From: Polaromonas sp.
GTDB lineage: Bacteria; Pseudomonadota; Gammaproteobacteria; Burkholderiales; Burkholderiaceae_C
Direction: 5' to 3'
DNA length: 64,000 nt
Assembly: GCF_016185115.1 (NCBI RefSeq)
Contig: NZ_JACPOF010000029.1
Span: 374,530-438,529 of the forward strand
Below, one piece after another: positions 1 through 64,000 of the stretch. The position numbers and the translations under genes are program-made. The notes under the pieces are model-generated. The model saw only the letters and a program-made list of their open reading frames with translations. It did no database searches and had not been told where the DNA came from. Position 1 is the stretch's first letter, and each line of letters starts with the position of its first letter.

Positions 1-168
1 ACCTCCTGGACCTTTTGCTAAAAAGAAAAGAAGCCTCACAGCTCTCAGAGCCTGATTCACAGGCCACTGCATCCACTCCCGAAGCTCTCGAAGTTCTCTA
101 CCTGTTACGTCCAGCCGCAAGCCCGGCCGTGACTGCCCCTGTTTGACCTGACCAGAAAGAAGCATGAA

Positions 169-1479
169 ATGAAGCTAGCTGACAATAAAGCCACCCTGTC
201 CTTCAGCAACGGCAGCCCGAGCATTGATTTGCCGGTTTACAAGGGCAATGTCGGCCCTGACGTGGTCGACATCCGCAAGCTGTACGCGCAGACCGGCATG
301 TTCACGTATGACCCGGGCTTCCTGTCCACCGCGTCCTGCCAGTCGGCCATCACCTACATCGACGGCGACAAGGGTGAGCTGCTGTACCGCGGCTACCCCA
401 TCGAGCAGCTGGCCACCAACTGCGATTACATGGAAACCTGCCACCTGCTGCTGTACGGAGAGCTGCCGAACGCCAAGGGCAAGGCCGACTTCACACGCAC
501 CGTGACCATGCACACCATGGTCAACGAGCAGATGCAGTTCTTCCTGCGCGGGTTCCGCCGTGATGCGCACCCGATGGCCATCATGACCGGCCTGGTTGGC
601 GCGCTGTCGGCCTTCTACCACGACAGCACGGACATCAACAATCCCGAGCACCGCGAGATCGCCGCGATCCGCCTGATCGCCAAGATGCCAACGCTGGTCG
701 CCATGGCATACAAGTACACCGTGGGCCAGCCCTACATGTACCCCAAGAACGACCTGAGCTACGCCGGCAACTTCCTGCACATGATGTTTGCAACTCCGTG
801 CGAAGACTACAAGGTCAACCCTGTGCTCGAACGTGCGCTGGACCGCATCTTCATCCTGCACGCAGACCACGAACAAAACGCCTCGACCTCTACCGTGCGC
901 CTGTGCGGTTCGTCCGGCACCAACCCGTTTGCCGCGATTGCAGCCGGTGTGGCCTGCCTCTGGGGTCCCGCACACGGCGGCGCCAACGAAGCAGCCCTGA
1001 ACATGCTGGGCGACATCCAGAAAAACGGCGGCATCGAGAAAATAGGTGACTTCATCAAGCAGGTGAAGGACAAGAACTCCGGCGTCAAGCTGATGGGCTT
1101 TGGCCACCGCGTCTACAAGAACTATGACCCGCGCGCCAAGCTCATGCAGGAAACCTGCAAGGAAGTGCTGAAGGAAATGGGCCTTGAAAACGACCCGCTG
1201 TTCAAGCTGGCCATGGCCCTGGAAAAAATTGCCCTGGAAGACGACTACTTTGTCTCGCGCAAGCTCTACCCCAATGTCGACTTCTACTCTGGCATTGTGC
1301 AAAAAGCCATCGGCATCCCCGTGCCGCTGTTCACCGCCGTCTTCGCGCTGGCCCGTACCGTCGGCTGGATTGCCCAGCTGAACGAAATGATCAGCGACCC
1401 TGAATACAAGATTGGCCGTCCACGCCAGTTGTTCACCGGCTCCGAAACCCGCCAGGTCAAGCCCATCGCCCAGCGCTAG
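169..1479 (+). CDS. gltA: Citrate synthase (type II)
   Basis: Condenses oxaloacetate and acetyl-CoA to citrate at the entry of the TCA cycle, in the cytosol. The 436 residues match the usual length of the hexameric proteobacterial type II enzyme. Visible active-site blocks are the His motif GPAHGGANE (about residue 265), [13 protein letters not shown] (about 305-320) and the Asp in DFYSGI (about 370). The ATG at 169 follows an AGAAAGAAG purine run at a usable distance. Just upstream, at 164, there is a start-stop ATGAAATGA that overlaps the gene start; whether it matters is unknown. The gene stands alone, with its own intrinsic terminator downstream. Confidence 0.97.
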
Positions 1480-1519
1480 GCTGCGTCACAGGCACACAGC
1501 AGCACGAGTTGCCAGCCAG

Positions 1520-1552
1520 GCCCGCCAGATGGCAACGTCGGCGGGCTTTTTT
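1520..1552 (+). terminator. Intrinsic terminator of gltA
   Basis: GCCCGCC and GGCGGGC form a perfect 7-bp stem over a 13-nt loop, followed directly by seven T residues. It lies 41 bp after the gltA stop and is oriented to end its transcript. Confidence 0.9.
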
Positions 1553-1637
1553 ACGCCTGCGTGAAGCTACTTCGCCCCACACTCCTTCAAAAACAAAGTT
1601 TCAGAGCGGCAGTCAGCTTCTGCTTACTATCAAATTT

Positions 1638-1702
1638 ATAGCTGCTCACGTACGTATTTATTGGCCTGCAGCCGTTTTTATGCCTCAAAACAGGCCTTTT
1701 TT
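1638..1702 (+). repeat. Dispersed intergenic repeat, family 1, copy 1
   Basis: About 65 bp starting TAGCTGCTCACGT and running through TATTTATTGGC, TGCAGCCG, TTTTATGCCT and a CCTTTTTT tract. The same block occurs inverted at 40450-40511 with only a handful of differences. Looser similarity continues downstream into a GCGGATTT segment and a cluster of TTAAC motifs (1754, 1774, 1786), which also has a counterpart next to the second copy. It carries no ORF. Its function is unknown; the two copies make it a repeat by direct comparison. Confidence 0.8.
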
Positions 1703-1899
1703 GATCCAAAAAAGCGGATTTGAAGCATCACCGACAGCTGGAAAGTCAGATTTTTAACGTGTACGGCAAAAAATTAACATCTACGTTAAAAATTGGCTGG
1801 CGAACTGAATCGCTCACGGCAAGTCGGCCATCGTGGATTGCGATGACAAACACCATCCGGTCAAGGCAAAATATCACCCATCGTCTCAAAAGGCGATGC

Positions 1900-2169
1900 T
1901 CAGTGTCTGTTCACACTATTTTCAGGAGATGCGTTGTGAGTCAAAAGGGCTGTGCGCAAGGCGCAAAACGCAGATGGGGTAGACCCCATCAAGGCTTTGC
2001 AACGCCGCGCACGGCCTTTTTGATCACAACCCGCAGGGAACGGGGTGAAAACAGCGCCACTCTGCGTTGCACTCCTGGGTCAGGCAGGTGCCTGAACGTC
2101 GTCGCGCGCCTTGATTGGCGCTGTTTTCACCGCGTTCGCACTCCTGAAAATAGTGTGAACAGACCCTGA
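1900..2169. mobile_element. MITE-like element with 29-bp terminal inverted repeats
   Basis: The ends (1900-1928 and 2141-2169) are inverted repeats of 29 bp with a single mismatch; the inner 24 bp, GTCTGTTCACACTATTTT then CAGGAG, are perfect. Nested inside are a second inverted pair (GAACGGGGTGAAAACAGC at 2038 and its complement ending at 2137, 22 bp with one mismatch) and a small palindrome GATGGGG-TAGA-CCCCATC near 1972. There is no transposase. The track ORF of 149 codons across it does not look like protein. I could not see a convincing target-site duplication. It ends 3 bp before the lysR start codon, so it supplies that gene's leader. Confidence 0.65.
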
Positions 2170-2172
2170 CCC

Positions 2173-3162
2173 ATGTCCACCAAAAGCTCAGAACGCAACT
2201 TCGCGCGCCGCATAGACCTGACCTCGCTTCAGCTCTTTGTGGCCGTGTGCGAGCTGGGCAGCATTGGCAAGGCGGCAGAGCGTGAGTTCATTGCCGCCTC
2301 AGCCGTCAGCAAGCGTTTAAGCGACCTTGAAGCGACACTCGACACCCCCCTGCTCTACCGCCACACACGCGGTGTCGGCCTGACGCCTGCCGGCGAGAGC
2401 CTGCTGCACCATGCGCGCTCTGTGCTTTTCAGCCTTGAAAAAATGCAGGGCGAGCTCAGCGAATATGCCGACGGCGTGCGCGGCCATGTGCGGGTGCATG
2501 CCAGCATCTCGGCCATCGTGCAGTTTTTGCCCGAGGACCTGGGTGCCTTCATCGCCGGGCATCCGCAGATCAAGATCGACCTTGAGGAACACCTGAGCAC
2601 CGAGGTCATGCGCGCCGTGCAGGAAGGCGCCGCCGACCTCGGCATCTGCAACACCGGGGTCGGGGCTGGCGAGTTGCAGACCATGCCCTACCGCAGCGAC
2701 AAGCTGGTGCTAATCGTTCCCCGGGGTCATGCCCTTGCAGCGCTGGGCCCGATCCAGTTTGAAGCTGCGCTCGACTACGACCAGGTCGGCCTGCATTCGA
2801 ACAGCTCGATTTACCTGGCCATGCGCCAGGCCGCTGCCGACGTGGGCCGAACCATCAAGCTGCGCATCCACGTCACCGGACTGGACGCCATGTGCCGCAT
2901 GATCCAGAACGGCCTGGGCGTCGGCGTGATGCCGCATCGCGCGTTCGAGCTGATGCACGGCATGGGCGAACTGGCCGCCGTGCCGCTGCTTGACGAGTGG
3001 GCGACGCGCGACATCCAGCTGGTCGCGCGCGATTTTTCAACCCTGCCCGTGACGGCCCGCCTGCTGGTCGAACACCTGACGCAGCCGGCGAAAGATGCAG
3101 CGCCGGCGAAAAACAAATCTGCAGTGCGCGCCGCCGCCAGACCCGCCGCGGCGACCGCCTGA
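2173..3162 (+). CDS. LysR-family transcriptional regulator
   Basis: DNA-binding regulator of 329 residues. The N-terminal winged helix-turn-helix spans roughly residues 15-75 (LQLFVAVCELGSIGKAA ... SAVSKRLSDLE), followed by the type 2 periplasmic-binding-like effector domain (about 95-300) and an Ala/Lys-rich tail. It sits codirectionally 57 bp upstream of leuC, so control of the leu genes is possible, although the effector cannot be read from sequence. No Shine-Dalgarno is visible before the ATG, because a MITE-like inverted-repeat element ends only 3 bp upstream. The start is chosen because it places the HTH at the usual distance from the N-terminus. Confidence 0.9.
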   Translation: MSTKSSERNFARRIDLTSLQLFVAVCELGSIGKAAEREFIAASAVSKRLSDLEATLDTPLLYRHTRGVGLTPAGESLLHHARSVLFSLEKMQGELSEYADGVRGHVRVHASISAIVQFLPEDLGAFIAGHPQIKIDLEEHLSTEVMRAVQEGAADLGICNTGVGAGELQTMPYRSDKLVLIVPRGHALAALGPIQFEAALDYDQVGLHSNSSIYLAMRQAAADVGRTIKLRIHVTGLDAMCRMIQNGLGVGVMPHRAFELMHGMGELAAVPLLDEWATRDIQLVARDFSTLPVTARLLVEHLTQPAKDAAPAKNKSAVRAAARPAAATA

Positions 3163-3219
3163 AAAGACAACACGAATCACCACAACAATTACCACGACCG
3201 AAAGCAAAAGGAAATCACC

Positions 3220-4641
3220 ATGGGACGCACCCTCTACGACAAGATCTGGGACGAACACGTCGTTCATACCGAAGAAGACGGCACCTCGATTCTGTACATC
3301 GACCGCCATCTGGTCCACGAAGTCACCAGCCCGCAGGCATTTGAAGGCCTGCGCGAAGCCGGCCGCAAGGTCTGGCGCATCAGCTCCATCGTCGCCACCG
3401 CCGACCACAACACGCCCACCACAGGCTGGGAGCTGGGCTACGACGGCATCACCGACCTGGTCAGCAAGGAACAGATCACCACGCTGGATGCCAACATCAA
3501 GGAATCAGGCGCTGCAGCCTTCTTCCCGTTTCTCTCCAAACGCCAGGGTATCGTGCATGTTATGGGGCCTGAAAACGGCGCCACGCTGCCCGGCATGACG
3601 GTTGTTTGCGGCGACTCGCACACCTCCACCCACGGCGCTTTCGGCGCGCTGGCGCATGGCATTGGCACCAGCGAAGTCGAGCACGTGATGGCGACCCAGA
3701 CGTTGCTGGCAAAAAAAGCCAAAAACATGCTGATCAAGGTCGAAGGCAAACTCGCCCCCGGCCTGACGGGCAAGGACATCGTGCTGGCCATCATCGGCAA
3801 GATTGGCACGGCGGGCGGTACCGGCTACGCCATTGAATTTGGCGGCTCGGCCATACGCGCGCTCAGCATGGAAGGCCGCATGACGGTCTGCAACATGGCG
3901 ATTGAGGCCGGCGCTCGGTCCGGCCTCGTTGCGGTAGACCAGAAGACCATCGACTACGTCAAGGGCCGCCTGCTCTCGCCCACCGGCGTCGAGTGGGACA
4001 TGGCTGTGAAGTACTGGAACACACTGCAGTCGGATGCCGATGCGAAGTTTGACGCTGTTGTCGAACTCGACGCCAGCCAGATCCAGCCGCAGGTCACCTG
4101 GGGCACCTCGCCCGAGATGGTGCTGCCCGTGACCGGCAAGACGCCAGACCCGGACAAGGAAAAAGACGCCAACAAGCGCGATGCCATCGAACGTGCGCTG
4201 AAATATATGGGCCTGGAGCCCGGCAAGGCCCTTGACGACATTTACGTCGACAAGGTCTTCATTGGCTCGTGCACCAACAGCCGCATTGAAGACATGCGCG
4301 AAGCCGCCGCCGTGATCAAGAAGATTGGCCAGAAAGTCGCCAAGAACGTCAAGCTGGCGATGGTTGTGCCCGGTTCAGGCCTGGTCAAGGAACAGGCAGA
4401 ACGCGAAGGCCTGGACAAGATTTTTGTCGCCGCAGGTTTTGAATGGCGCGAGCCCGGCTGCTCGATGTGCCTGGCCATGAACGCCGACCGGCTGGAGCCG
4501 GGCGAGCGCTGCGCCTCGACCAGCAACCGCAACTTCGAAGGCCGGCAGGGCGCCGGCGGCCGCACCCACCTGGTCAGTCCGGCCATGGCAGCTGCTGCAG
4601 CCGTACACGGTCACTTCGTCGATATCAGAAAGTTTGCGTAA
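3220..4641 (+). CDS. leuC: 3-isopropylmalate dehydratase, large subunit
   Basis: Aconitase-type isomerase that, with LeuD, converts 2- to 3-isopropylmalate in leucine synthesis. It has 473 residues, the normal bacterial length. The three [4Fe-4S] cysteines are seen in GSCTNSR (about 350) and [10 protein letters not shown] (about 412 and 415). An early [12 protein letters not shown] block is the aconitase substrate-side motif. The start has a clear AAAGGA ribosome-binding site. leuD follows after 9 bp, consistent with co-translation of the two subunits. Confidence 0.97.
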
Positions 4642-4650
4642 GGAACCATC

Positions 4651-5313
4651 ATGCAGAAATTCACCGTACACAAAGGCCTGGTCGCTCCCATGGACCGCGA
4701 GAACGTCGACACCGACGCCATCATTCCCAAGCAGTTTCTGAAGTCCATCCGCAAGACGGGTTTTGGCCCCAACCTGTTTGACGCCTGGCGTTACCTCGAC
4801 GAAGGTTTCCCGGGCCAGGACCCGGCCAGCCGCAAGCCCAACCCCGACTTCGTGCTGAACCAGCCGCGCTACAAGGGCGCGTCGGTGTTGCTGGCGCGCA
4901 AAAACTTTGGCTGCGGCTCCTCGCGTGAGCACGCGCCCTGGGCCCTGGACCAGTTTGGCTTTCGCGCCATCATTGCGCCCAGCTACGCCGACATCTTTTT
5001 CAACAACAGCTTCAAGAACGGCCTGCTTCCCATCGTGTTGCCGGAGGCACAAGTGGCAGCCCTGTTTGATGAAGCGCTGGCCTTTCCAGGCTATGAACTG
5101 ACGATTGACCTTGAGCGCCAGGTCATCGTCAAGCCCGACGGCAAGGAACTGCCGTTTGATGTGCAGGCCTTCCGCAAATACTGCCTGCTCAACGGACTGG
5201 ACGATATTGGACTGACCTTGCGCCAGAGCGACAAGATCAAGGCCTATGAGGCCGAACGCCTGGCCACCAAGCCCTGGCTCAACCACATGGCCACGCCAGG
5301 TTTTACCGGCTGA
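4651..5313 (+). CDS. leuD: 3-isopropylmalate dehydratase, small subunit
   Basis: Swivelling-domain partner of LeuC (220 residues, the usual 200-220). The diagnostic [13 protein letters not shown] loop lies near residue 90. Spacing to leuC is 9 bp with an AAGGA ribosome-binding site, and leuB follows after 60 bp, so leuC-leuD-leuB form one operon. Confidence 0.97.
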
Positions 5314-5373
5314 AAATCCGGGTTCGCGACAACTATCGCCATTTAAAACAATCGCTACAAGAAGACAGTAAAA

Positions 5374-6444
<1,071 letters not shown>

Positions 6445-6545
6445 CCCCCACGGTTGCGCACAACGCGCAAGCGCCCTGCCCCCCGAGGGGGCCGCTGCGC
6501 CTGCGGTCTGGCAAAGCCAGTCCCGCGGCCCCTGCTTGCAAAGAG
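6445..6545 (+). repeat. Dispersed double-hairpin repeat, family 2, copy A
   Basis: About 100 bp starting CCCCCACGGTTGCGCAC and containing GCCCCCCGAGGGGGC (hairpin), GCCGCTGCGCCTGCGG and CTGGC-AAA-GCCAG (second hairpin), ending GCTTGCAAAGA. Three further copies exist at 39684, 42179 and, inverted, 43960-43864. This copy starts at the TAG stop of leuB in the same orientation as the gene. There is no T-tract after either hairpin, so it is not a canonical terminator. Confidence 0.85.
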
Positions 6546-6562
6546 GAGCGCCGTCGATTCGC

Positions 6563-6568
6563 TACAAT
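6563..6568 (+). promoter_or_regulatory. Putative -10 element of the asd leader
   Basis: TACAAT placed 6 bp before the leader-peptide ATG at 6575. A good -35 at standard spacing is not obvious; TTGCAA at 6536 is 21 bp away. If used, the transcript would start almost at the ATG, giving a nearly leaderless ORF. Confidence 0.4.
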
Positions 6569-6574
6569 AGAGCC

Positions 6575-6679
6575 ATGTTTAAAAACCCCGCACCCGTGAG
6601 CTTTGTCGCCGCTTCGCGCGCGACCAGCGCTGCGCCGGTTTTTAGCCAGATCACCAAAACGACCACCATTAAGGGCTAG
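6575..6679 (+). CDS. Putative asd leader peptide (Thr/Lys/Ile-rich)
   Basis: A 34-codon ORF absent from the ORF track: MFKNPAPVSFVAASRATS..., ending in ITKTTTIKG. The last ten residues hold four Thr, two Ile and two Lys codons, which are the end products of the aspartate family whose common enzyme Asd is encoded 80 bp downstream. This is the arrangement of a transcription-attenuation leader, as known for the E. coli thr operon. The ACG-ACC-ACC codons lie inside a possible hairpin, and a GC stem plus a T-rich stretch follows (6703-6738). Function is inferred; translation is not shown. Confidence 0.55.
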   Translation: MFKNPAPVSFVAASRATSAAPVFSQITKTTTIKG

Positions 6680-6682
6680 CAA

Positions 6683-6738
6683 GCCTGGTTCGTCGTGCCC
6701 TGCCGGCTCGATGAGCCGGGCCAAAAAGCCTTATTTTT
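6683..6738 (+). promoter_or_regulatory. Possible attenuator hairpins before asd
   Basis: CCGGCTC-GAT-GAGCCGG (6703-6719) is a perfect 7-bp stem, followed after 11 nt by TTATTTTT. An alternative pairing GCCTGG (6683) with CCGGGC (6716) would break this stem. The region around 6687-6696 can also pair with the leader's threonine codons at 6659-6667. The geometry is that of an attenuator, but the T-tract is not immediately adjacent to the stem, so its strength as a terminator is doubtful. Confidence 0.4.
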
Positions 6739-6759
6739 GACTTTTTGAAGGGCAACATC

Positions 6760-7899
6760 ATGAAACTCAAGGGAAATCTCACGGGACTCGTCGGCTGGCG
6801 GGGCATGGTCGGCTCGGTGCTGATCGACCGCATGCAGGCCGAAGGCGACTTCGACCTGATCGAGCCAGTCTTCTTTTCGACTTCCAATGCCGGCGGCAAG
6901 GCCCCTGCGCAGGCGAAGAACGAAAAGACCCTGAAGGATGCCTACGACATCGACGCCCTGAAGAAATGCGACGTGATCATCACCGCCCAGGGCGGCGACT
7001 ACACCTCTGAGGTCTTCCCCAAGCTGCGCGCCGCCGGCTGGGACGGCCACTGGATTGACGCCGCATCGACCTTGCGCATGAACAGCGATGCCATCATCGT
7101 GCTGGACCCGGTCAACCTGCCCGTCATCCAGAACGCCATGAGCAAGGGCGGCAAGAACTGGATTGGCGGCAACTGCACCGTCAGCTGCATGCTCATGGGC
7201 GTGGGCGCACTCTACAAGGCCGGTCTGGTCGAGTGGATGACCAGCATGACCTATCAGGCCGCTTCAGGCGGCGGCGCGCAGCACATGCGTGAACTGCTGA
7301 CCCAGTACGGCACGCTCAACAGTGAAGTGCGCGCCCTGCTGGACGACCCGAAGTCCGCCATCCTTGAAATCGACCGCCGCGTGCTGGCCAAACAGCAGTC
7401 GCTGACTGCCGACGAAACCGCCAACTTCGGCGTGCCACTGGGCGGCTCGCTGATCCCCTGGATCGACAAGGATCTGGGCGACGGCATGAGCAAGGAAGAA
7501 TGGAAAGGTGGCGCAGAAACCAACAAGATCCTGGGCCAGGGCGCTGGCTTTGGCACGGCGGCCACGCCGGTCGACGGCTTCTGCGTGCGCATAGGCGCCA
7601 TGCGTTGCCACAGCCAGGCATTGACCTTCAAACTGAAGAAGGACGTACCGCTGGCAGATATCGAGGCCATGATCGCCGCTGACAACCAGTGGGTCAAAGT
7701 GGTGCCCAACACGCGCGAAGCATCGATCAGGGACCTCACACCGGTGTCCGTCACGGGCACCATGCAGATTCCTGTCGGCCGCCTGCGCAAGCTGGCCATG
7801 GGCCCTGACTACCTGGGCGCATTTACGGTCGGCGATCAGCTTTTGTGGGGTGCGGCAGAACCGCTGCGCCGCATGCTGCGCATCCTGCTACAGGCCTGA
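6760..7899 (+). CDS. asd: Aspartate-semialdehyde dehydrogenase
   Basis: NADPH-dependent reduction of aspartyl phosphate, the branch-point step for Lys, Thr, Met, Ile and diaminopimelate. The start is ATG 6760 ([21 protein letters not shown]), preceded by GAAGGG; the track's earlier TTG at 6745 is unlikely. It has 379 residues as in the Gram-negative family, the nucleotide-binding GWRGMVGS at the N-terminus and the catalytic Cys in GGNCTVS (about 134). It follows a short Thr-rich leader ORF and, further upstream, the leu operon. Confidence 0.96.
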
Positions 7900-8160
7900 G
7901 GCCCGGAAATTGCTCAAAGTGAGGCGAGTGACCGATCCATCGCCAACAGGTAAGCACTTGTGAATGGGCGTTGTCGTCAGACAACAATTAAAAGTTGTAA
8001 GTGCCGCCTGACCAACTGTGTCAAAACTTAAGTGGTGTCTTAGCTTGTCAGCGTAATGCCTTGATGTTAAGGTTGTTTTTCGAAAATACGCATCGAGGTT
8101 TTTGTGCGCTTAAGCAGAATAAAGTTACATGCAGACCGAGCACAGGAGGCTCAAAACCCC

Positions 8161-10890
8161 ATGAATAATCCCGGTCATTTGCGCATGGGGGCACTTGCAA
8201 GCGCAGTCGCATTGCTGGCCGGTCTGGCAAGTTTTGACGCAGCGGCCCTGGGTCTGGGCCGCATCACGGTTCAATCTGCACTCGGTGAGCCCCTGCGGGC
8301 AGAGATCGATATTTCCGAAATCAACGCCGATGAGGCGAACAGCCTGCGCGCCGGCGTCGCCAGCCCGGACGCATTCAAGCAGGCAGGTCTTGAATACACC
8401 CCTGCCGTTGTGGGCCTGCAGGTCAGCCTGCAAAAACGCGCCGACGGCCGGGCCTTCCTGCGCCTGAGCAGCACAAGGCCTGTCACCGAACCTTTTGTAG
8501 ACCTCGTTCTGGAGGCCAACTGGTCGTCAGGCCGCATCGTGCGTGACTACACCATGCTGTTTGACCCGCCCAACCTGCGGCAGGCGGCAGCGCCGGTCTC
8601 ACCCACAGCCCCGATATTTTTCCGACCGGCAGCGCCTCTCCCCCCACCTCCGGCAGCAGGCATCGCCAGCACTCCGTATTACCCCACCAGCCCGCCGCCT
8701 GCCAGGGTCGCGCCAGCGCCAGCTGCAGTCGCGCCCGTGCAAAGACCTGCGCCACCTCCCCGGCAACCTGCTGTCGCGCGGGCTCCAGCCAGCGGCCAGC
8801 AAGTTACCGTCAAGGCCGGCGACACGGCTGGCAAAATCGCCGCCCAGAACAAGCCTGCCAGCATTTCGCTGGACCAGATGCTGGTGGCATTGCTCAGAAG
8901 CAACCCGGACGCATTCATAGGCGGCAACATCAACCGCCTGAAATCCGGCGCGGTGCTGGATCTTCCCTCGGCTGACGATGCCGGGGCAATGACGCCAGGC
9001 GAGGCTTCCCGGACCATAGTCGCCCAATCCAAAGATTTCAATGACTTCCGCCGCAAGCTGGCCGATGGTGTTCCCGCCACACAGGCTGACAGTTCCACCC
9101 GTCAGGCCAGTGGCAGGGTGCAGGCCCGTGTCGAAGACAAGGCACCGGCGACGACAGCCCCCGACAAGCTGACCTTGTCAAAGGGCGCAGTCCAGGGCAA
9201 AGCGGCAGCAGAAGACAAGATCGCCAAGGAACGCGAGTCCAAAGCGGCTTCTGATCGCGTTGCCGAACTCTCAAAAAACATCAGCGACCTGAGCAAACTG
9301 ACCGCCGGGCCAGCCGCAACTGCCAGCGCAGCCAAAGGCGTCGGTGTCCCGGTGGCAAACCCGGGCGCTCCCGCCTCTTCTCCGACTGCGGCAGGCACCG
9401 CAGCATCCGCGCCCGCAAGTGCACCTCGACCAGTTGCCAGTGCAGCCGTCGCGGTTGCCAGTGCGCCGGCATCGGCATCCCTGGCTGCAGCCTCTTCACC
9501 GCTTGCAAGCGCGAGCGTAGCGGCAAGCCCGGCATCCCAGGCTGCCGCCGTGGCCGCAGTTGCCAGTCCGCCTGCAGCGCCAGTGGTCAAAAAACCGGTA
9601 GCGCCTCCTCCCCCTCCGCCGCCTGAGCCCAGCCTCATGGATGAGTTGCAGGACAACCCGTTTGTCCTGCCGGGCATTGCTGCCCTGCTGCTGTTGCTGG
9701 CCGGTTTTGGCTTCTACCGCTACAAGAAGCGGAACAACGCCGTTCAGGTAGACAGTTCATTCCTCGAAAGCCGACTGCAGCCGGACTCATTCTTTGGCGC
9801 AAGCGGAGGCCAGCGTATCGACACCAGCGAAGGCGGTGCCACAGGCTCGTCCCTCGTCTACTCACCCAGCCAGCTCGACGCGGCAGGCGATGTGGATCCC
9901 GTCGCAGAAGCAGACGTTTACCTCGCCTATGGGCGCGATCTGCAGGCCGAGGAAATCCTCAAGGAAGCCATGCGCACGACCCCGACGCGTGTGGCAATTC
10001 ACTCCAAGCTCATGGAAATCTACGCCAAACGCCGCGATACCAAGGCTTTTGAGGTGGTGGCCATTGAAGCTTACAACCTGACGCGTGGCGAGGGCCCCGA
10101 GTGGGCTTACATCGCTGAAATGGGACGGGATCTTGATGGATACAACCCGCTCTACCAGCCTGGTGGCCAGCCACTCACGTCTGACGGGGGCGGTTCCGTT
10201 GATTCGACCAGCAGCGCGCCTGCGTTTGGCTCAAGCACGATTCCGCAAATGATTGAGGCACAGCCAGAAGAACCGGCAGGTTCCGTGGACTTCGATCTGG
10301 ACCTGGACTTTTCCCTGGGTGATGAGCCCCCGGCAGTAGCCGCCCTGCCGCCAGCCGCCGCACCCGTTGAGCCAGCATCGAGCTACCAGCCTGAACCCAC
10401 AGTCGCAATGCAGGCCCCGCCCGCAGACCCTATCTTCGACGGTCTCGAGATGGACTTTTCAACCGGCACGGTCGCGCTGCACCCAACACCGGAACCCGCC
10501 CCGATTGCCCTCGCCGAGGACAATCCGGCAGAGATGACCCTTTCGTCAAGCGGCCTGACATTTACAACCGAAGAACCAGCCCCTGCGTCTGCAAAAGCGG
10601 TTCCTGCGCCCGCCCCGCTGGCTGCCGCGCCCGACAACGGTATGCTGGAGTTCGACCTGGGCTCCCTGTCTCTGGACCTGGGTGGCCCCAGTACAGAAAG
10701 CCCAACCCTGTCACTGGCTGAAGAGTCCTCTATCGGTGACGACCCACTGGCCACCAAGCTTGCGCTCGCTGAAGAATTCCAGGCGCTGGGCGACTCCGAT
10801 GGTGCGCGTTCGCTGGCAGAGGAAGTTGCGTCCCAGTCCACCGGACCGCTCAAGAGCAGGGCGCAGGCGTTTCTTAACGGCCTGTCGTGA
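8161..10890 (+). CDS. fimV: FimV-like pilus-assembly/polar-hub protein
   Basis: Inner-membrane protein of the FimV/HubP family, needed in relatives for type IV pilus assembly and cell-pole organisation. The ATG at 8161 has an AGGAGG box; the earlier track start is rejected. Domains of the 909-residue protein: signal peptide (about 1-30), FimV N-terminal domain (about 30-135), Pro-rich linker, LysM-like peptidoglycan-binding segment (about 205-275), a long Ala/Ser/Pro low-complexity stretch (about 370-490), one membrane helix (PFVLPGIAALLLLLAGFGFY, about 500-520), an acidic cytoplasmic region with a TPR-like part (about 575-630), and the conserved C-terminal FimV domain ending DGARSLAEEV. truA follows on the same strand after 60 bp. 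Confidence 0.93.
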   Translation: MNNPGHLRMGALASAVALLAGLASFDAAALGLGRITVQSALGEPLRAEIDISEINADEANSLRAGVASPDAFKQAGLEYTPAVVGLQVSLQKRADGRAFLRLSSTRPVTEPFVDLVLEANWSSGRIVRDYTMLFDPPNLRQAAAPVSPTAPIFFRPAAPLPPPPAAGIASTPYYPTSPPPARVAPAPAAVAPVQRPAPPPRQPAVARAPASGQQVTVKAGDTAGKIAAQNKPASISLDQMLVALLRSNPDAFIGGNINRLKSGAVLDLPSADDAGAMTPGEASRTIVAQSKDFNDFRRKLADGVPATQADSSTRQASGRVQARVEDKAPATTAPDKLTLSKGAVQGKAAAEDKIAKERESKAASDRVAELSKNISDLSKLTAGPAATASAAKGVGVPVANPGAPASSPTAAGTAASAPASAPRPVASAAVAVASAPASASLAAASSPLASASVAASPASQAAAVAAVASPPAAPVVKKPVAPPPPPPPEPSLMDELQDNPFVLPGIAALLLLLAGFGFYRYKKRNNAVQVDSSFLESRLQPDSFFGASGGQRIDTSEGGATGSSLVYSPSQLDAAGDVDPVAEADVYLAYGRDLQAEEILKEAMRTTPTRVAIHSKLMEIYAKRRDTKAFEVVAIEAYNLTRGEGPEWAYIAEMGRDLDGYNPLYQPGGQPLTSDGGGSVDSTSSAPAFGSSTIPQMIEAQPEEPAGSVDFDLDLDFSLGDEPPAVAALPPAAAPVEPASSYQPEPTVAMQAPPADPIFDGLEMDFSTGTVALHPTPEPAPIALAEDNPAEMTLSSSGLTFTTEEPAPASAKAVPAPAPLAAAPDNGMLEFDLGSLSLDLGGPSTESPTLSLAEESSIGDDPLATKLALAEEFQALGDSDGARSLAEEVASQSTGPLKSRAQAFLNGLS

Positions 10891-10950
10891 CGGCCAGTTG
10901 AACGCTGTATCGCGTTCGCTGGTTACTGCGCACCAGGCCGCCGCATCACC

Positions 10951-11745
10951 GTGAGAATAGCTCTTGGCGTAAGCTACGGCGGAAGCGGGTATGAGGGCTG
11001 GCAAAGCCAGCTATCGGGTAACACCGTACAGGACAAGCTGGAGCTGGCACTTGGCAAATTTGCAGCCCAGCCGATACGCACCCTTTGCGCTGGACGCACC
11101 GATGCAGGTGTACACGGGCTGATGCAGGTCGTTCACTTTGACACTGGATTGAAGCGTGAAACAGCATCATGGGTGCGCGGCACCAATGCTTTCCTGCCCC
11201 GGGATATTGCCGTGCAATGGGCACGGGAAGTGCCGGACGAATTCCACTGCCGGGGAAGCGCAATTGCACGCCGTTATGCCTATGTGGTGCTGGAGTCCCC
11301 GGTCCGCCCCAGCGTGGAAGCTGGTCGGGTGGGCTGGGTTTACAGGCCCCTGGACGGCAATGCCATGAAAGAGGCGGCAGCATACCTGGTCGGGGAGCAT
11401 GATTTCAGCTCGTTCCGGGCAGCGCAGTGCCAGGCGAAATCTCCCGTAAAAACCGTCAACAGGATTGACATCAGCAAGCGGGCGGGTGAGGGTGCCAGTT
11501 ATTGGCGTTTTGAATTTGAAGCCAACGCATTCCTGCACCACATGATCAGGAACGTCATGGGATGCCTGGTTGCGATTGGCCAGGGCGAGTATCCGCCGCA
11601 ATGGCTAGGCGAGGTCATACAAGCGCGCCGGCGGGACGCCGCAGCGCCCACCTTTTCCCCGGATGGCCTGTATTTCCTGGGACCGGTCTATGAAGACCAC
11701 TATGGCCTGCCCAAACGCACAGCGGCCTATGATTGGCTTCCCTGA
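10951..11745 (+). CDS. truA: tRNA pseudouridine(38-40) synthase
   Basis: Converts U38-U40 in tRNA anticodon stems to pseudouridine. The 264 residues are the usual length; the catalytic Asp is in AGRTDAGVHG (about residue 52). The start is a GTG (MRIALGVSYGG). In Burkholderiales truA commonly lies between fimV and trpF, as here. Confidence 0.95.
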   Translation: MRIALGVSYGGSGYEGWQSQLSGNTVQDKLELALGKFAAQPIRTLCAGRTDAGVHGLMQVVHFDTGLKRETASWVRGTNAFLPRDIAVQWAREVPDEFHCRGSAIARRYAYVVLESPVRPSVEAGRVGWVYRPLDGNAMKEAAAYLVGEHDFSSFRAAQCQAKSPVKTVNRIDISKRAGEGASYWRFEFEANAFLHHMIRNVMGCLVAIGQGEYPPQWLGEVIQARRRDAAAPTFSPDGLYFLGPVYEDHYGLPKRTAAYDWLP

Positions 11746-11766
11746 TCAAGACCCTATTTTAAAACC

Positions 11767-12465
11767 ATGAATATCCGTACCCGCATCAAGATCTGCGGCC
11801 TCACCCGTGAAGAAGACGTCGATGCTGCAGCGGCAGCAGGCGCAGACGCGGTCGGATTTGTGATGTACGGGCCGAGCCCGCGTCACGTTACGGTTGAGCG
11901 CGCCTCCCGACTGGCCAGCAGGCTGCCACCCTTCGTCACGCCGGTACTTCTTTTTGTAAATGCAGAGCTGGCTGACATTCAGGCGGCATGCGAAAAAATA
12001 CCCAATGTCCTGGTTCAATTTCACGGCGATGAAACGCCGGAGCAATGCATTCGGGCTGCACGCCCTTTCCTGCGCGCCGCACGCATTCCCCTTGATGAAG
12101 CAGACCAGGGCTTCAATCTCGTAAAATACGCAGAAGACTTCAAGGCAGCCCAGGCCATCCTCCTCGACGCTCATGTTCAGGGATATGGCGGAGGCGGCAA
12201 AACATTCAATTGGTCACTTCTTCCTCCAAACGTCAGCGCTCACCTCGTTTTGTCTGGTGGACTCACACCTGCAAATGTGGGCGATGGCATTTTGCAAGTC
12301 AGGCCGCGTTGTAAAACGCTGGCCGTTGATGTCAGCTCGGGCGTCGAGATTTCAAAAGGAATCAAAAGCGCCGACAAGATCAACCAGTTCGTGGCTGCCG
12401 TGCGCGCAGCCGACGAGCAATTTGCAAAGAATCCCGACCACTATGTACGACTATCAACAACCTGA
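11767..12465 (+). CDS. trpF: Phosphoribosylanthranilate isomerase
   Basis: Amadori isomerase of tryptophan synthesis, a single-domain TIM barrel of 232 residues. The catalytic Cys is in [11 protein letters not shown] (about 11), and the catalytic Asp and glycine-rich phosphate loop are in [11 protein letters not shown] (about 135-145). Its 3' end overlaps the start of trpB by 23 nt, so the two are translationally coupled. Confidence 0.96.
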
Positions 12466-13696
12466 TGTCTCAGGACATTTTGGTATTTACGGCGGCAGTT
12501 TTGTTTCAGAAACGCTGACCCATGCCATCACCGAGCTGAAAGAGGCTTACGCCAGATACCAGCATGACCCCGGGTTCCGGGCGGAGTTCAATTCGGAACT
12601 CAAGCACTTCGTGGGACGGCCCTCCCCCATCTATCATGCTGCGCGCATGAGCCGTGAACAGGGCGGCGCCCAGATTTACCTCAAACGCGAAGACCTCAAC
12701 CATACCGGCGCGCACAAGATCAACAACACCATAGGCCAGGCCATGCTGGCCAGGCGGATGGGCAAGCCGCGCGTCATTGCAGAAACAGGTGCCGGACAAC
12801 ACGGTGTAGCCACCGCGACCATCTGTGCACGCTACGGGCTGGAATGCGTCGTTTACATGGGCAGCGAAGACGTCAAGCGGCAAAGCCCCAATGTCTACCG
12901 GATGAAGCTGCTGGGGGCAACTGTGGTGCCGGTTGAAAGCGGCAGCAAAACACTGAAAGATGCCCTGAACGAGGCCATGCGCGACTGGGTCGCCAACGTT
13001 GACAACACCTTCTACATCATTGGCACGGTCGCAGGTCCGCACCCCTACCCGATGATGGTGCGGGACTTCCAGAGTGTGATCGGCACCGAATGCATTACAC
13101 AAATGCCCGAGTTCACAGGCGGCCAGCCTGACGCCGTCATCGCATGTGTTGGTGGCGGCAGCAATGCCATGGGTATCTTTCACCCTTACATCCCATACAC
13201 GAACACGCGCCTCATCGGCGTCGAGGCTGCAGGCGAAGGCATGGACAGCGGCAAACATTCCGCTTCGCTCCAACGCGGCGTAGCGGGCGTGCTTCACGGC
13301 AACCGGACCTATGTACTGCAGAACGAAGATGGCCAGGTGACCGAAACGCACAGCATCAGCGCCGGTCTGGACTACCCTGGCGTCGGACCTGAGCACGCCT
13401 TCCTCAAGGATATCGGCCGTGCCGAGTACGTGGGCATCACTGACGAGGAAGCACTTCAGGCTTTTCACTACCTCTGCAGGACAGAAGGCATCATTCCCGC
13501 CCTCGAATCCAGCCATGCAGTGGCATATGCCATGAAGCTGGCAAAGACCATGCGCACAGACCAGAGCATTCTGGTAAACCTCTCCGGCAGGGGTGACAAG
13601 GACATAGGCACAGTGGCAGATTTGTCCGGTGCCGATTTTTATGATCGGCCCTCAATGCGTGGACTTTCAGTCAAGGGCGGCGGTGCCAAATCATGA
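12443..13696 (+). CDS. trpB: Tryptophan synthase beta chain
   Basis: PLP enzyme joining indole with serine. I place the start at ATG 12443 ([18 protein letters not shown]), giving 417 residues; the track's start at 12173 would put 90 unrelated residues in front, inside trpF. The PLP lysine is in [15 protein letters not shown] (about 100) and the phosphate loop is [10 protein letters not shown] (about 235). It overlaps trpF upstream (23 nt) and trpA downstream (ATGA). Confidence 0.96.
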
Positions 13697-14514
13697 GCCG
13701 TATTGCACCCGTTTTTGCCAGACTCAAGAGTGAAGGCCGCAAGGCCCTTATTCCTTTCGTGACAGCAGGGTTTCCTTTTGCAGATGTCACGCCCGAACTG
13801 ATGCATGGCATGGTGGCCGGTGGTGCTGACGTCATTGAACTGGGCGTTCCCTTTTCGGATCCGAGCGCCGACGGACCTGTGATCCAGAAGGCGGGTGACA
13901 AGGCCCTGGCCAGCGGCATCGGCCTGCTCCAGGTACTGGAGATGGTTCGCACCTTCCGTACACAGGACAAAACCACACCCGTAGTACTGATGGGATATGC
14001 CAATCCGATAGAGGCCTACGACATCAGGCACGGCGGTGGAAACTCCGAAGACAGCGCCTTCATACGCGACGCCTCAAACGCAGGTGTCGACGGCGTGCTT
14101 GTCGTTGACTACCCGCCTGAAGAATGCGTGGAATTCGCTGCCCGCCTTCGCGCCAGGGACATGGACCTGATCTTCCTGCTGGCTCCGACCAGCACAGACC
14201 AGCGCATGCAGCAGGTGGCCCAGGTCGCCAGCGGATACGTCTACTATGTGTCCCTCAAAGGCGTGACCGGGTCAGGCGCGCTGGACGTGGATGCCGTAGG
14301 CGCCATGCTGCCACGCATCCGACGGCATGTCAGCGTCCCGGTAGGCGTCGGCTTCGGCATCCGGGATGCCGCGGCCGCCAAAGCCATAAGCCAGGTGGCC
14401 GATGCCGTAGTCATAGGCAGCAAAATCATTCAGCTGATTGAACATCAGCCACGTGAAAAAGTAGCTGCTGTGGCGCAGGATTTCCTCAGGGAAATCCGTC
14501 TCGCCCTGGACTGA
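13693..14514 (+). CDS. trpA: Tryptophan synthase alpha chain
   Basis: Releases indole from indole-3-glycerol phosphate and channels it to TrpB. It has 273 residues, with the catalytic Glu and Asp in [14 protein letters not shown] (about 48-60) and the FLLAPTSTD strand. The ATGA overlap with trpB gives 1:1 coupling. Confidence 0.97.
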
Positions 14515-14525
14515 TGGCCAGCGGG

Positions 14526-14554
14526 TTCAATACCATACGCCACCAGAGCATAAT
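14526..14554 (+). promoter_or_regulatory. Putative sigma-70 promoter of accD
   Basis: TTCAAT, a 17-bp spacer and CATAAT, in the 106-bp gap between trpA and accD. Both hexamers are imperfect, but the spacing is ideal. It would give a leader of about 60 nt. Confidence 0.4.
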
Positions 14555-14620
14555 TGCACCTTCGCAGAAAACTGTCACCGTACAGTCCATCCGGATGCCT
14601 TTTAACAGGGACCTGAATCC

Positions 14621-15493
14621 ATGTCTTGGCTAGAAAAACTACTTCCACCGAAAATCACCCCTACTGACCCTACCGAGCGCCGGAGCGTGCCCGAGGGCCT
14701 GTGGATCAAATGCCCAAGTTGCGAGGCAGTTCTCTACAAGACGGATCTGGAAAAAAACCAGAATGTTTGCCCACAGTGCAGCCATCATCACCGCATCGGT
14801 GCACGCGCCAGACTTGACGCGTTTCTTGATCCGGAAGGCCGCTATGAGCTGGGACAGGAGGTCCTGCCCGTTGATGCGCTCAAGTTCAAGGACAGCCGGA
14901 AATATCCCGAACGCCTGAAAGAAGCGCTGGAAACCACGGGGGAGACCGATGCACTGGTCGTCATGGGTGGCGCAGTTCACAGCATCGGTGTGGTCGCCTG
15001 CTGTTTTGAATTCGACTTCATGGGTGGCAGCATGGGCAGCGTCGTCGGGGAACGATTTGTGCGAGGCGTCCATGCAGCCATTGAACAGAAGGTGCCCTTC
15101 ATCTGCTTTACGGCCACCGGGGGGGCCCGCATGCAGGAGGGCCTGCTCAGTCTCATGCAAATGGCCAAGACCAACTCGGCGCTGACGCGACTCGCGAAAA
15201 AGGGCCTGCCCTACGTCAGCGTGTTGACCGACCCTACCATGGGCGGCGTGAGTGCCGGGTTTGCCTTTGTCGGTGACATCGTCGTCGCAGAACCCAAGGC
15301 ATTGATCGGTTTTGCTGGCCCGCGCGTGATCGAATCGACGGTGAGGGTCACCCTGCCAGAAGGCTTTCAGCGAGCCGAGTTCCTGCAGACAAAAGGCGCA
15401 GTCGACTTTATATGTGACCGCCGTGAACTGCGCAAAACCATCGCGAGTTCTTTGGCCATGCTGTTGAAGCAACCGGCAGACGCTGTGGAGTGA
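14621..15493 (+). CDS. accD: Acetyl-CoA carboxylase carboxyltransferase subunit beta
   Basis: Beta half of the carboxyltransferase that makes malonyl-CoA, 290 residues. The N-terminal zinc ribbon is visible as CPSC (about residues 29-32) and CPQC (about 48-51). The crotonase-fold core carries [11 protein letters not shown] and [11 protein letters not shown]. In most Burkholderiales folC follows accD; here a terminator and an unrelated gene follow. Confidence 0.97.
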
Positions 15494-15534
15494 CCTGCGA
15501 GGCTGACATGGCCAGATTCCGGTTTTTTACGCGT

Positions 15535-15574
15535 CCCGCAAATGTGCTTGCCGCAGTTGCGGGCTTTTCCTTTT
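15535..15574 (+). terminator. Intrinsic terminator after accD
   Basis: CCCGCAA pairs with TTGCGGG (15-nt loop), followed by CTTTTCCTTTT. It ends the trp-accD transcript and separates it from the next gene. Confidence 0.75.
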
Positions 15575-15686
15575 CAGAGCTTCGGTTTTCAGGTACCTCC
15601 CAGACCTGCATGCTGAAAATCATCGGCAAGCAACAAGAAGCGTCTTCGTGGGATGATGTTGGCATATTCATCCAAGGCATGCACCA

Positions 15687-16343
15687 ATGTCTGAAGCCCT
15701 GACCCTGTTTTCGCTTCCACTATTCCCGCTGGGTACCGTTCTTTATCCGGGCGGCCTGCTTCCCCTGAGGATTTTTGAGGTTCGTTACCTGGACATGATC
15801 GGCAAGTGCCACAAGATCGGCGCGCCTTTTGGGGTTGTGTCACTGATTCAGGGTTCCGAGGTACGCAAGGTTGACGGGAAACATTCAGGCGGCAGGTTTG
15901 CTCAGGAGGAATTCAATACAGTTGGAACCCTGGCCACCATCACGGAATTTTCCGTGCCACAGCCCGGCTTGATGATGATCCGCTGCGAGGGTGCCCAGCG
16001 TTTCGAAATATCAAATCGTGAGCGGCTGAAACACGGCCTGTGGATTGCAGATGTCACGCGCCTTGACGACGATCAGACGGTCAGGATTCCAGAAGATCTT
16101 CAGGGCACCGCCAATGCCCTGGGCAAGGTGATCAAAAGCCTGCAGGAGCGAAGTGCTCCCAACGATCAGATGCCCCTTGTAGCGCCCTACCGGCTGGATG
16201 ATTGCGGATGGGTTGCCAATCGCTGGTGTGAGTTGCTGCCCATACCGGTTGAGCTAAAACAACGATTGATGGAACTGGACAATCCGCTGGTCAGGCTTGA
16301 ATTGGTGAGCGATATCCTTGAGCGAACCGGCATAACACTGTAG
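15687..16343 (+). CDS. LON peptidase substrate-binding-domain protein
   Basis: A 218-residue protein consisting essentially of the N-terminal substrate-binding domain of Lon (motif LPLFPLGTVLYPGGLLPLRIFE near the start, and RIFEVRYLDM), without the AAA+ or protease domains. Stand-alone proteins of this type are widespread in proteobacteria; their role is not established. No strong ribosome-binding site is visible. It is convergent with the glycan cluster, with only 33 bp between the stop codons. Confidence 0.85.
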   Translation: MSEALTLFSLPLFPLGTVLYPGGLLPLRIFEVRYLDMIGKCHKIGAPFGVVSLIQGSEVRKVDGKHSGGRFAQEEFNTVGTLATITEFSVPQPGLMMIRCEGAQRFEISNRERLKHGLWIADVTRLDDDQTVRIPEDLQGTANALGKVIKSLQERSAPNDQMPLVAPYRLDDCGWVANRWCELLPIPVELKQRLMELDNPLVRLELVSDILERTGITL

Positions 16344-16376
16344 GGCCGACCCGCGTAGCCGGTACGCGAACACACA

Positions 16377-18185
16377 TCAGGCTTGCGATTTATATTCGGG
16401 CAAATGCCCCTTCAGCCAGGCCCTGATATCGCTACTGGAGGGCGCCGGACCAGCCGATTCAATCCAGTCCTGAACACTCCCGATGTGAACAGCCTGTTCG
16501 CCAGATGTCTTGGCCACCCTCAGTTTTGGATGAGGCGTAGGCTCGGTTGTCTCATCGTCGGCAAGCAGCTCTTCAAAAAGCTTCTCGCCGGGCCGCAAAC
16601 CTGTGAAGGCGAGCGGAACTTCCTGTTCGGTCTTGCCCGACAGCTGGATCATTATGCGAGCCAGATCTGCGATTTTCACGGGGTCGCCCATGTCGAGAAC
16701 AAAAATCTGGCCGCTCTTGCCCATCAACCCTGCCTGCAAGACAAGCTTTGCTGCCTCCGGAATGGTCATGAAGTAACGCACGATATCCGGATGCGTGACC
16801 GTGATGGGCCCACCTTTCGCGATCTGGTCAGTGAAGAGGGGAACCACTGAACCGCTGGAACCCAGGACGTTACCGAAACGCACCGAGACAAACTCCGTGC
16901 CGGTGTATTCAAGCGCAACACTCTGTACAACAAGTTCGGCCATACGCTTGGTGGCGCCCATGATGTTTGTCGGGTTGACCGCCTTGTCCGTGGATATCTG
17001 GACAAACTTGTGCGCACCGCATTCGCCGGCAACTCTTGCCGCATGAAGGGTACCAAGAATGTTGGTGCGAATGGCTTCAATCTCGTTATGCGACTCCATC
17101 AGGGGCACATGTTTGTACGCCGCCGCATGAAAGAAAACCGAAGGTTTGTAGTGCATCGCAATGGCTCGCAAACGGTCTTCTTCGCGGATATTGGCCGTGT
17201 AATACAGGCCCTTCATCTGCGGATGGGTCTCGCGCAACTCCTGCTCAAGCTTGTAAATGGCAATTTCCGATGCATCCACGCACACCAGCCGGGAGACGCC
17301 GAGACGCGCGATTTGACGGCACAACTCGGAACCGATGGAGCCCCCTGCCCCCGACACCAGCACCGTCTGTCCGGAAAAGAGTTCTGCGAGCCCGCGCATG
17401 TCCAGCTCGACCGCTTGCCGCCCCAACAGATCTTCCAGCTCAATCCTGCGGGGACTGCTACTGTCGGACTTGAGCCATTCATCCGGCCTCGGCATGGTCA
17501 TCAGCGTCAAACCAGCCTGGCTGGATTGCGACAGGACTTCACGCCGCTCGTCGGATCCTGGGGGGCTTGCAATCAGGGCCGTAGAAGCGCCCGTGGCCTG
17601 CGCAATGGAAACAACAGATGCGGGGGACCCCAATACAGGTACCTGGTTGAGATAAGTGCCCAACTCTCCCGGCAAGGGAGAGACGATACCCACACAATGC
17701 CATTGCCTGGAGCCCTTGATGGCGCGCAAGGCATCGGTTGCCTCCCTCAGGGAGCCCACAATCAAAAGAGGCTTTGAGCCGTCTGCGGGCGCACTGTGCT
17801 CGGTCAGCGTCCTCCACCCTGCACGCACTGCGCTCAGCAGGACCAGAGCAATCAAGGGATGAAGCAAAAGCACAGAACGGGGGAAGAACTGATACCGCAT
17901 CATCAGCACAATCGCTGCGGAAAGCAGGCTGGCGAGAAGGACACCGCCCGTGAGTTGCCTCAATTCAGGCAACCCGATATACCGCCAGACCTGCCTGTAA
18001 ACCCTGGCAATGCCCAGGCCGACCGTATAACAAACCAGTATCCAGGGCAGACTCAAGGCGATCAGCGTCTCGAATGTGTCTGGAATCTCAAAATTAAACC
18101 GGAGCCAGAACGCAGCCCACCAGGCTGCGCCTACAAGCAGCATATCTATGCCCCACAGCGGCAGAACCTCTTTACGCAGACGCAC
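16377..18185 (-). CDS. Membrane-bound nucleotide-sugar 4,6-dehydratase (PglF/WbpM/CapD type)
   Basis: Predicted to dehydrate UDP-GlcNAc to the 4-keto-6-deoxy intermediate that feeds diacetamido-trideoxy sugars and legionaminic acid. Four N-terminal membrane helices (about 1-125), a CoA-binding-like region, then the SDR-extended domain with GAGGSIGSELCRQ (about 285) and STDKAVNPTNIMGATKR. In the latter, Met replaces the catalytic Tyr of the YxxxK motif, as is typical of this branch. I prefer the GTG start at 18185, which has GGAGG 6 nt upstream, over the track's ATG at 18212. It overlaps the aminotransferase stop by 14 nt and is the last gene of the cluster. Confidence 0.88.
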   Translation of the reverse strand: MRLRKEVLPLWGIDMLLVGAAWWAAFWLRFNFEIPDTFETLIALSLPWILVCYTVGLGIARVYRQVWRYIGLPELRQLTGGVLLASLLSAAIVLMMRYQFFPRSVLLLHPLIALVLLSAVRAGWRTLTEHSAPADGSKPLLIVGSLREATDALRAIKGSRQWHCVGIVSPLPGELGTYLNQVPVLGSPASVVSIAQATGASTALIASPPGSDERREVLSQSSQAGLTLMTMPRPDEWLKSDSSSPRRIELEDLLGRQAVELDMRGLAELFSGQTVLVSGAGGSIGSELCRQIARLGVSRLVCVDASEIAIYKLEQELRETHPQMKGLYYTANIREEDRLRAIAMHYKPSVFFHAAAYKHVPLMESHNEIEAIRTNILGTLHAARVAGECGAHKFVQISTDKAVNPTNIMGATKRMAELVVQSVALEYTGTEFVSVRFGNVLGSSGSVVPLFTDQIAKGGPITVTHPDIVRYFMTIPEAAKLVLQAGLMGKSGQIFVLDMGDPVKIADLARIMIQLSGKTEQEVPLAFTGLRPGEKLFEELLADDETTEPTPHPKLRVAKTSGEQAVHIGSVQDWIESAGPAPSSSDIRAWLKGHLPEYKSQA

Positions 18186-19677
18186 GGTGATCCTCCAGCG
18201 TGTTGATGACATTCCTCAAATGATCAATAACCCTGTCCTGCTCAGGCTCGCTCATATTGGAACCTGAAGGAAGGCAAATACCGGAATGAAACAGTTTTTG
18301 GGAAATGTCATTGTTGGGCTGATGAGGAAAATACGGTGCATTGTCAAAGAGTTTTTGCAGGTGCATGGGCTTCCAGACAGGCCTGGCTTCTATCAGATGC
18401 CGCTCCAGAGAGTTCATGACCTGGCGGCATTTCGTGCTGGCATTTTCTCCTGCAAGTGTGAAGCAGGTCAGCCAGCGCGTTGAGCGGTACCCCTCGGGTT
18501 CTGGCATCCAGTTTATTTGAGGAAAATCGGCGAACGCCTCCACGTAACGTTCAAATACCCGGCGGCGCTGTTCCACGCGCTGATCAAGCACCCTTAACTG
18601 ACCGCGGCCAATCCCGGCAAGAACATTGCTCATGCGGTAGTTGAATCCCACTTCAACATGCTCGTAGTGCGGCGCAGGCTCCCTGGCCTGAGTAGACAGC
18701 TTGCGCGCACGCACCACAAGATCGGAATCGTCTGCCACGAGCATGCCGCCGCCGGAAGTCGTGATGATCTTGTTGCCATTAAAAGAATACACCGCCACGC
18801 GACCAAATGCCCCACTGGACCGTCCCTTGTAATGCGCCCCAAGCGATTCCGCAGCATCTTCCAGAACCGGGACCCCATACTTTTCGCAGATGGGGATCAA
18901 GGCGTCCATGTCGGCGCTTTGACCATAAAGATTGACCAGAATCACACAGGCAGGCAGGCAATTCTCGCGTTTGGCCCATTCAAATGCACGCTCAAGCGCA
19001 TCGGGTGACATATTCCAGGTAGCGGGCTCGGAGTCGATGAATACCGGCCTTGCACCACAATAGAGTATTGGATTGCAGCTTCCGACAAAGGTCAGGGATG
19101 AACAAAAAACGGTGTCGCCCGGCTTCACGCCCAGCAGAAGCAGTCCAAGGTGAATTGCTGCCGTACCCGAACTGACTGCGGCGGCATGGCCTACGCCTAC
19201 ATGTGCAGCGAGTTCAGCTTCAAATGCGTTGACATGCGGCCCGAGCGGTGCAATCCAGTTGGTTTTAAACGCATCCTCCACAAATGCGGTTTCTTCATCG
19301 CCCAGATGGGGAGATGAAAGCCAGATACGCTGGGACAATTCCCGCCGGAAGATCATGTCAATCGGACGTCCGCGTGGATCGAGCACAGGCACGTGATCAA
19401 TCTGGTGGTGGTCCATCAAATGCAGAACACGCGCAGCATCCGCATCCTCGTTGACGGTGACGGACCGCACCGACGGCAGCTGCCCAAGAGGAAAATCATC
19501 GCCAGCATGGTTGATGATGGCGCGGCGCAGATCCCCGTCGGTGAGCGTCCGCGTCAAGGTGCCGTCACTATCCACAACCAGTAAAATCCCGCGTCCGGCC
19601 TGGTCCATGCGGAGCAAGGCATCTCTCAGTGTCAGTTCAGGCGGGACACACAAGAGGCCGAGATCGGCTGAACTCAT
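18172..19677 (-). CDS. CBS-domain pair fused to DegT/DnrJ/EryC1 aminotransferase
   Basis: A 501-residue fusion. Residues about 1-120 form two CBS domains (GILLVVDSDGTLTRTLTDGDLRRAI; HHQIDHVPVLDPRGR), a nucleotide-sensing module. Residues about 125-500 form a PLP sugar aminotransferase with the Schiff-base Lys in SFNGNK. By context it aminates C4 of the keto sugar made by the neighbouring dehydratase (PglE/LegC role). Ordinary family members are about 380 residues and lack CBS domains. In Campylobacter a CBS pair is found in the nucleotidyltransferase PtmE, which has no full homologue here. It overlaps the acetyltransferase gene by 4 nt. Confidence 0.88.
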   Translation of the reverse strand: MSSADLGLLCVPPELTLRDALLRMDQAGRGILLVVDSDGTLTRTLTDGDLRRAIINHAGDDFPLGQLPSVRSVTVNEDADAARVLHLMDHHQIDHVPVLDPRGRPIDMIFRRELSQRIWLSSPHLGDEETAFVEDAFKTNWIAPLGPHVNAFEAELAAHVGVGHAAAVSSGTAAIHLGLLLLGVKPGDTVFCSSLTFVGSCNPILYCGARPVFIDSEPATWNMSPDALERAFEWAKRENCLPACVILVNLYGQSADMDALIPICEKYGVPVLEDAAESLGAHYKGRSSGAFGRVAVYSFNGNKIITTSGGGMLVADDSDLVVRARKLSTQAREPAPHYEHVEVGFNYRMSNVLAGIGRGQLRVLDQRVEQRRRVFERYVEAFADFPQINWMPEPEGYRSTRWLTCFTLAGENASTKCRQVMNSLERHLIEARPVWKPMHLQKLFDNAPYFPHQPNNDISQKLFHSGICLPSGSNMSEPEQDRVIDHLRNVINTLEDHRASA

Positions 19678-20312
19678 TGAATTTTCCTCACGGGAATTCC
19701 GGCATAAACACCTGGCTCCAGCAAATCCTGATTGACCACGGTGCCCGCGCCAATCGTGACATCGTCGCCTATAACCTTTAGCGGCATCACCACGGCGCCA
19801 GCGCCAACAAGTACACGCTGACCGGTTTTGACGTGGCCGCCCAAAGCTGCGTTGGGCGCTATATGGGAAAACGCCCCCACCTCGACGTCATGATCGACAA
19901 CTGCGCCATGGTTGATGATCACACCGTCCCCAACGCGCGCCGCCGGCCCAAGGATTGCACCCGCCGCGAGAAAACACCCCTTGCCGATATCACTGAAGGG
20001 AGACACGGTGGCAGCAGGATGAATCACAGTTACCAATCGGTCAAGGCCGCATTTAGCAGCTTCCTGCTGCCTCGCAACGTTGTTTCCAATGGCGATGTGC
20101 ACACCGACATTCGCCGGACCGGATGCGTCCAACTGCCGCAGTTGGACCCCTGGCAAAAGCTCGCCCCGGCAAGACGAAGCATTCCTGTCAGACGCAAATA
20201 TTTCTGCCCAGCTACCTTCAAGCAATGCCGCGTCAGCAACAACACGCCCATGACCACCTGCGCCAAAAATCATCAACGAATCAAAAGCAGAAGATATGGA
20301 AGATGCACTCAT
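19674..20312 (-). CDS. Sugar O/N-acetyltransferase, NeuD/PglD family
   Basis: A 212-residue protein with an N-terminal Rossmann-like half (MIFGAGGHGRVVADAA) and a C-terminal left-handed beta helix of hexapeptide repeats. The catalytic His region NHGAVVDHD (about residue 136) matches PglD, which acetylates the 4-amino group of the UDP-amino sugar using acetyl-CoA. The ATGA overlap with the downstream aminotransferase gene supports consecutive steps. Confidence 0.9.
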   Translation of the reverse strand: MSASSISSAFDSLMIFGAGGHGRVVADAALLEGSWAEIFASDRNASSCRGELLPGVQLRQLDASGPANVGVHIAIGNNVARQQEAAKCGLDRLVTVIHPAATVSPFSDIGKGCFLAAGAILGPAARVGDGVIINHGAVVDHDVEVGAFSHIAPNAALGGHVKTGQRVLVGAGAVVMPLKVIGDDVTIGAGTVVNQDLLEPGVYAGIPVRKIQ

Positions 20313-20335
20313 GGGTTAAATATGCAGTCGCCTGA

Positions 20336-21472
20336 TCAATAGGTGTTGGTCTTCTCGAGCACAGACCTGTCCAGCGACAGTGCCGTCAGGTATTGAGATA
20401 TCCGTTTGCCAGCAAGGCCATCGCCAAATCTATTGTTACATGGCCACCTTCCATGGTGGAACGCTTCTTCAACGGCGGCCTGGATAGCGTCCGCCGCAGG
20501 ATTGACGTCCCGGACATTGCTGTTCCTTTCCCGGGACCTCTGGCGATCGCCGACATTAACCACCGGCGTGCCAAAAGAAGCGGCCTCAATGATGCCCGCA
20601 GAAGAATTGCCCACCATCACGGTGCAATGTTTCATGGCTGAACAGAACAAGGGCCTCGGAATGTGCCGCAAACGACTGGAGCCCTCAGGCAAGGCCACCA
20701 GCGCCAAAGCCCGGTGGATTTCATGCGATCCGGCGTCCGAATTGGGCTCCAGCCAGACAACAGGCAAGCCAACGCGCTTGAGGGCCATGAGGATCGCTTC
20801 TGTCTGTGCAAAGGCATCACCAGCCTGCTGGACTACCGGATGAAACACCCCCAGCACAAAACGCGAAGCGAAAGGAAGCCCGAGCGCCTGCGTACACTCT
20901 TCCAGGGACAGGTTGGCGTCCTCGACGATGCCATCCAGCCCGGGAGCGCCTGTGACCTCTATGCGCGATGGCATCTCTCCCATGCGGACCAGGCGCTCAC
21001 GGGACTCTTGCGTTGCGACCAGATGGTAGTGGCTGAGTTTGCTGATCGCATGCCTGACAGGCTCATCCACCGTACCGGAGCGTTCGCCCCCGTGTATGTG
21101 CACGCAGACAATTCCCAGATGCATTGCAGCAATGGCGCCCGCAAGCATCTCGCCACGGTCACCGAGCAGCAGCAGGATGTCCGGCTTTTCCGCACTCAAC
21201 AAGCTGGTCATGCCCAAAATACATTGCCCCACGCCTGCCGACATGCCCTCAGGTGTACGACTCGCGGTATCTATCGGTACCTCACCGCAAATACGCAACG
21301 ATGTCGCACGGATTTCCTCAACCGTATTCCCAAAGTCGGCATGAAGATGCATGCCGGTCACCGCCACGCTCAAGTCGGCGACGGATGCCAGTTGCTTCAG
21401 GGTGGACTTCATGAGGCCAAAATCCGCGCGCGTACCGCTCAGGTAGATGATCTTGCGCCTGGCTTTGCTCAT
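20336..21472 (-). CDS. Hydrolysing nucleotide-sugar 2-epimerase (NeuC/LegG type)
   Basis: A 378-residue GT-B-fold enzyme predicted to release 2,4-diacetamido-2,4,6-trideoxymannose from its nucleotide. Visible are the N-terminal LSGTRADFGLMKS and, near 280, VGNSSAGIIEAASFGTPVVNVGDRQ. The track start at 21481 is a TTG; I choose ATG 21472, which gives MSKARRKIIYLSG, the usual N-terminus. It follows the NeuB-type gene with 5 bp between, and the two enzymes act consecutively. Confidence 0.9.
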   Translation of the reverse strand: MSKARRKIIYLSGTRADFGLMKSTLKQLASVADLSVAVTGMHLHADFGNTVEEIRATSLRICGEVPIDTASRTPEGMSAGVGQCILGMTSLLSAEKPDILLLLGDRGEMLAGAIAAMHLGIVCVHIHGGERSGTVDEPVRHAISKLSHYHLVATQESRERLVRMGEMPSRIEVTGAPGLDGIVEDANLSLEECTQALGLPFASRFVLGVFHPVVQQAGDAFAQTEAILMALKRVGLPVVWLEPNSDAGSHEIHRALALVALPEGSSRLRHIPRPLFCSAMKHCTVMVGNSSAGIIEAASFGTPVVNVGDRQRSRERNSNVRDVNPAADAIQAAVEEAFHHGRWPCNNRFGDGLAGKRISQYLTALSLDRSVLEKTNTY

Positions 21473-21477
21473 GATGG

Positions 21478-22524
21478 TCAATGTGCGGAAGCTTCAACCA
21501 GCAGGTTCCACTGCAATACGGTACCAGCTGCAATATCCACAGCCGCGAGGCGGCCAGGCAACTCCGGCAGATGGCGGGGTTCGATGCCGGTGGCTGGCCT
21601 GCGACAAAGGAGTTTTTCCGCTGTGATGACTTCTCCGGCCGCAATATTCACCGCTGCAACGACGCTGCGTCGTGCAACCCTGGCGGTATCCAGCTCCTCG
21701 GGCAACGGAGCCTTCACGCCATCGCCCAGCATGGCGCTTATACGGCGTATACCACCGACCATCTGGGCAAACTCATCTGGTTCAAGGGAAGCACTGTGAT
21801 CAGGCCCTGGCATGTCCCGATCAAGCGTCAGATGTTTTTCGATCACCCGGGCGCCGAGCGCTACAGCAGCCAGGGGGGCTTCGATGCCCAGGCTGTGGTC
21901 CGAATAACCTGTCAACACACCCAGATCGCCAGCCATGCTCACCATGGCCCGCAGGTTAAGCGTCTCATCAGGCGCGGGATAAGCCGATGTGCAATGAAGG
22001 ATGACAACGTCATGCAAGTCGCCACGCGCAGCCTGAATCCATCCAATGGCCTCGCTGACTTCTTCCATCGTGCCCATACCGGTAGACATCAGAAGCGGCA
22101 ACCGGGTGGCAGCCGCATGCTCCACCAGTGCACGATGCGTCAGCTCCCCTGAAGACAGTTTGAGCCGCCGCACCCCGAGGCCGACCAGCATGTCGACTGC
22201 AGCCACAGAAAACGGCGTGGAGAAAAATTCAATCCCGATGACATCGCAGTGCGCCTTGATCAGCTCATGCTGCTGCTGCGATAACTCCAGTTTCTCGAGC
22301 ATCAGGAACTGGTCCTGGGCACCCGTCTGGCGCTCCTGGTATTTCGCCGTGGGGGCACCACGCACTACCAGGTCTTTTGCGCGGAAGGTCTGGAACTTCA
22401 CGGCATCTGCGCCTGCATTTTTGGCAGCGTCGCATAGCTGCAATGCCAGCGAAATATCTCCGTTGTGGTTAACGCCCGCTTCTGCAATCACGAAGACATG
22501 CTGACCGTTCACCACGCTGTCCAC
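21478..22524 (-). CDS. Nonulosonic acid synthase (NeuB/LegI type)
   Basis: Condenses a diacetamido-trideoxymannose-type sugar with phosphoenolpyruvate. It has 348 residues: a TIM barrel with AEAGVNHNGD, KFQTF, HCTSAYP and EKHLTLDRDMPGPDH, then a C-terminal SAF/antifreeze-like domain (from about 290) with the conserved RRSVVAA arginine. The surrounding PglF/E/D-like genes suggest legionaminic rather than sialic acid. The start is GTG (22524); nearby GTG codons 9-12 nt downstream are alternatives. It overlaps the SDR gene by 16 nt. Confidence 0.9.
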   Translation of the reverse strand: MDSVVNGQHVFVIAEAGVNHNGDISLALQLCDAAKNAGADAVKFQTFRAKDLVVRGAPTAKYQERQTGAQDQFLMLEKLELSQQQHELIKAHCDVIGIEFFSTPFSVAAVDMLVGLGVRRLKLSSGELTHRALVEHAAATRLPLLMSTGMGTMEEVSEAIGWIQAARGDLHDVVILHCTSAYPAPDETLNLRAMVSMAGDLGVLTGYSDHSLGIEAPLAAVALGARVIEKHLTLDRDMPGPDHSASLEPDEFAQMVGGIRRISAMLGDGVKAPLPEELDTARVARRSVVAAVNIAAGEVITAEKLLCRRPATGIEPRHLPELPGRLAAVDIAAGTVLQWNLLVEASAH

Positions 22525-23297
22525 CCGCCATCAACAACCAGGTTGTGTCCCGTCACATATTTGGCTGCGTCGCTGGTCAGGTACCGCATGGCCTGAACCA
22601 TATCGTCAGCTTCAGCCATGCGGCCCAAGGGTGTCCGGCGGGAATAATTTTCCACGAAGGTGTCGTTCTGGCCACTGAAAACACCGCCCGGAGTAATGGC
22701 ATTCACACGCACACCGCGATGCCCCCAATACGCCGCAAGATATTTTGTAAGGCCCCACAAGCCTGCCTTGCTTGCCGCGTAGATGGCAGGCGTGTTGATT
22801 GCACGCCCCATATATTCGGAGCCTTCGTAAATCCGCTGGTCCGGCGCCACGATACCGTAGATGGAGAGCGTATTCACAATGCTTCCGGAGCCCCGCTTCG
22901 CCATCGGGCTGCCAAAAACCTGGGCACACAGCATGGCGCCAGTCAGATTCACCGACATCACCTCATTCCACTCGTTGACAGGGAAGGTCTCAAATGGTTC
23001 GAAAAAATTGTTGGATTTCGTTGCCGCATTGTTAAGCAGCCCGTCCGCAAGTCCCCAACGAGATTCCAGCAACGCGTGGGCCTTGATCAGCGAATCGCGG
23101 CTGGCAACGTCGGCAACGCAGGTGATCATGGCATCGTGGGATTTACCCAGGCGCTCCTCAAGCAAGCCGGGATCACGATCCAGCGCAAACACGCGCGCAC
23201 CGGCTTCAACAAAAGCATTGACCACCTGGGAACCAATGATGCCCGCAGCCCCGCTCAGCACGACGACCTTGCCGTCCAATGAAAACGCATCCTTCAT
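22509..23297 (-). CDS. Short-chain dehydrogenase (PtmA-like)
   Basis: A 262-residue classical SDR: GAAGIIGSQV cofactor loop, NNAA, catalytic Ser in NTLSIYG and YAASK near 170. Homologues called PtmA accompany CMP-legionaminate genes in Campylobacter and related clusters, where the exact reaction is not settled. It overlaps the cytidylyltransferase gene upstream by 4 nt and neuB downstream by 16 nt. Confidence 0.88.
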   Translation of the reverse strand: MKDAFSLDGKVVVLSGAAGIIGSQVVNAFVEAGARVFALDRDPGLLEERLGKSHDAMITCVADVASRDSLIKAHALLESRWGLADGLLNNAATKSNNFFEPFETFPVNEWNEVMSVNLTGAMLCAQVFGSPMAKRGSGSIVNTLSIYGIVAPDQRIYEGSEYMGRAINTPAIYAASKAGLWGLTKYLAAYWGHRGVRVNAITPGGVFSGQNDTFVENYSRRTPLGRMAEADDMVQAMRYLTSDAAKYVTGHNLVVDGGWTAW

Positions 23298-23983
23298 GCA
23301 AGCCCTCTTTTTTTCATCAGCAACTCGACCAGGTCAAAGTCAATGGGGTGATCGATGTCAATGGATCGCTCCCTTGGCATCACGTGCAACCTGATTTTTT
23401 GCGCATCCCACAATGAAGAAGACAGTGTATGGCGATGCCATGCATAAATCGACGCGTTCATGGCATACACGGTCGGCGCCGACTGCCTGCCAAGCACTTC
23501 CGTCGCAGGGGGGCAAACACGTTCGAAGAACCCGTTGGGTTTGCACTCCACCATGTTGAAGTACGGGTTTTTGTCTGCCTCATAACCCGTGATCACCACA
23601 TCAGTCTCGGCATCAAGCATTTTGAAGCAGGTCTGTATGTCGATGACATCGCGCAGGGGGGATGTAGGGTCAAGGTCAACAATAGACCTTACCGGTCCGC
23701 GATTTGCCTCCACCCACTCAACCAGATGCTGGATGACCGGCAACTTCCCGGCAGTGGCGGTAGCCAGCTCTGCGGGGCGCAAAAAAGGCACCTGGGCACC
23801 TGCTGCCGCTGCCGCCACCGCAATGTCCTGACTGTCAGTGGAAACAAAAATATGGTCGGCGATACCGGCTTCCAGGGCCTGGCCAATGGTCCACGCGATC
23901 AGCGGTTTGCCGCAAAGCATGCGGATATTCTTTCCCGGTACCCCCGCAGAGCCACCCCGGGCACAAATGGTGATGATGTTCAC
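23294..23983 (-). CDS. CMP-nonulosonate cytidylyltransferase (PtmB/NeuA type)
   Basis: Activates the nonulosonic acid with CTP. It has 229 residues; the N-terminal CARGGSAGVPGKNI is the signature CTP-binding loop, and DLDPTSPLRD and IDIDHPIDFDL complete the family pattern. ATGA overlaps on both sides (oxidoreductase upstream, SDR downstream). Confidence 0.92.
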   Translation of the reverse strand: MNIITICARGGSAGVPGKNIRMLCGKPLIAWTIGQALEAGIADHIFVSTDSQDIAVAAAAAGAQVPFLRPAELATATAGKLPVIQHLVEWVEANRGPVRSIVDLDPTSPLRDVIDIQTCFKMLDAETDVVITGYEADKNPYFNMVECKPNGFFERVCPPATEVLGRQSAPTVYAMNASIYAWHRHTLSSSLWDAQKIRLHVMPRERSIDIDHPIDFDLVELLMKKRGLA

Positions 23984-24948
23984 GCGGCGGCCTCGTGTAT
24001 GGCCAGCATGAGACCGGCTGTCTTCAGCCCGTCAGCCAGTGGAGAGACCAGCTTGTGCCCCTGACTTCCTGCAGCTGCAAGCCAGTCCATTATTTGAAGT
24101 TGATAGGTTTGCGCGATGTCAAAATCCTGGAGCCTGTCATTGATGACACGACTGCCTTCGCGTGTCTCAAGCGTGATATTTTTCTTCATCAGATCAACAA
24201 TAAACGTTCCTGCCGCCGTCACCAGCACATACCTCCTGACGGGCAGCTGGGAGACATAGTCAAGGCTGACCACCACAGGTGCCCCCTGCGCTGTTTTGAG
24301 CAAGGCCACATGAACATCATTCGATTCAATCGGCAATGAACTCAAATGCCCAGCAACAGAGGCCCCCACCGACAGCGGCCCCAGCAGCCACTGGGCCATG
24401 TCAATTTCATGCACCAGATCAAACAGGACACCGCCACCTTGCGAAGCGAAAGCGCTGTAACTGTCTTTCAGTTCCCTGCCCGGCCTCCACTGGGTCAATT
24501 CCTGCCCCACCTCCAGGTGCGCCCTCAGTACCCCGCATGGGGCATCACGCTCAAGCTCGATACGAAGCTTTGCAAGTGCGGGGAGGTAGCGGAGATTGCA
24601 TCCGACCACAACAGCTGGTGAAGCAGTGCTTCTTTCTGCAAGCGCGCACAACTGGTCAAATTGCACCCGGTCTGTGACAAGGGGCTTCTCGACCAGACAC
24701 GGGATTCCGCTCTCAAGGCACAGGGCGAGTTCTGATGAATGTCTCGAAGAGATGCTGGCAATCACTACGGCGTCTGGCTGCCAGGCAAAGCCGTCATCAA
24801 TTCCGCCCAGCACCTTGCAAGGGCCGAAAACAGGGTCAATCTCACCGGTACCGGAGATAACGGCGATCTCCACATCGGGAATCAACTCTCGCAGATGACG
24901 CACATGCCTTTTGGCGATGGAGCCGCGTCCGGTGACAAGGACACGCAT
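23980..24948 (-). CDS. Gfo/Idh/MocA-family oxidoreductase (PtmF-like)
   Basis: NAD(P)-dependent sugar oxidoreductase of 322 residues, starting MRVLVTGRGSIAKRHVRHL with a GxGxxA/G-like Rossmann loop. The EKPLVTD motif near residue 90 is typical of the family. The ATG at 24948 lies 5 bp after the hisH stop; the track's 36-residue extension runs into hisH and is rejected. A homologous oxidoreductase (PtmF) sits in Campylobacter legionaminate loci. The substrate is unknown. Confidence 0.85.
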   Translation of the reverse strand: MRVLVTGRGSIAKRHVRHLRELIPDVEIAVISGTGEIDPVFGPCKVLGGIDDGFAWQPDAVVIASISSRHSSELALCLESGIPCLVEKPLVTDRVQFDQLCALAERSTASPAVVVGCNLRYLPALAKLRIELERDAPCGVLRAHLEVGQELTQWRPGRELKDSYSAFASQGGGVLFDLVHEIDMAQWLLGPLSVGASVAGHLSSLPIESNDVHVALLKTAQGAPVVVSLDYVSQLPVRRYVLVTAAGTFIVDLMKKNITLETREGSRVINDRLQDFDIAQTYQLQIMDWLAAAGSQGHKLVSPLADGLKTAGLMLAIHEAAA

Positions 24949-24953
24949 GGGGT

Positions 24954-25613
24954 CTAAAGCTCCAGGAAACCGGAAAGGATGGTCAGGCCGTGCGCGGCAC
25001 TCCGCTCCGGGTGAAACTGGCAACCATAAATGGAACCACGCGCGACTGCAGCACAAATACGGACACCGTCGTAAAAAGTGTCGGCCAGCCTGTGCTCCTC
25101 GTTTTCAGGGACGGGCGCGAATGAATGCACAAAGTACATCGGTTCGCCGGGGTTCACATGGGCCAATACAGTCTTGTCCCATGATGCACGGGCAACAGGC
25201 AAGGCCAGCGCACTCCAGCCGATATGCGGAATACGATGCGCTTTGCCATCCACACCCGCAGCAGCCACAGGCATGACACGGCCCGGTATCAAACCAAGGC
25301 CGGCATGTTCCCCAAACTCTTCACCCACATCAAAAAGCATCTGGGCGCCCACGCAGATTCCCAAAAACGGCCGCTCGGTCAGGGCGTATCTTTTGACGAG
25401 GTCGTCAAAACCCCGGCTCTTCAACTCCGTCATGCCATCGGCAAAGGCGCCAACCCCGGGAAGCACCAGCCTGTCGGGCATCACCGTCACCTGCGACGCA
25501 TGGTCAACGACGGTCACCTCTGCACCGCAATGTCGAAGCGCCCTCACGACATTGAGCAGATTGCCGATGCCGTAGTCAATCACAGTCACAGGCTTGCCTG
25601 ATGCTGCGCTCAC
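24954..25613 (-). CDS. hisH: Glutamine amidotransferase subunit HisH (glycan paralogue)
   Basis: Class I glutaminase releasing ammonia for its HisF partner, 219 residues. The catalytic triad is visible: Cys in GICVGAQ (about 84), and His and Glu in QFHPERS (about 200). It overlaps hisF by 4 nt. Placement between the oxidoreductase and wbuX-like genes, with no other his genes nearby, indicates the accessory copy that feeds sugar amidination rather than histidine synthesis. Confidence 0.9.
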   Translation of the reverse strand: MSAASGKPVTVIDYGIGNLLNVVRALRHCGAEVTVVDHASQVTVMPDRLVLPGVGAFADGMTELKSRGFDDLVKRYALTERPFLGICVGAQMLFDVGEEFGEHAGLGLIPGRVMPVAAAGVDGKAHRIPHIGWSALALPVARASWDKTVLAHVNPGEPMYFVHSFAPVPENEEHRLADTFYDGVRICAAVARGSIYGCQFHPERSAAHGLTILSGFLEL

Positions 25614-26365
25614 AGCCGGACCTCCAGGCCATACTGCCTTGCCTGCTGCTTGATTTCACCAACCGTGGTCCGTTGCCAGTGCAAGGCGTCGGCAATTGCA
25701 ATCGCCGAGGTACCCACATCGCTGGCCCGCTTCAAATCGGCGGGGTCACCAAAACCGCCACTGGCGATCACAGGCACGTTCACCCGTGCGTTCACAGCAC
25801 GCATCAACTCGATATCAAGCCCCTTGCGGGTGCCTTCCTGGTCGACGGCTGTGACCAGTATTTCGCCTGCCCCCAGGCTGACAGCGCGGGCAATCCAGTC
25901 CACAACATCAAGACCGGTATGTTCCCGCCCGTTGTCTGTATAGGCCTCCCACTTTCCCGGTCCGGTACGCTTGGCTTCCACCGATAGAACCATGCACTGC
26001 GAGCCGTAGCGGTTTGAAACCTCGGAAATCAGTTCGGGACGGGCAATGGCAGCGGTATTGATGGCGACCTTGTCGGCCCCGGAGCGCAGCATGGTATGCA
26101 CATCATCAATCGACCGTATGCCGCCGCCCACCGTGATGGGGATGTAAATCTGGTCGGCAGCGCGCTGGATGATGTCGGTCAGGTTGTTGCGCTGATAAAG
26201 GCTGGCAACAATGTCCATGAAGATGATCTCGTCTGCCCCTTGCGCATAGTATTTCAGCGCGAACTCATGGGGGTCGCCCACCACGCGCAGACCTTCGAGA
26301 CGTATACCCTTGATAAGGTTGGCGCCCTTGACATCCAGACGCGGAATAATGCGCAGGCCTGCCAT
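25610..26365 (-). CDS. hisF: HisF-like cyclase subunit (glycan paralogue)
   Basis: TIM-barrel partner of HisH, 251 residues. The first catalytic Asp is kept (IPRLDVKG, Asp11), and so is the late Asp in TAVDQEGT. The Asp130 block, normally IDAKR, reads VEAKR, a Glu substitution. The phosphate-loop VGGGIR and ASGGFGD are present. Loss of the canonical Asp fits a protein that passes ammonia to WbuX instead of closing the imidazole ring. Six bp separate it from wbuX. Confidence 0.88.
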
Positions 26366-26371
26366 CTTCGA

Positions 26372-27691
26372 TCAGGCCGGCGTGTTGAATACGGAGTGCC
26401 GCAGCTTCCACTGACCGTTTTCATGCTTCCACAGATGAGGCGACCTGAAGTTGTCGGTGAGTCGGCTGAAGTAATCCCGATCCAGAATCGGGCTTTCAAA
26501 CATCTTGTGTGCTTTCGGGAATTCCTTCGCGGGGATGCTGAGGTAGCGGAATATCTCGTCAGCAAAACGCTCAGGAAACTCGCCGTCGTAACGCTTGACC
26601 AGCGCCACGCCTTCATCGCGATTGATGTCCCTGGAACGGATTTCCTGCGCGGCATCGTAGGTTGCACGCCCAATGCCAAACTTGGTGAAAGTCGTGTAGT
26701 AATGAAAGTCGTCTATGCGGTCATCAATGCTGTTGTACTTGCTGTACGTACCCGGCGTGCGCTCAGGCGATGCTTCAAAGCCGCCATGTTCAACCGCATA
26801 GTAATAGCAGCTCTGTGGGTGCCATTTCAGGTAATAGCCCAGGTAATGCACTTCGATTTGTTTTTTCTCTATCTGCACCGGGTCGGCAGGCAGATAGGGA
26901 AGAAGATCCTGCTCTTCAACACCGAAATCGTCGTACAGGCTCTGGATTGGCGTTCCGCCCAGATGAATCTTCGACTTGTCGTTTGAGGTGAAATAAGACC
27001 AGTCGCGTTTTGCGCTGTTGGTATCGCCGATGGGGTTGCCGTATTCAGCCTCGTTTTCGCCGTAAATGACAAATGGAATGTCATGCAGTATGGCCATCTT
27101 GGGGGCCAGCGACTTCTGGCCGAACATGAAGGCCTGAAAGGGGTGAAACAGGTTATCGACCGCAAGCCTTGTCAGCAAGCGATGCACACGCCCATTCGGC
27201 GTCATCAGGTAGTTGTCGAAACCGGCATGCAGCCAGGACTCAAAGTTCTTCCATCCCCATTCGGTGTACACATGGGGTGCCCACGTCACCGTAAGCGGGT
27301 GCATGTTGAAGCGCGTCTTGAGAATGTGTGAGGCGTAAAAACTGTCCTTGCCGCCGGAGCCCGGCACCAGGCAGTCGTAACCGGACTTGCTGCGGAACTT
27401 GTCGCACAGGGCTGCGAGCTGGTCTTCGCGGGTCTTCCAGTCAATGGTGTTGTGCTTTTGCTCCGCAAACAGGCAGGCATCACAAATGCCGTCTTCATTA
27501 AAGGCGATGGTCGCCTTTTTGCTGTCTTTGGTGTGCTGGTATTCAACCGCTGAATTTGGGCGCTGGTTTGAAATCACGCAGTGCCTGCAGAAGTGCACAT
27601 AACGGGGCAAACCATATTTGACCTGTGCATCATCATCACTTGCTGAAAAAATGCTTAGGTCAACGGGCGAGGGATTCTTGATGAGTGACAT
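26372..27691 (-). CDS. N-acetyl sugar amidotransferase (WbuX/WbpG/PseA type)
   Basis: A 439-residue ATP-pyrophosphatase-type enzyme predicted to convert an N-acetyl group into an acetamidino group, using ammonia from HisH/HisF. An N-terminal Cys cluster (FCRHC about 35-38; ICDAC about 70-73) looks like a zinc knuckle, and the PP-loop is PGSGGKDS (about 112). In Pseudomonas O-antigen and Campylobacter pseudaminate loci the relatives WbpG and PseA do this job. The product here is likely a 5-acetamidino nonulosonate. Confidence 0.9.
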   Translation of the reverse strand: MSLIKNPSPVDLSIFSASDDDAQVKYGLPRYVHFCRHCVISNQRPNSAVEYQHTKDSKKATIAFNEDGICDACLFAEQKHNTIDWKTREDQLAALCDKFRSKSGYDCLVPGSGGKDSFYASHILKTRFNMHPLTVTWAPHVYTEWGWKNFESWLHAGFDNYLMTPNGRVHRLLTRLAVDNLFHPFQAFMFGQKSLAPKMAILHDIPFVIYGENEAEYGNPIGDTNSAKRDWSYFTSNDKSKIHLGGTPIQSLYDDFGVEEQDLLPYLPADPVQIEKKQIEVHYLGYYLKWHPQSCYYYAVEHGGFEASPERTPGTYSKYNSIDDRIDDFHYYTTFTKFGIGRATYDAAQEIRSRDINRDEGVALVKRYDGEFPERFADEIFRYLSIPAKEFPKAHKMFESPILDRDYFSRLTDNFRSPHLWKHENGQWKLRHSVFNTPA

Positions 27692-27748
27692 GAACGTCCG
27701 GAAGGTTTTGCTGGCGTGCTACGGCCCCGCCGCAACTGCATGCCCTGA

Positions 27749-28951
27749 TTATAGGAATCCACGAAGGACATCCAGCACTCTGGCAGTCGCATTCGCGTGA
27801 ACTTGTTCCGGCTGGCGGCGCGGCCGGTGAACACAACGATCAAGCGCCGCGCAGATATCCGCCTCCCGCACGGCCTCATCGGCAATGCCGTAAGCTTTCA
27901 GGGGCATGGCATCGTCAAATACCGACCCCAGCACCTGTACCAGCACCGTACCGGCCAGATGGCCTTCAAGCCCCACCGTCGAATTGAGCGTCACCACGAG
28001 ATCGACAGCTTGCAGCAAGGCAGGCAGGCCCGTCTCCTGACCTGTAAATACGATGCGCGGATCATCAGGTACTGCGGGCAAAGCCTCACCGGCACGCGGC
28101 CGGATGCAGAGCACGCAGTCATCACGCGACAAAACCCAGCGAATCACGCCTGCCAGCGCGCGCCCGGGAAGATCGACGTCGCCCGGCAGGCCGTTGAAGG
28201 GGTGATAGGCCGGCTCGACCTGTGTGGGCCACAGAAGCACATATTTGCCGTTCCATTGCTTCTCAGACCTTAAACGAAGGCCTTCCTGCACATGTGCAGG
28301 GTCACCCAGGGTGTCGAATGCCGGGTTACCCGTGACGACGATCTGTTCATTCCCCCTGCCCGCCGCGACAAGAAACTTTTTGACCGATTCATTCAGCACG
28401 CACACGCGATCGGCGTAAGAGACATCACCTATCCACTTGACCTCATCCAGGCAAAAAAGGTCCACCATACACACCGACGGCAGGCCGAGGCGCCTGGCCG
28501 CCGTGATGGCAGCACGTTCAGAGCGGGGAGAGTTGGTTCCTACAACGAGTGCAGGAGCCACTTTTGCCACCATTCTCTCCAGGGTTTGCAGGGGAAGAAA
28601 GGCCTGGCGGCCCTCCCTTAAATACAGCCGCTCCGCTTCTACGGGGCCAACATCCCGCACCAGCTCCGCGTAACACAGACCCAGATAAGCCACGCTTTCC
28701 TCAGGGTCAGCTACGGGACCCTTGAGGTCAGCCAGCAAGCGCCTGCCATACACAAGTGCAGGCTCATCGTCAGCAGTCAGGAAATCCCTGAATTGCAACA
28801 GCTCGAGGCCCGCAGCCCTGACAACAGACGCAGCAGTTGTCAAAGCCAGCACCACAGGGCGCGCCACCCCGCTGTCTGCCAGCGCCCGTGCCACAGGCAC
28901 CACCATGCGTACATGACCACTGCCGTAGGTGACAAACAGGACAGTTTTCAT
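27749..28951 (-). CDS. Putative GT-B-fold glycosyltransferase
   Basis: A 400-residue protein with an N-terminal GSGHVRMVVPVARAL, as in UDP-sugar-using GT-B enzymes, and a C-terminal nucleotide-side motif, TLNSTVGLEGHLAG (about 340). I choose the internal ATG at 28951 (MKTVLFVTYGSGH), because the 14 residues before it look non-coding; neither start has a good ribosome-binding site. It is the only evident glycosyltransferase in the cluster besides the initiating enzyme, so it may transfer the nonulosonate or an acceptor sugar. I cannot assign a CAZy family with certainty. Confidence 0.65.
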   Translation of the reverse strand: MKTVLFVTYGSGHVRMVVPVARALADSGVARPVVLALTTAASVVRAAGLELLQFRDFLTADDEPALVYGRRLLADLKGPVADPEESVAYLGLCYAELVRDVGPVEAERLYLREGRQAFLPLQTLERMVAKVAPALVVGTNSPRSERAAITAARRLGLPSVCMVDLFCLDEVKWIGDVSYADRVCVLNESVKKFLVAAGRGNEQIVVTGNPAFDTLGDPAHVQEGLRLRSEKQWNGKYVLLWPTQVEPAYHPFNGLPGDVDLPGRALAGVIRWVLSRDDCVLCIRPRAGEALPAVPDDPRIVFTGQETGLPALLQAVDLVVTLNSTVGLEGHLAGTVLVQVLGSVFDDAMPLKAYGIADEAVREADICAALDRCVHRPRRQPEQVHANATARVLDVLRGFL

Positions 28952-28998
28952 GGGCACCAAATCAGGTCTTGTGCGCGGCTGCCCGGCATGCAAGGCGC

Positions 28999-30303
28999 CT
29001 AGAAAAAGTCAACGTAACGGCGGAATTCCGCTGGCGACACGCTGAGTAGCAACTCATCGCTTTCCGCACGCTTGACCTGTGCAAATTCCTGCACAAAGGC
29101 CTGCCCCAAGCCTTTGCACAAGGCCTCGTCGGACTCGAGCGAATCGAGGGCGTCCGCCAGCGACGAAGGCAGGCGCTTGATGCCCCGCTTGTCCAGCTCA
29201 TCGCGGCTCAGGGTGTAGAGGTTTTCGTTGCAGGGCTCACCCGGGTCCAGCTTGCGGCGTATGCCATCCAGCCCGGCATGGATGATGGCCGCCGTCAGAA
29301 GATAGGGGTTGGCGGCTGCATCAGGCACCCGCAACTCAAGCCGGCCGCCGGGGCCGCGCACGAACGCCGTACGGTTGTTGTTACCGTAAGCGATGTTGAC
29401 GGGCGCCCAGGTGGCGCCCGAACGCGAACCGCGTGAAACAAGTCGCTTGTAGGAGTTGACGCAAGGCGCCGCGATAGCCGTCAATCCACGCGCGTGTGCC
29501 ATCAGGCCACCCAGAAAGTGATAAGCCATGGGGCTCAGACCCAAACCGCGCTTGTCCGAAGCATCTTCAAATGCGTTGTCACCAAATTTCTTGCCAGCCG
29601 ACATGTGCATGTGCAGGCCGCTTCCTGATCTCTCGATAAAAGGCTTGGGCATGAAGGAACACAACATGCCATGCTTTTTTGCAATGGCCTGGGCTGCCAT
29701 CTTGAAATAGGTCAGGTTGTCAGCGGTGCGCAGGCCATCCGCGTAGGTGAAGTTCATCTCGAACTGGCCGTTGGCATCTTCGTGGTCAATCTGGTAGACA
29801 TCAATGCCGGCCGCGTCCAGTGTCTCGCGCAGTTCCATCAAAAAAGCTGAGATGGAAGACAGGTGGCGAAAGTCGTAGCAGGGCTTGTCCAGCGATTCGG
29901 ACTCTGTGGCAACCACATAGCCGCCTGAATCATCCTTGCGCAGCAGGAAGAACTCTGGCTCCAGCCCAGAGAAGAATTCCAGGCCCGTCACTTCGCGGAA
30001 ATCAGCCAATGCTTTTTTGGCAATGACGCGTGAATCCAGTCCATGCGGCTTGCCCATCACGTGGCCGTCGCAGGTGACAACGGCAGTACCCGGCATCCAG
30101 GGCACCGGGCGCACATCCTTGGGGTCGCCTATGGCCATGAACTCCTGGCCATGCGGGCCCATGCCCATGCCGGCAATTGCAAAACCGGCAAAACCGGCGC
30201 CTGCGCCAAAAATCATGTCCTTGTGCTTGGCCGGCACGAGCTTGGCCTTGGGCCTGCCGTGAATATCGACGAACTGGGCCAGGTAGTAATCAAAGTCAGC
30301 CAT
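28999..30303 (-). CDS. Type III glutamine synthetase-like ligase (GlnT/GMAS family)
   Basis: A 434-residue glutamine-synthetase-fold ligase. The ATP-site block KPFIERSGSGLHMHMS (about 225-240), EPEFF and NNRTAFVR are visible. The N-terminus (FVDIHGRPKAKLVPA...GAGFAGFA) resembles the GlnT/gamma-glutamylmethylamide synthetase branch rather than housekeeping GlnA. It would activate a glutamate gamma-carboxylate, or another carboxylate, with ATP and attach an amine. In methylotrophs the neighbours are methylglutamate genes; here they are asnB- and gcvP-like genes in a glycan locus, so the acceptor is unknown. Confidence 0.82.
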   Translation of the reverse strand: MADFDYYLAQFVDIHGRPKAKLVPAKHKDMIFGAGAGFAGFAIAGMGMGPHGQEFMAIGDPKDVRPVPWMPGTAVVTCDGHVMGKPHGLDSRVIAKKALADFREVTGLEFFSGLEPEFFLLRKDDSGGYVVATESESLDKPCYDFRHLSSISAFLMELRETLDAAGIDVYQIDHEDANGQFEMNFTYADGLRTADNLTYFKMAAQAIAKKHGMLCSFMPKPFIERSGSGLHMHMSAGKKFGDNAFEDASDKRGLGLSPMAYHFLGGLMAHARGLTAIAAPCVNSYKRLVSRGSRSGATWAPVNIAYGNNNRTAFVRGPGGRLELRVPDAAANPYLLTAAIIHAGLDGIRRKLDPGEPCNENLYTLSRDELDKRGIKRLPSSLADALDSLESDEALCKGLGQAFVQEFAQVKRAESDELLLSVSPAEFRRYVDFF

Positions 30304-30320
30304 GGTGCGGTCTCTGCCTG

Positions 30321-32075
30321 TTATTGCTGTTGTGGGAAGAATTCCTGCAGCCAGAGCTTGGTCATCAGCAATGTACGCAGTTGTTTGGTGTGGTTGTGCA
30401 GGCCGCTGCGGTGCTCTTCCAGCATGACCTGGAGTTCATTCTGGTCAAACCGCCCGCCGTCGGGCAAGGCCAGCGTCTCACGCGCCCACTGGTGAAGCGG
30501 CCCCTTGATCCATTCGCCAATCGGCAAGGTCGGCATGGTCTTGGGGCGAAATACGAAGTCGTGGTCGAAATAACGTTCAGCCGCCTGCTTCAGGAAATAC
30601 TTGCCGATGCCATCGCGGAATTTGGAAGTGATGGGCAGGCGCGCAAACATCTCGCTGACGCGGTGGTCAAGAAAGGGTGCACGGCCTTCAATAGACCAGC
30701 AAGCGCCCATGCGGTCACCCTTGACGCAGTTGTTTCCTGGCATCAATGAGTTGAGCTCATAGGCCGCCACCTGCTCTGCCGGCTCCAGGTCACCGAAGGG
30801 CTCAATGATTTCCATGAATTTTTCGAGTGCGCCCTGGGTATGCGGGAAGAACTCTGGGCTCATCATGCGTTGGCGGTCTTTTTCGGTGCTGTAGCTGATC
30901 AGGTCGAAATAGTTGCGCATTGGAAAGTTGGTACGCGTCATTTCCGAGAAAAACTGCTCGTTGTGGCGGAAGCCCAGCATGACTTCGTCCGGGCCGTCGC
31001 CGGTGAACATCACGATCTTGCCCTGCTTGTGCGCTTCTCGCGAGAGCAGGAAGAACAGGAAAAAGGAGAAGTCGCCGTGAGGCTGTTCTGCATGGCGAAC
31101 AACGGTTTGTGCGATTTCGGGAATATCACCGGGCTTGATATCCAGCGGTTTGAGCTTGATGTTGAGGTCACCGGCCACACGCTCCGCATACGAGTATTCT
31201 GAAAAGCCCTTGTCCTCTATGCGCAGGCCAATCGCGTCAAGTTGAGGACGGTTCCATTGCGGCACCAGGCGGTTTGCGATGACGGATGAGTCAACACCCC
31301 CCGACAAAAACAGGCCGCCATCCACATCAAAACGCATCTGCAGCTTGACGGCTTCATTGAGGACATCTTCGAGTTCCTGCTGGCTGGCCTCCACACGCGG
31401 GCCGTCCAGCGGCCAGCTCCAGTAACGCACGGGCTCCGAGAACTTGCCTGCGCCATAACGCATGAAAGTTCCTGGCGGAAGGTGGCGAATCCCTTCAAAA
31501 CAGGTTTCAGGCGGCGGGCAGTAGTTAAAGGTGAAGACATTGCCCAGCGCAGACTCGTTGACCTTGCGCTCGAATTTCGGCAGGGCCAGAATGGCCTTCA
31601 TTTCGCTCGCGAATGCCAGGCCGCCTTCATAGGGCGCGTAAAAACAGGGTTTGATGCCCTGGCGGTCACGCGCCAGCATGCCGGTTTCGGTGCGTTGGTC
31701 CCAGATGAAAAAAGCAAACATGCCGACCAGGTCGTCGAGCATTTTTTCACCCTTCTCACACCACAGGTGCACCAGCACCTCGGTGTCGCAACGCGACTTG
31801 AACTTGTAGCCCTTGGCCTTGAGCTGCTCGCGCAGTTCAATGAAATTGAAAATTTCGCCGTTGAACACAACCCAGACCTTGCCGTCGGTGCTGGACATCG
31901 GCTGCATGCCGTTTTCGGGGTCCACCACGGCCAGACGGGCGTGACCCAACACTGCGCGCCCCAGTTCTTCGACGCCCTGCTCATCAACCCCACGGTACTT
32001 GATGCAGTCGATCATCTTCCAGACATCGTCTTTGGTCGTGCCCGCAGCGTTGACCACACCCACTATTCCACACAT
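30321..32075 (-). CDS. Asparagine synthase-like glutamine amidotransferase
   Basis: A 584-residue AsnB-family protein. The start is ATG 32075 with a GAAGGA box, which puts the catalytic Cys at position 2 (MCGIVGV); the 38 extra track residues are rejected. The N-terminal class II glutaminase (about 1-210) is followed by the synthetase domain with PP-loop LSGGVDSSVIA (about 265) and FTGDGPDEV. Relatives in polysaccharide clusters amidate carboxyl groups of sugars; true asparagine synthesis is the alternative. Gaps to neighbours are 10 bp (gcvPB) and 17 bp (glutamine-synthetase-like gene), indicating one transcript. Confidence 0.85.
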   Translation of the reverse strand: MCGIVGVVNAAGTTKDDVWKMIDCIKYRGVDEQGVEELGRAVLGHARLAVVDPENGMQPMSSTDGKVWVVFNGEIFNFIELREQLKAKGYKFKSRCDTEVLVHLWCEKGEKMLDDLVGMFAFFIWDQRTETGMLARDRQGIKPCFYAPYEGGLAFASEMKAILALPKFERKVNESALGNVFTFNYCPPPETCFEGIRHLPPGTFMRYGAGKFSEPVRYWSWPLDGPRVEASQQELEDVLNEAVKLQMRFDVDGGLFLSGGVDSSVIANRLVPQWNRPQLDAIGLRIEDKGFSEYSYAERVAGDLNIKLKPLDIKPGDIPEIAQTVVRHAEQPHGDFSFFLFFLLSREAHKQGKIVMFTGDGPDEVMLGFRHNEQFFSEMTRTNFPMRNYFDLISYSTEKDRQRMMSPEFFPHTQGALEKFMEIIEPFGDLEPAEQVAAYELNSLMPGNNCVKGDRMGACWSIEGRAPFLDHRVSEMFARLPITSKFRDGIGKYFLKQAAERYFDHDFVFRPKTMPTLPIGEWIKGPLHQWARETLALPDGGRFDQNELQVMLEEHRSGLHNHTKQLRTLLMTKLWLQEFFPQQQ

Positions 32076-32085
32076 GGCAAATCCT

Positions 32086-33513
32086 TCAATTATCCAAAAC
32101 GATGCGTGCCGTCTTGCGGCTGACCGGGGCGCTTTCAACCAGCGCCTGATCATTGGTGTCCTCATTGAAGACACGCTGGAATATCTCAACCTGGTAATCC
32201 AGGCTGGCCTTGGTTTCGGTTTCCGTCGGCTCGATCAGCATGGCCGACTTCAGGTCGCCCGGAAAGTAAACACAGCCCGCCCCCACCAGGGTGGGCGGGT
32301 GTATGCCGTAGTCGATCAGGCGCTTGGCAAACTGGCGCGCAGAGGTGTTGAGCTTTTCACCCGACAGCAGGGTCTCGTGTTTACAGAACTGGTCATACAC
32401 CGGCGGCAGCATGGGCGCGAGCTGGTGCTGCAGGTAGTTGGCATTGAGCACCGCGTTTTCAGACGCCTGGCGCAGGCCAGCGGCACCCATGGTGCGCAGA
32501 TAGCCATAGGCACGCAGCAGCACCGCGACATGGCCGTGAAAACTCTTCATGCGGCCAATCGAAAGCGGCCTGTCATCGTCACGCTGCGCCACACCGTTGC
32601 GCCTGATCGCCACCGGGCTGGGCAGGTAGGCTGCAAGCGAGGCCTTGACCGCCACAGGGCCTGCACCCGGGCCGCCGCCGCCGTGCGGCGTTGAAAAAGT
32701 CTTGTGAACATTGACATGCACCACGTCAAAACCCATGTCTCCGGGGCGAACGATGCCCATCAAAGCATTGAGATTGGCGCCGTCGTAATACAGCAGCGAG
32801 CCATTGGCATGCACGGCATCCGCAATCTCGACGATCTGGTCTTCGAACAGGCCCAGCGTGGACGGGTTGGTGAGCATGAAGGCCGCCACATCGGGGGTCA
32901 GCATCTCGCGCAGGGCAACGATATCAACACGCCCTTTCAGGTCAGACGGCACGATGCGACAGTCAAACCCGGCCATGGACGCAGAGGCCGGGTTGGTCCC
33001 GTGCGCCGAGTCCGGCACCAGCACGATGGGACGCCTGTCGTCAAGTTTGGCAAAGTGCGCACGTATGACCAGCAGGCCTGCAAGTTCACCATGCGCGCCA
33101 GCCGCCGGTGCGAGGCAGCAGGCATCCATGCCCGTGACCTCACAGATCATGGCCTGCAGCCGTTCGTACATCTCCCAGACGCCGCCCAGCGTGTCGGCGT
33201 CCTGCATCGGGTGGGCGTGTGCAAAGCCGGGCAAGGCTGCCAGAGCATCGTTGCGCTTGGGGTTGTACTTCATGGTGCAGGAGCCCAGCGGATAAGGCCC
33301 GTTGTCCACACCATGAGATTCCTGGCTCAGGCGCGTGAAGTGGCGCACCACATCAACCTCACTGACCTCGGGCAGGCCCGTCGTCATGCGCCTGCGTGCG
33401 AACGCCGGTATGGCAGGCGGCGCAGCAAGGCGCGCAGCACCTGCAAACACATCGCTCGCTGCACCTGCGCGATGCAGGTCGGTGATCATGGGTGATGGAG
33501 ATGTCGCAGCCAT
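32086..33513 (-). CDS. gcvPB: Glycine decarboxylase P-protein, subunit 2
   Basis: PLP-binding half of the two-subunit P-protein, 475 residues from ATG 33513, which begins 1 bp after the gcvPA stop. The PLP lysine lies in VHKTFSTPHGGGGPG (about 240-255), and DSAHGTNPASA and YYDGANLNALMG match the family, so it looks catalytically intact. Most Burkholderiales use a fused single-chain GcvP next to gcvT and gcvH. Neither partner is present here, and the gene sits inside a glycan operon. Confidence 0.92.
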   Translation of the reverse strand: MAATSPSPMITDLHRAGAASDVFAGAARLAAPPAIPAFARRRMTTGLPEVSEVDVVRHFTRLSQESHGVDNGPYPLGSCTMKYNPKRNDALAALPGFAHAHPMQDADTLGGVWEMYERLQAMICEVTGMDACCLAPAAGAHGELAGLLVIRAHFAKLDDRRPIVLVPDSAHGTNPASASMAGFDCRIVPSDLKGRVDIVALREMLTPDVAAFMLTNPSTLGLFEDQIVEIADAVHANGSLLYYDGANLNALMGIVRPGDMGFDVVHVNVHKTFSTPHGGGGPGAGPVAVKASLAAYLPSPVAIRRNGVAQRDDDRPLSIGRMKSFHGHVAVLLRAYGYLRTMGAAGLRQASENAVLNANYLQHQLAPMLPPVYDQFCKHETLLSGEKLNTSARQFAKRLIDYGIHPPTLVGAGCVYFPGDLKSAMLIEPTETETKASLDYQVEIFQRVFNEDTNDQALVESAPVSRKTARIVLDN

Positions 33514-33514
33514 A

Positions 33515-34873
33515 TCAGCGCACCTCCAGGCTGATGCCAGCCTGTTTTGCGTAGGCTTCCAGATCGCTGCGGTTTTTGGTTTCGGTGACGGCAATCAGGA
33601 GACCGCGTTCGTGTCCGGCCAGATCCGCAGCAATCGGTACACCCGCAAAAAAGCCAGCGTCACGCATCTTCGCGCAGAACTGCGCTGCAGTGACGGGCAG
33701 TTCGATGGCGAATTCGTTGAAATGCACGCCGCTGCGCAGCAATTTCACACCCGGAATCGCCACCAGCAACTCGCGCAGCATCACGGCGTTGGCGGCATTG
33801 GCTTCGGCAATACGCATGAAGTTGCTCTCGCCCAGGCATGACAGGTGAATGGCCGCGCGGATGGCGTTCAGCGCCTGGTTGGAACAGATATGGCTGGTCG
33901 CCTTGTCGCGGGCCACATGTTGCTCCCGGTCTTCCTTGATGAGCGCATAACCCAGCTTGCCATTGAGGTCATGTACGCGCCCCACCAGTCGCCCCGGAAG
34001 ATAACGCTCCAGCGGTTTGGCGCAGGCGATGATGCCGACATAGGGGCCGCCAGCGTTCAATGGCAAGCCCAGGGGCTGGCCTTCGCACACGACGATATCG
34101 GCGCCCAGCTTGCCGGGCGCTTCAAGCCAGCCGCACAGCAGCGGGTTGACGCAGACAGCCAGCAGCGTTTTATTTTGTTTGCAGACCTGTGACAGCGCAG
34201 CCACATCCTCGATCACACCCAGTGCATTCGGGCTTTGCAGTACCACACCAGCGACATCGCCAGTTGCGACCAGCGCCGCCATGGCCGCCACATCGGCGAG
34301 GCCAGTAACAGCATCCTGCGCCACATGGTCAATCGTGACACCGCGCGGCGTGAGGTAGGTGGCCAGCACCTCCCGGTATTCTGGCCAGATCGCCTGCGCC
34401 ACGACCACACGGCGTTTGCCTGATGCAGAGCACAGCATCCAGCAGGACTCGGCGAGCGCCGTAGCGCCGTCATAGACGGAGCAGTTCACCGACTCCTGGC
34501 CCAGTAAACGGCCAACAAGAACCTGGAATTCAAACAAGGCCTGCAGCAGGCCCTGGCTCATTTCAGGCTGGTAAGGGGTATAGGCCGTCAAAAATTCGCC
34601 GCGCGATACGATGGCATCCACCACTGCAGGAATGTAATGTTCGTAGGCACCACCACCCAGAAAACTCGCGTGCGTCAGCGTGGTACTGTTTTTGTCGGCC
34701 ATGGCGCGAACATCGCGCATGAGTTCCCATTCGCTCAGGGCGGGGGGCAGGTCAAGCTCGCGGCGCAAACGCACCTGCGAAGGGATATCGGCGAACAACT
34801 GCTCTATCGACGACAGCCCCATGACTTCAAGCATGGCCTGTACATCAGAGCCCGTGTGGACGTTGTAGCCCAC
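33515..34873 (-). CDS. gcvPA: Glycine decarboxylase P-protein, subunit 1
   Basis: Partner subunit of GcvPB. I favour GTG 34873 (MGYNVHTGSDVQAML), which has GGAG 9 nt upstream and gives 452 residues, the usual length. GTG codons at 34891 and 34915 are alternatives; the track's 507-residue form has a non-family N-terminus. The sequence carries typical P-protein blocks (TPYQPEMSQG, PNALGVIED, GRLVGR). It is coupled to gcvPB and preceded by a TATAAT -10 element, so it may head its own transcript. Confidence 0.88.
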   Translation of the reverse strand: MGYNVHTGSDVQAMLEVMGLSSIEQLFADIPSQVRLRRELDLPPALSEWELMRDVRAMADKNSTTLTHASFLGGGAYEHYIPAVVDAIVSRGEFLTAYTPYQPEMSQGLLQALFEFQVLVGRLLGQESVNCSVYDGATALAESCWMLCSASGKRRVVVAQAIWPEYREVLATYLTPRGVTIDHVAQDAVTGLADVAAMAALVATGDVAGVVLQSPNALGVIEDVAALSQVCKQNKTLLAVCVNPLLCGWLEAPGKLGADIVVCEGQPLGLPLNAGGPYVGIIACAKPLERYLPGRLVGRVHDLNGKLGYALIKEDREQHVARDKATSHICSNQALNAIRAAIHLSCLGESNFMRIAEANAANAVMLRELLVAIPGVKLLRSGVHFNEFAIELPVTAAQFCAKMRDAGFFAGVPIAADLAGHERGLLIAVTETKNRSDLEAYAKQAGISLEVR

Positions 34874-34966
34874 CGGCTTTTGCTCCAGCACTGAGTCGTG
34901 TTGTCGTTGGTTCACGTAATTTTCAGCTTGTTGGGGACCAGTCTGGCAGGGCTCGAAAGACTCTGG

Positions 34967-34972
34967 ATTATA
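34967..34972 (-). promoter_or_regulatory. Putative -10 element upstream of gcvPA
   Basis: A perfect TATAAT on the minus strand, about 94 bp before the proposed gcvPA start. No good -35 hexamer lies at 16-18 bp. It would make gcvPA-onward genes transcribable independently of the transferase/flippase genes. I saw no glycine-riboswitch-like sequence in the leader. Confidence 0.45.
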
Positions 34973-35015
34973 GGGTGAGCCCCCTCTGCCGACAGGGGTA
35001 GAACAGTGCGACCCC

Positions 35016-35570
35016 TCAATTGGAATGCCGGCCGCCAAGCTGGCAAATCGTCCACCAGAAAACGCGCAGATCCAGGCCTACAGAGGCGTTTTTGACGTAC
35101 TCCAGGTCATAGGCCAGCCGCTGCTCAAAAGAAGCCTGAGAGCGTCCCCGGACCTGCGCCAGCCCGGTAATGCCGGGCCGCACGCTGCAGCGCAAAACCC
35201 AGTCATCAGGCGCATAGAGAGATTGCTGCGCGGGCACATCGGGCCGCGGGCCGACCAGGCTCATGTCGCCCCACAGCACATTCAGAAGTTGCGGCAGCTC
35301 GTCAATGCTGGTTCGGCGTATGAAGCGGCCCACGCCCGTGATGCGCGGGTCATTGGCCTGCGTGAAATACGGCCCGGTCGCGGCCGCGTCAATGCGCATG
35401 CTGCGGAATTTCAGGATGCCGAAAGGCTGGCCGCCGCGCCCCACGCGCGTTTGCCTGAAAAATACCGGCCGGCCGCTGTCGAGCACTATCCACAAGGTCA
35501 CAAGCACAAGAACAGGCGACAGCAACACCAGCGCTGCCAGCGACAGCACGATGTCCATCAGGCGCTTCAT
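35016..35570 (-). CDS. Initiating sugar-phosphate transferase (PglC-type)
   Basis: A 184-residue bacterial sugar transferase that links the first sugar phosphate to undecaprenyl phosphate at the inner membrane. It is the small form with one hydrophobic N-terminal segment (MDIVLSLAALVLLSPVLVLV) and the catalytic domain: KFRSMR, RRTSIDELPQLLNV and SLVGPRP with the catalytic DE pair. Its size resembles PglC, which uses UDP-diNAcBac, the sugar that the dehydratase/aminotransferase/acetyltransferase of this cluster should make. It overlaps the aldolase gene by 4 nt. Confidence 0.9.
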   Translation of the reverse strand: MKRLMDIVLSLAALVLLSPVLVLVTLWIVLDSGRPVFFRQTRVGRGGQPFGILKFRSMRIDAAATGPYFTQANDPRITGVGRFIRRTSIDELPQLLNVLWGDMSLVGPRPDVPAQQSLYAPDDWVLRCSVRPGITGLAQVRGRSQASFEQRLAYDLEYVKNASVGLDLRVFWWTICQLGGRHSN

Positions 35571-36385
35571 GCAGGCACTTTCAACCCATGTGACAGCTGA
35601 CGAATCAGGCCCGCGACGCGAACCCTGTCCTGCTCGGTTTCGCCGGGCGTGCGCAAGGTGAGTTCAGCCTCTGCAGCGCGAATGGCTGATACAGCGTCTT
35701 CAAAAGATGTTTCACCGCCGAGGCGGTTGAAGGTTCTCGACAAAATGACAGCCTGCGACCCCAGCCGTATGTGTTCGCCCAGCACATCGCGCCCCGGCAA
35801 CACGCCTTCATCCACACGTGCAATGCCGCCAAAGCCCATGCGCAGGCCTTGCCGCTTTGCAGCGGCCGCCACGCGGTCCACATGACCCATCAGCAGGGGT
35901 TCAAACATGAATTTGCAGCCCAGCGACAGGTGCAGATCGTTAAGACCCACAAGCACCTCACAAATACCGGGTGTGCCCAGCCATTCGTCAAGCGATTCCA
36001 GCGCACCCGCCGTCTCCAGCAGGGCCACGATGGGCGCACGCCCCGCAACGATGCCTGCAAACGCCTGTACCTCGCGCGCGCCGGTGAACATGGGCAGCAT
36101 GAGCAGGTCCGCGCCCTGGGCAAGAACGGCATCCACCTCTGCCCTGGTCAGCTCGGGCTTGTCGAGCTGCAGGGGATTCACGCGCACCATCAGCTTTGTC
36201 TTTTTCAGCACGGCCTTGATACGTCCCACGTCTTCCACATGATGTGTGCTGATGAAGGTGTCCAGGCCCTTCTGCCGCTCGGCCTTGCCGTCGCGTTCAA
36301 GGTCAACAAAAACCCGCATGCCCTCAAGCTGGTCGCAGCGCGCCGCCAGTACAGGGTCATTGGTGATGGTCAGTAAATCAATCAT
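35567..36385 (-). CDS. HpcH/HpaI-type aldolase/lyase
   Basis: A 272-residue TIM-barrel protein of the HpcH/HpaI aldolase-citrate lyase superfamily. The start is ATG 36385 (MIDLLTITNDP); the longer track N-terminus runs into the flippase gene. FVDLERDGK, MVRVNPLQL and an Asp/Glu pair (ALLETAGALE) suggest a divalent-metal enolate site. Members cleave or form C-C bonds using pyruvate, oxaloacetate or acyl-CoA. The substrate here is unknown, but the ATGA coupling to the initiating transferase argues for a glycan role. Confidence 0.75.
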   Translation of the reverse strand: MIDLLTITNDPVLAARCDQLEGMRVFVDLERDGKAERQKGLDTFISTHHVEDVGRIKAVLKKTKLMVRVNPLQLDKPELTRAEVDAVLAQGADLLMLPMFTGAREVQAFAGIVAGRAPIVALLETAGALESLDEWLGTPGICEVLVGLNDLHLSLGCKFMFEPLLMGHVDRVAAAAKRQGLRMGFGGIARVDEGVLPGRDVLGEHIRLGSQAVILSRTFNRLGGETSFEDAVSAIRAAEAELTLRTPGETEQDRVRVAGLIRQLSHGLKVPA

Positions 36386-36413
36386 TGGGGGAATTCGGCA
36401 AATCTTCTGGGAC

Positions 36414-37913
36414 TCACGGCGCTGCTTCGCGCTGTAGCCGGGCAAAAAGCAGCCTGCGCAGTTGCGGGCTCGCCAGAACGGCGCCTCCCACAACCAGCAG
36501 GCCATACACACAGGAAACAATCATAGTGAACTGGATGCTGCGGCCAGCCCACATCGGCTTGAGGCTGACCAGCAGCGCAGCGACGGCCAGCGACACCAGG
36601 CAGGGCAGCCACGGGAAGGCACGGGCTACGGTCTGCCGCTCAGCAGACATCAGCACAATGGCGACACCTGCCAGCACGCCGTTGAGCAGCCACATCACCG
36701 CAGCACCCTTCTCCAGGCCCCAGTCAGGCATCAGGCCAAGGATGAGCAGCACTGCCAGAGCGGCGACATAGGCCCACACCGCCACATGCATGCGCTGCGA
36801 GATCGCCGTGACGGTCAGCATGACGGCGATCAGGGCCTGCGGCAGCAGCGACCAGATACCGATGGCGCTCCAGCGCGCAATCACCTGCAGGTGCTCTTCA
36901 CCCATGCGCCCCCAGCCAAACAGCAGGCCGGCCAGCGGCAACGAGAAGGTGGCGATGATGGCGGCCGCAGCACAGGCCAGCGCCCATGCGAGTGCGAATG
37001 CCACACGCAAGGCAGCTGCGCGCTCGGGCGTGCCCTCCCCGGTTCGTGTGATCGCCGGAAAAGCCAGGGTGGCCACCAGCTGCACCGCCAGTACCAGCGG
37101 CAGTTCCACCAGTTTCCATGCGTAGTTGAAGCTGGCCAGCGCGCCCTCGCCGCCCTGCGAGGCAATGCTGCGGCCCGCCAGCGGCAACAGCAACAGGAGA
37201 CCTGAGGACAGCCCGGCCCATATCCAGATACTGGCCCGAGGCAGGGTTAAAGAACTTGCCTTCACGACCAAAGCGTCTGCGGCGGCGAGTCCCGCGCGGG
37301 CAAACCGCAAACGCCAGCCCAGCCAGGCCATGCGTAGAAGCATCGCAAACACCAGAAACAGACCCAGGGCGGCAACAGCGCCCGCCTGTCCCACCCAGGC
37401 GACCTCCAGCAGACCTGCAATCAGCACGGCGTTGATGACCAGATTTCCAGCATACATGCCAACAAAGTCACGTTCGTGTTGCAGGCGCGTGGTCCACAGC
37501 GCCGCGAGCATGGCCATGGGCAGGACCAGCGCACTCCAGGCCAGCGATGCCGCACTCAGGGTTTTCATTTCTCCGGCAAGACCGGGCGCCAGCGCCTGCG
37601 CCAGCACATCGCGCAGCAGCCAGATGCCCAGACCCACCACCGCACCCGCCAACAGCAGGAAGGCCGTCACCTTTTTCTGGCTGGCGTTCTGCCCAGCTGC
37701 GTCCTGCTGCGCCCAGTGCGGCAACAGCACATAAGCCAGAGCGCCGCTGATGAAAATGCCGACCAGCAAATCAGGCAAGGTGAACATCACAATGATCACG
37801 TCGCCCAGGCCGGTAGCGCCAAACGCCGCTGCCTGCACCGACTCCCGGGCCAGACCCAGCACCCGGCTGAGCAGGAGCAATCCCAGGGAAAACACACCGG
37901 CGCGAAGATACAT
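36414..37913 (-). CDS. MurJ/MviN-like polyprenyl-linked glycan flippase
   Basis: A 499-residue integral membrane protein with about 13-14 hydrophobic segments. The N-terminal SRVLGLARESVQAAAFG and the PDLLVGIFISGALAYVLLP region recall MviN/MurJ. The start is ATG 37913; the 147 upstream track residues are antisense to lysS and its leader. Being the first gene of a cluster with an initiating transferase, it probably flips the lipid-linked glycan rather than being the housekeeping lipid II flippase, but the latter cannot be excluded without seeing the rest of the genome. Confidence 0.78.
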   Translation of the reverse strand: MYLRAGVFSLGLLLLSRVLGLARESVQAAAFGATGLGDVIIVMFTLPDLLVGIFISGALAYVLLPHWAQQDAAGQNASQKKVTAFLLLAGAVVGLGIWLLRDVLAQALAPGLAGEMKTLSAASLAWSALVLPMAMLAALWTTRLQHERDFVGMYAGNLVINAVLIAGLLEVAWVGQAGAVAALGLFLVFAMLLRMAWLGWRLRFARAGLAAADALVVKASSLTLPRASIWIWAGLSSGLLLLLPLAGRSIASQGGEGALASFNYAWKLVELPLVLAVQLVATLAFPAITRTGEGTPERAAALRVAFALAWALACAAAAIIATFSLPLAGLLFGWGRMGEEHLQVIARWSAIGIWSLLPQALIAVMLTVTAISQRMHVAVWAYVAALAVLLILGLMPDWGLEKGAAVMWLLNGVLAGVAIVLMSAERQTVARAFPWLPCLVSLAVAALLVSLKPMWAGRSIQFTMIVSCVYGLLVVGGAVLASPQLRRLLFARLQREAAP

Positions 37914-38129
37914 GGCAGGGATTATCCGGCCTGAAAACACCGTTCTCGACCCATAAAAGCCAAACCCGTCCTGTAAAAAACTAAAATCAGTGGTTTGAAT
38001 GAGATTGGTCACATTCCGGCGGGCTCCGCAAGCTGCCGGGAAATCGGCCCGCAGTTCAGGCAAACGCCCCGCATGACCCTGTCGTGCAGCCTTGCCAGCC
38101 ACCTTCCCCAGCACCAAAAGCCCAAGTCC

Positions 38130-39683
<1,554 letters not shown>

Positions 39684-39785
39684 CTCCCACGGTCGTGCAC
39701 TTCGTGTCACTCCCTGCCCCCCGAGGGGGCCGCCAGCCTGCGGCCCGGCAAAGCCGGTTCCGCGGCTCGGACTTGCTTTAGGGCT
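39684..39785 (+). repeat. Dispersed double-hairpin repeat, family 2, copy B
   Basis: Starts CTCCCACGGTCGTGCAC directly after the lysS TAG and contains the CCCCCCGAGGGGG hairpin and CGGC-AAA-GCCG hairpin. It is more diverged toward its end (CGGACTTGCTTTA) than copies A and C. It ends about 8 bp before the next gene's ATG. Confidence 0.8.
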
Positions 39786-39792
39786 TCGTTGG

Positions 39793-40308
39793 ATGACTGT
39801 TCTCAAATACCTCACCGCCTACCCCGCCAGCCTGCAGCAACAGGTGCAGCAACTGCTGGACCAGGGCAGGCTGGGCGAGATGCTGCTCAAAAAGTACCCG
39901 CAAGCGCATGGCGTGCGCACGGACAAGGCGCTCTACGACTACGTGATGGCGCTGAAAAGCGACTACCTGCGCAGCTCGGAGCCGCTGTCGAAAGTGGCTT
40001 TTGACAGCAAGCTGCATGTGATCGCCCATGCGCTGGGCACGCACACCACCGTCTCGCGGGTGCAGGGGAACAAGCTCAAGGCCAAGCGTGAGATCCGGGT
40101 GGCGACGCTGTTCCGGGAAGGGCCGGAAGAGTTCTTGCGGATGATTGCGGTGCATGAACTGGCCCACATCAAGGAGAGGGCCCACGACAAGGCTTTCTAC
40201 CAGCTGTGCGCGCACATGGAGCCCAACTACCACCAGTACGAGTTCGACCTGCGTGTTTACCTGACGCACCTGGATGTGGCGGGCAAGCTGGCCTGGCCGT
40301 CGCCCTGA
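39793..40308 (+). CDS. YgjP-like M48-type metal-dependent hydrolase
   Basis: A 171-residue protein of the YgjP/DUF45 family. A zinc-protease-like motif HELAHIKERAHDKAF (about residues 118-132) has HExxH and a downstream His. No signal peptide or membrane helix is seen. Its physiological substrate is not known. The upstream repeat occupies the position of its leader, and no clear ribosome-binding site is visible. Confidence 0.8.
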   Translation: MTVLKYLTAYPASLQQQVQQLLDQGRLGEMLLKKYPQAHGVRTDKALYDYVMALKSDYLRSSEPLSKVAFDSKLHVIAHALGTHTTVSRVQGNKLKAKREIRVATLFREGPEEFLRMIAVHELAHIKERAHDKAFYQLCAHMEPNYHQYEFDLRVYLTHLDVAGKLAWPSP

Positions 40309-40332
40309 ACGCACTCAGGAAGCACCTAAAGG

Positions 40333-40511
40333 GTTAAAAAAGGTCGAAAGTTAATATACAAGTTAACAATTTAACCCAAAGTTAACTTCCATATTAACTT
40401 TTCAGGATTTTGGCGTGTTCAAGGCTCAAAAATCCGCCCAAAATAGCCAAAAAAGGCTATTTTCAGGCATAAAATCGGCTGCAAGCCAATAAATACGCAC
40501 GTGAGCAGCTA
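40333..40511 (-). repeat. Dispersed intergenic repeat, family 1, copy 2, with TTAAC cluster
   Basis: The block at 40450-40511 is the inverted counterpart of 1638-1702. Next to it, six TTAA/TTAAC motifs lie between 40333 and 40398, the last five at 8-12-bp spacings. Three similar motifs flank copy 1. The 263-bp gap between the convergent YgjP-like gene and nagZ holds nothing else that I recognise. Confidence 0.75.
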
Positions 40512-40571
40512 CTGAATTAATAGCAGATTGGACCCATAAACGTCAACCAACCCACCCCAGTTCAGCCCAAT

Positions 40572-41630
40572 TCACGGCAGCAAACCCATCGCGTGCATAT
40601 AGGCGGGCTGCAGCATCAGGCTGTCCCAATCCTGGCCGGGCGTGGTGGGCAGCAGGTCAAGGCGGCGCATTTCACTGGACTCCAGCGCCTCCCAGTGGCC
40701 CTTGAGCAGTGATTCGGCCATGCCGTCCAGCAGTTCATCCACCGCTTTCCCATCACCTACGGACTGGTTGCAGAGCAGCACCATGTCGCAGCCGGCGTTG
40801 AGCGCGGTCACTGCCGCCTGGGTGTAGCTGACTTCCTTGCCGTCGATGATGCGGGCGCCGGCCATGCTGAGGTCGTCGCTGAAAATCGCGCCGCCAAAAC
40901 CCAGCTGGCCGCGCAGGATAAAGGTCAACCACTGCTCGGAGAAACCGGCCGGGCGGCTGTCGACCTTGGGGTAGATCACGTGTGCGGGCATCACGCTGGT
41001 CAGCGTGGTGTTCAGCCACTCATACGGCGCGGCATCGTCGGCCAGGATGGCTTTCAGGCTGCGTTTGTCAACCGGGATGTCGGTGTGTGAGTCGGCCTTC
41101 ACAAAACCGTGGCCAGGGAAGTGTTTGCCGCAGTTGGTCATGCCCGCCTGCAGCAGGCCGTGCATGAGGCTTTTGGCGAGGATGCTGACAACGCGCGGGT
41201 CGCGGCCAAAGGCGCGGTCGCCTATGACTGAGCTTTCGCCGTAGTCCAGATCAAGCACGGGCGTGAAGCTGAAATCGACACCGCAAGAGCGGAGCTCGGC
41301 CGCCAGCACATAACCACAAGCGGTCGCCGCATTGGTGGCGGCCATCTGGTCTTTCATCCACAGCTCGCCTAAAGCGCGCATGGGCGGCAGATGCGTGAAG
41401 CCGTCATTGCGAAAGCGCTGCACGCGGCCCCCTTCGTGGTCAACACAGATGAGCAGGTCCTTGCGTATGCCCTTGATCTCGGCGCACAGCGCGGTGAGCT
41501 GGCGGCGGTTTTCCCAGTTGCGGCCAAACAAAATGATGCCGCCGGTGAGCGGGTTCTTCAGGCGCTTGCGGTCGGTCTTGCTGAGTTCAAGGCCGGCGAT
41601 GTCGATAATGAGGGGGGCGTGCTGGGTCAT
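40572..41630 (-). CDS. nagZ: Beta-N-acetylhexosaminidase
   Basis: Cytosolic glycoside hydrolase family 3 enzyme that removes GlcNAc from anhydromuropeptides during wall recycling. It has 352 residues with the KHFPGHG loop and catalytic His (about 175), and the nucleophile Asp in SDDLSMAGA (about 245). Last gene of the rnc-era-recO-pdxJ-acpS-nagZ series, 35 bp after acpS. Confidence 0.95.
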   Translation of the reverse strand: MTQHAPLIIDIAGLELSKTDRKRLKNPLTGGIILFGRNWENRRQLTALCAEIKGIRKDLLICVDHEGGRVQRFRNDGFTHLPPMRALGELWMKDQMAATNAATACGYVLAAELRSCGVDFSFTPVLDLDYGESSVIGDRAFGRDPRVVSILAKSLMHGLLQAGMTNCGKHFPGHGFVKADSHTDIPVDKRSLKAILADDAAPYEWLNTTLTSVMPAHVIYPKVDSRPAGFSEQWLTFILRGQLGFGGAIFSDDLSMAGARIIDGKEVSYTQAAVTALNAGCDMVLLCNQSVGDGKAVDELLDGMAESLLKGHWEALESSEMRRLDLLPTTPGQDWDSLMLQPAYMHAMGLLP

Positions 41631-41665
41631 GGGTGTTTGCGAATGTCCGGGTACAAAGGTAAAAG

Positions 41666-42064
41666 TCAGGGAACGTTTTTCTCTACTACAACAAAGCTGG
41701 CGGCGTAATCGGTCTCGTCGGTCACGCTCACATGGGCGCTGAGCCGGCGCTCTTCAAACCAGGCCTTGAGCGCACCGTGCAACACAATTTCGGGCTTGCC
41801 GCTGGGCGCCTTGGCGATCTCGCAGGTGCGCCAGGTCATGGGCATGCGCATGCCGGTGCCTATGGCCTTGCTGAAGGCTTCCTTGGCTGAAAAGCGCGTG
41901 GCCAGGTAGCTGACACCCCGATCCGGCCAGCGCGCGCTGCGGGCCTTCCAGGTGGCGAGTTCGCCGTCACTCAATATTTTTTTGGCAAAGCGTTCGCCAT
42001 GGCGGTTCAGGCTGTCGCGGATGCGGCGTATGTCGCAAATGTCCGTGCCTATCCCGTAAATCAC
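41666..42064 (-). CDS. acpS: Holo-[acyl-carrier-protein] synthase
   Basis: Transfers 4'-phosphopantetheine from CoA to the serine of AcpP. I use GTG 42064 ([15 protein letters not shown]), giving 132 residues, close to the normal 126-130. The Mg-binding Asp is in GTDICDI and the second motif is [13 protein letters not shown]. The upstream 210 bp consist of repeats, which have displaced the usual close spacing to pdxJ. No strong ribosome-binding site is visible. Confidence 0.93.
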
Positions 42065-42089
42065 TTGGATATGGCCCCCACGCAGGTTT

Positions 42090-42175
42090 TTGGGGTCAGA
42101 GCCCAAATTCGCCAAACCTGTGGCAAGCCACAGTAGCAGTGCAAGCACTGCTGCGAAATTGGTGTCTGACCCCAA
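42090..42175. repeat. REP-like palindromic element before acpS
   Basis: Outer imperfect arms TTGGGGTCAGA... (42090-42111) and its complement (42154-42175), 22 bp with three mismatches. They enclose two perfect hairpins, CTGTGGC-AA-GCCACAG (42118-42133) and AGCAGTGC-AA-GCACTGCT (42135-42152). It lies 25 bp upstream of the acpS start. Confidence 0.75.
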
Positions 42176-42178
42176 TAA

Positions 42179-42250
42179 CCTGCTGCCCCCCGAGGGGGCC
42201 GCTGCGCCTGCGGCCTGGCAAAGCCAGTTCCGCGGCCCCTGCTTGCAAAG
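42179..42250 (+). repeat. Dispersed double-hairpin repeat, family 2, copy C (truncated 5' end)
   Basis: Begins within the CTGCCCCCCGAGG hairpin and continues through GCGGCCTGGCAAAGCCAG to GCTTGCAAAGAA. The CCCCCACGG start seen in other copies is missing or replaced by the adjacent palindromic element. It is antisense to the acpS/pdxJ transcript. Confidence 0.8.
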
Positions 42251-42275
42251 AAAATTTTTATCTTTGTAAAAGTCA

Positions 42276-43070
42276 TCAAGTTGAAAACGCCTGGTTGATG
42301 CAGCGCAGATAGTCTTTCACTGTGGCCTCGTAACCCAACTCCAGCGCATCGGCAATCAGCGCGTGGCCGATGGAGACTTCCTGCACCTGCGGCACCGCGC
42401 GCAAAAAATCGGTCAGGTTGTCGCGGTTCAGGTCATGGCCGGCATTGACGTCCAAACCGGCGGCGGCAGCAGCCTTGCCTGCTTCGGTAAACAGCGCCAG
42501 CACCTTCGCCTGGTCCGGCGTGCCCCAGGCGCGGGCGTAACTCTCGGTGTAAAACTCGACGCGGTCAGCGCCAACGGCCCTGGCGGCCGCCATGGCGCCG
42601 GCGTCCGGGTCCATGAACAGGCTGACGCGCACGCCACGCGACTGCACCTCCCTGATCAGCGGCTTCAGGCGTTCGGCATCTAGAGGAAAGCTCCAGCCGT
42701 GGTCGCTGGTGAACTGGTCTTCACTGTCGGGCACAAAAGTGACCTGGTGCAGCGGCAGGCCGCGCGCCGACAGGTCATGCGCAATCCTCATCAGGTTCTG
42801 CAACGGATTACCCTCGACATTGAACTCGCGGCCGGGCCACTCTTTCATCATGGCGGCAATCTCGAATACGTCGTCGTCGCGGATATGGCGCTGGTCGGGC
42901 CGGGGGTGAACGGTGATGCCGCTCGCACCAGCCTCAAGGCAGAGGCGCGCCGCACGCACGACATCGGGAACGCCCAGGTGCCGGGTGTTGCGCAGCAGCG
43001 CAACCTTGTTGACGTTGACGGAGAGCGCGGTCTTGCCGCTGGGGTGAAAGGGGTGCTGGTCTGCGGTCAT
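42276..43070 (-). CDS. pdxJ: Pyridoxine 5'-phosphate synthase
   Basis: Ring-closing step of de novo vitamin B6 synthesis, a 264-residue TIM barrel. The start is ATG 43070 ([23 protein letters not shown]...), rejecting the longer track form. [25 protein letters not shown] and the C-terminal [13 protein letters not shown] are the family motifs. It follows recO after 11 bp. Confidence 0.96.
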
Positions 43071-43081
43071 GGCCTGGGGGT

Positions 43082-43831
43082 TTAGAAAGCCTGCAATTCG
43101 CGCATCATCTGGCGGGTTTTCAGTATCTTCACATCGCAATGGTAGTGCAGCAGGCTTCGCAACTGGCTCTTGAGCTCGGGCAGGTGGTTGACGCAGGCGT
43201 GCATGGTGTCGGCAAAGGGCGCATCGCCGTCCAGCGCCTGCTGCAGCGCCAGCCATTGCGCACCTTTGAGCGAGGCGCGGTCATCGTCATGTGCCTCACG
43301 CAGTCCGGCCTCCGCCAGCAGCACGTAGGGCGCATCGGGGTCCAGCTCCGACAGCGTGGCCGTCTGCGCATCGAGTGATGGCAGCAGCCCGATGTCGCGC
43401 AGCAGGCGCAACTCAAACGCCCGCAACGCCACCTGCAGCGTGTCATTGCTCTGGCTGGCGATCAGTTGAACCGTGGCCGCATAGGCATCAAACAGTACCG
43501 GGTGCGCATCTTCACGCGCCAGCAGCCGCATCAGCAACTCGTTGAGGTAATAACCCGACAGCAGGGCATCGCCGGTGGGCATGACATGACCGCCCTGCCA
43601 CTCGGCGCTTTTGAGGGTACGGATTTCGGCATCGCCACCAAAGGAAACATGCAGCGGCTGCAGCGGCAGGAGGATGGGCCGGAAACTGGAACTGGGCTTT
43701 TTCGCACCGCGCGCCACCAGCGCCACCCGCCCGTGCGTGCGGGTGAAGACTTCCAGGATCAGGCTGGACTCGCTCCAGTCGTAGCGGTGCAATACGTAAG
43801 CAGGTTCGTCAGAAATACGTTTGGTGGCCAT
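43082..43831 (-). CDS. recO: DNA repair protein RecO
   Basis: Mediator that loads RecA on SSB-coated DNA in the RecFOR pathway. It has 249 residues from ATG 43831 ([19 protein letters not shown]); the OB fold comes first (about 1-85), then the helical domain. The track's GTG at 43846 is possible but less likely. A family 2 repeat separates it from era. Confidence 0.92.
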
Positions 43832-43863
43832 AAGGTTCACCGTCACCCAACGAAGCGGGGCTT

Positions 43864-43960
43864 TCGCAAGCCAGGGCCGCGGAACTGGCTTTGCCAGGCC
43901 GCAGGCGCAGCGGCCCCCTCGGGGGGCAGGGAGCTACACGCAGTGAGCGACCGTGGGGGC
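43864..43960 (-). repeat. Dispersed double-hairpin repeat, family 2, copy D
   Basis: Read on the minus strand it begins CCCCCACGGTCGCTCAC just after the era TAG stop and contains both hairpins (GCCCCCCGAGGGGGC and CTGGC-AAA-GCCAG), ending near GCTTGCG. As with copies A and B, it is placed at the upstream gene's TAG stop and in the same orientation. Confidence 0.85.
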
Positions 43961-43961
43961 A

Positions 43962-44996
43962 CTATTCGTAGCCGAATGTCTTCACTCTGGCTTCATCATC
44001 AGCCCAGCCAGACCTGACCTTGACCCAGATTTCCAGGAACACCTTGCCGCCGGTGAGCGTTTCGAGTTCATGCCGAGCCTCCGTGCCTATGCGTTTAAGC
44101 TTTTCACCCTTCTCGCCAATGATCATGCCCTTGTGGCCGTCGCGCTCGACGACGATGGTGGCAGCCACCTTGCGAAGGTTGCCCTCTTCCTCGTACTTGT
44201 CGATGATGACGGTCGAGGTGTAGGGCAGCTCGTCGCCGGTCAGGCGGAACAGCTTTTCGCGGATGATCTCGGCCGCCATGAAGCGGTCGCTGCGGTCGGT
44301 CAGCTCCTCTGCGCCGTACATCCAAGGCTGCATGGGCAGGTATTTCTCGCAGATGCCGAACAGCCGGTCCACGTCTTTCGCGTTGTTGGCCGACATCGGC
44401 ACGAACTCGGCAAAATTGTGGCGCTCCTGCATGTCGCGCAGCCAGGGGGCGATTTCGGCGCGGCGGTGTATCAGGTCAAACTTGTTGGCCAGCAGGATGG
44501 CCGGTGTTTTTTCGGGCAGCAGGGCCAGGACCTTGGCATCGGCCAGGTTGAACTGCCCGGCCTCGACGACAAACACAATCAGGTCCACGTCATTGACGGT
44601 GCCGACGACCGTGCGGTTCAGCGAGCGGTTCAGGGCATTGCCGTGGCGGGTCTGGAAGCCCGGGGTGTCGACAAATACAAACTGGGTCTCCTTCACCGTC
44701 CGCATGCCGGTGATGCGGTGGCGCGTCGTCTGCGCCTTGCGTGAGGTGATGCTGATCTTCTGGCCGACCAGCGCGTTGAGCAGCGTGGATTTACCGACGT
44801 TGGGCTTGCCGACAATGGCGATCAGGCCGCAGCGCTGGGACTCAACAGGCGGCGCATCGGCGGCCGGGGTGGTGCTGGTGCGCACTGAAAACGCCTTGGC
44901 CAGCATCTCGTCAAGCGACTGCTCCTGCACGGGCGGACTTTCAGCCGGCTCGTTGGGTGTCTGATCGGCTGAAGGTTTTTTGGGTGCGCTGGTCAT
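43962..44996 (-). CDS. era: GTPase Era
   Basis: Ribosome-assembly GTPase acting on the 3' end of 16S rRNA. It has 344 residues: a non-conserved N-terminal extension of about 50 residues, then the G domain with GKPNVGKST (G1), DTPGF (G3) and NKFD (G4), and a C-terminal KH domain ([11 protein letters not shown]...). It lies downstream of rnc, the standard pairing. Confidence 0.97.
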
Positions 44997-45061
44997 GGTC
45001 TCAAAGGTCCGGCTAAGTCTGGTGATGGCTGGGCGACTGCCTGGTGTGGGCTGTCGCCAGA

Positions 45062-45763
45062 TCAGGCATCAAGGGTTTTAACAAAAGCCAGCATGGCTGC
45101 CGCAGCCGCCTGCTCACCCGCGCGGCGCGAACCGCCTATGCCGCGCTCTGCACGGCGGTATTCGACAATTTCGCACTCAACGTCAAAGGTCTGCTTGTGC
45201 GCCGCACCCTGGGTGCCGACCACTCTATATATAGGCAGGTTCATCTTGCGCCCCTGCAGCCATTCCTGCAACTCGGTCTTGGGGTCCTTGCCTATGGCCT
45301 GCATCTGCGCGTTGATCTCGACATCCTTGAACAGGCGGCGAACCAGCTGTGACGCCACTTCAAACCCTGCGTCCAGATAAATGGCACCCAGTACGGCCTC
45401 CAGCGCATCGGCCAGTATCGATGGCCGCTTCTGGCCGCCTGATTTGGCTTCACCCTCACCCAGGCGCAGCAGGTCGGGCAGGCCCAGTTCTACAGCCACT
45501 TTGTGCAGCGTGTCCTGCTTGACGAGGTTGGCGCGCACCCGGGACAGGTCGCCCTCGGGCAGCTCGCTCAGGCCTTCGTACAGCAGGGCCGCCACCGCAA
45601 GATTGAGGACAGAATCGCCCAGAAACTCCAGGCGTTCGTTGTGGTCGGACGAAAAGCTGCGATGCGTCAGCGCCTGCACCAGCAGCCGTGGATTCGAGAA
45701 ATCATGCTGAAGCCGTTTTTGCAACGACTGCAGATGGGGACTCAGTGACGCACTACCTTGCAC
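45062..45763 (-). CDS. rnc: Ribonuclease III
   Basis: Cleaves double-stranded RNA in rRNA and mRNA processing. It has 233 residues with the RNase III signature [11 protein letters not shown] (about 43) and a C-terminal double-stranded RNA-binding domain. The start is GTG 45763, directly after the TAA of the DUF4845 gene, so translation is probably coupled. Confidence 0.96.
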
Positions 45764-46108
45764 TTATTTGGACTTGCCGGCGTACTTGATCAGCAGGTAG
45801 GCGGGGCCGCCAATGTGGATTTCCTTGTTGTACGCAAAAGACGCGATGATCTTGTCGCCGTCCTTGGTCACTTCAAGGTCCTTGCCGCTGATGGATTTGA
45901 TGTCATCGATCTGCGCAATCTTGTCGAAAATGGTGCGCACTTCGGCCACGGACTTTCCGTCAGCCGCAGCCTTGCTGGCGGCTTTGGTGATGGTCTGGAA
46001 CTCCGTCATGGTCGGGAAGGCCTGGGCAGCAATGACGCCGATAAAGGCAAACACGCCCACCACGAACAGCACACCGATGAATGAAATACCAAGTTGTTTG
46101 TTTTTCAT
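45764..46108 (-). CDS. DUF4845 single-pass membrane protein
   Basis: A 114-residue protein from ATG 46108, with a good AGGAGA box. One N-terminal membrane helix (ISFIGVLFVVGVFAFIGVIAA, about 8-28) recalls a pilin-like leader, followed by a small periplasmic domain. It lies between lepB and rnc throughout Burkholderiales; function unknown. Confidence 0.85.
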   Translation of the reverse strand: MKNKQLGISFIGVLFVVGVFAFIGVIAAQAFPTMTEFQTITKAASKAAADGKSVAEVRTIFDKIAQIDDIKSISGKDLEVTKDGDKIIASFAYNKEIHIGGPAYLLIKYAGKSK

Positions 46109-46183
46109 GTATTTCTCCTGCTTAAGCCCCAACCCCAAACTGCAGCAGGCCCCAGCCACCGACCGGCCGCAGGCCTGAATGCA

Positions 46184-47161
46184 TCAATTAAAAGCGCCTA
46201 TGCGCTTGAGGTTACCGAAATTCATCCAGACAAAAAAGGCTTTGCCTACGATGTTTTTCTCCGGCACAAACCCCCAGTAGCGCGAATCAAGCGAATTATC
46301 GCGGTTGTCGCCCATCATGAAGTAGTGCCCTTCGGGAACTTTGCAAACCACGCCCTCGCTACTGTAACGGCAATTCTGCTTGAACGGAAAGTCCTCGGCA
46401 CCCGGAATAAAGGCAGGACGGTCGTCATCATTGAGAATGCGGTAGGGCTTGCCGCCGTTGACTTCCTGGAACTGCCTGGCGTAGCGCATGGAGTCTTCGT
46501 CAAAAAAATCCGGCAGCGCAGTCTTGGCCAAAGGCTTGCCATTGACAGTCAGTTTCTTATTGAGATAGGCCACCTCGTCACCAGGCACACCCACCACACG
46601 CTTGATGTAGTCGAGGCTGGGTTTGGGCGGGTAACGGAACACCATGACATCCCCGCGCTGCGGGCTGTTGTTGTCCAGTATCTTGGTATTGATCACCGGC
46701 AGGCGCACACCGTAATGGAATTTATTGACCAGTATCAGGTCATTGATAAGCAGCGTCGGGATCATGGAGCCCGAAGGAATCTTGAAGGGCTCGAACAAAA
46801 ACGAGCGCAGCAGGAAAACCACCACGATCACCGGAAACAGGCCGGCGGTCCAGTCCAGCCACCAAGGTTGCATGATGAGGCGGGTGCGTGCCTCGCTGGT
46901 GTTGTCGTCAACCTGCGTAATGCCCTTGCTGGCGAGCTCCGCGCGCCGCGTTGCAGCATTTTCGTCCAGCACCGCGACCGCCTTGCGGCGCTGGGGCAGG
47001 AAGTAAAAACGTTCGGCTACCCAATAGAGGCCGGTGACGACCGTGGCGACGAACAGCAGGAGCGAGAAGTTGCCCTCCACCACACCAAAATACCAGAGCG
47101 CACCGTAGCCGACAAACATGGCCAGCACGACGGCTGTGATTGAACCCATCAGATTACGCAT
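46184..47161 (-). CDS. lepB: Signal peptidase I
   Basis: Inner-membrane serine protease that removes Sec/Tat signal peptides. It has 325 residues with N-terminal membrane segments (about 5-25, 33-50 and 108-125), the catalytic Ser in PSGSMIPTL (about 132), and the Lys and box D in KRVVGVPGD (about 190). GDNRDNSLDSRYWGFVP is box E. Its ATG overlaps the lepA stop by one base (TAATG). Confidence 0.97.
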   Translation of the reverse strand: MRNLMGSITAVVLAMFVGYGALWYFGVVEGNFSLLLFVATVVTGLYWVAERFYFLPQRRKAVAVLDENAATRRAELASKGITQVDDNTSEARTRLIMQPWWLDWTAGLFPVIVVVFLLRSFLFEPFKIPSGSMIPTLLINDLILVNKFHYGVRLPVINTKILDNNSPQRGDVMVFRYPPKPSLDYIKRVVGVPGDEVAYLNKKLTVNGKPLAKTALPDFFDEDSMRYARQFQEVNGGKPYRILNDDDRPAFIPGAEDFPFKQNCRYSSEGVVCKVPEGHYFMMGDNRDNSLDSRYWGFVPEKNIVGKAFFVWMNFGNLKRIGAFN

Positions 47162-48972
47162 TAGTCTTCTACCTGCAAGATGGCGAGGAAGGCCTCCTGG
47201 GGCACTTCAACCGAGCCGATTTGTTTCATGCGCTTTTTACCCGCTTTTTGTTTTTCAAGGAGCTTGCGCTTGCGGGAAATATCACCGCCGTAACACTTGG
47301 CAATCACGTTCTTGCGCAGTGCCTTGATTGTCTCACGCGCAATGATGTTGGCACCGATGGCCGCCTGTATGGCCACGTCGAACTGCTGGCGGGAAATGAT
47401 CTCGCGCATTTTGGCAACGACTGCACGGCCGCGATAGGCGGACTGGCTGCGGTGGACGATGATTGAGAGCGCGTCAACCTTCTCACCATTGAGCAGGATG
47501 TCCACCTTGACCACGTCGGACGCCCGGAACTCCTTGAAGGTGTAGTCCATCGAGGCATAGCCGCGAGACACTGATTTCAGCTTGTCGAAGAAATCGAGCA
47601 CGATCTCGCCCAGCGGCATCTCATAGGTGAGCATGACCTGCTTGCCGTGATAAGCCATGTTGAGTTGCACGCCGCGCTTCTGGTTGGCCAGCGTCATCAC
47701 GGCACCCACATAGTCCTGAGGCATGTAAAGGTGCACGGTCACGATGGGCTCACGGATCTCACTGACTTTACCGGCGTCGGGAATCTTGGACGGGTTTTCG
47801 ACCATGATGGTCTCGCCGTCGGACCTGAGGACTTCATACACCACGCTCGGGGCCGTGGTAATCAGGTCCTGGTCGAATTCGCGTTCCAGCCGCTCCTGCA
47901 CGATTTCCATGTGCAGCAGGCCCAGGAAACCGCAGCGGAAGCCAAAGCCCAGCGCCTCGCTGACCTCGGGTTCGTAGTGCAGGGAAGCATCGTTGAGCTT
48001 GAGCTTTTCAAGTGCATCACGAAGCGACTCGTATTCGCTGGCCTCTGATGGATACAGACCGGCAAAAACCGCAGGCTGGATTTCCTTGAAGCCGGGAAGC
48101 GCCTCGGTCGCGGTGAAGGATGCGCCACCAGTGCCCGGCTTGATCAGGGTGATGGTGTCGCCAACGCGTGCGGCCTGGAGTTCCTTGATGCCGGCGATCA
48201 CAAAACCGACTTCGCCGGTTTCGAGTGCAGGACGCGGCTCGGTATGCGGCGTGAATACGCCCAATTGCTCGGCGTTGTACATCGCCTCGCTCGCCATCAG
48301 CTTGATGCGGTCACCCTTGGCGAGCCGCCCGTCCACCACACGCACCAGCATGACCACCCCAACGTAGGCGTCATACCAGCTGTCGATGATCATCGCCCGC
48401 AGCGCACCTGAAGGATTGCCTTTGGGAGGCGGAATCCTGGCGACCACCGCCTCCAGAATTTCATCGATCCCCATGCCGGTCTTCGCGCTGCAGGGAATCG
48501 CGTCCGTAGCGTCAATGCCGATGACTTCTTCTATTTCCTGTTTGGCGTTCTCGGGATCAGCCTGCGGCAAATCCATCTTGTTGAGCACCGGTACGACCTC
48601 GACGCCGAGATCGAGCGCGGTGTAGCAATTGGCAACTGTCTGCGCTTCAACGCCCTGGCTCGCATCGACAACCAGCAGCGCACCTTCACATGCAGACAAC
48701 GAGCGGCTGACTTCATACGAAAAGTCAACGTGGCCCGGCGTGTCGATGAGATTGAGGTTGTAAACCTGTCCATCAAGTGCCTTGTATTTGAGCGCAGCGG
48801 TCTGCGCCTTGATGGTTATCCCACGCTCTTTTTCAATATCCATCGAGTCGAGCACCTGCGCGCTCATCTCGCGATCCTGCAATCCACCGCATCGTTGTAT
48901 GAGTCGATCTGCGAGCGTCGACTTGCCGTGATCAATGTGCGCAATGATCGAAAAGTTTCTGATGTGATTCAT
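47161..48972 (-). CDS. lepA: Elongation factor 4 (LepA)
   Basis: Ribosome-associated GTPase of 603 residues. The start is ATG 48972 ([23 protein letters not shown]); the TTG one codon earlier is less likely. G1 is [10 protein letters not shown]3 is DTPGHVDF and G4 is NKMD, with the LepA-specific C-terminal domain after domain V. Coupled to lepB. A strong terminator stands 64 bp upstream, so it must have its own promoter close by or depend on readthrough. Confidence 0.97.
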
Positions 48973-49035
48973 CAACGAGAACGCCTAAGTACTTGAAAGT
49001 ATTGCGAAGAAACAGGAGGCCATTCGAGATGGCCA

Positions 49036-49066
49036 TAAAAAAGGGCGCGTCGATTGCGACGCGCCC
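49036..49066 (-). terminator. Strong intrinsic terminator upstream of lepA
   Basis: On the minus strand GGGCGCGTCG-CAAT-CGACGCGCCC is a perfect 10-bp stem followed by TTTTTTA. It stands between the mucD terminator and lepA and does not follow any protein gene directly, so it may end a short leader or small RNA arising in 49070-49450. Confidence 0.85.
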
Positions 49067-49459
49067 TGAACCAACAATCTATGGCAACTGCGATAGTTGG
49101 AAACTTCATTGTAGGCAAAAAGCCGGAAGCCAACAGTCCCAAAATGCCCATATTTTTGTCGTTGCAGCCTAGCAACAAGAAACTTATGCACAACTTATTC
49201 ACAATTTTAGCCTGCTTGGCTCTGGACAACATGTGGGTGATCTGTGAATCAAGCCTGAATAACCTGATTTGAGTGAAGAATGCATTGGGAAGCGACTTTT
49301 ATATATGCAAAAGCCTCGCCAAAGCCCGCCTATTCTAACCAAACCCGCCATTCACGGAGAACAAAAGTCAGCGATTACTAACAAAATAGATTGAAATCAG
49401 GCTGAAAAATCTTTTTCAAAAATTTATTTTGGCGTGCAGTGAAAGCACGTTCGGACGAG
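49067..49459. other. AT-rich intergenic region with a tandem DnaA-box pair
   Basis: About 390 bp without a credible ORF. On the plus strand TTATGCACA (49184-49192) and TTATTCACA (49195-49203) both match the DnaA-box consensus TTATNCACA and are 11 bp apart in direct orientation. A near match on the other strand, TGTGAATCA, lies near 49242. The rest contains short A/T runs and a weak hairpin. No chromosomal-origin genes (dnaA, dnaN, rpmH) are near. Confidence 0.5.
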
Positions 49460-49490
49460 AAAAACCCCCAATTCCTGCAGGTTATGGGGG
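49460..49490 (-). terminator. Intrinsic terminator after mucD
   Basis: Minus strand CCCCCA...TGGGGG with an inner CCTGCAGG palindrome, followed by TTTTTC. It lies 31 bp after the mucD stop and ends the rpoE-rseA-rseB-mucD unit. Confidence 0.8.
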
Positions 49491-49521
49491 CCTGGTTGAA
49501 GCGCAGGAGAGGGAGTGACAT

Positions 49522-50982
49522 TCAGCGCGCAGGACGAATCAGGGCGTATTGCGCCCATTCCCCACGACGGAACAACACATTGACGGCCTTGCTTTTATCA
49601 ACCTTGGCAACAGCCGCGTCAAACTCCTTCACCGTGGCAACTTCGGTGTTGGCCACGGCAAGAATCACATCACCCTCGCGCAGCCCTGCGCGTGCGGCAG
49701 AACCTTCGGCACTGTCCACCTTCACACCGCCTTTGACCTTCAGGTCTTTTTTCTGGGCGTCAGGCAGTTCGCTCACCACAAGGCCAAGCGCCTGGGCTGC
49801 ACCGGCAACTGCCGCCCTGGGCTCGGAGGCTGCCGCCCGGCGTGCTGGTTTCTCGGGCTCGACTTCTGCAATAACCACAGTCAGGTCTTTTGATGCTCCG
49901 CGCCTGAATACCGTGACGACAGCGCGAGTGCCGGGTTTGACGTTGCCAACCAGCCGCGGGAGGTCACTGGATTTTTCAATCTGCTTGCCGTCAAATTTGG
50001 TGATGATGTCGCCCGCCTCAATGCCGGCCTTCTCCGCCGGCGCGCCGCTTTCAACGCCCCTGATCAGCGCGCCCTGGGGTTTGCCGAGGCCGATGGACTC
50101 GGCGACTTCCTTGCTCACCTGCTCAATCTGAACGCCAATGCGCCCACGAGTCACGCGACCAGCGCTGCGCAACTGGTCTGACACGCGTGCGGCCTCGTCA
50201 ATCGGTATCGCAAAGGAAATGCCCTGAAAACCGCCGGAGCGGGAGTAGATCTGGCTGTTGATGCCTATCACCTCGCCGCGCATGTTCAGCAGCGGTCCGC
50301 CAGAGTTGCCGGGGTTGATGGCGACATCGGTCTGTATGAACGGCAGGTAGTCGCCGGTATCACGCTGCTTGGCGCTGACAATGCCTGCGGTAACGGTGTT
50401 TTCAAGACCAAAGGGCGAACCGATAGCCATCACCCATTCGCCGACCTTCAGCCGGTTGACATCACCAATTTTGACGGCCGGCAATCCGGTGGCCTCAATC
50501 TTCACCACGGCGACATCACTGCGCTTGTCCGCCCCAATAATCCTGGCCTTGAACTCACGTTTGTCAGTCAGCGTCACGATCACCTCGTCGGCGCCTTCGA
50601 CCACGTGGGCATTCGTCATGACAAAACCGTCGGTCGTGAGAATGAAACCCGAGCCGACACCGCGCGGCTGGTCTTCGTCAGGCTGCGGCTGGCGCTCCGG
50701 ACGGGGTGAACGCGGGGTAGTAGGCGGCACAGGGATGCCAAAACGGCGGAAGAACTCCAGCATCTGCTCGTCGATGCCACTGGTGGCGCCGACCTTGACC
50801 TTTTCGGATGTCCGGATGTTCACAACCGAAGGCCCGACCTGCTCCACCAGGTCGGTGAAGTCGGGCAGGGTACGGTTTTGTGCCCACACCGGCTGGGCAG
50901 GCAGGGCAACAGCTGCGGCCGCCAGGGCAAGCATGCCTGCAGCCAGATAGGAACGCACGGGTTTCAGGGTCAATTCATTCAT
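49522..50982 (-). CDS. mucD: Periplasmic serine protease, DegQ/MucD (HtrA) family
   Basis: Periplasmic quality-control protease of 486 residues from ATG 50982 (GAGG box). Signal peptide about 1-34; trypsin-like domain with the triad His in TNAHVVEG, Asp in RSDVAVVKI and Ser in GNSGGPLL; then two PDZ domains (about 275-365 and 385-480). It is the last gene of the sigma-E regulon cluster and is probably regulated by RpoE. Confidence 0.95.
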   Translation of the reverse strand: MNELTLKPVRSYLAAGMLALAAAAVALPAQPVWAQNRTLPDFTDLVEQVGPSVVNIRTSEKVKVGATSGIDEQMLEFFRRFGIPVPPTTPRSPRPERQPQPDEDQPRGVGSGFILTTDGFVMTNAHVVEGADEVIVTLTDKREFKARIIGADKRSDVAVVKIEATGLPAVKIGDVNRLKVGEWVMAIGSPFGLENTVTAGIVSAKQRDTGDYLPFIQTDVAINPGNSGGPLLNMRGEVIGINSQIYSRSGGFQGISFAIPIDEAARVSDQLRSAGRVTRGRIGVQIEQVSKEVAESIGLGKPQGALIRGVESGAPAEKAGIEAGDIITKFDGKQIEKSSDLPRLVGNVKPGTRAVVTVFRRGASKDLTVVIAEVEPEKPARRAAASEPRAAVAGAAQALGLVVSELPDAQKKDLKVKGGVKVDSAEGSAARAGLREGDVILAVANTEVATVKEFDAAVAKVDKSKAVNVLFRRGEWAQYALIRPAR

Positions 50983-51102
50983 CGTCGGCCTCTTCAATAA
51001 ATATGGGTGCAGTGGGATGCCAGTGGAATCCGCCCAAGACGATTTAAGGACGAACACGCATAACGCAATACCCGGGACGCTGGCCTTGCAGGCCCGCCCC
51101 GC

Positions 51103-52182
51103 CTATTTCTTCCGTTCAAGCCCACCGGCAAACATCTTGATGGTTTTCATGGGAACTTCCCCCATGACAGTCAGCCAGTAAGAGCCCACCTGCTTCGTCA
51201 TGGTCTGGGTCGCCCCCAGGGACATGCTGGCTTCCTTCTCGTGACGCTGCCTGTCATAAGGCTCGACAAAGAGGGAGACCGAAGCCAGTCCATCGGAAAA
51301 AATCCATTGCAGGGGCTCGTCAGCACCGGGGGCGGCAGAGGCCACGGCCGGGCGCTTGTAGCAACTCATGGGCGCAAAGCCGGCAACGGGGGTCTTCAGC
51401 ACCCAGCCTTCGGCGCTGGCAGTCGTCTTGACCAGAACAGGTTTTTCGATCTTGTAGCCGTCGACCTTGCCCATCATGGACAGCAGCTTGTCCATCTTGA
51501 CCGGGGCATCCAGCTGCAACTCGGAGAAAGCCGCCTGCTCAAGCACCTTGCCGTCCGCATCAAGCGTCTGCAATTTCACAACCATGCCGTTTTTCTGCTC
51601 CGTCCAGACGCGGTATCCGAAACGCATGGCATCTTTGGGCACGAGCACCACGATATCCGCTTCCAGCCCCGCCACACGTTCGACACCTTCCTGTCTGACC
51701 TTGTAAAACTCGGCAATACGGTTGTCTGTGGACTGCAGCAATTCAGGGAAAAGGCCCAGTGACTCGCGTTTTTCCGTTCGCACCACCTTGTGTTCGGGCA
51801 TAAAGGTGACGACGCGATCGTTGTGCCTGAAAATCGAGCGCGGGGCGCCCGTCAGCGTCTCTACACGCTCGACCTGCTGGTTGCCTTCACAGACATGCCA
51901 TATCTTGCCGCTGGAAATGCTCCCGCCGGAAGACACCACATACGTGCCAATGTAGGCCTGCTTTTTGGAAGCCTCGTGCATGCGCATCAACCAGTCGTTG
52001 ATGCCTCTCGCTTCGGCAGAAGACGGGGCCGGCAAAGGAGCAGGACCAGCAGGTGGCGTTTGTGCAGCCACAAAATTCATGGCCAGCAGGGCCACCCCGG
52101 CGCAAGGCCAGATGCGCCATGTCCGGCGCTTCACACGCCCGGCACTTCCAGGCAGATCAAAACCTGCTTTAACGGCCTGCAT
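51103..52182 (-). CDS. rseB: Sigma-E regulatory protein RseB/MucB
   Basis: Periplasmic partner that protects the anti-sigma factor RseA and senses lipoprotein or LPS stress. It has 359 residues from ATG 52182, overlapping rseA by 14 nt. It has an N-terminal hydrophobic segment (about 24-40) and the MucB/RseB N-terminal LolA-like and C-terminal domains. The track's 64 extra residues are antisense-like leader inside rseA. Confidence 0.9.
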   Translation of the reverse strand: MQAVKAGFDLPGSAGRVKRRTWRIWPCAGVALLAMNFVAAQTPPAGPAPLPAPSSAEARGINDWLMRMHEASKKQAYIGTYVVSSGGSISSGKIWHVCEGNQQVERVETLTGAPRSIFRHNDRVVTFMPEHKVVRTEKRESLGLFPELLQSTDNRIAEFYKVRQEGVERVAGLEADIVVLVPKDAMRFGYRVWTEQKNGMVVKLQTLDADGKVLEQAAFSELQLDAPVKMDKLLSMMGKVDGYKIEKPVLVKTTASAEGWVLKTPVAGFAPMSCYKRPAVASAAPGADEPLQWIFSDGLASVSLFVEPYDRQRHEKEASMSLGATQTMTKQVGSYWLTVMGEVPMKTIKMFAGGLERKK

Positions 52183-52780
52183 TTTGCGGGGTTTCAAACG
52201 CTGCATTAAGGAAGCCGGATGGTGCCTGCAGCACAGAAGCGCCGCCCAGTTGCCTGTGCGCAGCAAGAAGTTCTTCAAGCCTTGCATCGCGCACCATGGG
52301 GCCTTGCGGGGAAGCCACGACGAGTACCGCAGGCGTGGATTGATTGACGGCAGGCGCCTGCGCCAGCTGCGCACCAGATGGCGAAGAAATCATGGCCACG
52401 CTGCTCCACGCAATCGCGGCCACGGCGGTCAGGGATGCAAAGCCTGCGGCAAGTTTCCACCTGAAAATACCGTCATTTGCCGCCGGCTCGCGGCGCGCGA
52501 CCTTAAGCGGGGCGGGAACAGGATCCGGCACAGTCCAGGTGCGCTCCTTTTCAAGACGCTCGTTCAGGCGCTGCAGAAAAGCCGGTGAAGACCCGCCCGC
52601 AGCAAGTGAAGGAGAACGCAGTACGTCGCCAATCATGTGATACATGCCCCAACTGCCGGCAGCGGCGTCATCGTCCTTGCAGGCTTGCAGCAACAGCAAC
52701 AGCTCGTCCTTGTCCAGCTCTCCATCTGCCAGGGCGGAGAGGCGTTCGCAGGTTGTCGGTGGGAATTTAGTGATCTTCAT
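52169..52780 (-). CDS. rseA: Anti-sigma-E factor RseA/MucA
   Basis: A 203-residue single-pass membrane protein. The cytoplasmic anti-sigma domain (ERLSALADGELDKDEL, about 12-90) binds RpoE. A membrane helix lies at about 108-130 (LAAGFASLTAVAAIAWSSVAM) and a short periplasmic tail follows. Located directly after rpoE and coupled to rseB. Confidence 0.9.
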   Translation of the reverse strand: MKITKFPPTTCERLSALADGELDKDELLLLLQACKDDDAAAGSWGMYHMIGDVLRSPSLAAGGSSPAFLQRLNERLEKERTWTVPDPVPAPLKVARREPAANDGIFRWKLAAGFASLTAVAAIAWSSVAMISSPSGAQLAQAPAVNQSTPAVLVVASPQGPMVRDARLEELLAAHRQLGGASVLQAPSGFLNAAFETPQNAGR

Positions 52781-52880
52781 GACTGTCTCTCGCTGCCGGC
52801 TTTCGCCGTATTTGTGTGAGGTGGCGCGCTTTTCCTGCCAATGCAACTGTCCGTTTTATCCTGAAAGAAATCCGAGTGGC

Positions 52881-53525
52881 TTACCAACGCTTGCCGGACT
52901 GATTTTCAAGCAAGGGTTTTACTTTTTCCGATATCGCTTCACGTGCCCGGAAAATCCGGGACCGCACTGTCCCTATCGGACAATTCATGGCTTCCGATAT
53001 TTCCTCGTAGCTCAATCCTTCGATTTCCCGCAAGGTAATTGCCTGCCTCAACTCTTCCGGCAATGCCTCCATGGCGGCATTGACCATCTCCGCAATTTCC
53101 TTGCTGGCGAGCACGGCGTCAGGCGTTTCCGAGCTGGTTAGTTCGTTTTCCAGCGGGGAAGTTTCATCACTTTCGTCGCTTTGTCCGGATTTGAACGAAT
53201 TTTCAGACACCGTGGGGTCCCGCTTGAGGTCCATCAGGGCCTTTTTGGCCGTATTTACTGCAATACGGTACAGCCAGGTATAAAACTGGGCTTCGCCGCG
53301 GAACTGGGCCATCGCCCGGTACGCGCGAATAAAGGTTTCCTGCGCGATGTCCTCGACCAGGTCCACATCGCGCACCATACGCCCTATCAGACGCTGAATG
53401 CGCCTTTCGTACTTGATCACCAGCAGTTCAAACGCCTTCTGGTCACCCGCCACCGTGCGCTCGACCAGCATGGCATCGCTGTCCACGGCTTTGACCGGCT
53501 CTGCCGGGGTGACGTCTTCAGTCAT
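52881..53525 (-). CDS. rpoE: RNA polymerase sigma-E factor
   Basis: Extracytoplasmic-function sigma factor of 214 residues. Region 2 (about 25-95: DLVEDIAQETFIRAYRAMAQFRG) and region 4 (about 140-195: LREIEGLSYEEISEAMNCP helix-turn-helix) are visible. An acidic linker separates them. The ATGA overlap with the preceding membrane-protein gene indicates co-translation. Controlled by RseA/RseB downstream. Confidence 0.96.
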   Translation of the reverse strand: MTEDVTPAEPVKAVDSDAMLVERTVAGDQKAFELLVIKYERRIQRLIGRMVRDVDLVEDIAQETFIRAYRAMAQFRGEAQFYTWLYRIAVNTAKKALMDLKRDPTVSENSFKSGQSDESDETSPLENELTSSETPDAVLASKEIAEMVNAAMEALPEELRQAITLREIEGLSYEEISEAMNCPIGTVRSRIFRAREAISEKVKPLLENQSGKRW

Positions 53526-54025
53526 TGTTTTGTCTGTATGGAAGCGGCATCTGCATGGCCCGATACTGCCACAGCGCGGGAGCTACCCGCATACCTGCCC
53601 GGAGAAAAAAGCGCACGCCGAAAGTCCAGCCAACGCTCGGGGAAAGCGCTACGCTCACACCAGACACACGCACTCCTTTGAGTGTCGCACTGCATTCTGA
53701 GCAGCAGCAGGTCCTGAAAATCAGCGATCACCGAGATACGCTGTTCGGCGATCCCCGACTGATAACCCACGCCTTCCCGGCGCCAGGATTGCCCATCCCA
53801 GACTATTTGCCCGACTTCCGTTTTTTTCCATCCGGCGAGAGCAGCAAGTCCAGCGCCTGCAAGTGCCACGACAGACAGGACAACATGCCAACGTGCTTGC
53901 TGGCCAGAATACAGCCAGCACAAGGTTGCCAGGGCGCCAGCACACCACAAACCGGCAAGCAGCAAGGCCTGGAAACGCGAACGCCCCAGCGGATACACAA
54001 CCGGCGGGGCGCTATGTGCAATCAA
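53522..54025 (-). CDS. Small membrane protein coupled to rpoE
   Basis: A 167-residue protein with two membrane helices (about 20-40 and 45-65) and a cytoplasmic part containing several Trp and Cys residues. The track start is TTG; a GTG at 53998 is an alternative, and neither is well supported. Its stop overlaps the rpoE start (ATGA). The layout resembles YgfX/CptA-type small membrane proteins, but I do not recognise it securely. Confidence 0.65.
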   Translation of the reverse strand: MIAHSAPPVVYPLGRSRFQALLLAGLWCAGALATLCWLYSGQQARWHVVLSVVALAGAGLAALAGWKKTEVGQIVWDGQSWRREGVGYQSGIAEQRISVIADFQDLLLLRMQCDTQRSACVWCERSAFPERWLDFRRALFSPGRYAGSSRAVAVSGHADAASIQTKQ

Positions 54026-54076
54026 GGCAGCTTGCGTGTGGATGATCAGGCAATCTGTATCTTTGACACACGTCCG

Positions 54077-55321
54077 TCAGACGCGCTTGAAGACCAGTGT
54101 GCCGTTGGTACCGCCGAAGCCGAAGTTGTTCTTGACCGCGAATTCAAGCTTCGCGTCACGCGCCGTGTTCGCACAGTAATCAAGATCGCACTCGGGATCC
54201 TGGTTAAAGATGTTGATGGTGGGCGGGATCTTCTGGTGATGCAGGGAGAGCACCGTGAATACCGACTCGATACCTCCTGCGCCGCCCAAAAGGTGCCCGG
54301 TCATGGACTTTGTGGAACTGACCACGAGATTTTTCGAATGGTCGCCGAAAGCGGCCTTGATGGCATTCGTCTCATTGAGGTCGCCCAGTGGCGTCGATGT
54401 ACCGTGCGCGTTGAGATACTGGACCTCGTCCGCATTCACACCAGCATTTTTCAGGGCCATGGCCATGGAGCGGCGGGGGCCGTCAATGTCAGGTGCCGTC
54501 ATGTGGAAAGCATCTGCACTCATGCCGAAGCCGGTGAGCTCTGCATAGATTTTTGCCCCACGCGCTTTGGCGTGCTCGTACTCTTCGAGCACCATCACGC
54601 CGCCACCCTCGCCAAGTACAAACCCATCGCGATCCTTGTCCCATGGGCGCGATGCTGTTTTTGGATCGTCGTTGCGCGTTGACAGCGCGCGTGCCGCAGC
54701 GAAACCGCCGATTCCGAGCGGCGACACAGTGGCTTCGGCACCGCCGGCAACCATCACGTCGCAATCGCCGTATTCGATCATGCGGGCCGACAGGCCAATG
54801 GAGTGCAGGCCGGTGGTACAGGCCGTGACCACCGCCACATTGGGACCCCTGAAGCCAAATTTGATGGACACATGACCCGAAATCATGTTGATGATGGACG
54901 CCGGCACAAAAAACGGGGAAATACGGCGTGGACCCCGATTCACCAGTTCCCCGTGCATTTCCTCGATCAGCGGCAGGCCGCCTATGCCAGAGCCGATGTT
55001 GCAGCCAATACGCGTAGCCATTTCGCCGTCAAGCGCCTCGCCGGTCGGCAACCCGCTGTCAGCTACGGCCTGGAAAGCAGCCGCCAGTCCCAGGTGAATG
55101 AAGCGGTCCATGTGGCGCGCTTCTTTCTCAGGGATGTAATCGGCAATATTGAAGCCTTTGACTTCACCGGCAAATTTGCAGGCGAAGGCGCTGGCGTCAA
55201 ACCGGGTAATCAGGTCAATGCCGGAATTCCCGGCCAGAAGATTGGACCAGGATTCAGCAACCGTATTGCCTACGGGGCTGACACAGCCCAGACCTGTCAC
55301 AACGACACGACGACGACTCAT
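54077..55321 (-). CDS. fabF: 3-oxoacyl-ACP synthase II
   Basis: Elongating condensing enzyme of fatty-acid synthesis, 414 residues. The catalytic Cys is in TACTTGLHS (about 165), with His in [11 protein letters not shown] (about 305) and [13 protein letters not shown] (about 335-345). It follows acpP after an 88-bp gap that contains a terminator-like hairpin. Confidence 0.97.
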
Positions 55322-55333
55322 TCAGTGATCCTG

Positions 55334-55369
55334 AAAAATACCCGGAAACCGTTTGAAAGGCGTTCCGGG
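55334..55369 (-). terminator. Terminator-like hairpin between acpP and fabF
   Basis: Minus strand CCCGGAA...TTCCGGG (7-bp stem, 15-nt loop) followed by TATTTTT. It could end part of the acpP transcript and keep acpP expression above fabF, as is typical of this operon. Confidence 0.55.
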
Positions 55370-55409
55370 TTTTGTGGCGGAGTGTTCCGGGGGCAAAAAG
55401 CCCCGGACA

Positions 55410-55700
<291 letters not shown>

Positions 55701-55807
55701 TCATCTCTAAGCATCTGGCCGGACGGAGACAAACCGGCGTCGATTTCCTGTGTTTTACCACCGCCGACTTACTGCAAGTACGGCGTTTGCTCAAACGGCA
55801 TGTCGGC

Positions 55808-56554
55808 TTACATGTACATGCCACCGTTGACGTGAATTTCCTGGCCCGTGATGTAAGCCGCCTGCGGGCTGCCCACAAAAGCGACGGCATGCGCAATATC
55901 CTGGGGCTTCCCAAGATGACCCAGCGGTATCTGGCCCAGCAGGGCTTTTTGCTGCTCTTCCGGCAGTTTGGCTGTCATGTCGGTCTCGATGAATCCTGGC
56001 GCAATGCAGTTCACCGTGATGTTGCGTGACCCAAGCTCCCTGGCAAGCGCCCGCGTCATGCCAGCGACTCCAGCCTTGGCCGCAGCGTAATTCGATTGCC
56101 CCGCGTTGCCCGAAGCGCCAACCACCGAGGTAATGCTGATGATGCGGCCATAACGTTGCTTCATCATGGTGCGCATCACGGCACGGCTCATGCGGAAGAC
56201 AGCCTTGAGGTTCGTGTCCATCACCGCGTCCCAATCGTCATCCTTCAGGCGCATGGCCAGCATGTCACGAGTAATGCCCGCATTGTTGACCAGAACCTGC
56301 AGACCGCCATGCTCCTTGACGATGGCATCAATCAGCGCTTCAGCAGCCACGGCATCGTTCACGTTGAGGTTTTTGCCCGAGCAACCCGGAAATGCAGCCA
56401 GCGCCTGGCTTATTTTTGCAGCGCCTTCATCGCTGGTTGCGGTACCGATCACTTTCAGACCCTTTTGGGCCAGTTCAAGCGCAATCGCCGCACCTATCCC
56501 CCGCGAAGCACCCGTGACAAGTGCGACTTGCCCCTCAAACTTTATTTCACTCAT
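55808..56554 (-). CDS. fabG: 3-oxoacyl-ACP reductase
   Basis: NADPH-dependent SDR of fatty-acid elongation, 248 residues. GASRGIGAAIA cofactor loop, NNAG, catalytic Ser in ITSVVGASGN and Tyr/Lys in YAAAK (about 155-159). It overlaps fabD by 4 nt. Confidence 0.97.
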   Translation of the reverse strand: MSEIKFEGQVALVTGASRGIGAAIALELAQKGLKVIGTATSDEGAAKISQALAAFPGCSGKNLNVNDAVAAEALIDAIVKEHGGLQVLVNNAGITRDMLAMRLKDDDWDAVMDTNLKAVFRMSRAVMRTMMKQRYGRIISITSVVGASGNAGQSNYAAAKAGVAGMTRALARELGSRNITVNCIAPGFIETDMTAKLPEEQQKALLGQIPLGHLGKPQDIAHAVAFVGSPQAAYITGQEIHVNGGMYM

Positions 56555-57501
56555 GCCAGCATTCCTTTCACTTCGGCCAGGGAGGCCGGATCAAACAGCG
56601 GCGCACCGGTCAATTCAGGATCAATACGTTTTACCAGCCCTGCCAGCACCTTGCCGGGGCCACATTCAACAATCGTGGTCACGCCGCGGGCCTTGATGGC
56701 CTGGACGCATTCAACCCAGCGCACCGGGCCAAACGCCTGGCGATAGAGGGCTTCACGGATTCCGTCTGCATCGGCGGCTACTGCAACGTCGATGTTATTG
56801 ACCAGCGGAATTTGTGGCGCGGCAAAAGCCACGCCCTTCAGCTTTTCCTTCAGCTTCTCTGCCGCCGGCTTCATGAGGGTGGAGTGAAAAGGCGCAGAAA
56901 CCGGTAGAGGCAAGGCGCGTTTTGCGCCGTTTGCCTTGAGGATTTCACAGGCCTTTTCAACTGCAGCCTTGCTGCCGGCAATCACGGTCTGACCGGGGTC
57001 GTTGAAATTGACGGCTTCGACAATCTCCGATGTGCCTGCGCCAAAAACAGCGGTAGCTTCCGCGCAACCCGCAATGACTCTGGCGGCATCCATGCCCAGT
57101 ATGGCGGCCATTGCACCGGTACCGACAGGCACGGCATCCTGCATGGCCTGGGCGCGAAAACGAACCAGTGGTGCAGCCTGCGCCAAAGTCAGCACACCAG
57201 AGGCTACCAGTGCTGAATATTCGCCAAGGGAGTGGCCAGCGACGACCGATGGTGCAGAACCTGTCTCGGCCATCCAGACACGATAGGCGGCAACAGCAGA
57301 AACCAGCATCACGGGCTGCGTGTTCGTGGTCAGCGCGAGGGCTTCTTTCGGGCCCTCCCTGATCAGCAGGGCAACATCTTCGCCAAGGGCATCAGATGCT
57401 TCGGCCAGGGTTTGGGTCACCACAGGATGGTCACTCCATGCATCGAGCATGCCTACCGACTGGGAACCCTGCCCGGGAAAAACAAAAGCAAACGGTTTCA
57501 A
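56551..57501 (-). CDS. fabD: Malonyl-CoA:ACP transacylase
   Basis: Loads malonyl groups on AcpP; 316 residues. The nucleophile Ser is in GHSLGEYSAL (about 92), with FPGQGSQSVGM at the N-terminus. No ATG fits: the start must be TTG 57501, which has GGAG 7 nt upstream and gives the normal N-terminus KPFAFVFPGQG. The track start 210 nt earlier runs into the membrane-protein gene. Confidence 0.94.
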   Translation of the reverse strand: MKPFAFVFPGQGSQSVGMLDAWSDHPVVTQTLAEASDALGEDVALLIREGPKEALALTTNTQPVMLVSAVAAYRVWMAETGSAPSVVAGHSLGEYSALVASGVLTLAQAAPLVRFRAQAMQDAVPVGTGAMAAILGMDAARVIAGCAEATAVFGAGTSEIVEAVNFNDPGQTVIAGSKAAVEKACEILKANGAKRALPLPVSAPFHSTLMKPAAEKLKEKLKGVAFAAPQIPLVNNIDVAVAADADGIREALYRQAFGPVRWVECVQAIKARGVTTIVECGPGKVLAGLVKRIDPELTGAPLFDPASLAEVKGMLA

Positions 57502-57551
57502 ATATTTTCTCCAATGATCAGTGCGCCGCAAGGCCGCGCTGAATTTTATCG

Positions 57552-58196
57552 TTACCCATTCAGTGCAAGCGCCTTGCCGGGTACTGGTTTTCCGCGCTGG
57601 CGCAGCCTGGTGACGCCAGCCCGCAGACACTCCACAAAGGCGCTTGCCGCCAGCCAGGGGTCCATCAGGTAATCCCACAGGTTGGTGGACTCCATCAACC
57701 CTGCGGCCCATGCCAGCAGGGCCGCTGAAACAAGCAAGGGCAGCAGCTTCAGCCCCTGCAACCAGAAGGCGGCGCAGAGAACAAACAGGACCAGCAGCAT
57801 TGCAGCCGATCCAAAACCCGGTCTGTAAGTATCAAGGTCGCCCCAACCCAGCGCGGCCGGATAGAGCAGCAACGCTGCGGCTGCAACAGCCACAAAAACG
57901 GATGTACTTTCAGATCGGGCCAGCATGGGTAAACCCCGCAGACGCCGTACCAGCGCCACGCATGCCAACAGCACCAGGGTCACACTCAAATCGGAGCTTA
58001 CACCGCGTATATAGGCAAGAGCCGGAATATGTGCCGGCCCGACCGGCAGGCACAAGGCTATAAAAATAACCGCAAGCACCCAGCGCATCCATACCTTAAA
58101 CACCTGACCACGACACAACAGGCGCGCGCACGCGGCGCACAACACAAGGTTGATGCCCAGCATTGCGACAAGATCAGTCATGGGTGGCAGTTGCAT
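57552..58196 (-). CDS. Multi-pass membrane protein of unknown function
   Basis: A 214-residue protein with about six hydrophobic helices and no recognised domain. The start is ATG 58196 with GAGG upstream; the stop of the sialidase-like gene lies 12 bp before it, and a TTG at 58211 would overlap that stop. It stands between the sialidase-like gene and fabD, so the two form an inserted pair within the fab operon. Confidence 0.7.
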   Translation of the reverse strand: MQLPPMTDLVAMLGINLVLCAACARLLCRGQVFKVWMRWVLAVIFIALCLPVGPAHIPALAYIRGVSSDLSVTLVLLACVALVRRLRGLPMLARSESTSVFVAVAAAALLLYPAALGWGDLDTYRPGFGSAAMLLVLFVLCAAFWLQGLKLLPLLVSAALLAWAAGLMESTNLWDYLMDPWLAASAFVECLRAGVTRLRQRGKPVPGKALALNG

Positions 58197-58207
58197 CAAT
58201 TTCCTCT

Positions 58208-59533
58208 TCAATTGGCGACAAGCGCCGCCTGCGAAGGATCAAGGCGCACATGCTTGATGCGTGTGCGGTGCCACGTGTAAACCAGATGAAGGTAGCCATC
58301 CCGGGTCTGCAACAGATAGGGGTATGAATATTCCTGCGCGCAATTTTCGGCGCCGCACAACTGGCGGCGTGCGCTGGCGACGTACGCACTTGTTTGCGTT
58401 TCATTGGTACCCGCAGCTTTCAGCTCATCACCCAGGAGTCGTTCATAAGCTGCCATGGACGGCGCCGCCTGCTGTAGCAATCCCCCTTCCACAAGGCGGG
58501 GAGCGACGCCGTCAAAACTGCCGCCCTTGTCAGCCCCCAGCAAGGCCAGGGATTGCCTTCCTGTAGCCGACGGATTCAGCGCCAGCCACTGACGCCCATC
58601 CTGACCGGCCAATCCGGCCAGCGCGGAATCGGGGTTGGGCAGGCTGGTGGCGCGCGCGGCCGACCATGTCCTGCCTGCATCCGCAGTAACAGATGTCATG
58701 ACCTTGCCGCCCTGCCCTGCCCGCATATACGCAGTCGCATGCACAGCATCCGTCGCCAGCAGGACCGGTTGAAGGCTGGTGTGGCTTGCGGGAATTCTGG
58801 TTTTATCAAGCACCTCGCCCTGGAGGCCCATACGAAGCACCTCGCCAAACTTGGTCACAAACTCGTGATAGACAGGCAGGCTCAACTGGCCGTCAGACAT
58901 CAGCACAGGCGCACCCTTGACCAGCGTGCTGACATTGAGAAAAGGCGAGGTCACCAGACGTTTCGGCGGGCTCCAGGTTATGCCTTCGTCGGTAGACCGT
59001 GACCAAGTAATGGCGCTGCCGGCCCAGCCGCCAAGCGACACATTGACCATCCAGAGCGATAGCGAGCCATCGGGCGCACGCGCAATCACAGGGTTGCCCA
59101 GCTTTTTCACGTAGCGCCAGAGCCCCGCCTGGATTTGCTGACGGTTGAACACAGTGCTTTCCGGTAACCAGCGCTGGCTTGCAGAGTCCATGACCGCGGT
59201 CTGGATCGTGACATCGCCCGCACCTTCGCGCGACCCGGCAAACCAGACCGCGCGCAAGTCACCATTTTTCAGTTCGACCAGGGAAGCTGCATGCACAGCC
59301 TGCCCCGGTTGCGAGGAAACAAACTGCGCGTCATATTTGAGATTTCCGCCTGCTATCGGGGCAGACAAAACTGGCGCAGCAACCGCCGCCGGCCTGGAAG
59401 CGACAGCAAAATCAGCAGCAGGTACGCGCCTCCAGATTTTCCATCCGGCCGCCCCAAAAGCCAGCACGATAAAAAGTATAAAAAGTGCTTGATAACGCCC
59501 CGAAACTGGAAAATTCAGGCGGCCGTTTGTCAT
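58208..59533 (-). CDS. Sialidase-like BNR-repeat protein, membrane anchored
   Basis: A 441-residue protein: N-terminal membrane anchor (ALFILFIVLAFGAAGWKIW, about 16-34), then a six-bladed propeller of the BNR/sialidase-like type. One clear Asp-box, SRSTDEGITWS (about 180), a weaker one, TADAGRTWS (about 285), and the C-terminal YSYPYLLQTRDGYLHLVYTW are typical of the BNR_2 group. It may act on a surface glycan in the periplasm. Sialidase activity is unproven, as distant members have other substrates. It lies 33 bp after fabH. Confidence 0.78.
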   Translation of the reverse strand: MTNGRLNFPVSGRYQALFILFIVLAFGAAGWKIWRRVPAADFAVASRPAAVAAPVLSAPIAGGNLKYDAQFVSSQPGQAVHAASLVELKNGDLRAVWFAGSREGAGDVTIQTAVMDSASQRWLPESTVFNRQQIQAGLWRYVKKLGNPVIARAPDGSLSLWMVNVSLGGWAGSAITWSRSTDEGITWSPPKRLVTSPFLNVSTLVKGAPVLMSDGQLSLPVYHEFVTKFGEVLRMGLQGEVLDKTRIPASHTSLQPVLLATDAVHATAYMRAGQGGKVMTSVTADAGRTWSAARATSLPNPDSALAGLAGQDGRQWLALNPSATGRQSLALLGADKGGSFDGVAPRLVEGGLLQQAAPSMAAYERLLGDELKAAGTNETQTSAYVASARRQLCGAENCAQEYSYPYLLQTRDGYLHLVYTWHRTRIKHVRLDPSQAALVAN

Positions 59534-59566
59534 GTTCGGCCCAACTGATGGGGAGAGGCGGCCATC

Positions 59567-60544
59567 TCAAAAATTGAGAAGCACCGCACCCCAGGTGAAG
59601 CCACCGCCTACGCCTTCCAGCATGAGAGTGTCCCCTTTTTTGATCTTGCCGCTGCGCACCGAAGCGTCCAGTGCCAACGGTATGGACGCCGCAGAGGTGT
59701 TGCCATGCTGGTCCACAGTGACGATGAGTTTTTCAGGCGGCAACTTCAGCTTTTTGGCCGTGCTTTGCATGATGCGGATGTTGGCCTGATGGGGAATCAG
59801 CCAGTCAATATCGGCGTCGGTCATGTTGGCCTTGGCCAGCGTGGCGCGGGCAGCACTCTCGAGCACACCCACAGCCAGCTTGAACACGGCCTGGCCGTCC
59901 ATCTTGAGCAGTGCGTCGCCCACAACCTTGCCGCCCGACACATTGCCCGGTACGCAAAGAATGCCGACATGCCTGCCGTCGGCGTGGAGGTCGCTGGCGA
60001 GAATGCCAGGGGTGTCGGAGGCTTCAAGCACGACTGCACCGGCGCCATCACCAAACAGCACGCAGGTGGTGCGATCTGAGAAATCAAGGATGCGCGAGAA
60101 CACTTCGGCGCCTATGACCAGCGCCTTGCTGGCGGAGCCGGTTTTGATCATGGCATCGGCAATCGTCAGCGCATAGACAAACCCGCTGCAAACGGCCTGT
60201 ACGTCAAATGCGGCGCAACCGGCTATGCCCAGCTTGTTCTGCAAGATACAGGCTGCTGACGGAAACACCATGTCAGGCGTGGACGTGGCGACGATGATGA
60301 GGTCAATGTCGGATGGCTGCAAGCCGGCTGCATCAATGGCGCGCTTTGCCGCCTCGACGCCGAGATCGCTGCTGGACACATCGGGCGCGGCGAAATGGCG
60401 TGCATGGATGCCGGTGCGCTCCACTATCCATTCGTCAGAAGTTTCAACGCCTTTGGCGGCCAGTTCGGCTGCAAGGTCTGCATTGCTCAGGCGCCTCGGC
60501 GGGAGAAAGCTGCCGGTGCCAGTGATGCGTGAATATTGGGCCAT
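59567..60544 (-). CDS. fabH: 3-oxoacyl-ACP synthase III
   Basis: Initiates fatty-acid synthesis from acetyl-CoA and malonyl-ACP; 325 residues. Catalytic Cys in VCSGFVYAL (about 115), His in PHQANIRI (about 252) and Asn in GNTSAASIP (about 282). It follows plsX after 11 bp. Confidence 0.97.
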
Positions 60545-60555
60545 TAATTTTTATG

Positions 60556-61668
60556 TCAGTGCGTCAAGGTTGAGGCGACCAGCTCCGGCATGGGGCTGGA
60601 CCCTGGCGTCAACGCATCATCTGCAAGCGGAGCCCTGGCTGCAGAGAGCAGGGGCTCGGCTCTGGCGATGCGCTCACGAACCCGCTCAAGCAGGTTGTTA
60701 CGAGCCGCATCATAAGCGCGATTGAGCGCCCGCTCAAAAGCGAAAGCATCGGCAGAACCATGACTCTTGAACACCAGGCCCTGCAGACCGAGCAATGCTG
60801 CGCCGTTGTAACGCCTGTGATCTACGCGATTTTTAAATGCAGTTAGCACGGGATAAGCAACGATGGCTGCAATTTTCGTGAAGATATTGCGTGAAAACTC
60901 GGCCTTGATAAAACCGCCAATCATGCTTGCCAGCCCTTCGCTGGCTTTCAGGGCGACATTGCCAACGAACCCGTCACATACCACGATATCGGTCGTCCCC
61001 TTGAAAATGTCATTGCCCTCGACATTTCCGTAAAAATTCAAATCGCCGGAGTTCGCCGCAGATCGCAGCAATTCACCTGCTTTTTTAATGACTTCACTGC
61101 CTTTTATGGCCTCTTCGCCAATATTGAGAAGGCCGACACGGGGTGTGGGGTTGCTGGTGATGGCCGCGACCAGGGCCGAACCCATGACTGCAAACTGCAG
61201 CAGGTGATCTTCGGTGCAGTCAACATTGGCGCCAAGGTCCAGCACGGTCGTGGCGCCACCCAGGGCATTTGGCAGCTGCGTGGCAATGGCCGGACGGTCG
61301 ATGCCATCCATTGTTTTGAGCACGTAGCGCGCAATTGCCATCAATGCGCCGGTGTTGCCGGCAGATACCGCCGCCTGTGCGGCACCGTCCTTGACCTGAT
61401 TGATCGCCAGGCGCATGGATGAATTCTTCTTGCGGCGGAGGGCGATTTCAATCGGGTCGTCCATGGTGACGACCTCGCTGGCCGTAACAACCTGGCAGCG
61501 CGGGTTGGCTTGCAGTGCGGCAAATTGCGGGTGTGCGGCCAGCACTTCAGGCTGGCCAACGACGATCACCGCCGCGTCGGGGTGTCCATCAAGAAACGCC
61601 AGGCTGGCAGGAATGGTCACCGACGGACCGATATCCCCACCCATGGCATCAACAGCAATCCTGATCAT
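60556..61668 (-). CDS. plsX: Phosphate acyltransferase PlsX
   Basis: Makes acyl-phosphate from acyl-ACP for phospholipid synthesis; 370 residues. N-terminal [12 protein letters not shown] and [12 protein letters not shown] match the family. A terminator-like hairpin lies between rpmF and this gene, so a separate promoter or readthrough is expected. Confidence 0.96.
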
Positions 61669-61702
61669 GAAAAGACCGGTGCCAGCGAAAAGTTAGCGCC
61701 TG

Positions 61703-61737
61703 GAGAAAAAGAAAGGCCCGCAGGATGAGTGCGGGCC
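61703..61737 (-). terminator. Intrinsic terminator between rpmF and plsX
   Basis: Minus strand GGCCCGCA-CTCATCC-TGCGGGCC, a perfect 8-bp stem, followed by TTTCTTTTT. It lies 18 bp after the rpmF stop. Confidence 0.8.
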
Positions 61738-61755
61738 AGTACGTGAAGCGATGAC

Positions 61756-61938
61756 TTACGCTTCAGATTTGGTTTTCAGCACCTTGCGGCCACGGTAGAA
61801 ACCGGTGGGGCTGATGTGGTGGCGCAGGTGGGTTTCGCCGGTGGTGGATTCCACTGCGATGCCTGGCACGGTCAGTGCATTGTGCGAGCGGTGCATGCCG
61901 CGCTTGGAAGGTGACTTTTTGTTCTGTTGGACGGCCAT
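61756..61938 (-). CDS. rpmF: 50S ribosomal protein L32
   Basis: A 60-residue ribosomal protein from ATG 61938 ([20 protein letters not shown]) with an AGGAG box. It lacks the zinc-binding Cys pairs found in some L32 forms. The track's upstream 27 residues are leader. Confidence 0.97.
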
Positions 61939-62145
61939 GATCCGCTCCTGAGGGGGTATAGGGTTGGTAAAAAGCGAACCAGATATCCGATCATGAGTGG
62001 GCGGGGTTGTATGGACCACCTGCCAGTCATCACGAGACCAGTACGCGAAGCCTTTGATTATAGCCTGAGAAGCGCTGTCTGGCCAATGCCCTTGATCCGG
62101 ACACGAGCGGCAAACCCCTGGAGCTCAAAAATCCAAACAAAAGTA

Positions 62146-62697
62146 TTACTTTTTTCCTTTTGAATTTTTCAGCTGGGCCAGCACGGCAAACGGGTTGGGC
62201 TTTTCATCGAGCGCCTCGTCCACCTCATCTGCACCTGCGCTGAGCTTTGGTGCGACCGGGCATTGCTCATGCATGGGCACCAGCGGCAGGGCCATCAGCA
62301 GCTCATCTTCCAGCACGGCGGTCAGGTCAAACTGCGGCTCCAGCACCAGCAGGTCTTCTTCGGATTCATCGTCCTCAGCCATGGCGATGTCTTCGGTCGC
62401 CACAAAGCGGTACCACTGGTCCACATCGAGCGGCATCTGCATGGCAGCCATGCAGCGCTGACAGGTCAGGGTCACTGCGGTTTTGGCCTGCAGGTGCAGC
62501 CAGATGTCTTCCCCGCCGCCAGAGCCGCTGCGCAGCTCGGCATCGGCCTGCCAGCTCACGGATGAACCAGGCTCTGGTTCCCTGAGCTCTGCGGCCAGGC
62601 GTTCGAATTTGCCAAGCGGCGTGATGGCGATGAGGGGTTCGCCTTCTTTGGCAAAGGCCTGGATGTTCAGGCGGCTGGCTTGTAGCTGTCGGGTCAT
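62146..62697 (-). CDS. YceD/DUF177-family protein
   Basis: A 183-residue acidic protein of the YceD/Rrf-associated DUF177 family, nearly always encoded upstream of rpmF. The conserved Cys pair is visible in LTCQRCM (about 80). In plants and bacteria the family is linked to 23S rRNA accumulation. The 207 bp to rpmF show no other gene. It is divergent from maf with only 26 bp between start codons. Confidence 0.9.
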   Translation of the reverse strand: MTRQLQASRLNIQAFAKEGEPLIAITPLGKFERLAAELREPEPGSSVSWQADAELRSGSGGGEDIWLHLQAKTAVTLTCQRCMAAMQMPLDVDQWYRFVATEDIAMAEDDESEEDLLVLEPQFDLTAVLEDELLMALPLVPMHEQCPVAPKLSAGADEVDEALDEKPNPFAVLAQLKNSKGKK

Positions 62698-62723
62698 GGC
62701 TGGCAGTGTAAGAGAATCGGGAG

Positions 62724-63359
62724 ATGACTTCTGCGCCGCCCTCTACAACCCCTGACACCATTTCCCGGGCACTGGTGCTCGGCTCGACCTCGCGCTACCG
62801 CCGCGAATTGCTGGCCCGCCTGCACATCCCGTTTGAGGTGGCGGCACCCGATGTGGACGAAACCCCCAGCGCCGGCGAAGCGCCCCGCGCACTGGCTGAG
62901 CGCCTGGCGCTGGCCAAGGCCCATGCTGTGGCAAAAAAATTTCCCGAAGCCGTGGTGATCGGCTCCGACCAGGTCGCCGATCTCAATGGCCAGCCGCTGG
63001 GTAAACCCGGCACGCATGAAAAGGCGGTCGCACAACTGCGCCAGATGCGCGGTCAGACGGTGATCTTCCAGACCGCGCTGGCTGTGGTCTGCCAGGCCAC
63101 CGGCTTTGAAGCGCGTGACATCGCCGCAGTGAAAGTGACCTTTCGCGACCTGAGCGACGACGAGATTGAAAACTACCTGCGCATCGAGCAGCCCTACGAC
63201 TGCGCCGGCAGCGCCAAAAGTGAAGGCCTGGGCATTGCCCTGCTCTCATCCATCGACAGCGATGACCCGACGGCACTGGTCGGCCTGCCGCTGATACGTA
63301 CCTGCCAGATGATTCGTGCTGCCGGCATTTCCCTTCTCACACCGAAAGCCAGCGCATGA
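62724..63359 (+). CDS. Maf/YceF-family nucleotide pyrophosphatase
   Basis: A 211-residue nucleotide pyrophosphatase. LGSTSRYRRELL (N-terminal phosphate loop), the DETP motif, the general-base GSDQV and the AGSAKSEGLGI segment point to the YceF branch, which hydrolyses 7-methyl-GTP, rather than the dTTP/UTP-specific Maf. The ribosome-binding site is poorly spaced. It overlaps the downstream methyltransferase by ATGA. Confidence 0.9.
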   Translation: MTSAPPSTTPDTISRALVLGSTSRYRRELLARLHIPFEVAAPDVDETPSAGEAPRALAERLALAKAHAVAKKFPEAVVIGSDQVADLNGQPLGKPGTHEKAVAQLRQMRGQTVIFQTALAVVCQATGFEARDIAAVKVTFRDLSDDEIENYLRIEQPYDCAGSAKSEGLGIALLSSIDSDDPTALVGLPLIRTCQMIRAAGISLLTPKASA

Positions 63360-64000
63360 CCAGCAAAGGAAAGCTCTATCTCGTCCCTGCACCGCTGGAT
63401 TTCGGCTGTGAAGTTCAGGCCCCGCTGGCCGATGTGATGCCACTGGAAACCATTCGGGTCGCATCACAACTGCCCTGCTGGATTTGCGAGAACGCCAAGA
63501 GCACACGCGCCTACCTCAAACGTGTGAATGAACTGCAACCGTTGGCGCAGCCTGTGCAGGCATTGCAGATCCAGGAGTTGCCGCGCGAGGTACACAAAAA
63601 AGGCGACCACAGCGGCAACTTTGATGCGCGGCCGCTGCTGATCGCGGCGATTGAGGGTCGCGACATGGGCCTGGTCAGCGAGGCCGGCATGCCGGCGATT
63701 GCCGACCCGGGTTCATCCGTCGTGCGCGCTGCCCATGACCTGGGAATTCAAGTCGTGCCACTCACCGGACCCATGTCGCTGATGCTCGCCCTGGCTGCAA
63801 GCGGCCTGAACGGCCAGAATTTTGCATTTGTCGGCTACCTGCCGCAGGACGGCAGTGAACGCGCTCAGCGCATTCGCGAGCTGGAGTCACTGGCGCTTAA
63901 AACCGGCCAGACACAAATCTTTATAGAAACACCCTACCGCAATGCCGCGCTGCTGCAGGCGCTATTGCAATCGCTGCAGGCCAATACGCGGCTGGCGCTG
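63356..64000 (+). CDS. RsmI-like SAM-dependent methyltransferase (truncated by window end)
   Basis: The ORF starts at ATG 63356 (MTSKGKLYLVPAPLDFG), overlapping the maf stop, and runs off the end after 215 codons; it is not in the ORF track for that reason. GRDMGLVSEAGMPAIADPG and VVPLTGPMSLMLALAASGLN match the tetrapyrrole-methylase fold of RsmI (16S rRNA C1402 2'-O-methyltransferase) or its shorter paralogue. The C-terminus is not visible. Confidence 0.85.
   Translation, partial: MTSKGKLYLVPAPLDFGCEVQAPLADVMPLETIRVASQLPCWICENAKSTRAYLKRVNELQPLAQPVQALQIQELPREVHKKGDHSGNFDARPLLIAAIEGRDMGLVSEAGMPAIADPGSSVVRAAHDLGIQVVPLTGPMSLMLALAASGLNGQNFAFVGYLPQDGSERAQRIRELESLALKTGQTQIFIETPYRNAALLQALLQSLQANTRLAL

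Follow-up and report, generated by a model that had tools for sequence, protein, structure and literature searches.

We propose that asd is governed by a ribosome-mediated attenuator that tunes its expression to how fully tRNA-Thr, tRNA-Ile and tRNA-Lys are charged, a reading that we consider highly probable on evidence that is computational throughout. Such an attenuator had been put forward in an earlier note on this DNA, and it is supported by a conserved leader ORF, by selection for Thr, Ile and Lys in the tail of that ORF, and by competing RNA helices that have been kept in the family; these features, together with the fixed place of the conserved tail before an RNA motif, the -10 boxes of the leaders, and the fusion of the tail to LeuB in many genomes, are directly established. 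The tail occurs in two architectures, either at the end of a separate leader ORF (the separate class) or in frame at the C-terminus of LeuB (the fused class).

The leader and its promoter

The window analyzed, a 64,000-nucleotide stretch of a Polaromonas sp. genome, carries leuB, a 34-codon ORF and asd in that order (Table 1). The ORF had been described as a leader ending in ITKTTTIKG upstream of asd, and was found as described, with 80 nt separating it from asd. The leuB gene of the window has no Thr/Ile/Lys tail, and leuB homologues bear one in 51 of 129 family genomes. The closest named relative of the Asd encoded here is that of Polaromonas sp. YR568 (96% identical). A GC-rich intergenic repeat of about 100 bp (6444–6546) terminates just 5' of the -10 box of the leader; more copies lie at 42183–42251, 43861–43960 and 39712–39766 in the window, and the repeat is present at many other sites in the Polaromonas genome and in related genomes.

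Table 1. Features of the leuB-asd region in the Polaromonas window
Feature	Position	Strand	Evidence or remark
leuB, 3-isopropylmalate dehydrogenase, upstream gene	5374–6444	+	TIGR00169, 498 bits
TACAAT, probable -10 box of the leader and asd promoter	6563–6568	+	6 nt 5' of the leader ATG
Leader ORF MFKNPAPVSFVAASRATSAAPVFSQITKTTTIKG	6575–6679	+	ATG 6575, TAG 6677–6679, 34 codons plus stop; kept in genus and family
Putative control codons I-T-K-T-T-T-I-K	6650–6673	+	Tail composition across 126 family loci
Segment 1, Thr codons ACG ACC ACC	6659–6667	+	Can pair with 6687–6696
Small hairpin over the stop codon, GGCU 6674–6677 / AGCC 6682–6685	6674–6685	+	Paired cells 95% in A3, 93% in A2
Segment 2, 5' arm of the 13-bp antiterminator-like helix	6683–6695	+	Helix with 6709–6721, fold from the stop codon
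Candidate anti-Shine-Dalgarno UGCCCU	6696–6701	+	Pairs with 6749–6754, fold from 6689
Repressing hairpin CCGGCTC-GAT-GAGCCGG (6703–6709/6713–6719)	6703–6719	+	Fold starting at 6689; 85% of A3 cells paired
3' arm of the antiterminator-like helix	6709–6721	+	Fold; A3 covariation matched by 0 of 500 shuffles
AGGGCA, asd Shine-Dalgarno region, partner of 6696–6701	6749–6754	+	Predicted folds
asd, aspartate-semialdehyde dehydrogenase, presumed regulated gene	6760–7899	+	TIGR01745, 586.6 bits against a cut-off of 402.9

The TACAAT upstream of the leader ATG was missed in the earlier note, which had correctly described the ORF and its pairings, and it suggests that the mRNA of the leader is leaderless. 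An exact TACAAT or TATAAT lies 4–11 nt 5' of the ATG in 60 of 79 separate leaders, and a copy with one mismatch in 13 more, compared with none of 212 control ATGs (Fisher p 8e-46); the observed gaps between box and ATG range from 6 to 11 nt and are mainly 6–8 nt. TACAAT itself was found in 54 of the 79 separate leaders versus none of the 51 fused loci in the region searched. Because the box of the separate leaders sits just 5' of the ATG, transcription is expected to begin at the AUG or only a few bases from it, a start site predicted from the position of the box, and the 34-codon ORF is probably translated from a leaderless mRNA. Our first scan for promoters and terminators overlooked both the -10 box and the putative terminator, because it demanded a -35 box and a U-tract adjoining the stem.

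Competing helices and regulatory output

The pairings proposed for the leader RNA could all be located in the window. The Thr codons of segment 1 pair with the proposed partner through ACGAC (6659–6663) with GTCGT (6692–6696) and ACC (6665–6667) with GGT (6687–6689); in alignment A3, the columns of this second pairing (13–15/37–39) show paired bases in 87% of cells and include two compensated pairs. The pairing of 6683–6688 with 6716–6721, which had been suggested to compete with the downstream stem, proved to be the outer part of a 13-bp helix, 6683–6695/6709–6721 (the 2:3 helix), which forms when the window RNA is folded from the stop codon onward. Folding from 6689, a start that mimics a terminating ribosome covering the beginning of segment 2, gives the repressing hairpin (the 3:4 hairpin) together with a candidate pairing of UGCCCU to the AGGGCA of the asd Shine-Dalgarno region, which the earlier note had missed. 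The 2:3 helix and the repressing hairpin are mutually exclusive, both using 6709–6719. The CCGGCTC/GAGCCGG stem is present as claimed; the T-rich tract does not adjoin it but lies in the 6730s–6740s, with about 14 nt between.

The competing helices are kept in the family alignments. In the separate class (A3), paired cells make up 97.6% of the 2:3 helix, where compensated pairs occur, and 84.7% of the 3:4 hairpin; the covariation of each exceeded that of all 500 shuffles. In two fused subclasses (alignments A1 and A2), 96.7% and 98.1% of cells of the 2:3 helix are paired; covariation of both helices was not significant in the alignments of the fused subclasses, because these sequences barely vary. 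Mutually exclusive antiterminator and repressing helices are thus found in both classes, with significant covariation in the separate class only. The small hairpin over the stop codon accounts for the last codon of the tail being GGC or AGC.

From these elements we infer ribosome stalling, a switch between the helices in vivo and the way in which asd is turned on or off. Transcription would start from the promoter near 6563, at or beside the leader AUG, and a ribosome would translate the 34-codon leader and, when Thr, Ile or Lys is short, stall on ITKTTTIK. The stalled ribosome would cover segment 1, leaving segment 2 free to pair with 6709–6721, and the resulting 2:3 helix would abolish the repressing hairpin and close the anti-Shine-Dalgarno in its loop, allowing asd to be expressed. 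When the amino acids are plentiful, the ribosome would reach the stop codon and cover the start of segment 2, the repressing hairpin would form, and asd would be turned off by termination, by occlusion of its Shine-Dalgarno sequence, or by both. In the fused genomes, which make up about half of those bearing the tail, the ribosome finishing LeuB would be the sensor, and the last codons of leuB would act as the control codons.

Termination, the output assumed in the earlier note, would call for a canonical U-tract terminator, which is present in part of the set only. U-tract terminators were found at 44 of 75 separate loci (19% in shuffles) and at 13 of 51 fused loci (15% in shuffles), so that a canonical terminator is not conserved across the set, while such terminators are enriched in the separate class. 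In the window, predicted pairing of the asd Shine-Dalgarno sequence is as good an actuator as the terminator. This raises a real, though not the favored, possibility that the sensing is as proposed and that the output is translational only, the Shine-Dalgarno sequence being sequestered or freed without any termination; this is a sub-version of the attenuator proposal, and the probabilities that we attach to the two overlap. Consistent with it are the pairing of UGCCCU with AGGGCA in the fold from 6689, the lack of conserved U-tracts, chiefly in the fused class, and the predicted energy of pairing between the Shine-Dalgarno sequence and the stretch after segment 2, which is -11.6 kcal/mol for a locus's own sequence, compared with -10.7 for swapped and -7.7 for shuffled sequences. 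However, base-by-base covariation between Shine-Dalgarno and anti-Shine-Dalgarno across the family was not significant (52 of 83 versus 50.3 expected), and the enrichment of U-tract terminators in the separate class argues against a purely translational switch. Thermodynamic folding of the stalled and terminated states predicted that the Shine-Dalgarno sequence opens on stalling at 55 loci, with the effect reversed at 17 and absent at 58.

Conservation across the family

Within the genus, the tail and the hairpin are kept together with the motif GGTTCGTCGTGCC, as shown by searching 40 relatives and by a multiple alignment. We then examined the region upstream of asd across the family, in 129 genomes that represent roughly one per genus. 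A Thr/Ile/Lys-rich tail precedes asd in 103 of them (52 as a separate ORF, 51 in the leuB frame), and nearly all of these tails stop about 70–125 nt before asd. The earlier note had named loss of the ORF or its Thr codons from the leuB-asd regions of relatives as the result that would count against it; both are conserved, as are the position and the stop of the ORF. Among the 26 untailed loci are one with a fused tail that falls under the threshold used (L096), one whose leader is displaced by an inserted gene (L053), and several with degenerate tails (L143, L148 and L156).

In nearly all tailed loci, the motif CCGGTTCGTC lies 4–9 nt 3' of the stop of the tail. Counted as present with at most two mismatches, it occurs in 87 of 103 tailed versus 6 of 26 untailed loci (p 5e-9), the sampled sequences being related and the counts therefore representing non-independent events. 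A covariance model trained only on separate leaders gave a single strong match in the genome of the window, at asd (E 6e-17; next match 0.0125), and it matched 48 of 61 family genomes searched, fused loci included, with one match per genome apart from a single weak exception. Conservation of the tail and of the RNA motif is far above chance.

The tail also occurs, in differently sequenced forms, in two further Burkholderiales families. In one of these (f32), a version with a Thr/Ile/Lys tail, the motif CGTCGTGCC and a GC-rich hairpin precedes asd at 19 of 30 loci, and in the other, a distant family (f14), a third version was found before asd in three genomes. The f14 loci (L029/L180, L191 and L214) have leaders such as RTTTIITKTVMKG and STTIITKKTKTTVLV before asd; one of these leaders contains codons for Met and Val, and the RNA motif is a different one. 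Outside f32, f14 and the family of the window (f1), the leuB-asd neighborhood is common and no tail was seen.

Amino acid composition of the tail

Across 126 family loci, positions -9 to -2 of the tail are occupied by Thr (43–52%), Lys (20–27%) and Ile (18–20%). Codons of Thr, Ile, Lys and Met start with A, as do all those of Asn and some of those of Ser and Arg. Among A-initial codons of the tail, Thr/Ile/Lys/Met outnumber Asn/Ser/Arg by 914 to 5, compared with 2622 to 578 in asd of the same genomes (odds ratio 40, with a p-value that the kinship of the sequences makes a guide only), demonstrating that the amino acids of the tail are selected. The Thr/Ile/Lys-rich composition remarked upon in the window is thus under strong selection across the family. 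The selected amino acids are the products made downstream of Asd, and Asn, which derives from aspartate but not via Asd, is nearly absent. The tail therefore has the makeup of a short translated ORF carrying codons for the end products of its pathway, with translation being certain only for tails that end LeuB.

It is unlikely that the ribosome is stalled by an arrest peptide, that is, by a specific nascent chain acting upon a small molecule, as in TnaC, in place of starved control codons. The stop codon does adjoin the switch, 58 of 73 separate leaders of family f1 are 32–34 codons long despite a variable N-terminal half, and the penultimate residue of the tail is mainly Lys and the final one Gly or Ser, all of which an arrest peptide could explain. 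However, the stop-codon hairpin, through its GGC/AGC arm, accounts for the final Gly or Ser, the chain upstream of the tail is quite different in LeuB-fused tails, and the order of Thr, Ile and Lys is freely permuted among lineages (KTTTIKG, KTITKS, TTKTIKS, ITTTKKG), as is predicted by control codons and not by an arrest peptide.

Somewhat less credible again is that only an RNA structure or a simple terminator lies between leuB and asd, and that the Thr/Ile/Lys frame is a by-product of an A-rich pairing sequence. A is recurrent at first codon positions, the ACC/GGT pairing and the stop-codon hairpin constrain some codons, and some of the codon conservation may stem from pairing. Against this, A-initial codons for Asn, Ser and Arg are nearly missing (5 of 919), third positions are free to vary (ACC, ACG and ACA; AAA and AAG; ATT and ATC), and in the fused class the frame belongs to an enzyme.

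Two architectures of the tail

The reading of the tail as part of a separate leader is right for the window and incomplete for the family, since about half of the tail-bearing loci have the C-terminus of LeuB instead. The genomes of this kind, 51 of 129, lack a promoter like that of the separate leaders, and in them LeuB itself ends in the tail (...MGDAVVAAITKTITKG, then the stop codon). LeuB ends in ...REMGDAVVAAITKKTITG in Variovorax and Xenophilus, in ...AITKKTITKS in Ramlibacter, and in ...VRGASVKTITTITKS in Aquabacterium, and the TIGR00169 LeuB domain stops at residue 350 of 362–369, ahead of the tail. That the tail is simply a functional C-terminus of LeuB, serving stability or partner binding, cut off in some lineages and unrelated to asd, is very improbable, for although it belongs to LeuB in these genomes, in the separate class it lies in a different ORF, which has a promoter-like box of its own, it precedes the same RNA motif upstream of asd, and LeuB proteins that neighbor asd in the absence of the motif mostly do not have it.

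We consider it likely, at slightly lower confidence than the attenuator proposal itself, that a housekeeping enzyme can serve as an attenuator leader, with the last codons of leuB sensing on behalf of asd in dozens of Burkholderiales genera, such as Variovorax, Ramlibacter, Xenophilus and Aquabacterium, and with lineages switching between this arrangement and a separate leaderless leader that has its own promoter. A tree of 198 columns of Asd and LeuB is too weak for counting switches of architecture; parsimony placed 17 changes of the fused state on it, of which well-supported branches force 2.

Two variants of the separate form were also observed. At four loci (L015, L279, L283 and L290), an 11-codon leader, MNAIKTTGTKG or a close variant, lies just after the leuB stop, and such minimal leaders are a possible intermediate between the fused and separate forms. 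At two others (L053 and L281), the stretch from about 730 to 20 nt before asd holds the leader MYRHTTPSNPLRLSALGCVVRALSTKTTTIKG with its attenuator and, after these, a 182-aa ORF, with asd coming only then; the product of this ORF resembles an acetyltransferase, as judged by eye, and the switch probably governs a two-gene operon there.

Relation to known systems and biological significance

No Rfam family matched positions 6300–6900 at E values up to 5, and membership in the Thr_leader family (RF00506), a lysine riboswitch and a T-box were each rejected for want of a covariance-model match in this region. The lysine riboswitch and the T-box control amino-acid genes at the RNA level, while sensing at asd would go via a translated ORF. 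In the thrL attenuator of E. coli, a short ORF with Thr and Ile codons precedes aspartate-family genes and is followed by competing RNA helices. The asd leader shares this short ORF with Thr and Ile codons and the competing helices. Unlike thrL, which acts on thrABC, it would regulate asd, and it adds Lys codons and is often fused to LeuB; in addition, its 2:3 helix is built with the 3' arm of the repressing hairpin, and its U-tract is not constant.

In Sinorhizobium meliloti, the mRNA of the trpL leader (rnTrpL) has the ATG of its ORF as its 5' end (PMC7298713), and the -10 boxes predict the same start for the asd leader; the S. meliloti system differs in having Trp codons, in acting on trpE(G), and in belonging to an alphaproteobacterium. 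Leader peptides with control codons are likewise conserved before the cys operons of Mycobacterium, where there is no clear intrinsic terminator (PMC1262725). Unlike those leaders, the asd switch has conserved competing helices, and its leader can be the end of the upstream enzyme. We found no description of an attenuator at asd or leuB-asd in these bacteria in the open-access literature, in a search that included few subscription papers and is weak evidence on this point. These comparisons suggest that what is new here is a thrL-type attenuator that acts on asd, adds Lys, and is able to use the end of an enzyme as its leader.

Asd catalyzes the step common to the synthesis of Lys, Thr, Ile and Met, and its control by attenuation would be a so far undescribed control point in betaproteobacteria. 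Our results suggest that leaders are not limited to dedicated small ORFs, and that selection can make a sensor of the tail of a functioning enzyme; sensors of this kind would escape every search for short leader ORFs. The occurrence of one RNA switch in two architectures constitutes a natural experiment on the origins of attenuators, and on whether a ribosome ending the translation of a full gene can replace the ribosome of a leader.
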